From positions 1-35,956 of the forward strand of contig CANIWM010000063.1 of assembly GCA_947471505.1 (NCBI GenBank): 35,956 nucleotides of DNA, written 5' to 3'. The position numbers and the translations under genes were made by a program. Positions within the stretch are counted from its first letter, which is position 1; each line of letters begins with the position of its first letter. This document shows, in pieces, positions 1-35,956 of the stretch. The DNA comes from Chthoniobacteraceae bacterium. Lineage in GTDB: Bacteria; Verrucomicrobiota; Verrucomicrobiia; Chthoniobacterales; Chthoniobacteraceae. The notes under the pieces are model-generated. The model searched no databases. It was not told where the DNA came from and was given only the letters and a program-made list of their open reading frames with translations.

Positions 1-145
1 CCTAAAAACGGCAGTTGACCCCGTTTTTGAGGCCGAAAAATAGGGTATTTTACTCTGGAAATTGCCAACTGCGGAGCAGTTGAAAATCACTCACCCGTCC
101 AAGGCTCATTTTTCTCTGAAAATCCGTTCAACTGCCGTTTTTAGG
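1..145. repeat. 145-bp element with perfect 18-bp terminal inverted repeats
   Basis: Bases 1-18 (CCTAAAAACGGCAGTTGA) are the exact reverse complement of bases 128-145. Inside lies a second perfect palindrome, CAACTGC-gga-GCAGTTG at 66-82, so the CAACTGC word recurs in nested form. No open reading frame inside resembles a protein. The layout fits a MITE-like or REP-like non-coding element. The left arm starts at the first base of the window, so the true outer boundary and any target-site duplication cannot be seen. Confidence 0.6.
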
Positions 146-240
146 ATCAACGCTCCCAGCCCTCCATCATCTCAGAGAGCGCCAAAAAGACCGACTCCAG
201 GGGAAAAGAGGCGTTCGATTCTCAAATCTATAGTCGGGAT
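146..240. other. Spacer between the inverted-repeat element and the 42-bp array
   Basis: This short non-coding stretch has no convincing gene. Its last bases (TAGTCGGGAT, about 231-240) resemble the end of the 42-bp unit that follows, suggesting a decayed outermost copy. Nothing else is recognisable. Confidence 0.4.
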
Positions 241-688
241 GGGTCACTGGAGACTCCCCTAAGTCAGCCCGAGAGTCGGGCTGGGTCACTGGAGACTCCC
301 CTAAGTCAGCCCGAGAGTCGGGCTGGGTCGCAGGAGACTTCCCCAAGTCAGCCCGAGAGTCGGGCTGGGTCGCAGGAGACTCCCCCAAGTCAGCCCGAGA
401 GTCGGGCTGGGTCACTGGAGACTCCCCCAAGTCAGCCCAAGAGTCGGGCTGGGTCACTGGAGACTCCCCCAAGTCAGCCCGAGAGTCGGGCTGGGTCACT
501 GGAGACTCCCCCAAGTCAGCCCAAGAGTCGGGCTGGGTCACTGGAGACTCCCCCAAGTCAGCCCAAGAGTCGGGCTGGGTCACTGGAGACTCCCCCAAGT
601 CAGCCCGAGAGTCGGGCTGAGTCGCAGGAGACTCCCCTAAGTCAGCCGCAGAGTGCGGCTGGGTTACAGGAGACTCCCCTAAGTCAGC
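241..688. repeat. Tandem array of 42-bp hairpin-bearing units
   Basis: Ten contiguous 42-bp units start at 241, 283, 325, 367, 409, 451, 493, 535, 577 and 619, and a partial eleventh ends near 688. Most units carry AGCCCGA-gag-TCGGGCT, a 7-bp stem with a 3-nt loop. Units 5, 7 and 8 read AGCCCAA in the left arm, which becomes a G-U pair if the minus strand is transcribed. Unit 10 carries AGCCGCA-gag-TGCGGCT, a fully compensated stem. A second short stem (GACT...AGTC) precedes each main hairpin. There are no unique spacers, so it is not a CRISPR array. It lies 3' of the minus-strand polysaccharide operon ending at 748. Because 42 is divisible by three, the minus strand reads open as a 14-residue repeat, but that frame starts only at TTG and has no other gene-like property. 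Confidence 0.9.
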
Positions 689-747
689 AACACTGGCCGG
701 GACGGCCCCACTACGGTTCGCTTCCTTCCGCTACCGCTCGTCCCTTT

Positions 748-1362
748 CTAAAACTCGCCCTCTGCCTCGATGACGTCACCGGGCTGGAGTTTGGGGTCTA
801 GTGCGGGGTTTGCCCGGATTGCTTTGCGGCTGTACTTGGCGACTTGGCCGCCACGGATGAGGCGGATGCCGTCGTCGGCATAGTCAGCGCCCCCCCCGGC
901 AGCGCTGAGGGCGGCGGTGAGGGTAAGGTTCTGGGTCCACGGTTGGCGGCTTGGGTTGCGGACAGCTCCCCCGACGATGACGAACCGCTGCTGCTGCATG
1001 GTGTTGATATTGATGTTGGCGACCGTGAAGAACTTCTGTTCGATGAGTTGCTTCTCAATGGCCATGGCGAGCTGGGAGGGGGTGAGCCCGGCAGCTTTGA
1101 CGCGGCCAATCATGGCTACGGTGACGGTGCCGTCTTCGACGGAGAGTTCTCCGGTGAATTCCTGTGTGTAGATCGCGGGCGGGCCGCTGAGACGGATCTG
1201 GATGACGTCGCCATTTTGAAGCACGGCGGATGCGCCGGAGTTCGTGGCGGAGTCCGGCATTTTCGTCAGCACTGGCGCCTCTTTTTTGCGAGTGAAAAAG
1301 CCCTGTGCGTCTGCGAAGGAGGGGATGATGAGGGCGAGGATGAGGATGAGAAGGAAGCGCAT
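748..1362 (-). CDS. Short Wza-like polysaccharide export protein (Poly_export + SLBB)
   Basis: This 204-residue protein probably takes part in moving exopolysaccharide across the outer membrane. A signal peptide covers about residues 1-19 (hydrophobic LLILILALIIPSF, then ADAQG) and has no lipobox cysteine. Residues ~47-112 match the polysaccharide export domain pattern (NGDVIQIRLSG, then a glycine and V-A-G-L-T segment). Residues ~120-200 look like one SLBB domain (VIVGGAVRNPS, LTAALSAAGGG, QPGDVIEAEGEF). It is much shorter than enterobacterial Wza (about 380 residues), with one SLBB domain and no C-terminal membrane helix, so it may not form the whole channel alone. The ATG lies 5 bp beyond the stop of the upstream kinase gene, so the two are almost certainly cotranscribed and probably translationally coupled. 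The family call is firm; the exact polymer is unknown. Confidence 0.9.
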   Translation of the reverse strand: MRFLLILILALIIPSFADAQGFFTRKKEAPVLTKMPDSATNSGASAVLQNGDVIQIRLSGPPAIYTQEFTGELSVEDGTVTVAMIGRVKAAGLTPSQLAMAIEKQLIEQKFFTVANININTMQQQRFVIVGGAVRNPSRQPWTQNLTLTAALSAAGGGADYADDGIRLIRGGQVAKYSRKAIRANPALDPKLQPGDVIEAEGEF

Positions 1363-1367
1363 GGTGT

Positions 1368-3503
1368 TTAGTAGTCTTCGTTGTTGTTTTCGTGGGCTTT
1401 GCCGGTGGCGAGGGGGGCTTCGGCGCGGTTCTTCGAGCCGTAATACTCGGAGTAGTTGGAGTAGTAGGCGTAGGCGTCGTCGTTTTTGGTATCGACGTTG
1501 TTGAGCACGACGCCACGGATGTTGCCGCCGACGCGGTTGACGCCCTGTTTGACGCGCTGGAGCATCGCACGCGGGAAGCGGCGATGCTGGACGACCATGA
1601 TGGTGTTTTCGATCCAGCTCGCGAGGTTCGAGGCATCGGACACACCGAGAATCGGCGGGGAGTCGAAGAAGACGACATCGTATTGGCCGCGAACTTGGTT
1701 GATGAGCTCGATCATCTTCTGGCTGTTCAAAATGCCGGCGTCGTCGTGTGGGAGCTTGCCGCTGGCGATGAACTTGAGGGTGTCGAGCTTGGTAGGCGTG
1801 ACGATTTGCTCCAGCGTTGCGCGCCCGAGGAGGTAGTCGGCGAGGCCAAATGCGTTATCCACCCCGAAGAACCGGTGCTGGGATGGGCGGCGCAAGTCGG
1901 CGTCCACGACGAGGACGTTGGCCCCATTCTTGGCGTAGGTGAAAGCGAGGTTGTTGAGGGTGGTGGATTTACCTTCGCCGGGGCCGCCGGAGACGAGGGT
2001 GAAGGTGTTGGAGTCGCGGTCGGCTCCGCCGAGTTCGAGGTTCGCCTTGAGGATGCGGTAGATTTCCGCGTGCTGTCCGTCGCGACGTTGGTTGATGAGG
2101 ACGGAGATGTCCTTGGGGATGACGGCGAGGACGGGGAGCTGGAGGTAACGCTCGATGTCTTCAATGGTCTTCACGCTGGTGTCGAGGTATTCGATGAAGA
2201 ACGCGAGGGCGATGCCGAGGACGGTGCCGATGACGAGCGAAAGACTGATCCATTTGAGGATGCTCGGCTTGGATGGGCCACCGGGAGTCGCTTCTGCTTT
2301 TTCGCGGATCACGACGGGGTTAAAGGTCACTTGCGAGTCAATACGAGCAGCGGTGAACCGCTGGTCGAGAATCTGCATCATGCCCTTGGACATGAGGTAG
2401 TTGCTCTTTTTCTCCACGTAAGGCTTGAGCATCTCTTTCTCTTCGCCGTGCTCTTTTTTGGCCTTGGTAAGCTTTTCGTTGAAGGTCTTGAGAGTGTCTT
2501 CTTGAATCTGGAGATTGGTCGCGAGTGCGCGGCGCATTCCGTCGAGCTGGTCTGCGAGAATCTTGGCGTAGGTCTCGCGCTGGCTGCGGATGCCCCGGAC
2601 GATTGGGTGATTTTCGCCGATGCCCGACGCCATGATTTTCGCCTCTTCGACGCCCGCCTCTAGGAAAAGCGGGAGCTTTGCGGTGATCGTCGGGTCGTCA
2701 ATGTTGAGGATGCGGAGGGCTTCCATGAGTTGCTCGGGCTTGAGTTCGTCGATGCGCTTGAGCTGGCTGTGTAGCATGTCCACTTTAGCCTGCTGCTCAC
2801 CCACTTGGTTCTCGACCATGCTGACTTCTTTGTCTTTTCCAAGGGTGATGAGGACGTTCGAGTTCTCAGGATCGGGGTCCACGATGCTGCGCTCTTGGCG
2901 GAGGACGGAGCATTCTTGGTTCAGCGCGGCGACCTTTGTTTTTTGTTCTTCGAGCTCCTGTTTGATTTCACCGAGGCCGGTCTTCACGCTGGATTGCTGC
3001 TCTTCGATACGGGAGGCTTTGTAAACGCTGGCGATAGTGTTCGCGATGTCTTTGGCCAGCTCGCGGTCGGCGTTGTAGATGCCGATTTCGATGAGGGAGG
3101 TGTTGCGCTTTTCCTGCACTTCCATGTCGCCGACCAGGAGGTTCGCAATGGCACTCTTGGGCCATTTCACCCCGGCTGGAGAGAGCTTGTCTATGAGGTT
3201 CAATTGGTCGATGACCTTATAGAGGATTTCGTTCTTCTGGAGCACCTGAAACTGGGTGGTGATGAACTGTGGATCATACGAGCGCATCGTGGATGACGAG
3301 GCTCCCAGTGGGTCAATGGCGCGGTTGGAGTCCGGTTTGATTTCCAGCGTCACTTTCGAGAGGTATTTCTTCGGTAGAAAGATGACATACACCGTGGTGG
3401 TGATGACCACGAGGAAGAAGGTAAGCAGGATGAGACCGATGCGCATCTTGATGACGCGCCAGTAGTCCAGAAAGTGTAGTTTTACCTCGTTTTGATCGTT
3501 CAT
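1368..3503 (-). CDS. Wzc-like polysaccharide chain-length determinant and BY-type tyrosine kinase
   Basis: This 711-residue inner-membrane protein couples a Wzz-type chain-length domain to a cytoplasmic bacterial tyrosine kinase, as in proteobacterial Wzc. An N-terminal Wzz segment has a first membrane helix at ~21-43. A long periplasmic coiled-coil region spans ~150-380, and a second helix lies at ~413-437. The kinase domain carries Walker A (GGPGEGKST, K512), Walker A' (VLVVDADLRR, around D534/D536) and Walker B (VVFFDSPP, D614). The C-terminus holds a tyrosine cluster (YAYYSNYSEYY, ~677-688), the usual autophosphorylation site. By family knowledge, cycles of autophosphorylation control polymer length and export. 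No cognate phosphatase or Wzy polymerase is in the window. The gene sits between the beta-barrel gene (105-bp gap) and the export gene (5-bp gap). Start is the ATG at 3503. Confidence 0.95.
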   Translation of the reverse strand: MNDQNEVKLHFLDYWRVIKMRIGLILLTFFLVVITTTVYVIFLPKKYLSKVTLEIKPDSNRAIDPLGASSSTMRSYDPQFITTQFQVLQKNEILYKVIDQLNLIDKLSPAGVKWPKSAIANLLVGDMEVQEKRNTSLIEIGIYNADRELAKDIANTIASVYKASRIEEQQSSVKTGLGEIKQELEEQKTKVAALNQECSVLRQERSIVDPDPENSNVLITLGKDKEVSMVENQVGEQQAKVDMLHSQLKRIDELKPEQLMEALRILNIDDPTITAKLPLFLEAGVEEAKIMASGIGENHPIVRGIRSQRETYAKILADQLDGMRRALATNLQIQEDTLKTFNEKLTKAKKEHGEEKEMLKPYVEKKSNYLMSKGMMQILDQRFTAARIDSQVTFNPVVIREKAEATPGGPSKPSILKWISLSLVIGTVLGIALAFFIEYLDTSVKTIEDIERYLQLPVLAVIPKDISVLINQRRDGQHAEIYRILKANLELGGADRDSNTFTLVSGGPGEGKSTTLNNLAFTYAKNGANVLVVDADLRRPSQHRFFGVDNAFGLADYLLGRATLEQIVTPTKLDTLKFIASGKLPHDDAGILNSQKMIELINQVRGQYDVVFFDSPPILGVSDASNLASWIENTIMVVQHRRFPRAMLQRVKQGVNRVGGNIRGVVLNNVDTKNDDAYAYYSNYSEYYGSKNRAEAPLATGKAHENNNEDY

Positions 3504-3558
3504 ATAAGGGTTGGCTGGTTGTTGGCTGAAAGTGTGGGAAGAAAGCAGGCTATGCGGC

Positions 3559-3586
3559 GCTCCGCAATCGTGGAGCGGGTTTTTTT
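3559..3586 (+). terminator. Possible plus-oriented hairpin with T-run
   Basis: GCTCC (3559-3563) pairs with GGAGC (3572-3576) and is followed by GGG and a run of seven T residues. On the plus strand this resembles a weak intrinsic terminator, yet it lies in the gap between two minus-strand operon genes and no plus-strand gene precedes it. On the minus strand it lacks a T-run. It could stop antisense transcription, or it may be incidental. Confidence 0.3.
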
Positions 3587-3608
3587 GACATCGGGCCGTG
3601 GGAATCGT

Positions 3609-5465
3609 TCAAAACTCATATTCGCCTGTGAAAAACACTCGGTTTTTGTAGTAATCGGTGAGCCCCAGACTGGTGGAACTATTGGAGTAACTGTAGCTGG
3701 CTCCAAGCTTCACCTTCCGAGAGTAGAAGTATCGTAAATTGAGGGAGCCATCGACGACTTCCTGGGAACTTCCCGCACCCGACGATCCCACTGCCTTCGT
3801 CTCGTATGTCACCCTCGTGATGGCCGCCCCGGCAGTGAGTTTTGGGCTGAATAGGTGCTGAAAATTGAGTGAGTTGCGGAAAACGAGCTGCTGAGCGCCA
3901 GGGAGGGACGATTCCTCGAAGCCGTAGCGAGAGGAGAAAGTGTAAGAATCTCGTCGAGTCGGCTGGTAAGCTAGAGATAGTTCACCGTACGGGGAGCTGG
4001 ATTCCGTCCCAGTGGGCTGGAAGGTGCGGATGGCCTCTCCCAAGCGCGTCGTCACGCGCAACCGCCGGGTCAAATCCCAGTCTGCCCCGGCAAGCAGGGA
4101 AATCGTCGCATTCCCATTATCGCTGTCCAAGTACTTGGTCGTTGAATGGCGCAACTCGGTCACATAGGTCAGTCTTGGAGACCACAGATAGCGGAATTCG
4201 TTGCCGATGCCATAGGACATGAAGCTCCCCAAGCCGGAAGCTCCTGAGCCTTGTGCTTGCTCTTGAAAGCGGACATCGGCGGTGAGACTCGTCACCGTAC
4301 TAAAATGACGGCTCCATCGGTAAGATATGTCGGTTTTTGACGACGCCAAAGAGGAGGCGACCGAACCAGAAGAATCCGCGGCGGCATTGATTCGATTATA
4401 GTCCGGCTGCGTCGAATGCGAGCCGCTCAGCGCTGTAGAAAGCTGCAAACGTGAGGAAACCCGTCGGATGTATAACAGCGACAGACTCCCTTCATACTCA
4501 AGAGGGTCCGTGTCGCGATTCCAGTAATAGTCCACGCCCGCCCGTGCATCCATCGTGAATGCCTTCTTCCCTTTCGCCCATTGCGCTTGGTAGGCGGCAT
4601 CCAACGAAGTAATTACGCTCGATTCTCGCAAACGGTCAGGGATGCCAGGGAACGTCTGCACGAATTCCCGCTCGGGCTGGAAGGGGCGGATGATGACCTT
4701 CTGTGTTTCAGTCCGAAACGTCGGGATAAAGCTCCCGTTGATTTGCCCAGGCCGATAACCCGAAAACACCTGACGCGACACCGTTTGCGAAATCTCTGGC
4801 TGGGCCGGAATCACCTGCCGAAACACCACATCATCCGTCCCTCCACCATCCGTCGGCGCTTGCTGCGTATTATCGTCGAAGCCCATTCCCGCGGTGAAGC
4901 TCCACTTCTCCCGAGGCTTTGCCAGGCGACCCGACCCAGTCGTCAGGGAGACGCCACCACTTCCATAAAAGCCGGAAGTGCTAAAGGTAGTCGGCGAATC
5001 CAGCACACGCGGCCCGCTAGTGTCCGAGGGCGTCCCAGTAGTTTCCGGCTGCCCGGTCGTGTCCTGTGGCGTGCCGAAGAGCGAACTCGCACCGGTTCCT
5101 TGCCGGTTAAAAAACGACCGCTCCTTTTTCTCCTCCGGCGTGCTCGTGGGCAAAGCAAACGGCGACGCCTTGGGCAAGGTTCCTAGGCCGGGGAGGACAC
5201 CTTCCGCCGTAGTCCCCTGCCCTGTTGTCGTGGGCACATTCCCTACCGTCGGGAGCGCCGGACGGACCGGGGCTTTCTCCTCTGCCGCTACGGGGGCCAA
5301 AGGGGCCGCCGGGGCGCTCGTGCCGCCCGCCGTCCCGGAAGTCGTCCCACCTTGCTGCGCGTACAACAAGTGCGCCCATGAGGTCGCCGCCAGCACAATG
5401 CCGACGATGGACCGCCGGATGGGCGTCTTTAGGTATTTGGGTCTTCCGTTTTGCAAAAGGGGCAT
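3609..5465 (-). CDS. Outer-membrane beta-barrel protein of the exopolysaccharide operon
   Basis: This 618-residue protein (from the ATG at 5465) is probably an outer-membrane beta-barrel working with the downstream kinase and export protein. A TTG ten codons upstream would give 628 residues but has no ribosome site in front. Residues ~10-37 form a signal peptide (basic start, hydrophobic IVGIVLAATSWAHLLYAQ). A low-complexity Ala/Gly/Pro/Thr linker follows to ~170. The remainder alternates polar and hydrophobic residues with many aromatic strand ends (for example YQPTRRDSYTFSSRYGFEES) and finishes in an aromatic-rich strand ending GEYEF; a C-terminal Phe is typical of barrels inserted by the BAM complex. 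It is first in the three-gene minus-strand operon. I cannot assign a named family beyond outer-membrane beta-barrel, and the specific role in export is inferred from context. Confidence 0.8.
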   Translation of the reverse strand: MPLLQNGRPKYLKTPIRRSIVGIVLAATSWAHLLYAQQGGTTSGTAGGTSAPAAPLAPVAAEEKAPVRPALPTVGNVPTTTGQGTTAEGVLPGLGTLPKASPFALPTSTPEEKKERSFFNRQGTGASSLFGTPQDTTGQPETTGTPSDTSGPRVLDSPTTFSTSGFYGSGGVSLTTGSGRLAKPREKWSFTAGMGFDDNTQQAPTDGGGTDDVVFRQVIPAQPEISQTVSRQVFSGYRPGQINGSFIPTFRTETQKVIIRPFQPEREFVQTFPGIPDRLRESSVITSLDAAYQAQWAKGKKAFTMDARAGVDYYWNRDTDPLEYEGSLSLLYIRRVSSRLQLSTALSGSHSTQPDYNRINAAADSSGSVASSLASSKTDISYRWSRHFSTVTSLTADVRFQEQAQGSGASGLGSFMSYGIGNEFRYLWSPRLTYVTELRHSTTKYLDSDNGNATISLLAGADWDLTRRLRVTTRLGEAIRTFQPTGTESSSPYGELSLAYQPTRRDSYTFSSRYGFEESSLPGAQQLVFRNSLNFQHLFSPKLTAGAAITRVTYETKAVGSSGAGSSQEVVDGSLNLRYFYSRKVKLGASYSYSNSSTSLGLTDYYKNRVFFTGEYEF

Positions 5466-5587
5466 GGGCTTAGCGGATGACTCCCTGCGTGGCAAGGAAC
5501 AGTCTGAGTTGTTTAAAATTGAGGTTCATCGGGGCGCACCTCAGACCGCCTCTGCCGGGATTCCGTTCGATTTTTTTATCGGGAATC

Positions 5588-5604
5588 TTTTCCACGAAGG
5601 AAAA
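5588..5604 (-). terminator. Possible hairpin just downstream of tRNA-Gly
   Basis: TTTTCC (5588-5593) and GGAAAA (5599-5604) form a 6-bp stem around a 5-nt loop immediately 3' of the tRNA on its strand. There is no T-run after it in that direction, so it may be a processing or weak termination structure. Confidence 0.25.
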
Positions 5605-5607
5605 GGG

Positions 5608-5678
5608 AGCGGGTAGAGGGAATCGAACCCTCCTGGCCAGTTTGGAAGACTGGAACTTTACCACTAAGCTATACCCGC
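5608..5678 (-). tRNA. tRNA-Gly(TCC)
   Basis: The minus strand folds as a tRNA. Acceptor arms GCGGGTA and TACCCGC pair perfectly. The D arm contains AGCTTAGTGGTAAAGTT. The anticodon stem CCAGT/ACTGG encloses the loop CTTCCAA, giving anticodon TCC (reads GGA). The T arm carries the GTTCGATTC loop. The 3' CCA is not encoded: the genome reads TCCC after the acceptor stem. It stands alone between the giant Calx-beta gene and the polysaccharide operon, on the same strand as both. Confidence 0.96.
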
Positions 5679-5696
5679 AATGGAAAGAGTGCATGG

Positions 5697-5726
5697 ATAA
5701 TTGCGGACTCCCTCGGTTTCCTTCAA
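5697..5726 (-). promoter_or_regulatory. Possible sigma-70-like promoter for tRNA-Gly
   Basis: Reading the minus strand, TTGAAG (5726-5721) and AATTAT (5702-5697) are 18 bp apart, placing a start about a dozen bases before the tRNA. The matches to consensus are partial, so this is tentative. Confidence 0.25.
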
Positions 5727-5743
5727 GTTCAAAATCACACTTT

Positions 5744-8700
5744 TTATACTTCGTTAATAAATACGTTCGTTCCGTCGGCGATTTCTTTCAATTCGTCCGC
5801 CCCAAAGATGACTTTCACCCCTGCGACTTTCACTGTTCCCACAGCCTGCGCGACAATGCCCGCAGTATTGTTCCCAGCGAGAGCGTTCAGGATCGTCACG
5901 CTTGCGATGCGGGAAATCAACTTCGCGCTATTGGTGATGCCCGTTTGTGGCACAACGTCGTTCGAGGTTCCGAAGCTATCATCGCCACCGTCATCGACGC
6001 CAGCGACGATACTGCTCGCGCTGAACGTGCCCACCGTCACCTTTCCGATTTGCGCGTCCCCATTGCGTAAAGTGCCACGCGCCGTCGTGAAGGTGCCGCC
6101 CGTCTCGTCGGGACCGTAACCCGCGAGAATCTCGGCAAACCGCATCGTGCCGATGTTGACTTTCCCGATATTCCCGCCTGCGGAAATAACCACTGCCCGG
6201 ACGCCGCCGGCAACGTCCGCGCCTTCGACGGAGCCTTTCACCGTCAGCGATCCGATCGACTGCGCCGAGAAAATCGAGGCGCTCCCGAGATGCTCCCCAC
6301 CGGTTCCCGTTGCCGCTTTGATGTCGCCAGTAACGAGTATTTTCCCGATGTCTCCCGCAGCAATAGAGCCTGCGCGGTTAATGGATGAACCGGCTTCGCT
6401 CGGATCCGTGGTCCCCAGCAAATTTTCAATCGTAAGGTTCCCGATACGGCCGGTGATCTGCACCCGGCCCGCCATACTGGAGGTGGATCCTTGAATGGTG
6501 CCCGCGCTGAATGACTTCACCCCGCCAAAAACGCCTATGCGCCCGGAGCTCTCGCCTTCACCGCCAATGATGTCGCCCACGGCTATCTTGCCTACATTTC
6601 GGTTCGCGAAAATCATGCCGGAGTTCGAGCCACTCCCGCCCTGAATATCGCCGTTCATATTGACGGACCCGATTCCAGAAAATGAAACGATAGCGCCGCT
6701 GCCGACTTGCGCTAAAATCTGGGACGCAGCCAACTCCGAGTCCGGCCCAGCGTCACCGCCAATAAGATTGGCCCGGATTTCCGGCACTCCTCTGCGCCCC
6801 GCTTTGCCAAACTGCACCTTACCTATCGAGCTTCCGATCACCTGCCCGGAGCCGATGCCCTCGCCGCCCGAGACATCGCCCAGCGCGGTAAAGGATCCGA
6901 TCGTCCTAGAAGCTTGGATTTTCCCGGTATCCAGGCCTGTTCCGCCGACGATTCCGCCGACGGTGATCGCTCCAATTTTAGAGTTCGACGAAATGTAACC
7001 TGCGTTTTCAGTCGCGCCGCCTACCAACTGCCCCTCGATAGTGATCTTCCCGATGGCTCCCAACCCGGTCAAGAAGCCCGTCGCGAGGTTCACGGAACTG
7101 CCCACCGCAAAGATCGTCCCCTCGACATCTCCATGGACTAGAATCGAGCCGACACTGCCGAAGAACACTGTCTGCAACGCGCCGTCGCCACTTCGATCGA
7201 TGACCCCGAGCGATCCCACTTCGAGCTTGCTGATGCTCTTGGGCGTCAGCGTACTTCCGGCCTGAATCCGCCCGAGATCGCCGTCAATTTTCACCGTGCC
7301 GAGATACACACCCTGCTGGAGCGACGCGAAGCCCGATTGTGCCGCGATCACCTCCCCGACGTTTACCTGGCCATCCGTCGGCCGATCATAGCCCGCCTGC
7401 GGCTTGCGGCTGACGGTCACATTTGCGCCTTCAAACTCGCGGCCCGTTCCGAGGAAATTGATCGAGGAAATGGACTGCCCGCCCACACTGCCAGCGGCGG
7501 CAAGCGTGACGATCCCACGCGAAGTGAGGACGCCAAACTGGTTCGGCGCGAACAGCGCGCCTTTTGAAACCTTGATGTTCACCAAGTCGCCGTCCTCATC
7601 GATAAACTCAAACTCCCGCCCACTGATGATGCGCTGGTCGTCGTTGTAAATAATCGCCTGCGCGCTCGACCCGCCGGGGATAAACTCAAACCCGGAAGGC
7701 AACCCGCTGAGGTCCAAATGGAACGTCTCGCTCGCCTCGAAAGTCGAATCCTGCCGAGTAGCCACGGTGATCGTCCCCGTCTTTGCCGCAGCGGCGTCAA
7801 TCGAGAAGTCCTTATCCGTCGCCCCCGTGATGTCCGCAGTATCCGCGCTGCCGCTCCGAGTGCTGCCTTTGAACGCCAGCGTCCCCGCGCCGAGCGACGT
7901 CAACTCCACCGTGAAGACCGCATTGCCACCTTCCACGCTCGATGTGTCTTTCAGCGATACGCCAATCGTGGAATCCGCTCCGTCGAGGATCGTTCCCACG
8001 GCGCTTCGCGTCACGATTTCCGCGCCGCCGGTCGCGCCGGAGATGTTCACCGTCAGCGTCTCGTTGCCTTCCTTCCACTTGTCGCCAATCACCTTGACGT
8101 GGATCAACTGAGTCGAGGCCGAGCCCGGTGTAAATGTCAGCACCCCCTGCGTCGCGATGTAATCCTGAAGAACGCCGCTCGATGAAGCGGTGCCGTTCGC
8201 CGACTCGAAGTTCACCGTCACATTTTCCGTGATTTGGCCCGTCAGCGTCACCGTGAATACGAGGTCTGCATTCGCGTCGCCCACGTTGCCTTCATCAATA
8301 TCGCCGCCCGAAATCGTCAACAACGGCCCTGGGTCGTCGTTCACAATTGTTCCATTCACCACCGCCGTCTCCGACGCTCCGAAGATGCCATTCACCGGCG
8401 CACTCAGCGCCAGCGTAAATGCGTCTGCCCCTTCGCGAATCATGTCGCCCTTTACCTTGATGACGATCGTCGCCTGTGTCTCGCCCGCGAGAATGGTCAC
8501 ATCACCCTCCTGCGCATCGAAGTCCGTCGCATCCGCAGTTCCGTTCTTCGTCTTAAAGTGGAACGAAACCGGGAAGCTCGTCGCCGCTGGAATCGTCGCC
8601 ACAAACGTCATGTCCGAAAGCGCCGCATTACCCTCCGGTTGGCTTACCGCCGCGACCGTGATGAGCGAGTCTTCGTTCCGGATTTTCCCGATGGCATCAA

Positions 8701-11700
8701 TCGTCGCAGTCGCTGGAGTCGTCGCGCCGACGGGCAGGAACGGGTTCGCGATTTCCGTCAGCCCGCCGAAGTTTTTCTCCAGCTTCGTCAGCCGCACCGT
8801 CATCGTCTCATCCGCCTCCGGCGTGCTATCCTGCTGAACGGCCACCGTGATCGTGATCTGACTTTGCCCCGTCGGGATCGTCACAGACTTCACTTCCGTG
8901 TCCGAGAACCCAGCAGGGAAATCGGTCGCGTTCGCAACGGCCCCGGTGCCCGCAAGCAACGTCATGTAGCTCACCTTCACAGGATACGCCGCAGTGACCG
9001 AAGTGCCCGCCGCGTTCACCAGCTTCACCACGAACGAAAGATTGCTACCCTCGCGTGCGACGACGCCGTCGATCCGCGCAAACGGATCCGCCGGGACATC
9101 GTTGTCGTTAATCACCACCGTCGCCTCATTCTCGCCAGTCGTCGCGCTGATGATGCCGTTCAGCACATTCGTCAGGCGGACGAGGAACTTGTCCCCATCC
9201 AACTCCAAGACGCTGTCGTTGATCGTCGAAATCGAAAACTCGCTGCTGCTTGCAACACCAGCCGCAAACGAGATCGTGCCATTGGTATTCGCAACAAAGT
9301 CCGTCCCCGCAATCGCCCGCAGCGGGTCCGATGACGCGACCTCAAACGTCGAATACGAAACCGTCGCCGAAAAATTCAGCGCCCCCGTCCGCTCGACCTT
9401 GAACTTCGCCTTGCCGCCCTCGGTGACAGCGCCGGGGTCCACCCGCACCAGTTTGAACACCGATTCATCCGCCTCAATCGTCGCCGTGGCCTCATTATTG
9501 CCGCTCAACAGCGCAAAGCCGTCCGCCGGGATGCTGATTTGCAATTTGAACGCCTCGTCCAGCTCTCCCTCATCGTCCGATACGACCGAGATCGCCACCG
9601 TCTTCGAGGTCTCGCCCGGCGCAAAAATCACCTGCCCCGTCGTCGCCGCAAAGTCACTGCCCGCGAACGCCGTCCCAGCCACCGTGGTGTAGTTCACCTT
9701 CACCGGCGTGGACGATGGCGCGGAGTCCAGACGGATGGTGAAATTAACCACCGTCGTCGTCACTCCGGCAATCCCTTCCACGACAGAGCCGCCCGACACC
9801 GTCACCGTGCGCAAATCGTTCTCCGCAATCGTCGCGATGCCATTGCGAATGCCACCGACAAAGCCCGGCTCTTCGCCGACCGTGCCGGTTTTCGTAAAGT
9901 TCGCCTGCACCAGCGAGACGCGGAACTTCTCATCCGGCTCGTCGAGCGTATCGTTCACCAGCGCCACGCTGATGTCCCCCTCGCGCTGCCCCGCCGCGAT
10001 GAGGAGCGTCTGGTCCGTGAGTTCCGCAAAGTCCGTCACCGCCAGCGCCGTGTCCGCCAGCGAGCTCCATTTGATCGTGATGTCCCGCTCCGTCACATTG
10101 CCCACCAGCTTCACCACGAACTTCGCAGGCACCGCAGACTCCTGCACGATAATGTCCGAGATTTGCACCTGCGGGGCCGCGTCGTCGTCCGTGATGGTCA
10201 CGACCGACTTCAGATTGGCCGCCGTCGAGTCCAGCTTCGCGCCGGTGACGCCGGTAATCGTTACCACGAACTTCTCGTCCCACTCGTCAATCGAGTCGCC
10301 CTTGAGGTTTACGCCGATGAACAAATCCGCCGGCAAAGTCCCCGCCGCGAAGGTCTTCGTGAACGTCGGAAGCTCGTAGTCATACACCGAAGTCGCCGTC
10401 ACCGTCGAAGGTGCCGCCTTCGCCGCCACGTCGCCGGAATCCGTCGGCGCAGTAATCGTGTAAGTCACCGTGAACGCTCCCGAGATCGGCGTAATATCGA
10501 GCATCACCTTCGCCTGATTACCCACGGGCGTCACCGCGCCGTCGTCCTCGTCCACCGCCACCAATTCACTGCCAGCCTTGATCCGCAGCACGCCGTCGTC
10601 GTCCTGAATCGTCCCCTCGCCGAGCGCATCCGTGATCGTGAGCGTGTTCGCGTTCGGAGTCACTCCGCGCAATCCGTTGCTGATCGTGACCGTGAATTTC
10701 TCATCTCCTTCCACCAGCGCGTCCGGTGAGAGCGGCACTTCGATGTCCACGAACTTCGAGCCCGCAGGGATCTTCCCCGGTTGGTTGACCTGCCCGACAA
10801 AATCCGTCGCCGAAGCAGTGCCCAGCGCCGTGTTCCAAGTGAACGTCACATCTGCATTCGCGATCTCCGAGAGCAGCACGCGGAACTTCATGATCGAAGC
10901 TCCCGAATCCCCTTCAAAGCGCGCACTGTCCGCGATGCTCAGCGTCGGCAGCGGGTCGTTGTTATCAATAATCGTCCCCGTCCCCTCATCCACCACGGCG
11001 AGCGCGCCGGAGACTTGGGTGAACTTCACCTTGAACATCTCCGTCAGCTCATTCACGCGGTCGCCAAACACCGGAATCGAAATCTGCGCCGCACGTTGGT
11101 TCGCCGGAATTGTCAGCGTGCCGTCCGTCACCGAGCGATAATCTTTGCCCGTCAAATCCGTCGCCCCCGGCGCTGCGCCGACTGCCGTGCCATCCACGGT
11201 GTTGTATTTGATTACCACCGGATGCGTTGCAGCGACCGGCAGCGAGATGACAAAAATCATCTGCTGCTGCCCACTATCGCCCTCCGTCAGCGTGGCCGAG
11301 CCGATGGAGACGTTAAACTCGTCGTCCTGAATCGTCCCCGTCGCCCGAGCCGTGAGGATCGCCGTGATGCTTTGGGTATTCTGCTTCGCGTTGCTGAGGA
11401 CCAGTTCAAATTGCTCATCATTTTCCGCCGTCGTATCCCCCTTCACCGGCACCGACACGGTCATAATTCTATTGTCCGTAAAGATCAGCGTGTCCGTAGT
11501 CACCGTGTAATCCTGCCCCGCGATCGCCGTCCCATTCACCGTGGTGAAATCCACCGAATACTGCCTCCCCACCGCGATCTCCGCATCCGCCAGCATCACT
11601 TCGAAGACGAGGTTCCGCGTCCCGCTGTTCCCCTCGATCACCCGCGCGCCGCCCAGCACCGTGAACGTCGCGTCGTCGTTCGTGATTTCGCCGGTACGCG

Positions 11701-14700
11701 TGCTGTTCGCCGAGTCCACCGTCGCGCCCGTCGCGCTGGAGATCGTCACCGTGAAGTCCTCCTTGCCCTCCGCCACCGCATCCGCCGTGATCGGCACCAG
11801 CAGGCTGCCGCTCGTCGAGCCCTTGAGGATCGTCAGCGTCAGCACGCTAGGCTGCGTGTAGTCCGAGCCTTGCGTCGCCGTACCATCGGCGAGCGTAAAA
11901 GTGACCACCACATCCGTCGTGGCGATCTGATTCAGGTCCACGAAAAACTCCATGTTCGAGGCGACCGCATTCCCCTCCGCTTGCGAAATCACCGCCGGCC
12001 GCGCGACATCCGTTCCATTGCGGAAACGCAGCGTCACATCGTCCTCCAAAATCGTCCCGACTGCGGACCGTGCGGCCTCATTTGCAAAGAACGCATTCAC
12101 CGGATTACTCAGCGTGATTTTGAACGCCTCGTTCCCCTCCGCCACGCCATCGCCCGTCAGCTCGATTTCGATAGTCTTCGACGCCTGCCCAGCGGGGATC
12201 GTCACCGTCCCCGACAAGGCCGACACAATATCCGCCATATCCGCCGCCGAGACGCCCGAGGCCAGCAGCGCATCATTTAACGAGATCGTGTAGGTCGCAG
12301 TCACTTCCTTCGCAGTGCTGCCCGGACGGCTCACCGTGAAGACCAGCTTCGCAGGCGATCCCGCGTTACTTCCTTCCACGCGACTCGCGTCCGTGATCGA
12401 AATCGAACTCACATCCGCATCCGCGATGCTGCCAATTGCATCCAGCGTCGCGCCCGCACCTTCAAACACGCCCACCACCGCACCGGAAAGCCGCACGGTG
12501 AATTTCTCCACACCCTCGGAGGCATCCAAATCAGAGCGCACCGCCACCGAGAACGTCGCCGATTTCTGCCCCGGCGTGATGCTCACATGCTGCGCGGCCA
12601 GCGCGGTAAAGTCGAACAGCGGCCCCGTCGAAATCGCCGTGCCATCAATCGTAGTCACATCGAACTCCACGGGCGAAGACGCCTCACGGTCCAGCGTGAC
12701 CGTGAAGGTCATCGTGCCCGCGCTCTCGTTCACTCCCGCATCGGTGATGCTAATCTTCGGTGCGGCGTCATTATCCAAAATCGTCACCTCCGCCGAGTCA
12801 TCCACCGCCGACTCGACCTTCACATTGTGCGAAGTCGAATTCTTCAGCTTCACGGTGAATGTCTCGTTCAGCTCGCTGATCGCGTCCGGCCTCACTTTGA
12901 CGACGATGTTTTTCACCGTCTCGCCCGCCGCGAAGACCAGAAGACTGCTCGCTGGCACTTGGAAATCAGCACCCGAAATCGCCGCAGTGACGCCCGTCCC
13001 CGTCACGATCTCGAAGCCCACCGTCACCGTCTGCCCCACGGGCACGGCCTGCGAGAGCGTCACCGGGATCAGCACATCCACGAGATCATTCCCCTCCGTC
13101 GTGGAAACCACGGCATCCACAGGGAGGATTTTCGCGGTAATATCGTCGTCCCGAATGGTTCCCGTCGCCTCCAACGTTCCACCAACCAGAGCCGCTGTCC
13201 CGATACGCGGATCGACGATTTGAACGAGGAACGTCTCATCCGTCTCCACGTCCGTATCTCCCATAATCGTGACGCCAAGAGTCGCCGATTTCGAGCCCGC
13301 CAAAATCGTCACGGGCACCAACTCCACACTCACCTTGACGTAATCTGTGCCTTCCGTGCCCGCATTGCCCCCGCCCACTGCCGTCCGCCAGAAGAACGTC
13401 ACGTCTTGATCCGCCGCACGACTCAGCGTCACCGTGAAGTTCTTGATCGTAGTGCCCGAATCGCCCTCCGAGATCTGCGATTCGTTCGAGATCGAAAGCG
13501 TCGGCGCAGCCTCATCGTTTTGAATCGTTCCCGTCAGCGTCTTGCTCGTCCCGCCCACCGTATCCGGGGCCGCGAGCAACCCGCCCATGACGTTGGAAAC
13601 GAAAACGCCCACCGTCTCGTTCGACTCGAAGATGTTGTCCTTCTTCACCTTCACCACAAAGCTCGTGCTCGTCGTATTCGCCGGAATCGTGAACGTATTT
13701 ATGGAAACCGCCGTGAAGTCCGAGCCGGGGGTCGCCGTGTAGGGCGAACCGGAAAGCGTCTCCCAATCAAACGTGATGGGCGCACCCGCCGCCTTGTCGA
13801 GCGTCACGGTGAATGTGAGATTCGTGAACTCATCGATCGTCTCCGAAGCAGGATTCCCCTCCGACACCGTGGGCGCCGTAATCGTGATCAGCGACGCCAC
13901 ATCATCATTCGTGATCGTCACCGTCCCCTGCGTCACCGCGCCAAGTTGGGCGTTTGTCGAGCCGATGAGATAGACATCAAAAGTCTCATCCAGCTCAAAG
14001 TTCCCATCGCCCGTGAGCGGCACGGAGACGGTCGTCGTCGTCTGCCCGGCAGGGATCGTCACCGTGAGCGAGCTTGGGTCCGAAAAATCCGAGCCCTTCA
14101 CCGCCACCGCAGTGCCGTTCGTCAGCGAAAGAGTGCCATTCGTCAGCGAAAGATTCACCGTCACCGGGAATGCCGAGACACTCGACAGCGTCACCGTCAT
14201 CAGGGCGACGTTGCCATTCGCACTACCTATGACGTTCTCCGCAACCGACAGCGTGGCATTGATGGATACCGTCTGCTCGTCATTGAAAATCGTGCCCGTC
14301 CCGAACTGGTCCGCAATCGTCGCCGAATCCGCACCCACCTTTGCATTGGAAATCGTCACCGTGAACGTCTCATCCGCCTCCGTCGTCGCATCCCCATTGA
14401 TGTCCACGAAAATATCCACACTCGTGCTACCTGCGGGAATCGTCCCCGTCAGCCCCGAGATCGCCGCAAAATCAATCCCGCCCAGCGCCGTGTTGTCCGA
14501 CGTTTTGTAGTCGAAAGTCACATCCCGCGACGCCACCAGCGGCATCGTCACCGTGAACTTCAACTGGCTCGTCCCGCCGTTCCCCTCGACGATGGACGCA
14601 TCGCTGATGGAAAGCGCCACCACATCATCATCCGTGATCGTGGCGACCGAATCCGCAATCGCATCCTGTGCCAGCACCCCGCCGTCCACCGGTTGCCCGT

Positions 14701-17245
14701 TCACATCCAGCGCGGCATTCACGCCCACCCTCACCTCGCCCACGCGCACCGAGAAAGTCTCCGAAGTCTCCACCCGCGAGTCTTGCGAAACTGGGACCGA
14801 CAAGGTCCCCGTCGTCGCTCCCGCCAGGATGATGATCCACTTATCCGTCGCATCGAAGTCGGTGCCCGCACCAGCAGTGCCGTCGATCGTGGTCAGGTGA
14901 ATCGCGATATTCTCACTCGCTGCCTTGTCGAGCTTGAGGGTGAAATTGAAGTTCGTTTTCCCGCTCGGGCTCGTCCCCTCCAGCACGGTCGTCGCAGTCG
15001 TCGGCGACATGATGGAGACGTTCGGGTCATCGTCCACGATCGTCATCGTCGCATCCGCATCGGTAATGCTGAGCTCAGTGGTGCCACGGAACGCTTTGGA
15101 GATCCGCACCGAGAAAGTCTCGGAAGTCTCGCGCGCCAAATCGCCCTTCACGTCCACCTCCACCGTCTTGCTCGTCGTTCCCGCAGGAATCGTGACGCTC
15201 ACCGGCACAAGCACTTGCGTGAAATCCGCCGCGTCCGCCGCATTCGCGCCCGTGTCCAAAACCGTCACGTACTCGAAGGTCACATCCGTATCCGCTGCGT
15301 TGGACATCGTCACCACAAACGACAGCTTATGCGTACCCGAATCAAACTCGACCACGCTCGCATTCGCCACCGATAGAGTCGGCTCGCTATCGTCGTCCGC
15401 AATCGTCGCGGACGCTGTGGCAGTCACGATTCCATCATACGGCACGTTCGCGACTTCCACGCTGTCGATGCGCAGCGAGAACGTCTCATTCGCTTCCTTC
15501 TGGGTATCTGGGCGGATCTTCACCGCCACGACCACATCCGGCAGCCCCGCCGGGATCGTGAAGACCGCCCCAATGAGCGCAGTGTAATCGCTATTCGCCC
15601 CGCCCGCAGTCGCCGTCCCATCCACCGTGGACACCCGCACCGTCACAGCCTCAGCCATCGAATCCGACGCCCCGCGCGTAATACGGAATACCGCCTCCGG
15701 GTCCCCGGCCGACAAACTTTCCGTGACCGCCGCCACTGGCCCCACCACGCTGATTCCCAGCGGCGTCACCCGGATCGTCCCCAGCGCCTGCCCACCGCCC
15801 ACCGCGATGCTCAGCGGCACCGAGCCCGCCATCGGACTCGCAATCTGCACGCGGAACTGCTCGCTCCCTTCCCCCGTCAGCGCGTCGCTCAAAATCGTCA
15901 CCGGGAGTTGCACGGTCGTCTGCCCCGCAAGGATCGTCGCCGTCGTCATCACCGCGTTGTAGTCCGCCCCCGCAATCGCCTGCCCAGAAATATCCGCCGT
16001 GTTCCACGAGAACGTCACATTCTTATCCGCAGGCCCGGAAAGCGAGACGGTGAAGTTCATCACCTGCATCCCCGTCGCCGGTTCCTGAATCATCGCCCCC
16101 GCCACCGAAATCGTCGGCTGGGCGTCATCGTTCGTGAGCGTCACCGGCAGAGCAGCCGTCGGGAAATCGATCGTCACCCCATTCCGCTTCACATCATCCA
16201 GCTTCAGAGAGAACGACTCGTTCGACTCAAAAATCGAATCCGCCGTCACCTTCACCGGCACCGTGATCTGCGTCTGCCCTTTCTGGATCACAAACTTCTG
16301 GTTCACCAGCGCCGTAAAGTCCGAGCCCCCAGTCGCCGTCCCATCCACCGTCGAGACAAATACCTCCGTATCCTCCGAGGCCGCCACCGACAGCTTCACC
16401 GCAAAATTCACCGTCGTCTCCGTGCTGCTCGTCCCCTCATTGCCCGTCGGCGACGACAGCAAATCCAGCGTCACATCCGGCTCATCATTGATGATCGTCC
16501 CCAGCGCCTTATCCTTGCCCGTCACAAACTCCAAAAACGTCGCCCCCATCACCGGATTAGAAAGCTGCACCTCAAACGTCTCATTCGCTTCCTTGGCCGT
16601 ATCCGAAGTGACATCCACCACGATTTCCACCGAAGTCTTGCCCGGATCAATCGTCCCCGTCGCCCCCGAAACCACCGTGTAATCCACGCCCGCTGTCGCC
16701 AAGCTGGAGCCCGTGCTCGTATTCTGGGTGGACCACATAAACGTCACCGGCTGGCTCGACGCATTCGTCATCGACACCGTGAACTTCATCTGCGCCGTCC
16801 CATTGTCCCCTTCCTTCACGCTGGACGCAGTAATACTCAGCTTCGGAGCCGCATCGTTCCCGTTCAAAATCGTCCCCACCGCCGTCGTCGCCCCCCCCAA
16901 AGTATGCGTGCCAGACGGATTACTCAGCGCGACGGAGAAGCTCTCATCCGGCTCGATTTTCGTATCCCCCGTCACCTTCACCACGAACGTCTTCTCCACC
17001 GTATTCGCCGGGATCGTCACGATAAAATGGGTCAGCGCCGAGTAATCCCCATCCGCCACCGTAGCCGTGCCATCCAGCGTATTGACTTCCACCGTAAGTG
17101 GCGTCGGCGAAGGGATATCCAACAGCACCTTAAAGGTAATGTCCGACTGCCCCACCTCCCCTTCCGTCACCGAAACGGGACCGGCTAAAGTTAAAACGGC
17201 GGGCGCGATACGCGCTTCCAAAGGCTCGATGCTAGGGATTCTCAT
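5744..17245 (-). CDS. Giant surface/matrix protein: about 26 Calx-beta repeats plus a glycine/beta-strand repeat C-terminus
   Basis: This single uninterrupted 3833-residue ORF opens with MRIPSIEPLEARIAPAVL. Its LE-x-RIAPA segment resembles the short N-terminal motif of large secreted Verrucomicrobia and Planctomycetes proteins (LEPR-type). No classical signal peptide is visible. From ~15 to ~3205 I count about 26 Calx-beta-like repeats of roughly 110-140 residues. Each typically has EG-x-SG near its start, DGTA..G-D(F/Y) in the middle, (D/N)ET(F)-V-L-(S/N)N, and a terminal GTI-x-(D/N)DD. By family knowledge Calx-beta domains bind Ca2+ through these acidic loops and occur in adhesins. Residues ~3205-3833 form a different region of recurring IGK(I/V)-V-G and GSI/GDI units, suggesting a beta-helix or stacked-strand fold. 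The end (FINEV) shows no LPXTG, PEP-CTERM or aromatic barrel signal. Adhesion or matrix function is inferred. Confidence 0.93.
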   Translation of the reverse strand: MRIPSIEPLEARIAPAVLTLAGPVSVTEGEVGQSDITFKVLLDIPSPTPLTVEVNTLDGTATVADGDYSALTHFIVTIPANTVEKTFVVKVTGDTKIEPDESFSVALSNPSGTHTLGGATTAVGTILNGNDAAPKLSITASSVKEGDNGTAQMKFTVSMTNASSQPVTFMWSTQNTSTGSSLATAGVDYTVVSGATGTIDPGKTSVEIVVDVTSDTAKEANETFEVQLSNPVMGATFLEFVTGKDKALGTIINDEPDVTLDLLSSPTGNEGTSSTETTVNFAVKLSVAASEDTEVFVSTVDGTATGGSDFTALVNQKFVIQKGQTQITVPVKVTADSIFESNESFSLKLDDVKRNGVTIDFPTAALPVTLTNDDAQPTISVAGAMIQEPATGMQVMNFTVSLSGPADKNVTFSWNTADISGQAIAGADYNAVMTTATILAGQTTVQLPVTILSDALTGEGSEQFRVQIASPMAGSVPLSIAVGGGQALGTIRVTPLGISVVGPVAAVTESLSAGDPEAVFRITRGASDSMAEAVTVRVSTVDGTATAGGANSDYTALIGAVFTIPAGLPDVVVAVKIRPDTQKEANETFSLRIDSVEVANVPYDGIVTATASATIADDDSEPTLSVANASVVEFDSGTHKLSFVVTMSNAADTDVTFEYVTVLDTGANAADAADFTQVLVPVSVTIPAGTTSKTVEVDVKGDLARETSETFSVRISKAFRGTTELSITDADATMTIVDDDPNVSIMSPTTATTVLEGTSPSGKTNFNFTLKLDKAASENIAIHLTTIDGTAGAGTDFDATDKWIIILAGATTGTLSVPVSQDSRVETSETFSVRVGEVRVGVNAALDVNGQPVDGGVLAQDAIADSVATITDDDVVALSISDASIVEGNGGTSQLKFTVTMPLVASRDVTFDYKTSDNTALGGIDFAAISGLTGTIPAGSTSVDIFVDINGDATTEADETFTVTISNAKVGADSATIADQFGTGTIFNDEQTVSINATLSVAENVIGSANGNVALMTVTLSSVSAFPVTVNLSLTNGTLSLTNGTAVAVKGSDFSDPSSLTVTIPAGQTTTTVSVPLTGDGNFELDETFDVYLIGSTNAQLGAVTQGTVTITNDDVASLITITAPTVSEGNPASETIDEFTNLTFTVTLDKAAGAPITFDWETLSGSPYTATPGSDFTAVSINTFTIPANTTSTSFVVKVKKDNIFESNETVGVFVSNVMGGLLAAPDTVGGTSKTLTGTIQNDEAAPTLSISNESQISEGDSGTTIKNFTVTLSRAADQDVTFFWRTAVGGGNAGTEGTDYVKVSVELVPVTILAGSKSATLGVTIMGDTDVETDETFLVQIVDPRIGTAALVGGTLEATGTIRDDDITAKILPVDAVVSTTEGNDLVDVLIPVTLSQAVPVGQTVTVGFEIVTGTGVTAAISGADFQVPASSLLVFAAGETVKNIVVKVRPDAISELNETFTVKLKNSTSHNVKVESAVDDSAEVTILDNDAAPKISITDAGVNESAGTMTFTVTLDREASSPVEFDVTTIDGTAISTGPLFDFTALAAQHVSITPGQKSATFSVAVRSDLDASEGVEKFTVRLSGAVVGVFEGAGATLDAIGSIADADVSSISITDASRVEGSNAGSPAKLVFTVSRPGSTAKEVTATYTISLNDALLASGVSAADMADIVSALSGTVTIPAGQASKTIEIELTGDGVAEGNEAFKITLSNPVNAFFANEAARSAVGTILEDDVTLRFRNGTDVARPAVISQAEGNAVASNMEFFVDLNQIATTDVVVTFTLADGTATQGSDYTQPSVLTLTILKGSTSGSLLVPITADAVAEGKEDFTVTISSATGATVDSANSTRTGEITNDDATFTVLGGARVIEGNSGTRNLVFEVMLADAEIAVGRQYSVDFTTVNGTAIAGQDYTVTTDTLIFTDNRIMTVSVPVKGDTTAENDEQFELVLSNAKQNTQSITAILTARATGTIQDDEFNVSIGSATLTEGDSGQQQMIFVISLPVAATHPVVIKYNTVDGTAVGAAPGATDLTGKDYRSVTDGTLTIPANQRAAQISIPVFGDRVNELTEMFKVKFTQVSGALAVVDEGTGTIIDNNDPLPTLSIADSARFEGDSGASIMKFRVLLSEIANADVTFTWNTALGTASATDFVGQVNQPGKIPAGSKFVDIEVPLSPDALVEGDEKFTVTISNGLRGVTPNANTLTITDALGEGTIQDDDGVLRIKAGSELVAVDEDDGAVTPVGNQAKVMLDITPISGAFTVTYTITAPTDSGDVAAKAAPSTVTATSVYDYELPTFTKTFAAGTLPADLFIGVNLKGDSIDEWDEKFVVTITGVTGAKLDSTAANLKSVVTITDDDAAPQVQISDIIVQESAVPAKFVVKLVGNVTERDITIKWSSLADTALAVTDFAELTDQTLLIAAGQREGDISVALVNDTLDEPDEKFRVSLVQANFTKTGTVGEEPGFVGGIRNGIATIAENDLRTVTVSGGSVVEGIAGVTTTVVNFTIRLDSAPSSTPVKVNYTTVAGTAFAGSDFAATTGQVIFAPGETSKTVAISVVSDDEGELDEAFKLQISIPADGFALLSGNNEATATIEADESVFKLVRVDPGAVTEGGKAKFKVERTGALNFSATVSYSTFEVASSDPLRAIAGTDFVANTNGTISFAAGVASSSEFSISTINDSVLELDGDKFLVRLTNVLNGIISATTGENEATVVINDNDVPADPFARIDGVVAREGSNLSFVVKLVNAAGTSVTAAYPVKVSYMTLLAGTGAVANATDFPAGFSDTEVKSVTIPTGQSQITITVAVQQDSTPEADETMTVRLTKLEKNFGGLTEIANPFLPVGATTPATATIDAIGKIRNEDSLITVAAVSQPEGNAALSDMTFVATIPAATSFPVSFHFKTKNGTADATDFDAQEGDVTILAGETQATIVIKVKGDMIREGADAFTLALSAPVNGIFGASETAVVNGTIVNDDPGPLLTISGGDIDEGNVGDANADLVFTVTLTGQITENVTVNFESANGTASSSGVLQDYIATQGVLTFTPGSASTQLIHVKVIGDKWKEGNETLTVNISGATGGAEIVTRSAVGTILDGADSTIGVSLKDTSSVEGGNAVFTVELTSLGAGTLAFKGSTRSGSADTADITGATDKDFSIDAAAAKTGTITVATRQDSTFEASETFHLDLSGLPSGFEFIPGGSSAQAIIYNDDQRIISGREFEFIDEDGDLVNIKVSKGALFAPNQFGVLTSRGIVTLAAAGSVGGQSISSINFLGTGREFEGANVTVSRKPQAGYDRPTDGQVNVGEVIAAQSGFASLQQGVYLGTVKIDGDLGRIQAGSTLTPKSISKLEVGSLGVIDRSGDGALQTVFFGSVGSILVHGDVEGTIFAVGSSVNLATGFLTGLGAIGKITIEGQLVGGATENAGYISSNSKIGAITVGGIVGGTGLDTGKIQASRTIGSFTALGDVSGGEGIGSGQVIGSSIGKVQFGKAGRRGVPEIRANLIGGDAGPDSELAASQILAQVGSGAIVSFSGIGSVNMNGDIQGGSGSNSGMIFANRNVGKIAVGDIIGGEGESSGRIGVFGGVKSFSAGTIQGSTSSMAGRVQITGRIGNLTIENLLGTTDPSEAGSSINRAGSIAAGDIGKILVTGDIKAATGTGGEHLGSASIFSAQSIGSLTVKGSVEGADVAGGVRAVVISAGGNIGKVNIGTMRFAEILAGYGPDETGGTFTTARGTLRNGDAQIGKVTVGTFSASSIVAGVDDGGDDSFGTSNDVVPQTGITNSAKLISRIASVTILNALAGNNTAGIVAQAVGTVKVAGVKVIFGADELKEIADGTNVFINEV

Positions 17246-17544
17246 AAAAAGTGGGCTATAAAATTGGGCGACGCAACCTACGGCGAGTCAAAAAGTCGTC
17301 AAGGAGTGTAATAAAATAATTAGCACGCCCGCGAGATTGCGCCCGACCAAGGACACCCGCCCTCAGAAATCGTTCAATCTCGGGAGGAAATTGGGGCAAT
17401 TTTCGCCTTCGACGATCAGCCGAGCGTGGGAGAAATGACGAATGACGAAGTTCGCCGGGTTCGTAATTTGTCATTTTCGCTTTCCGCAAAGATCGTGATT
17501 GAACGAACGCCGCCTCCCCGCGCAGCATCGCCCTGCACCCATTT
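17246..17544. other. Intergenic region between divergent giant gene and xylB, with inverted repeat
   Basis: This stretch must hold the start signals of both the giant minus-strand gene and xylB. The clearest structure is an imperfect inverted repeat with arms 17433-17449 and 17460-17476 (15 of 17 positions complementary, 10-nt loop) built on the words AATGACGAA and TTCGTAATTTGTCATT. AT-rich stretches near 17257-17265 and 17310-17322 could hold promoter elements, but I cannot fix a -35/-10 pair with proper spacing. A minus-strand frame covering 17256-17582 overlaps the start of xylB and lacks protein-like character. Confidence 0.5.
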
Positions 17545-19044
17545 ATGATTACACTTGGCATTGATAGCGGCACGCAGAGCACGAAATGTATCGCGCTCGA
17601 TTTAGAAACCGGAAAAATCGTGGCTTCCGCCTCGGTCCCCTACGGGCTCATCGAAGGGCTCCCGGCGGGGCATTTGGAGCAGGAACCACAAGTCTGGCTC
17701 GATGCGGTGGATAAGGTCGTCCGCTCCTGCATCCAGCAGCTCGGGAAGAAGAAGGAACTCATCTCCGCCATCGGCGTCTCCGGGCAGCAGCACGGCTTCG
17801 TGCCGCTCGACAAAAAGAACAAGGTCATCCGCCCGGCAAAGCTGTGGTGCGATACTTCGACGACGGAGCAGTGCAAGCAGTTCGAGACGGAGTTTGGCGG
17901 GGTGGACGGGCTCATCAACCTCGCCGGGAACTCGCTGCCGGCGGGCTTCACTGCGTCGAAGATTTTGTGGCTGAAACAGAACGAGCCGAAGAACTTCAAG
18001 GCACTCAAAAGCGTCCTCCTCCCGCATGACTACATCAATTTCTTCCTCACCGGCGAGAAGGCGATGGAGTTTGGCGACGCCAGCGGCACCGGGCTGCTGA
18101 ACGTGCGCACGAAGGAGTGGAGCACGCCGCTCATCGAGTTCATTGATGAAGGGCTGGAGGAATGCCTCCCGCCGCTCGGCAGCAGCCGCCGCGCAGTCGG
18201 GCTGCTCACGGATTCGCTGCGGGAGGAGTGGGGCTTGTTTAAGAGCCCGGTCGTCTCCGCAGGCGGCGGCGACAATATGATGGGCGCAATCGGCACCGGC
18301 AACGTGCAGGCGGGCGTCGTCACCGCCAGCCTCGGCACGAGCGGGACGCTCTACGCTTTCAGCAATGAGCCCGTCGTGGACCCCGATGGAGAAGTGGCCG
18401 CTTTTTGCGACAGCACGGACCGCTGGATGCCGCTCGTCTGCACGATGAATGTGACCGTCGCCACGGAGCAAGTGCGCAAGATGTTTGGCTGGTCGCACGC
18501 GGATGCGGAGCAGCACATCCTCGACACGCCCGTGGGCGCTGGCGGGCTCATTTTCCTCCCCTACCTCAACGGCGAGCGCACTCCGAATCTCCCCGCAGGC
18601 ACCGGCGTCTTCCACGGCCTCACCACGGAGACGATGGCCCCCGCGCACATGGCCCGCGCCGTCATGGAAGGCGCGACGCTCGGCCTCGCTTACGGGCTCA
18701 ACCGCTTCCGCCAACTCGGCATCACGCCCACGGAAATCCGCCTCACCGGCGGCGGCAGCCAGAGCGGCGTGTGGCGGCAGATTTGCGCCGACGCATTTGG
18801 CGTCCCCACCGTCTGCCTAGAGAGCGCAGAAGGCGCAGCACTCGGCGCGGCGCTCCAAGCCGCCTACGCCAGCGCAGCCGTGGACGGACAGCCCACGCGC
18901 TTCCGCGACCTCGCGGAAAAATACGTCATCCTCGACGAAAAAACGCGCTGCACCCCGAACGAAGACGCCACCGAAGTTTACAGCAAAATGCTCGGACGCC
19001 AAAGCGACCTCACCAAGCGACTCCACGGTGCAGGTTACTTGTAG
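17545..19044 (+). CDS. xylB: Xylulokinase (FGGY carbohydrate kinase)
   Basis: This 499-residue cytoplasmic enzyme is predicted to phosphorylate D-xylulose with ATP to xylulose 5-phosphate, feeding the pentose phosphate pathway. The FGGY N-terminal lobe begins with the phosphate-binding loop GIDSGTQSTKC (residues 5-15). SGQQHG at ~79-84 is typical of xylulokinases, as is WCDTS near residue 110. SAGGGDNMMGAIGTG contains the likely catalytic Asp at ~243. The C-terminal ATP-binding lobe has RLTGGGSQSGVWRQICAD and ESAEGAALGAALQAAY. Length is normal for the family. The ATG at 17545 gives the expected N-terminus, although no Shine-Dalgarno is visible. No xylose isomerase is in the window. The next gene begins 6 bp after the stop, so they probably share a transcript. 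Confidence 0.94.
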   Translation: MITLGIDSGTQSTKCIALDLETGKIVASASVPYGLIEGLPAGHLEQEPQVWLDAVDKVVRSCIQQLGKKKELISAIGVSGQQHGFVPLDKKNKVIRPAKLWCDTSTTEQCKQFETEFGGVDGLINLAGNSLPAGFTASKILWLKQNEPKNFKALKSVLLPHDYINFFLTGEKAMEFGDASGTGLLNVRTKEWSTPLIEFIDEGLEECLPPLGSSRRAVGLLTDSLREEWGLFKSPVVSAGGGDNMMGAIGTGNVQAGVVTASLGTSGTLYAFSNEPVVDPDGEVAAFCDSTDRWMPLVCTMNVTVATEQVRKMFGWSHADAEQHILDTPVGAGGLIFLPYLNGERTPNLPAGTGVFHGLTTETMAPAHMARAVMEGATLGLAYGLNRFRQLGITPTEIRLTGGGSQSGVWRQICADAFGVPTVCLESAEGAALGAALQAAYASAAVDGQPTRFRDLAEKYVILDEKTRCTPNEDATEVYSKMLGRQSDLTKRLHGAGYL

Positions 19045-19050
19045 AAAGCC

Positions 19051-20046
19051 ATGAAGCTCGCCGTCCTGAATCCCGACGGGCGCGATCCCGACCAATACTT
19101 CCCCGACGGCGCGGGGGTGCCCGATGAAGCAGTGCATCCCCCGGTCAACTTCCACGCCTTCGCCGCCTGTTGCCGTGGTAGTTTTCACCGCAAAATCGGC
19201 ACCATCCCAGCCGACACCGCCTGCGTTCTTGTTCTCTTGCGCGACGATTTGAAACACGCGCTGCGAGTGGTCGAGCAACTCCGAGCGCTCGGAAAAGTCG
19301 TCGCCGTCACCTGGAAAGAAACCGGCAGTCACCAGCTCGCCAAGCAGCTCAACGACGCCACCAACCTCGAATACTTTCACAAGGTTTGCGAATCCGCCCA
19401 CGGTGCCATCGCGACCACGCCCGACAGCATCCTCCTCTACCGCGCAGCCGGTGCCGCCAAGGTCGCCTACATCCCCACGCCCTACCCTGTGGACCGCGTG
19501 GACTGGGATTTCTCGGTCCCTTCCGACAAGCGCCGGGGCGTCCTCATCGGCACCCGCGAATGGGATGTCCCCTCACGCAACCACCTTGCCGCGCTGATGA
19601 CCTCGATGCTCTTCAACTACCCGGTGACCGTCTTTAACTGCGACGGACGCTCGGGCCGCAAAAAGCTCGAAGCCCTCGGCCACGGCAACCTCCAAATCAT
19701 CGAAAACCGCCTTCCCTACATCCAATACCTCCGCATCATGGCAGGCCACCGCCTCGTCTGGCAGCTCGACTCCAGCAGCGTCCCCGGCCAAGTCGCTGGC
19801 GACGCCGCGCTCTGCCGCATCCCCTGCATCGGCGGCAACGGAGCGATCGACCGCGAAGCCTTCCCCACCCTCACCGGACACGGGCGCGAAATCTCCGAAC
19901 TCCTCCACTTTGCCGAGCAACTCATCCGAGACTCACGGGCTTACGAGTCCGAGATCAAAGTGGACGCCTCCATCGCCAAAAACCGCATCTCGTTCTCCGT
20001 CATCACCGAACAACTGCTCCAATTCTACACTCAGCTCGTTCAGTGA
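19051..20046 (+). CDS. Glycosyltransferase-like (GT-B style) protein of unknown specificity
   Basis: I do not recognise this 331-residue protein with certainty. It has no signal peptide or membrane helix. The N-terminal half (to ~150) reads like an alpha/beta sensor of a GT-B fold (CVLVLLRDDLKHALRVVEQLRALGKVVAVTWKE), ending with AYIPTPYPVDRVDW, a segment common before the second lobe of GT-B glycosyltransferases. RRGVLIGTREWDVPSRNHLAAL resembles the first strand and helix of that lobe. A later segment (QIIENRLPYIQYLRIMAGHRLVWQLD, then PGQVAGDAALCRIPCIGG) recalls the nucleotide-sugar-binding half, where an accessible Gly-rich turn and an acidic residue are expected. It starts 6 bp after xylB and its stop overlaps the next start, so operon membership is likely. 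The glycosyltransferase call is inference from fold-like patterns. Confidence 0.5.
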   Translation: MKLAVLNPDGRDPDQYFPDGAGVPDEAVHPPVNFHAFAACCRGSFHRKIGTIPADTACVLVLLRDDLKHALRVVEQLRALGKVVAVTWKETGSHQLAKQLNDATNLEYFHKVCESAHGAIATTPDSILLYRAAGAAKVAYIPTPYPVDRVDWDFSVPSDKRRGVLIGTREWDVPSRNHLAALMTSMLFNYPVTVFNCDGRSGRKKLEALGHGNLQIIENRLPYIQYLRIMAGHRLVWQLDSSSVPGQVAGDAALCRIPCIGGNGAIDREAFPTLTGHGREISELLHFAEQLIRDSRAYESEIKVDASIAKNRISFSVITEQLLQFYTQLVQ

Positions 20047-20963
20047 GATTCCTCCGCGCACTCGGGCGCTGGACTGCCCAAATCGCCACCGCACTGCTCG
20101 CAGGCGGCATCTCCGTGCGCCTCACGATCCGCGACTCCGTCCCGGGACTCTCCACCATTTACTACGCGACTCCGTGGCCCATCCTCACAGCCGCCGCACT
20201 CTTCCCCGCCATACTCTGGGCACGGCGGCGACGCTGGCCCGTGGCTGCCGGATTCCTCTTCATCGCCCTCGTCTGCGGCACCGCGTGGGTCCGCAATGCC
20301 TTCCATTTTAAACCGGGGACGGGCACCGCGACCCTCCGCGTCGCCTACTGGAACACCGCCCGCCCGCTGCAAGTCCGCCCCTCCATGCTCGCGCAAGCCC
20401 GCGACCTTCGCGCCGACATCCTCGGCCTCGGCGAATCCCGCAAAACCGGCACACCCACCCAGCCCGAGTGGTTCACCGTCGCCCCCGAAAAACACCTCCT
20501 TCCGCTCCGGCGCGGAATGCTCCTCACCACCCCACAACCCGCCACCCAGCTCCACGACGGATTCCTCAACGACCGAGGCCAATACGCGCTCACCCAGACC
20601 GAGCTTCACGGGCGGAAAATCTTCATCCTCATGGCAGACTTCGACGCCATCATCGCGTGGTCGCGAAAGCCCGCGTTCGACCGCCTCATCCAGCTCATAG
20701 ACGCCATCGGCGACGAGCCGCTCATCGTCATGGGCGACTTCAACACCCCGCTCGACTCCACCTTTTTCGCCCCCCTACGAGCACGCCTCCGCCACACCTT
20801 CGAGACCGCCGGAACCGGCTACGCCAAGACCTGGCCCATGCCGCTCCCCGTCCTCGACATCGACCACATCTGGGTCAGCCACCACTTCCGCATCCTCCAC
20901 AGCGAACACCGCACCAGTGTCCTCTCCGACCACCGCCCCGTCATAGCGGACCTCGAGTTTTGA
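20043..20963 (+). CDS. Membrane-anchored endonuclease/exonuclease/phosphatase-family protein
   Basis: This 306-residue protein belongs to the EEP metal-dependent phosphoesterase superfamily. Two or three hydrophobic segments at ~10-25, ~38-55 and ~63-80 anchor it, so the catalytic domain (~95-306) probably faces the periplasm. Active-site motifs are visible: a Glu in ADILGLGES, MGDFNTPLDS (D232, N234), DIDHIW (D274, H275) and SDHRPV (D296, H297). Substrates in this family range from DNA to phospholipids, and none can be chosen here. The start is GTG at 20043, overlapping the preceding stop as GTGA, which points to translational coupling with the glycosyltransferase-like gene. This layout (N-terminal helices plus an EEP domain) is common among bacterial proteins of unknown substrate. 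Confidence 0.85.
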   Translation: MRFLRALGRWTAQIATALLAGGISVRLTIRDSVPGLSTIYYATPWPILTAAALFPAILWARRRRWPVAAGFLFIALVCGTAWVRNAFHFKPGTGTATLRVAYWNTARPLQVRPSMLAQARDLRADILGLGESRKTGTPTQPEWFTVAPEKHLLPLRRGMLLTTPQPATQLHDGFLNDRGQYALTQTELHGRKIFILMADFDAIIAWSRKPAFDRLIQLIDAIGDEPLIVMGDFNTPLDSTFFAPLRARLRHTFETAGTGYAKTWPMPLPVLDIDHIWVSHHFRILHSEHRTSVLSDHRPVIADLEF

Positions 20964-21019
20964 GGGTTCATCGATTTGTCCTTGGGCGTTTGCGTTGGCG
21001 GGATTATCCCACGACGCAC

Positions 21020-22285
21020 ATGGACCGCCGTTCTTTTATCGCCAAATCGACTCTCGCTACTGCTGCGCTGGGGTTGCCTGCTTTTGCGGAAGCTTCGCCG
21101 TTGGGGAAGGCGGAGCATTGTATCTCGATCTGGCTCGGAGGCGGGATGTCGCAGCTCGATACGTTCGACGCGAAACCGACCCGCGGAGATGGGAAGAAGC
21201 CGGGGTGTTACTACGACATCATTGAGACGGCGATTCCGGGCGTCACTTTCTGCGAGCACTTGCCGCGTCTGGCGAAACTTGCAGGGCGACTCGTGCCGGT
21301 GCGGAGTGTGAACCATACGGTGATCGATGAGCACGCGGCGGCGGTGAACCGGATGCACACGGGCCGCCCGGTGAGCGGTAGTGTGACTTATCCGAGCCTC
21401 GGCTCGATCATTTCGCACTGCCGGGGGCCGGTGGCGGAAGGAGTGCCGCCGTATGTGCTCATCGGGTATCCGAGTGCGACGCGGGGGCCGGGCTTTCTCG
21501 GGCCGAAAGCGGGCTATGTTTACCTCACCGATACGGAGAGCGGCCCAGCGGGCCTGACGCGCGCGGCGGGGATCACCGATGAGCGGCAAGCGCGACGGGA
21601 GGCGCTGCTCGGGGAACTGCGGGCGGATTTCGTGAAAGCGAACCCGGACAATAAACTGGTGCGCGATTACGATGATGCGCTGGGCGAGGGCTTCAAGTTG
21701 CAGCGCGGAGATTTCATGAAGGCGTTCGATTTGAAGGGAGAGCCGGGCGCACTGCGGAGCGACTACGGCGATGAGTTCGGCCAACGCTGTCTGCTGGCGC
21801 GGCGACTGGTGCAACGGGGCGTGCGGTTCGTGGAGGTGGGTTTCAATTTGAACTTCGTGAACGGCGCGGGATGGGACACGCACAACGGGGCGCAAGTCGA
21901 ACAGCACGGCCTCATCCAACGACTCGATCAAGGCGTCGCGGCGCTGATCGCGGATTTGGAAAAAGAGCGGCTGCTGGAGAAGACGCTCATTTTGATCAGC
22001 ACGGAGTTCGGGCGGCCCGCAGCGTTCGACGGCGGCGGCGGGCGCGGACATTACGGCAAGGCGTTTACGTGCGTAATGGCAGGCGGCGGACTGCGCACGG
22101 GGCAGGCGGTGGGGACGACGGATGCGCTGGCGCAAAAGATCGAGGCTGAGCCGTGCAGCGTGCCGGATTTATTCGCGACCGTGGTAGCGGCAATGGGGAT
22201 CAAGCCCTCGAAGAACATGATGGACGGGGAGCGACCCGTGCCGGTGACTGACAAGGGCGTGGCCGTGGGGAAGTTGTTCGTTTAG
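21020..22285 (+). CDS. DUF1501 family secreted protein
   Basis: This 421-residue protein (ATG 21020) has a twin-arginine-like leader, MDRRSFIAKSTLATAALGLPAFAEA, predicting export in folded form. DUF1501 hallmarks follow: ISIWLGGGMSQLDTFDAKP near the mature N-terminus, NRMHTGRPVSGSVTYPSLGSI, AGWDTHNG in the middle, LILISTEFGRPAAFDG, and GRGHYGKAFTCVMAGGG near the C-terminus. By family knowledge DUF1501 is related to the alkaline-phosphatase/sulfatase fold, is very common in Planctomycetes and Verrucomicrobia, and usually sits beside DUF1549/DUF1553 or DUF1800 genes. No such partner is present here. An upstream in-frame extension overlaps the preceding gene and is not used. It ends tail-to-tail with the minus-strand gene, sharing 3 bp of stop codons. 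Confidence 0.9.
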   Translation: MDRRSFIAKSTLATAALGLPAFAEASPLGKAEHCISIWLGGGMSQLDTFDAKPTRGDGKKPGCYYDIIETAIPGVTFCEHLPRLAKLAGRLVPVRSVNHTVIDEHAAAVNRMHTGRPVSGSVTYPSLGSIISHCRGPVAEGVPPYVLIGYPSATRGPGFLGPKAGYVYLTDTESGPAGLTRAAGITDERQARREALLGELRADFVKANPDNKLVRDYDDALGEGFKLQRGDFMKAFDLKGEPGALRSDYGDEFGQRCLLARRLVQRGVRFVEVGFNLNFVNGAGWDTHNGAQVEQHGLIQRLDQGVAALIADLEKERLLEKTLILISTEFGRPAAFDGGGGRGHYGKAFTCVMAGGGLRTGQAVGTTDALAQKIEAEPCSVPDLFATVVAAMGIKPSKNMMDGERPVPVTDKGVAVGKLFV

Positions 22286-23142
22286 CGGGCGAGGTCGCAC
22301 TTCGCGAGCTTCACCATTTCATCCCAGCCGGTGCAATCACCGAGGACTTCGATGGGGCCGCCTTTTGCGATGCGGACTTCGGTGCCCTCTCGGGGGATGA
22401 GCACGAGCATAGTGTTCGCGCCGAACTTGTCTTCGCGATAGCGCCACTTCGCGGTGCTGAAGGCGCACTGCGCCCAGCCGGTGCCGCCTGCGGGGGAGAC
22501 GAAAACTTGAAGCGAAGTCGCGTCGTTCGGGTCCACGCGATAGCCCGCCATGATCCCCTTCACCACGAAGCGCACGCCGCGATACGTCTTATCCGCGCGG
22601 CCACGGTCGGCGCTGTATGCTTGCAGGAGAGTCTCCACGGGGACGATGCCGCCCGCCTCGGTCTTGGTAATGGGCACGTTCGCATTTTGCAGCCGCTCGA
22701 TGGCTTGGCGGACGGCGACGGCGTCATCGAGCTTCCCCTCAGTGGTGAGCTGCTTTTTGTATTCGACGAGTTTGGGCAGCGACTCATTGACGACGCCGGA
22801 TACCAGCTCCTGCATCCGCGCAACCATCGTGACTTGCAACGTGCGGAGCGACTTAGGCTCCTTGGCGTAATTCGCCTCGGAGAGCACCATCTCCTCGTGG
22901 GCGCGGTTGCGCTCGGCCCGGACGGTGAGCGCGGCTTCGAGGTCGGCGGCTTTTTGAAACTGAATCTGCAACTCCCCGAGAGCGCTGTCGTATTTCGAGA
23001 GAAGATCACGCCGCACCGAGGCGATCTTATCTTCAATCTTCTGGGCCTCCGCTTCCCCGAGACCCGCCGCCGTGGGCTTGATCTGCGCGACGAGCGGCAG
23101 CGCGAAACACAGCAGAGCAAATGTAGTCCGAAGAAAAATCAT
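22282..23142 (-). CDS. Secreted coiled-coil protein with possible OB-like (tRNA_anti-like) C-terminus
   Basis: This 286-residue protein starts at the ATG at 23142. A signal peptide spans ~1-19 (MIFLRTTFALLCFALPLVAQ). Residues ~25-150 are charged and helical with repeated EAEAQKIEDKIASVRRDLLSKYDSAL-type heptads, predicting a coiled coil. EGKLDDAVAVRQAIERL is a phrase common in secreted Verrucomicrobia/Planctomycetes proteins. The C-terminal part (~165-286) has LLQAYSADRGRADKTYRGVRFVVKG, resembling the OB-like tRNA_anti-like family, and ends in GDCTGWDEMVKLAKCDLAR. No enzymatic residues are apparent and I cannot assign a function. It converges with the DUF1501 gene (shared stop bases) and diverges from the sialate esterase gene across 88 bp. 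Confidence 0.78.
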   Translation of the reverse strand: MIFLRTTFALLCFALPLVAQIKPTAAGLGEAEAQKIEDKIASVRRDLLSKYDSALGELQIQFQKAADLEAALTVRAERNRAHEEMVLSEANYAKEPKSLRTLQVTMVARMQELVSGVVNESLPKLVEYKKQLTTEGKLDDAVAVRQAIERLQNANVPITKTEAGGIVPVETLLQAYSADRGRADKTYRGVRFVVKGIMAGYRVDPNDATSLQVFVSPAGGTGWAQCAFSTAKWRYREDKFGANTMLVLIPREGTEVRIAKGGPIEVLGDCTGWDEMVKLAKCDLAR

Positions 23143-23189
23143 GGCCAGCGAATGAATGCGGGCGGCGGTTCGTTGGCAAGGGAGAACGC

Positions 23190-23198
23190 TGCTATCTA
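23190..23198 (+). promoter_or_regulatory. Possible extended -10 for the sialate esterase gene
   Basis: TGCTATCTA has the TGn-TATCTA pattern of an extended -10 and lies 32 bp before the ATG at 23231, in the 88-bp gap between divergent genes. The upstream TTCGTT at 18-bp spacing is a poor -35, so the call is weak. Confidence 0.22.
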
Positions 23199-23230
23199 AG
23201 TTCCCCGCACACGGTGGGTCTTTGTGCCGT

Positions 23231-24673
23231 ATGAAAATCACGCCTATCGTCGTCATCCTCGCCACAGCCATCTCCGCCCGCGCGGACGTGTCGCTTTCAC
23301 CCATCATCGGCAGCCACATGGTGCTGCAACGCGACGCCGCTTGCCCCGTCTGGGGCTGGGCGGATACGGGTGAGGAAGTGACGGTGGAGTTTGCCGGGCA
23401 AAAGAAGACGGGCAAGCCGGACGCGAATGGGAAGTGGATGGTGAAGCTCGATGCGATGAAGGCGAACGCAACGAGCCAGGCGATGACGGTGAAAGGGAAG
23501 AACACACTGACGCTCGAAGACGTAGTGGTGGGGGATGTGTGGCTCTGCTCGGGGCAGTCGAACATGGAGATGACGGTGGGCAGCTCGGCCAATGCGAAGG
23601 AAGAGATCGCAGCGGGCGATCAGCCGCTCATCCGGCACCTCAAGGTGAATAACCAAGGCGCGGTGAAGCCGGACGAAAAGGTAGTCTCGGGCGGGTGGCA
23701 GAATGCTTCGCCGCAGACGGTGGGTGGCTTTACGGGAGTCGGTTACTTTTTCGCGAAGACGGTGCGGAAGGAAGTGGACGTGCCCATCGGACTTCTCGGT
23801 GCGAACTGGGGCGGGACGCGCATCGAGCCTTGGGTGCCGCCGCAGGGCTTCAAAGCCGTGCCCGCGCTGAAGGACATCGCGGACAAGCTCGACCAGTTCC
23901 CATCGAAGAGCGAAAAGCCAGACAAGGCAGACCCGACGAAGACGGTGGTGAGCGTGAACATCCAGACCCCGCTGGCGCTTTTCAATGGCCGCATCGCGCC
24001 GCTCGTGCCGTTCGCGATCAAGGGAGCGCTGTGGTACCAAGGCGAGAGCAACAACGGCGAAGGGATGGTCTATTTCGAGAAAATGAAGGCGCTCGTGGGC
24101 GGATGGCGCGACGTGTGGCAGATGCCGGATATGCCGTTCTATTTCGTGCAGCTCGCGCCGTTCATCTACGGCGGGGCGAACCCGGAGAACTTGGCGCGGA
24201 TTTGGGAAGCGCAGACGGCGTCGCTCGCCATCCCGCACACCGGCATGGCGGTGCTGACGGACATCAGCAACATCAAGGACATCCACCCGAAGAACAAACA
24301 AGAAGTCGGGCGGCGACTCGCGCTGTGGGCGCTGGCGAAGGATTACGGAAAAACGGCGACCGTGTTCAGCGGGCCGCTCTTTAAGTCAGCCGCGTTCGAC
24401 GGGGCAAAGGCGACGCTCACCTTCGAGCACGGCGCAGGACTCAAAGCCAAGGAAGGGCAAGCGCTCACGCATTTCGTGGCCGCCGGTGAGGACAAAGCGT
24501 TCGTCCCAGCAAAAGCCGAGATCGTCGGCGACAAAATCGTGGTGACTGCCGAAGGCGTGGCAAAAGTGACCGCAGTGCGCTTCGGCTGGAGCCACGACGC
24601 CGAGCCAAATCTGTATAACGGCGCCGGGCTCCCAGCCTCGCCATTCCGCACGGATGACTGGCCGGTGAAATAG
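23231..24673 (+). CDS. Secreted sialate O-acetylesterase (SASA family)
   Basis: This 480-residue esterase starts at the ATG at 23231; an upstream extension would cross the divergent gene's leader. A signal peptide covers ~1-19 (MKITPIVVILATAISARAD). The N-terminal beta-rich domain begins LSPIIGSHMVLQRDAACPVWGWAD, the standard opening of this family. The catalytic SGNH-type module has SGQSNMEM with nucleophile S110, WYQGESN at 268-274, and the DIHP block with D350 and H352. Family enzymes remove O-acetyl groups from sialic acids or, in environmental bacteria, from acetylated plant or algal polysaccharides. The second is more likely here given the saccharolytic context, but that is inference. 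All catalytic residues are present and length is normal. Confidence 0.93.
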   Translation: MKITPIVVILATAISARADVSLSPIIGSHMVLQRDAACPVWGWADTGEEVTVEFAGQKKTGKPDANGKWMVKLDAMKANATSQAMTVKGKNTLTLEDVVVGDVWLCSGQSNMEMTVGSSANAKEEIAAGDQPLIRHLKVNNQGAVKPDEKVVSGGWQNASPQTVGGFTGVGYFFAKTVRKEVDVPIGLLGANWGGTRIEPWVPPQGFKAVPALKDIADKLDQFPSKSEKPDKADPTKTVVSVNIQTPLALFNGRIAPLVPFAIKGALWYQGESNNGEGMVYFEKMKALVGGWRDVWQMPDMPFYFVQLAPFIYGGANPENLARIWEAQTASLAIPHTGMAVLTDISNIKDIHPKNKQEVGRRLALWALAKDYGKTATVFSGPLFKSAAFDGAKATLTFEHGAGLKAKEGQALTHFVAAGEDKAFVPAKAEIVGDKIVVTAEGVAKVTAVRFGWSHDAEPNLYNGAGLPASPFRTDDWPVK

Positions 24674-24689
24674 CCGGTGTTCAGTAGAT

Positions 24690-24719
24690 CAGTACGCAGT
24701 AAGCAGTTACTGCCTACTG
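24690..24719. repeat. Intergenic hairpin: 12-bp stem with one mismatch
   Basis: CAGTA-c-GCAGTAA-gcag-TTACTGC-c-TACTG forms two perfect stem blocks (5 bp and 7 bp) separated by a C-C mismatch. It lies 17 bp after the esterase stop. No T-run follows, so it is not a canonical terminator. The flanking bases repeat the words CAGTA and ACTG several times, suggesting a small repetitive element. Confidence 0.55.
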
Positions 24720-24823
24720 TCCACTGCTCACTACCAAAACACTGCCACGCGGAGGATTTTCCTCGCCACCAGAGAAAAGCCCGCCATTCATACGCGCCCC
24801 GATTTTTACATATACACGACATC

Positions 24824-27001
24824 ATGGCAGACGAAACGACAGAGCCCCAGACCGAGGGGGCTCTTAAAAAACGACCAACACCCGTAAACCTCGCATTCAT
24901 CGAGGCAAAGGAACGAGGAATCACACTAGAACCGGCGAAGGCCGAAAAACCCGCAAAGCCTGCGAAGGCCGATAAGCCCGAAGCCGAGCCCGCCGCTGCC
25001 CCCGCAGCGGAGGCTCCGACCGCAGAATCGCCCGCCGCTGAGGAAGCTCCGCAGCCGCCTTCCGAGGGGCCCGAGGAACGCTCGCTGGCAGAAATCGCCG
25101 ACGCTGGCGCGAAAGGTCGGCTCTCGAACGCCGCCGAAGAAAAGGCGACTCTTCTGATGCGAGATGGCTTGCTCGCAGGCGGTGAGGATTTCCTCGCCGC
25201 GCTAGATGCAATGCCGAAGCTGCCGTGGATTCTCGCGGTGCGCGCGATTGAGCAGGCTTGGCCCTCGCTCGTGCCAGAGGCGCGTCCGTTTTTGCTGGAT
25301 GGGCTGGAGAAGATGGGCGGCCTGCAGGCTGCCCGCCTGCGGCTGAGCGTCTCCCGCGCGCTGATGCGGATGGACCTTCCCGTAGCGGTGAAGATCGCGG
25401 CGTCGGTTTGCAGCGGAATGGTGAATCCGGAAAACGGCTCCCTTTCCGCCGATCAATCGAAGCTCATCGGCAACGTCTTCATCGGACGCGGCAAGCCGTG
25501 GGTGCTTCAGCTCCCGCTCGACACGCTCGATGAAGCAGACGCGACGGCCATCGTGTCGGCGCTGATTTTCTCCGTCTTCAACGTGAACAACCCGCCCATC
25601 ACGCAGCTCAGCCTCCTCCGCTACGGCGTGACTCGTCTGGGCACCATGCACCCAAACTTGCAGGCGATGGTGGCAGCAAATGTGGGCCGCTGGAGCGGCA
25701 AATGGCAGAGCGCCCTCCGTCGTGATTGCCCCGTCCTTCCTGAGAGCATTTCGAGCGCGCTCAAAGCCGAGGGGTCCGGCGACGAACGCAACGACGAGCG
25801 CAGCAATAATGACCGTGGCAATGAGCGCGGCAACCGCAACGAACGCGGCAATCGCGACAATCGCGGCCCGGCACAAGAAACCGCCGAAGCAGAAACGCAG
25901 CCCCCGCTCCCACCCGAGCTGGAGGAGAAACTGAAGCAAGCCGCCGAAGCAGGCGACCCAGGAGCCGTGGCCGCTGCGACGCAGGAAATCAACGCTTGGC
26001 TGGAAACGCAGCGCGTCTCCCGCAGGCAGAACAAGCCCGCCGAAGAAGCCGCACCGCAAGAAGACCGCGAAGAAGACAACCGGCGTGGACGTGGAAGAGA
26101 TCGTGGCCGCGGCCGTGATGGCGGGCGCGAACAGAACCGTGACCAAGGCCGCGAACGCGAGAAGCCGCCGGAAAAGCCAGAGCGCCAAAAGGAGCGCCCA
26201 GCCTACGTCTCCCGCGAGCAAGAGACTCGTGGCAGCAACGCACCTTACAACCTAGGGGATGCCCTGCGCGGCATTGATAAATACGTCGCCCAACTCCGCA
26301 ACGACCTCAGCACCATGCAGACTCGTCTGCGCCGTGCAGAGGAAGGCGGCGGGCGTTCCCGTCGTACGGGCTCGGGCGACCGCGCCATTCTCTCCGTCGA
26401 GGAGTCGAACCTCAGCACGGACGAACTGCGCCGCCTCATCATCCAACTCGAAGCGCGCGTCGCCGACCAAGAGACCCGCATTTTAGAACTCACCACCGAT
26501 AGCGAGCAGCGCGCCGAGAGCATGACTCCCGGCCCCGACGGCGTAGTGCCCGACGCTGCGACGCAGCTTCGCACGCTGCTCTCGCTGAAGCTCAGTGAGC
26601 ATTGGGCCGATTACCTCGCGCTGGAAAACCAAGAGCCCGATCTCGTCGTCCGCCAGCATCACCGCGCCATCGTGCGCACCGTCTTCGGCGTGCTCATCGC
26701 AGAAGGCGTGCAGCTCGCTCCAAAGGCCGAACTCCCGCCGCCGCCGCCGGAGATTCTCCCGCCGCCACCGACGCCCGTCATTGACGAAGAAGAAGTGGAA
26801 GAAGACGACGAAGAACTCGACGCCATCCCCGAGCCACTGCCCATCGTTCTCGACGACGAGGATGAGGACGAAGACGCGGAAGAAGGCGACGAAGAGCCAG
26901 AGCTAGAGCCAGAGCCGACCGAAGAAGAAGAGCAGCCCGACGATCCATCCGAAGCCACACCGCCCATCGCACCTGCGGAGGAACCTCCGAAGAAAGAATA
27001 G
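24824..27001 (+). CDS. Large low-complexity protein with R/G/N-rich linker and acidic tail (unknown function)
   Basis: This 725-residue protein starts at the ATG at 24824 (MADETTEPQTEG); a longer frame upstream runs through the hairpin region and looks non-coding. I do not recognise a named family. An Ala/Pro/Glu-rich segment spans ~35-85. A helical, ordered domain at ~90-315 (for example LPWILAVRAIEQAWPSL, LRLSVSRALMRMD) contains the only globular sequence. A linker dense in R, G, N, D and E follows to ~470 (GNERGNRNERGNRDNRG; RRGRGRDRGRGRDGG), recalling RNA-binding RGG tracts. Coiled coils lie at ~485-570, with a second helical block at ~585-640. The tail is strongly acidic (DDEDEDEDAEEGDEEPELEPEP). 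There is no signal peptide, so it is probably cytoplasmic. RNA or nucleic-acid association is inference. The enolase-family gene starts 7 bp downstream. Confidence 0.8.
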   Translation: MADETTEPQTEGALKKRPTPVNLAFIEAKERGITLEPAKAEKPAKPAKADKPEAEPAAAPAAEAPTAESPAAEEAPQPPSEGPEERSLAEIADAGAKGRLSNAAEEKATLLMRDGLLAGGEDFLAALDAMPKLPWILAVRAIEQAWPSLVPEARPFLLDGLEKMGGLQAARLRLSVSRALMRMDLPVAVKIAASVCSGMVNPENGSLSADQSKLIGNVFIGRGKPWVLQLPLDTLDEADATAIVSALIFSVFNVNNPPITQLSLLRYGVTRLGTMHPNLQAMVAANVGRWSGKWQSALRRDCPVLPESISSALKAEGSGDERNDERSNNDRGNERGNRNERGNRDNRGPAQETAEAETQPPLPPELEEKLKQAAEAGDPGAVAAATQEINAWLETQRVSRRQNKPAEEAAPQEDREEDNRRGRGRDRGRGRDGGREQNRDQGREREKPPEKPERQKERPAYVSREQETRGSNAPYNLGDALRGIDKYVAQLRNDLSTMQTRLRRAEEGGGRSRRTGSGDRAILSVEESNLSTDELRRLIIQLEARVADQETRILELTTDSEQRAESMTPGPDGVVPDAATQLRTLLSLKLSEHWADYLALENQEPDLVVRQHHRAIVRTVFGVLIAEGVQLAPKAELPPPPPEILPPPPTPVIDEEEVEEDDEELDAIPEPLPIVLDDEDEDEDAEEGDEEPELEPEPTEEEEQPDDPSEATPPIAPAEEPPKKE

Positions 27002-27008
27002 CGCGACG

Positions 27009-28385
27009 ATGGCAAAGCCGAGCGACATCCGTGTAGTCGCCGCCGAGCTTTTCTTCCTCCCGATTTCGCTCCGCGTGCCGCTGAAATTCGGCGCGCAGAC
27101 GATGACTCGTGTGACGTGTGCCCGCGTCCGCGTCCGCGTGGAAGACCGCGCCGGGCGCAGCGCCGAAGGCTGGGGCGAGACGCCGCTCAGCGTCGCGTGG
27201 GTCTGGCCGTCCACGCTCGATTGGGATGAAAGAGAGCGGCGGATGCGCGCATTCACCGAGCTGCTATCGCGAGAGATCGTCGCGTTCGGCGAAGTCGGAC
27301 ACCCGATGGAACTGGGCGACAGTTTCCAGCGCCACCGGCTGCACGACTTGCTCGCGGAGACGCAGCCGGGGATGCCGCACCTCGCCGCGCTCGTCTGCCA
27401 CTCGCTGTTCGACCTCGCCATCTACGACGCCTTCGGCACGCTGCTGGAGCGTCCCGTTTTCTCCACACTCGGCGCTGAGTTCCTCTCGCTAGACCTCGCG
27501 CAGTTTCTCGATGGCGACGCGCAATTCTCCGGCAAGACGCCCGCCGACTTCCTCCAGCCAAAGCAAACGCGCCTCCCCGTCTGGCACCTCGTCGGCGGGC
27601 TCGATCCGCTGGAGGCGTGCGACCTTACGGGCAGCGAGCCGGATGACGGCTACCCCGTTTTGCTCCGCGACTGGATTCGCACCGATGGGCTGAACTGCCT
27701 GAAAATCAAACTGCGCGGCACCGACGCCGCGTGGGACTACGAGCGCCTCGTCCGCGTCGGCCAAATCTCCGCCGAAGAAGGCTGCGAGCACCTCACGGCG
27801 GACTTCAACTGCACCGTCACCGACCCTGCCTACGTCTGCGAAATCCTCGACCGCTTGCTCGCCGAACATCCAGAAATCCACCGCCGCACGCTCTACATCG
27901 AGCAGCCATTCCCCTACGACCTCGAAGCAAATCGCATAGACGTCCGCAGCGTCAGCCAGCGCAAGCCGCTCTTTCTCGACGAGAGCGCGCACGACTGGCG
28001 CTTCGTCCGACTGGGCCGCGAACTCGGCTGGACCGGCGTCGCTTTGAAAACCTGCAAGACCCTCACCGGCGCGCTGCTCAGTCTCTGCTGGGCGCGGGCG
28101 CACGGGATGCAGCTCATGGTGCAAGACCTCACGAACCCGATGCTGGCGCAAATCCCCCACGTCCTCCTCGCCGCACACGCCGGGACCATCATGGGCGTGG
28201 AGAGCAATGCGATGCAATTTTACCCCGAAGCCAGCGCGCCGGAAGCCCGCGTCCACCCCGGCATCTACCACCGCCGCGAAGGCGTGCTCGATTTATCCAC
28301 ACTCGGGCCGACGGGGTTCGGGTATCGAGTCGCGGAGATTACGCGACCGCTTTCAACTTCCCACCCAGCCGGGCGGGAAGGGTAA
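27009..28385 (+). CDS. Enolase-superfamily enzyme (mandelate racemase/muconate lactonizing type)
   Basis: This 458-residue protein has the full MR/MLE catalytic layout in a C-terminal barrel. CLKIKLRG supplies a K-x-K pair (K232, K234). Metal ligands are D265 (TADFNCT), E298 (YIEQPF) and D324 (FLDES). ALKTCKTLTG supplies K347 and K350 opposite. The N-terminal capping domain covers ~1-140. Family enzymes abstract a proton alpha to a carboxylate, giving racemisation, epimerisation, dehydration or cycloisomerisation. The pattern resembles the lysine-lysine (MLE/dipeptide-epimerase/OSBS) subgroup, but the substrate cannot be read from sequence. At 458 residues it is longer than the usual 350-400, with an insertion around ~160-220. 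It begins 7 bp after the low-complexity gene, so cotranscription is likely. Its 3' end overlaps the convergent kinase gene by 47 bp. Confidence 0.88.
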   Translation: MAKPSDIRVVAAELFFLPISLRVPLKFGAQTMTRVTCARVRVRVEDRAGRSAEGWGETPLSVAWVWPSTLDWDERERRMRAFTELLSREIVAFGEVGHPMELGDSFQRHRLHDLLAETQPGMPHLAALVCHSLFDLAIYDAFGTLLERPVFSTLGAEFLSLDLAQFLDGDAQFSGKTPADFLQPKQTRLPVWHLVGGLDPLEACDLTGSEPDDGYPVLLRDWIRTDGLNCLKIKLRGTDAAWDYERLVRVGQISAEEGCEHLTADFNCTVTDPAYVCEILDRLLAEHPEIHRRTLYIEQPFPYDLEANRIDVRSVSQRKPLFLDESAHDWRFVRLGRELGWTGVALKTCKTLTGALLSLCWARAHGMQLMVQDLTNPMLAQIPHVLLAAHAGTIMGVESNAMQFYPEASAPEARVHPGIYHRREGVLDLSTLGPTGFGYRVAEITRPLSTSHPAGREG

Positions 28386-29079
28386 GGCGGAAGGTCGTTT
28401 TCCCGGCGGAGCGCGTGTGGTCTATCGCCCCACCGATCTGCTGCATACAGCCCATCGCCACGGTGAGGCCGAGGCCCGCGATGATGTGCTTCTTTTTTGT
28501 GGTGGAAAAGGGTTCGTAGAGTTGCGCTTCCATGCCTTTTGCGATGCCCGCGCCATCGTCAATAATGGACACCATGACCCACGTTGTCGGCTGGGGCTGG
28601 CTGGCGGGAAAAAAAGATTCTTTCGGACCGGCTTCGGTCGCCTCGACGACGATGCGGACGGTCCCGCCCGCATTGGTCGCTTCGCAGGCATTCTTGACGA
28701 GTTCGGTGAGCGCGAGACGGACTCGCGAGCCATCGGCCCAAGCTTGAGGAAGGTCGTCAGCGCACTCGATCGAGATCGTCGTACCCGGAGGGCGCAGCTT
28801 TTCAAACGTGGGAGCCAGTTGGTTCAAGAACTCATCGAACGCGATCTCGCGAGGCATGAGATTGCTCGGGCGAACAAGTGCATTCGTGCGGTCCATCAAT
28901 TCGGTGGCAACGCGCGCACCGTCTTTGATTTTTGCGAGCCCTTCCTGAGTCACGGGGTCCAGCTTTTCGTTGTCGAGAAGCAGCCCTAGGTAGCCGTGGA
29001 AGAGCGTAAGAATATTGTTCATCCTATGGGACAAGCCTTTTACGAGCTGGTCTTGGTAGTCGGAAAGAATGATTTGCAT
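28339..29079 (-). CDS. Soluble sensor-less histidine kinase-like protein
   Basis: This 246-residue protein (ATG 29079; a GTG three codons upstream is possible) contains only the transmitter core of a histidine kinase. The dimerisation helix carries LSHRMNNIL, with the likely phospho-acceptor H18. An HATPase_c domain follows with an N box (ELVKNACEAT), G1 box (IIDDGAGI), F-type segment (YEPFSTTKKK) and G2 box (AGLGLTVAMG). There is no membrane helix, PAS or GAF domain, so it must receive its signal through a partner or act as a phosphotransfer component. No response regulator is nearby. Its 3' end overlaps the convergent enolase-family gene by 47 bp, and GC-rich palindromes lie upstream. Confidence 0.87.
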   Translation of the reverse strand: MQIILSDYQDQLVKGLSHRMNNILTLFHGYLGLLLDNEKLDPVTQEGLAKIKDGARVATELMDRTNALVRPSNLMPREIAFDEFLNQLAPTFEKLRPPGTTISIECADDLPQAWADGSRVRLALTELVKNACEATNAGGTVRIVVEATEAGPKESFFPASQPQPTTWVMVSIIDDGAGIAKGMEAQLYEPFSTTKKKHIIAGLGLTVAMGCMQQIGGAIDHTRSAGKTTFRLTLPARLGGKLKAVA

Positions 29080-29154
29080 GGGCTGCACGACTAAAAAGCA
29101 GGTGGCATTCTCAAACCGGGGGTTATTTTGAGAAATCTACCGCGCCGTGCGGGT

Positions 29155-29267
29155 CGTAGCTGCGACGCCTCGTCGCAGAAGGGTTTTGGCGGCACCTCGC
29201 CGCCCTTGTCCCCCCCTTGCGACGGGGCGTCGCAGGCACTTACTGCGACGAGGGCGTCGCAGCTACG
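29155..29267. repeat. Cluster of three REP-like palindromes overlapping the 3' end of birA
   Basis: Three hairpins share the word CTGCGACG/CGTCGCAG: 29160-29178 (8-bp stem, loop CCT), 29218-29234 (7-bp stem, loop GGG) and 29243-29262 (8-bp stem, loop AGGG). The outer two, with flanking CGTAG and CTACG, also form a larger inverted repeat (29155-29178 with 29243-29267, one extra G in the right arm). The birA stop codon (29240-29242) sits at the edge of the third palindrome, so the last residues of BirA are read from the repeat. This looks like an extragenic palindromic element that reached into coding sequence. Confidence 0.85.
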
Positions 29268-30232
29268 GCGTTCGTGCCACTCGGCTTCGTGGAAATTTCG
29301 CCTGCCGTCATCGTGCGTAAAGTGCCGTCGCTCAAGCGCAGGCAGAGATTTCCACCCGCATCAAACTCCTCGGCAACGCCCTCGAAAACATCCGTGCCCG
29401 CATGGAGTTGTATCCATTTTCCGATGATATCGCTGCGCCTCGTCGTCTCCGCGAGGATCGCCGGAAAATCAACAGCGAGCGTCGCAAGTTGGCGATCGAG
29501 TTCCATCAGCAGGGTCGCAGCAAAGCTCGCACGATCGATCGTTCGCCCAAGCGACAGCCGTAGCGATGATGCGCGGTCGGCGAGTTCGGGGGGGAATTCG
29601 GTTTGGTTCACATTCACGCCGATGCCGACAATCGCGAACGGGCGGCCCGCCTCGTCGGTGGTGCTTTCGATCAGGATGCCGGCGACCTTTTTCCCGCCCA
29701 CGAGCACATCGTTCGGCCACTTGATGCGCGCCATCGGCCCCACCGCTGCCGCCACTGCGACGCCCGCACAAGTCGTGAGGCGCGGCCAGTGCGCCGGCGG
29801 AATCTCTGGGCGCAAGAGCAGCGAAAACCACAGCCCTTCGTGCCCCGCCGAGACCCACCGCCTGCCGAATCTCCCCCGCCCCGCCGTCTGCCGTTCGGCA
29901 AAAATCGCGAGCCCTCCCGGATGCCCCTGCCGCCCGAGCTTCGCGGCGACATCGTTCGTCGAGCTGGTTTCTTCAAAGACGAGAATTTCCCGCGCGACCG
30001 AGCATCCATCAAGGCGCGACAGTATATCGTCAGCGATGATCCGGTCCGGTCCACCGAGCAAGCGGCAGCCGAGGCCGGGCTTTGATTCGATGTCAAACCC
30101 CGCCATGCGCAAACGCGAAAGAGACATCTCGATCTCCGCGATCGAGTGCCCACATTGCCCGGCGAGGTCGCTCGGCAACAAATGAACTCTCGCCTCCCGA
30201 AGTGCGCGAAGAAGGAGCGCGTCGAGCGCCAC
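29240..30232 (-). CDS. birA: Biotin--[acetyl-CoA carboxylase] ligase (BirA)
   Basis: This 330-residue enzyme activates biotin as biotinyl-5'-AMP and transfers it to the lysine of biotin carboxyl carrier protein. The N-terminal ~65 residues form a winged-helix-like domain (SIAEIEMSLSRLRMAGFDIESKPGLGCRL), as in bifunctional BirA, so it may also repress biotin genes. The catalytic domain shows ETSSTND, the adenylate-binding loop GRGRFGRRW (~116-124), WFSLLLRP, KWPNDVL, KVAGILIE and IVGIGVNVNQ. The C-terminal SH3-like domain ends after ISTKPSGTNAVAATPSSQ, the last part being encoded by a palindrome. The GTG start overlaps the ThuA-gene stop as TAGTG, indicating translational coupling. No other biotin gene is in the window. 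Confidence 0.94.
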   Translation of the reverse strand: MALDALLLRALREARVHLLPSDLAGQCGHSIAEIEMSLSRLRMAGFDIESKPGLGCRLLGGPDRIIADDILSRLDGCSVAREILVFEETSSTNDVAAKLGRQGHPGGLAIFAERQTAGRGRFGRRWVSAGHEGLWFSLLLRPEIPPAHWPRLTTCAGVAVAAAVGPMARIKWPNDVLVGGKKVAGILIESTTDEAGRPFAIVGIGVNVNQTEFPPELADRASSLRLSLGRTIDRASFAATLLMELDRQLATLAVDFPAILAETTRRSDIIGKWIQLHAGTDVFEGVAEEFDAGGNLCLRLSDGTLRTMTAGEISTKPSGTNAVAATPSSQ

Positions 30233-31254
30233 TATTTCTTTTCCGGTGCCGCGCCTGCGGGCAATTCCTTGCCGAGCGCGTGGTCCGATGCCTTCAGCCC
30301 TTTGCGGAAGCCACCGAAGCCATACATCGTCGGGTTATACGGATCGACGAAGTCCACGTTCGCCTTCTCCGGCACCTCCATACCGAGGCCCCAATACACG
30401 CCGTTCACCACGAGACGCCGGAGCCCTTCGTTGGGCAAATCGCTCGCCGCGCCCATCGTCGTGCAGACCATTTTGTTCTCCTTGCCCGCTTCGTTTTTGT
30501 GGATGCGCGTCCACGCGACGGGCATCGCCGGGTCGTTCACGCCTTGCTCCATCTTGTCGGTCGAGCGCTTCTTTTTGTAATCTGCGGGCTCATCCGTCGG
30601 CGCCATTCCTTTTAGCACCACACCGCGAATGAGAATCTTCGCGTCCGCTGGCGGATAAGCCTCATAAACGTCCGACGTGCCGAACACATCGCTCACTCCA
30701 CGGAGGATCGCCTCGCCCTTCGCCGCGTCCTCGATTACGCCACGAGTCGCCTGCGATTTATGGCCGCCCCAATGGCTCACCCACTGCTCGCCGAGCGCCT
30801 TTTTCCCGAAGCTGTTCAGTTCCTTAAACGCGCTCGTGCCGGGAAACTGAAAGGAATGCGTCGAAGTCCGCAGCCCCACCACCGGCACCCCGCGCGCGAT
30901 GGCGTCTGCGAAGTGCTTCGCGTCCTCATCCGACCATTTGCGAAAGCGCAGCGAAGTCACAATCGCGTCCGCCGAATCCAGCGCGGCGGAATTGCTCAGC
31001 GAAGCCCCGTTGTTCGGGTTGATCGTCCCATCCGCATCCACCGAAAAAAGCACCGTGCATTTGAAGCCATGCCGCTGGCTGAGAATCTTGCCCAGCATCG
31101 GCAACGCCTCCTCGCTGCGATACTCCTCATCGCCCGCGATAAGGACGATATGCTTTCCCTTCCCCGGCCCGTCCTTCGGCTCGTAGGTAATGGAATCATC
31201 CGCAGCGATGGCGGAAAACGAAATGGCGATAATAGCAGTGCTGAGGAATTTCAT
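30232..31254 (-). CDS. Secreted ThuA-domain protein
   Basis: This 340-residue protein has a signal peptide at ~1-18 (MKFLSTAIIAISFSAIAAD). A ThuA-like (class I glutamine amidotransferase-like) fold follows: KHIVLIAGDEEYRSEEALPMLGKIL opens it, with ADAIVTSLRFRKWSDEDAKHFADAI and GVPVVGLRTSTHSFQFPG in the middle. HWGGHKSQATRGVIEDAAKGEAILRG and an SDVYEAYPP segment follow. ThuA proteins are linked to trehalose and other sugar utilisation, but their reaction is unsettled. Secreted ThuA proteins are abundant in Planctomycetes and Verrucomicrobia. It precedes birA on the minus strand with a 1-bp overlap, although the two functions are unrelated. Start is the ATG at 31254. Confidence 0.86.
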   Translation of the reverse strand: MKFLSTAIIAISFSAIAADDSITYEPKDGPGKGKHIVLIAGDEEYRSEEALPMLGKILSQRHGFKCTVLFSVDADGTINPNNGASLSNSAALDSADAIVTSLRFRKWSDEDAKHFADAIARGVPVVGLRTSTHSFQFPGTSAFKELNSFGKKALGEQWVSHWGGHKSQATRGVIEDAAKGEAILRGVSDVFGTSDVYEAYPPADAKILIRGVVLKGMAPTDEPADYKKKRSTDKMEQGVNDPAMPVAWTRIHKNEAGKENKMVCTTMGAASDLPNEGLRRLVVNGVYWGLGMEVPEKANVDFVDPYNPTMYGFGGFRKGLKASDHALGKELPAGAAPEKK

Positions 31255-31356
31255 AGGCCACCGCTTGTGCAGAAACGGAAGGCCCGTGGCAATGGGAAAG
31301 GAGCCGATCGGGAATGGCGACTTGCGAGGGCGTGGGCTGCGCGGTAGTCTCGCGAC

Positions 31357-31572
31357 GTGAAAGAAAAGGTGGACCCATCATGGCACAAGGCGCGAATTGC
31401 CGCCCGCATCCTGCTCAAGGCAAGGAAGCGCCCGCTCAACGCGCGCGATAAGCGGCTGGCGAAGCTGTTTGCGGATGACCGTGCGGTGGAGAATCGGCTG
31501 GTGGAGCAAGGGCTCTGTTTCCTCGATACCGCGATTCGCTCGACCATTTTCCCTTACTACCGACACGCATAA
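31357..31572 (+). CDS. Small basic protein of unknown function, coupled to a nucleotidyltransferase-like gene
   Basis: This 71-residue protein starts with GTG at 31357. It is rich in Lys and Arg in its first half (HKARIAARILLKARKRPLNARDKRLAKLFADD) and more hydrophobic near the end (CFLDTAIRSTIFPYY). It has no signal peptide or recognised motif; in particular there is no RX4-6H motif of HEPN proteins. Its stop is separated by 2 bp from the ATG of the next gene, indicating tight coupling. It could be a DNA-binding or partner protein of that gene. The tight link and clean frame argue that it is real. Confidence 0.6.
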   Translation: MKEKVDPSWHKARIAARILLKARKRPLNARDKRLAKLFADDRAVENRLVEQGLCFLDTAIRSTIFPYYRHA

Positions 31573-31574
31573 AT

Positions 31575-32246
31575 ATGGACTGGACACCCACACTCGCATG
31601 GGACGCCCCTGCCGGGCAGATTCTCAAGACGCTCTTCGCCGCACTCCCGCAAGAGAGCCATTTTCACATTACGCTTTTCGGTTCTTCACCGCTGCAACTC
31701 GGTGTGGATTCGGGATTTCTCAGCGGCGATGTGGACCTCTTCGCCGATGAAACCCGCGAGCTTCTGGAGCAGGCACTCGCGGCGACCGGGCTCAGCGAGA
31801 AATCGCGCACGCTTTATATCCAGCTCTGCAACGAATCGAACTTCCGCTCCAGTCCGCGCTGGGTGCGGCGCGCGTTCACCACGCAAGTCGGCAACGTGAC
31901 TCTTACGCTCCCCCACCCTCTCGACATCCTCATCGCGAAGCTCCACCGCCTCGCGGATAAAGACCTCGCCGCCTTCCGCCTCGTCATCGAACGGACCGGC
32001 CACCCGACGGAGGACGAGTTGCGGCGCGAACTCCAATTTGCCGTGGACCTTTATCGGCCAAACTTCGATGAGGAAATGATCGGCGACATCACCACGAATA
32101 CCCGTGTGCTATGGCAGGAGCTTTGGGGGAAAGAAATCAACGTCCGCGCGGAGATCATCGCGCCCGCGCTCGCAGCCCGGCGCGATGGCTACGACTTCCC
32201 AAAAATGGACTACAAAGCAGAACTCCGGAGACTCGGCGCGGAGTAG
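31575..32246 (+). CDS. Nucleotidyltransferase-fold protein
   Basis: This 223-residue protein shows the start of a nucleotidyltransferase fold: ITLFGSSPLQLG near residue 33, then GDVDLFADE supplying the paired metal-binding aspartates. A later HPLDILIAKLHRLADKDLAAFRLVIE segment matches the helix and Lys/Asp pattern seen in DUF6036-type and other stand-alone nucleotidyltransferases. No signal peptide is present. Such proteins occur in toxin-antitoxin and defence modules but also as solitary genes of unknown role. The preceding 71-residue gene ends 2 bp before this ATG. Family assignment is by motif and substrate is unknown. Confidence 0.68.
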   Translation: MDWTPTLAWDAPAGQILKTLFAALPQESHFHITLFGSSPLQLGVDSGFLSGDVDLFADETRELLEQALAATGLSEKSRTLYIQLCNESNFRSSPRWVRRAFTTQVGNVTLTLPHPLDILIAKLHRLADKDLAAFRLVIERTGHPTEDELRRELQFAVDLYRPNFDEEMIGDITTNTRVLWQELWGKEINVRAEIIAPALAARRDGYDFPKMDYKAELRRLGAE

Positions 32247-32269
32247 TCGTTGCCACCCGTACAAAGTTC

Positions 32270-32313
32270 AACCGCCACCGTGGGCTCAATTTAGGGTGCC
32301 CTCGGTGGCGGTT
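32270..32313. terminator. Bidirectional intrinsic terminator between convergent genes
   Basis: AACCGCCACCG (32270-32280) pairs perfectly with CGGTGGCGGTT (32303-32313). Inside, GGGC (32282-32285) pairs with GCCC (32298-32301) across a single T-T mismatch, giving a 15-bp stem and 12-nt loop. On the plus side GCTTTCTT follows; on the minus side the tail is less T-rich. It lies 24 bp after the nucleotidyltransferase stop and 30 bp beyond the ilvB stop, so it can serve both. Confidence 0.8.
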
Positions 32314-32342
32314 GCTTTCTTGCGGGAATTTGTCGAGCAATC

Positions 32343-34196
32343 TTACAGACCGCTACCTGGAACGAGAGTCTTACGCACTGCGTCGTCTTTGTAAATCAAA
32401 TCTTTATAGGTCGCACCTGCCGGGATCATCGGGAGGACGTGTTCGGTGTAGGGCACCATGACTTCGAGAAGGCACGCGGTCTTCTGTGCGAGGAACCATT
32501 TGAGGGCCTCTGCTAGGTCTTTCTTGTGCGATACACGGCGGCTTGGGATGTCGAAACCTTCGCAGATTTTTTGGAAATCGGGGTAAATCTGATCCGTGTT
32601 CGGCTTGGTCATTTCTTTATCGTCGAACACGCCGAGGAAGGTGTGGCCGCGGTTGCCTTTGAAGAATCGGTCTTCCCATTGCACGACCATTCCGAGGTGC
32701 AGATTGTTCAGCACGAGCGCCTTTGCGGCGATGCCTTCGACGCGGGCGGTGGCGAGTTCTTGGATGTTCATGACGAACGAACCGTCGCCATCGATATCAA
32801 TGACTTCGCGGTCGGGCGCGCCCATTTTCGCACCGATGGCGCTCGGGTAGCCGTAGCCCATCGAGCCGAGGCCGAGGCTGCTGATAAGGCGACGCGGCTT
32901 GTCGAAGTGGTAGAACTGCGCGGCCCACATCTGGTGTTGGCCGACGCCGGTGGTGATGATGGCTTCGCCTTTCGTGGCCTTGTAGAGCTGCTCGATGACG
33001 TATTGCGGCTGGATGGCGTCGTCCGTCTCCTCGTAGTAAAATGGGAAGTCGCGCTTCCAGCCCTCGATGAGCGTGCGCCACTCGGGGTAAAGGTCGTAGT
33101 TTTTCGACTTCCGGGTGTAGCCAGCCTTGGTGAGCATGACGTTGGCGCGCTTCAGGGCGTCGCGGACATCGCCGAGCATCGGGAGTTTCACGACTTTGTT
33201 TTTGTTGATCTCGGAAGGGTCAATTTCGAGATGGACGATAGTGCCGTGCTTGCAGAACGCCTCCAGCTTGCCGGTGATGCGGTCGTCAAAGCGGACGCCG
33301 AAAGCGAGCATGAGGTCGGCCTCGTTCGCCGCGTTGTTGCCAGCGACGGTGCCGTGCATTCCGAACCATTTCAGCGAGAGCGGATGCGTCTCGGGGAAAG
33401 CGCCCACGCCCATGAGCGTCGTCGCCACGGGAATCTGTGCGCGCTCGGCAAATTCTAGCAATTCCGCATGCGCCTCGGCGCTGATGATGCCGCCGCCGAT
33501 ATACATCACCGGCCGCTTAGATTGGCGGATGAGGCCGATGAGTTCGTTCAGCTCCGCATCGCCTACGCGGATGTCGGGATTGTAGCCGCGGAGATTGATC
33601 GTGGATGGCCAAACAGGCTGCGTGCTGCCCATTTGCACATCCTTCGGGATGTCGATGAGCACGGGGCCGGGACGCCCAGTTTGCGCGATGTGGAATGCCT
33701 CCTTCACGATGCGGGGCAGGTCGTTGATGTCCATCACGAGATAGTTGTGCTTCACGATGGGCGCGGTGACGCCGAACACGTCCGTTTCTTGGAAAGCGCC
33801 CTTGCCGATCATGTGACGCGGCACTTGGCCGGTGATGGCGACGAGCGGCGTGGAGTCGAGGAAAGCGTCCGCGATTCCCGTCACGAGATTCATCGCACCG
33901 GGGCCGGACGTCGCCATGCAGACACCCGCACGGCCCGTCACGCGAGCATAGCCCTGCGCGGCGAACACTCCGCCTTGCTCATGGCGCGGCAAAATCGTGC
34001 GGATTTTCTTCGAACGCGTGAGCGCCTGGTGCATCGCCATCGAGGCTCCGCCGGGATACGCGAAAATCGTGTCCACGCCCTCCCGCTCTAGCGCGGCGAC
34101 GAGGATGTCCGCGCCGGACATGACTCCGCCGAGTTCATTCTTCGCCTTTGCGGCGGGTGCTTTTTTTGCGGGTTTGGATGCAGTCTTTTTGGCCAT
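32343..34196 (-). CDS. ilvB: Acetolactate synthase, large (catalytic) subunit
   Basis: This 617-residue enzyme (ATG 34196, beginning MAKKTASKPAKK) condenses two pyruvates, or pyruvate with 2-oxobutyrate, in the first common step of branched-chain amino acid synthesis using ThDP, Mg2+ and FAD. A Lys/Ala-rich extension of ~25 residues precedes the N-terminal ThDP domain with YPGGASMAMHQAL and the catalytic Glu73 in LPRHEQGGVFAAQGYAR. The FAD-associated central domain contains VMYIGGG and FGVRFDDRITGKLE. The C-terminal domain has the ThDP-Mg motif IDGDGSF...LVLNN (~467-498) and QWEDRFFKGNRGHTF. Longer upstream frames add a non-homologous tail and are not used. The regulatory subunit ilvN is not adjacent. 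tsaD lies 68 bp upstream on the same strand. Confidence 0.95.
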   Translation of the reverse strand: MAKKTASKPAKKAPAAKAKNELGGVMSGADILVAALEREGVDTIFAYPGGASMAMHQALTRSKKIRTILPRHEQGGVFAAQGYARVTGRAGVCMATSGPGAMNLVTGIADAFLDSTPLVAITGQVPRHMIGKGAFQETDVFGVTAPIVKHNYLVMDINDLPRIVKEAFHIAQTGRPGPVLIDIPKDVQMGSTQPVWPSTINLRGYNPDIRVGDAELNELIGLIRQSKRPVMYIGGGIISAEAHAELLEFAERAQIPVATTLMGVGAFPETHPLSLKWFGMHGTVAGNNAANEADLMLAFGVRFDDRITGKLEAFCKHGTIVHLEIDPSEINKNKVVKLPMLGDVRDALKRANVMLTKAGYTRKSKNYDLYPEWRTLIEGWKRDFPFYYEETDDAIQPQYVIEQLYKATKGEAIITTGVGQHQMWAAQFYHFDKPRRLISSLGLGSMGYGYPSAIGAKMGAPDREVIDIDGDGSFVMNIQELATARVEGIAAKALVLNNLHLGMVVQWEDRFFKGNRGHTFLGVFDDKEMTKPNTDQIYPDFQKICEGFDIPSRRVSHKKDLAEALKWFLAQKTACLLEVMVPYTEHVLPMIPAGATYKDLIYKDDAVRKTLVPGSGL

Positions 34197-34264
34197 GATA
34201 TTTTGAAAAGAGGCGCGGTGCATATCGGGATTCCCCTTACGCGGCAAGCCCTGCCTTTGGAAAA

Positions 34265-35254
34265 TCAAACAACGAGCCGTAGGTTCGGGTCTATGTCGGT
34301 GGTAAGCGAGCTGGTTTCGCCAGCGGCGAGGCGGAGGGTGGCGACGTAGCCGATCATGGCGGCGTTGTCGGTGCAGAGTGTGGGGTCGGCGAGGAGGAGG
34401 TGGAGGTTTTCTTTTTCGCAGGCGGCGGTGAGTTTTTCGCGGAGGCGAGTGTTGCAGCTCACTCCGCCGCTGATGGCGATGGTGTCGCGCCCGGTGGTGC
34501 GGGCGGCGCGGATGGTTTTGGCGATGAGGACGTCCACGATGGCTTCTTGGAAAGAGGCGCAGATGTCGGCGAGGGGAGTTTCGGCGAGCTTGGGGAGGAG
34601 GTAGCGAACGCTGGTCTTGAGCCCGCTGAAGCTGAATGCGAAGTCGTCGCTGTGGAGCATGGAGCGGGGGAAATCTATAGCCTTCGGGTTCCCATCGCGG
34701 GCGAGGCGGTTGACGTTTGGGCCGCCGGGGTAGGGGAGGCCGAGGAGTTTGCCGACTTTGTCAAACGCTTCGCCAGCGGCGTCATCTACGGTCTGGCCGA
34801 GGAGTCGGTAGCTCGCGGTCGCCGTAATATCCACGAGCATGGTGTGGCCGCCGCTGACGATGAGGCCGACGGCGGGGCTCGGTCCGCCTTTGCCAAAAAA
34901 CGGAGAGAGAAGGTGGCCTTCCATGTGGTTGACGGCGAGGAAGGGTTTGCCGAAGCCGACGGCCAACCCTTTGGCCACGGACATGCCGAGCATGAGCGAG
35001 GTGGCGAGGCCGGGGCCGCGCGTGGCGGCGAAGGCGTCCACCTCGGCGAGCGAGATGCCTGCTTTAGAAAGTGCGGCATCGAGCGTGGGGCGGAGCATGA
35101 TGAGGTGGCTGCGCGAGGCGACTTCGGGGACGACGCCGCCGGTGGCTGCGTGGAGGGCGATTTGCGAGGCGACTTCGCTGGCGAGGAGTGCGCCGTCGCG
35201 GAGGATGGCGACGGCGGTTTCGTCGCACGAGCTTTCGAGTGCTAGGACGGTCAC
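34265..35254 (-). CDS. tsaD: tRNA N6-adenosine threonylcarbamoyltransferase
   Basis: This 329-residue enzyme transfers threonylcarbamoyl from TC-AMP to A37 of ANN-decoding tRNAs, with TsaB and TsaE as partners. It has the family opening LALESSCDETAVAIL. The metal-binding HMEGH motif (H110, H114) is present, as are ATRGPGLATSLMLGMSVAKGLA, VSGGHT, DDAAGEAFDKVGKLLGLPYPGGP, ISGGVSCNTRLRE and the C-terminal metal Asp in CTDNAAMIG. Length is normal. The start is a GTG at 35254. tsaB and tsaE are not in the window. Confidence 0.96.
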   Translation of the reverse strand: MTVLALESSCDETAVAILRDGALLASEVASQIALHAATGGVVPEVASRSHLIMLRPTLDAALSKAGISLAEVDAFAATRGPGLATSLMLGMSVAKGLAVGFGKPFLAVNHMEGHLLSPFFGKGGPSPAVGLIVSGGHTMLVDITATASYRLLGQTVDDAAGEAFDKVGKLLGLPYPGGPNVNRLARDGNPKAIDFPRSMLHSDDFAFSFSGLKTSVRYLLPKLAETPLADICASFQEAIVDVLIAKTIRAARTTGRDTIAISGGVSCNTRLREKLTAACEKENLHLLLADPTLCTDNAAMIGYVATLRLAAGETSSLTTDIDPNLRLVV

Positions 35255-35342
35255 TGCGGCTTAAAAGTGGATACCAAACGGACTTTCATCGCCGCGCACC
35301 TTAGCAGCGCGAGTTGCTTTGGGAAGCGGCATCACAAATGAG

Positions 35343-35364
35343 CTGAGGGGCTGTGCCGCCTCAG
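35343..35364. other. Hairpin upstream of tsaD
   Basis: CTGAGG-GGC-tgt-GCC-g-CCTCAG forms a 9-bp stem with a single bulged G, about 90 bp before the tsaD start. It lacks a T-run on either side, so it may be a leader structure or the terminator remnant of a gene outside the window. Confidence 0.35.
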
Positions 35365-35769
35365 AGCGTCGCCTTCCGATAAACTCTCGAAGCGCCAGCA
35401 AGAAGAACTGCAAAAATAATCGGAAGTTCTTTCTTTACGCGCGGAAACGAACGGCCTAGCGATGTGTTTGTTCGATTGTATGACAAACAGTTTCTTCCAA
35501 CGCGGTCATGGTTCTTCGAGTCTCCCAGAGCGTGTGGATTGTGTTCAAACGGTGCGTCGAAACTTGGGAAACGGGGCAGGCGATAAAAGAATGAAATACA
35601 TCATAAACACTCAATCGACAGAGGGGGCTTCGTGTCACTCTGCCTTTCGAATGCTACCTTCTCGGCAAGCGCCCAAATCCATTTCGTTTTCATCGCCTGA
35701 CCCCGTTTCCCCAACGCTGTCCCCGCTTTTCTTCATTGTAAAATCGAGTTACAATTCTAATTCTACTAT

Positions 35770-35841
35770 ATGACAAACCTAGAAAGTATTTTAAGAACAC
35801 ACGGGCTTGAGGAGTTAATCCCAATGTTTGAACCTAAATAA
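35770..35841 (+). pseudogene. 23-codon ORF resembling the start of a SAM-type domain
   Basis: ATG at 35770 to TAA at 35839-35841 encodes 23 residues: TNLESILRTHG followed by LEELIPMFEPK after the Met. The helical LESILRTHGLEELIPMF pattern resembles the first helices of sterile-alpha-motif domains (…LGLEEYIPLF…), which normally continue for another 40 residues. It may be a truncated remnant or a real micro-ORF. The resemblance is by eye only. Confidence 0.3.
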
Positions 35842-35871
35842 AGCAGTTAGCCGGATGTGAAAATGGCGGAA

Positions 35872-35899
35872 GTCGTGCAACAACAGAGAGATGCACGAC
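35872..35899. repeat. Perfect 8-bp inverted repeat
   Basis: GTCGTGCA (35872-35879) and TGCACGAC (35892-35899) flank a 12-nt loop. No T-run follows. It could be a small regulator site or part of a repeat cut by the window edge. Confidence 0.35.
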
Positions 35900-35956
35900 G
35901 AAACGAGCGCGAAAAACGTTCACCTATTGGGTGAGGCCGCAGTGGTGGGCAAAATC

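Follow-up and report, generated by a model that had tools for sequence, protein, structure and literature searches.

Tandem dyad arrays with a 41–42 bp period upstream of genes for helical proteins in Verrucomicrobiota, apparently an undescribed kind of DNA element

Tandem arrays with units of 41–42 bp precede most of the sampled genes of two uncharacterised families of helical proteins. On average these arrays are rows of dyads which are spaced by 20.5–21 bp, that is by two helical turns. One such array lies in the stretch of 35,956 nucleotides analysed here, which we call the window and which is contig C63 of the 6.07 Mb genome (153 contigs) of a Chthoniobacteraceae bacterium. The period of the arrays is locked, the half-period dyads are present in the mean and the arrays are linked to the gene downstream. 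Our favoured reading, to which we give a probability of about 0.4, is that the window array is a copy of a dispersed Verrucomicrobiota DNA element which is conserved in its geometry and whose helix-phased dyads act in cis on the downstream gene.

TRF finds a single tandem array in the window, with a period of 42, 10.9 copies, 94% matches and no indels (Table 1). The sequence-only reading had described an array of hairpins at 241–688 with a conserved stem of 7 bp. The array is real and its stem is conserved; however, the true span is slightly longer and the stem has 8 bp. Ten hairpins of the form CAGCCNNA-loop-TNNGGCTG follow one another (265–283, 307–325 and so forth), seven of them have an 8-bp stem without a mismatch on the plus strand, and the half-period symmetry of the array is 0.78. 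The three units which were said to keep a G-U pair only on the minus strand are also present. As they all share one substitution, they probably go back to a single event that was spread by unit duplication and not to three events. One unit with a fully compensated stem is seen as well, as had been claimed. With the curated Rfam covariance models at the gathering score, the window gave matches to tRNA only. Two candidate assignments were dropped. For a CRISPR array spacers are missing, as the repeat (94% match) takes up the full 42 bp of each unit, and for the repeats of a type III toxin–antitoxin system there is no Rfam match, nor does any gene tested on the visible flank code for a toxin.

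Table 1. Features of the window at and around the tandem array
Feature	Position	Strand	Remarks
42-bp tandem array, 10.9 units	232–688		Each unit with a strong palindrome and a weaker one 21 bp off
First full hairpin, 8-bp stem CAGCCCGA / TCGGGCTG	265–283		Recurs every 42 bp up to 643–661, ten in all
Weaker palindrome GGAGACTCC (example)	291–299		Centre 21 bp from the strong palindrome (274); present in most units
Units with one-sided change, CAGCCCAAGAGTCGGGCTG	433–451, 517–535, 559–577		A-C on plus, U-G on minus
Unit with two-sided compensated stem, CAGCCGCAGAGTGCGGCTG (CAGCCGCA/TGCGGCTG)	643–661		Last of the ten hairpins
MITE-like element, about 145 bp, terminal inverted repeats of about 18 bp	1–146		The assembly has 40 near-full copies
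Poly_export/SLBB protein, last gene of the export operon	748–1362	-	Ends about 60 bp before the array
AAA/Wzz-like protein	1368–3503	-	Wzz score just under the cut-off
BBP2_2 porin	3609–5495	-	Domain match

The array had also been proposed to be a 3′ UTR element of an exopolysaccharide operon. To speak of an export operon is reasonable, given the Poly_export, AAA/Wzz-like and BBP2_2 porin genes on the minus strand. We compared eight homologous operons (L163–L170) whose kinases are 49–86% identical. In none of them did TRF find such an array within the 142–927 bp past the last Poly_export match, and the same TRF run recovered the window array. Therefore the array is not a conserved 3′ end of export operons. 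The related arrays are tied to a downstream gene, and a 3′ UTR role in the export operon is unsupported. In the closest homologous operon (G009) a gene which we take, from its sequence, to be polX-like is found in the place of the array, about 85 bp after the stop. This gene did not guide us to the true neighbour of the window array, as it sits elsewhere in the host genome. Further upstream on the minus strand of the window, a 3833-aa open reading frame (5744–17,245) adjoins a tRNA-Gly gene (5606–5678).

Searches with the window array as query retrieved a second array from the host genome (on contig C29, with 76% identity the closest relative) and one from the congener G006; these are two of 57 genomes. 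When the exact pattern was searched in the public genome collection, the G006 contig was the only match. A covariance model built from 16 unit pairs (16 of the 17 dimers) found further arrays in 4 of 40 genomes of the host's family and, in the wider order, in 5 of 213 genomes. The 42-bp unit is thus found in dispersed related arrays in the genome and in its relatives. All fetched arrays from these array searches have a period of 42 by TRF, and 14 of the 16 contain strict hairpins. Their stem sequences differ from array to array. The class as a whole splits into many sequence groups that are unrelated to one another, and even within one genome the arrays fall into several sequence groups in which we see no common motif by eye. 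Across the related arrays the letters vary and the symmetry persists, as the sequence-only reading had led one to expect. A weak match of the covariance model in another family of the order (L069:1499–1670, genome G084) is a 42/84-bp array with a sub-period of 21 bp. A scan of viral contigs revealed no relative.

From an all-versus-all comparison of the loci it emerged that several arrays adjoin paralogues of one gene. Other arrays have no gene of the helical families beside them: one precedes a GH26 gene (L064), one follows an oxidoreductase gene (L066) and one lies in frame within alaS. The latter gene is an open reading frame of 1244 aa for alanyl-tRNA synthetase on contig C1 of genome G000 (L143:14,465–18,196) and carries two in-frame inserts, a four-copy 42-bp array and a Y1_Tnp (IS200-like) segment with a Pfam score just under the cut-off. 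Both inserts are surrounded by the tRNA-synt_2c, tRNA_SAD and DHHA1 domains. We also note that the copies on C4, C1 and C116 have flanks in common beyond the array (L055:281–971, L057:4980–5670, L060), so that the duplicated unit runs about 700 bp past the array.

The array on C29 lies upstream of a minus-strand gene which reads away from it and codes for a protein of 347 aa, P0001. This protein has no match in Pfam, NCBIfam, PHROG or PADLOC. Its AlphaFold2 model (mean pLDDT 94.5) shows a helical bundle followed by an FN3-like domain. In a fold search the best matches listed cover about 90–100 residues, which is the size of the FN3 part, and a few viral rows align 230–305 columns with an rmsd near 20 or more. 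When we searched 40 genomes of the host family with the gene only, we obtained 34 places. Of the 27 loci examined among them, 19 have an array of period 41–42 upstream, seven of these 19 having been met first through the array search itself. The remaining eight comprise three loci cut by contig ends and five without an array by TRF, that is 5 of 24 testable loci. Of the seven places outside these 27, three were viewed as well; L077 and L094 show no such array and the partial locus L099 has one. In a phylum-wide set three of six full-length homologues have an upstream array. At L137 a 42-bp repeat of 2.4 copies lies some 900 bp upstream, and we left it out of this count. A replication set was drawn from 15 genomes outside the host family. 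Here TRF finds an array of period 41–43 upstream at 23 of 38 loci and none at 15, among the 38 being one (L199) with only 96 bp of upstream sequence. These 38 loci come from 66 places, of which 13 belonged to the host family, four to the phylum-wide set and 11 were partial or unfetched. The median distance from the array to the start of the core is 236 bp in the family set and 241 bp in the replication set.

Clustering of the neighbouring open reading frames at the 27 loci yielded only one neighbour at a constant position, a small collagen-like gene at 8 loci; sulfatase-type reading frames occur at seven loci in varying positions. The collagen-like gene (MPFDPTKPANGSPNSSAEMR...GPAGPAGPAG; L021:3732–4037 and seven other loci) follows the helical/FN3 gene, and its product has a weak match to a PHROG of unknown function. 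The gene of an XRE regulator is near the array on C29 (by Pfam) and on C25 (by eye), which suggested that the array might consist of operators for this regulator; as the 27 loci share no regulator, we dropped the idea.

The array could also be a recombination or amplification site which spreads the module of array and helical/FN3 gene as a mobile or diversifying cassette. The module is indeed dispersed and present in several copies, the copies on C1, C116 and C4 have common flanks beyond the array, orthologous arrays differ in copy number (four hairpins in G006 versus six), and alaS holds an array together with a Y1_Tnp segment, both in frame. However, among the neighbours at the 27 loci we see no recombinase gene that travels with the module, and the viral contigs contain no relative. 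We consider such a cassette unlikely.

If the window array is a copy of the same cis-acting element, it should have a partner gene too. No such gene is visible beside it. It has the same strand sense as the C29 array, hence we would look for its partner past position 1, on the minus strand. Because the contig begins with a MITE-like element, the sequence which follows the array is unseen; the element is about 85 bp away from the array and contig C63 ends with it. Judged from the sequence, the partner gene would be expected to have been separated from the array by the MITE insertion and the contig end and to be unseen or lost. The near-full copies of the MITE-like element in the host assembly are found mostly at contig starts or ends, and the element is probably a main cause of the assembly breaks. 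An internal copy (C20:75,885–76,029) is flanked on both sides by GTAAG, which looks like a target duplication. Homologues of P0001 are encoded in the host genome on C29, C46, C1 and C27 (two), with a fragment at the start of C16. This fragment may belong to the window array, to the cut array on C4 or to that on C136. As a tandem repeat which has no terminal inverted repeats, the array itself differs from MITEs; the MITE-like element borders it.

The second protein family came to light when TRF was run blind on 20 stretches of the host genome, 400 kb in all. The scan gave two 42-bp arrays, and the other units of at least 30 bp stem from two loci only (36 at one; 48/54/108 at the other). One of the two arrays is the one in frame in alaS, and the other precedes a gene for a 235-aa protein predicted to be all-helical. 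Including this starting locus, 5 of 6 loci of the second family have a 42-bp array upstream. A profile comparison detected no relation between the two helical families. The structure model of the second family is modest (pLDDT 70). Its query protein, as that of the first family, is without a match in Pfam and PHROGs, and PADLOC recognises neither of the array-linked proteins. A weak match to a PHROG of unknown function was obtained for one homologue of the second family. The proteins of both families are acidic (pI 5.0 and 5.5) and are therefore poor candidates for the DNA-binding partner of the array.

The spacing is more constant than the sequence. Of the 42 arrays in the family and the replication sets, 29 have a period of 42, 12 a period of 41 and one a period of 43. 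In the replication set all upstream tandem units of at least 20 bp have a period of 20–22, 41–43, 82–84 or 123–126. As a control we used about 100 kb of other sequence from the replication loci; here we find the periods 21 (twice), 24, 36 and 210 and none of 41–43. Even at 14 replication loci without an array which are long enough to be tested, the mean autocorrelation peaks at lags of 42, 41 and 84.

The period tally also bears on the idea that the 42-bp units code for a 14-residue repeat (QPESRAGSLETPPS-like). In many arrays the frames are open on both strands, and the array in alaS is in frame. A period of 41 in 12 of 42 gene-linked arrays speaks against coding, as do the indel in the L066 array, the stops of L055 and L058 in the shared frame, and the window ORF list, in which no reading frame with a start codon spans the whole array. 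As the sequence-only reading maintained, the arrays are in general not coding repeats, and we regard this explanation as very improbable.

Next to the period, the arrays have a second symmetry in common. We determined for each array the best palindrome with 8-bp arms and then scored the position half a period away, with column shuffles as the null. In 31 arrays the exact half-period position matches at 0.529 compared with 0.257 ± 0.029 in the shuffles (0 of 300 as high), and half a base off the value is 0.239. This set omits near-duplicates and one weak array (L024, L060, L056, L063, one of the two in L106, and L059). For 21 arrays which were found without recourse to palindromes, by their genes or by the blind scan, arms 16–20 match at 0.466 versus 0.253 ± 0.031 (0 of 400), some of these arrays still being related (L101, L106, L119). 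For the 23 replication arrays the values are 0.423 versus 0.251 ± 0.031 (0 of 400). Averaged over the arrays the half-period dyad stands out clearly, and several single arrays show it weakly or not at all: among the 23 replication arrays just 13 have a main palindrome with p ≤ 0.05, and the second palindrome is unconvincing array by array with 8-bp arms and becomes clear only under the symmetric test. The helical repeat of B-DNA is 10.5 bp. Sites at about two helical turns, as in iterons, are thus present in the mean over the arrays.

Could such symmetric arrays arise without any function? Hairpins prone to tandem duplication and copying of one arm onto the other might yield them as a by-product of mutation. 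On reasoning, if an inverted repeat that fills the unit is duplicated in tandem, palindromes result at the centre as well as at the edge of the unit, slippage would make copies alike within an array and different between arrays, and template switching could produce compensation. This would leave unexplained the link to two gene families, the distance of about 240 bp and the fact that no other long period occurs in front of these genes, and we think a mere by-product quite improbable.

Compensation had been put forward as a sign of selection on RNA or cruciform structure. We analysed 25 of 71 hairpins from related arrays, hand-picked as differing sequences per array. In this set 92.4% of the cells are paired, and a two-sided change occurs in 22 cells, versus 9.7 ± 2.5 after shuffling (0 of 500). 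Of the five measures, three (the covariation score, the paired cells and the two-sided cells) are higher than in any of the 500 shuffles and in any slid control. The other two, namely the two-sided pairs (4, shuffled mean 3.7) and the further pair types (10, shuffled mean 9.0), are not above the shuffles. Moreover the test is biased because the hairpins were chosen partly for being palindromic; the unbiased support comes from the half-period dyad tests. 

The folding energy of positions 232–700 is far below that of dinucleotide shuffles on both strands (z = -6.55 on the minus and -5.38 on the plus strand), and the changed units of the window keep their pairing only on the minus strand. Both findings, and also the fairly constant distance of about 240 bp to the core start, would suit a transcribed chain of hairpins which controls stability, translation or termination, be it as the 5′ leader of the mRNA of the downstream gene or, for the window array, as the tail of the export operon mRNA. 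However, one-sided stem changes in 45 gene-linked arrays have no strand bias: wobble pairs form 56 times in sense and 43 times in antisense (p = 0.23). The same arrays contain 77 other mismatches, and compensation is rare with 18 events versus 176 others. In 16 gene-linked arrays, which overlap with the 45, we counted 18 cells with a sense and 11 with an antisense wobble pair, 6 with compensation and 20 with other mismatches. Selection at the RNA level is therefore unsupported. Hairpins alone also do not explain the lock at 41–42 bp and the half-period dyads in unrelated sequences, no terminator-like site was found inside the window array, and the eight related operons lack the array. In our view a hairpin chain acting as RNA is rather unlikely. 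The locked period would be easier to understand for DNA than for RNA.

We suggest that the element works in the following way. Tandem dyads 20.5–21 bp apart make up units of 41–42 bp, and the gene whose core begins about 240 bp downstream of them codes for an acidic helical-bundle protein which may or may not end in an FN3 domain. The array would function as DNA and in cis on this downstream gene. A dimeric or structure-reading protein could assemble along one face of the helix and form a phased operator or a nucleoprotein array, and the number of units might serve as a tunable dose. The sequence could drift freely between loci, and slippage or conversion would keep the copies within one array alike. 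Given several sequence groups per genome and no motif discernible by eye, one sequence-specific protein could hardly read all the arrays. More tentatively still, and with somewhat less confidence than in our favoured reading, we consider a class of cis elements which is defined by geometry alone. Such elements would carry dyads at every two turns in steps of 41–42 bp in almost any sequence, be tied to genes for unrelated helical proteins across the Verrucomicrobiota and be read by a protein or by topological machinery which responds to the phasing of the dyads instead of to the letters.

How do the arrays compare with known systems? Iterons and phased plasmid centromeres consist of tandem sites about two turns apart, often upstream of the gene of the protein which reads them, and their sequence differs per replicon. 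The arrays resemble them in having tandem sites about two helical turns apart upstream of a gene. Unlike iterons, however, they have dyads in steps of 41–42 bp and are dispersed with several copies per genome, and the adjacent proteins are acidic and helical and, in the case of the two query proteins, without a Pfam match. BIMEs are placed with the REPs among the dispersed extragenic palindromes. REPs are dispersed extragenic palindromes, sometimes clustered and also found inside genes, which form sequence families tagged GTAG or CGTC and are often near RAYT genes (PMC3733652). Compared with REP and BIME, the arrays are likewise dispersed palindromes, but share geometry more than sequence. The window unit holds neither GTAG nor CGTC. 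Of the consensus units of 54 arrays, 26 contain CGTC and 5 contain GTAG, for which shuffling predicts 19.9 and 13.5 respectively, so neither is clearly enriched; in some relatives CGTC flanks the hairpin (L055, L057, L064). Y1_Tnp was searched in ten window ORFs, where it is absent, and in the alaS gene holding an array of the host genome, where it is present as a segment. PARCELs are described as coding tandem repeats with a unit of 25 residues whose DNA has dyad symmetry (PMC2996958). The arrays are tandem with dyad symmetry as well, but they lie mostly upstream of genes and many have a period of 41. None of these kinds (iterons, phased centromeres, REP/BIME, PARCELs) fits in all the features that we compared. 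A published description of such arrays was not found in the open full text of PMC, a search whose scope leaves most subscription journals outside and which could miss other wording.

The array class is apparently an undescribed kind of bacterial DNA element in which the spacing is conserved more than the letters. DNA elements are normally recognised by their conserved letters, therefore sequence searches would not group these arrays, and it is the gene neighbourhood together with the periodicity that does. If the geometry is functional, one can test directly whether bacteria possess a nucleoprotein or regulatory array which is read by its helical phase and its dyads, whatever the sequence. The arrays are also a first handle on two uncharacterised protein families.
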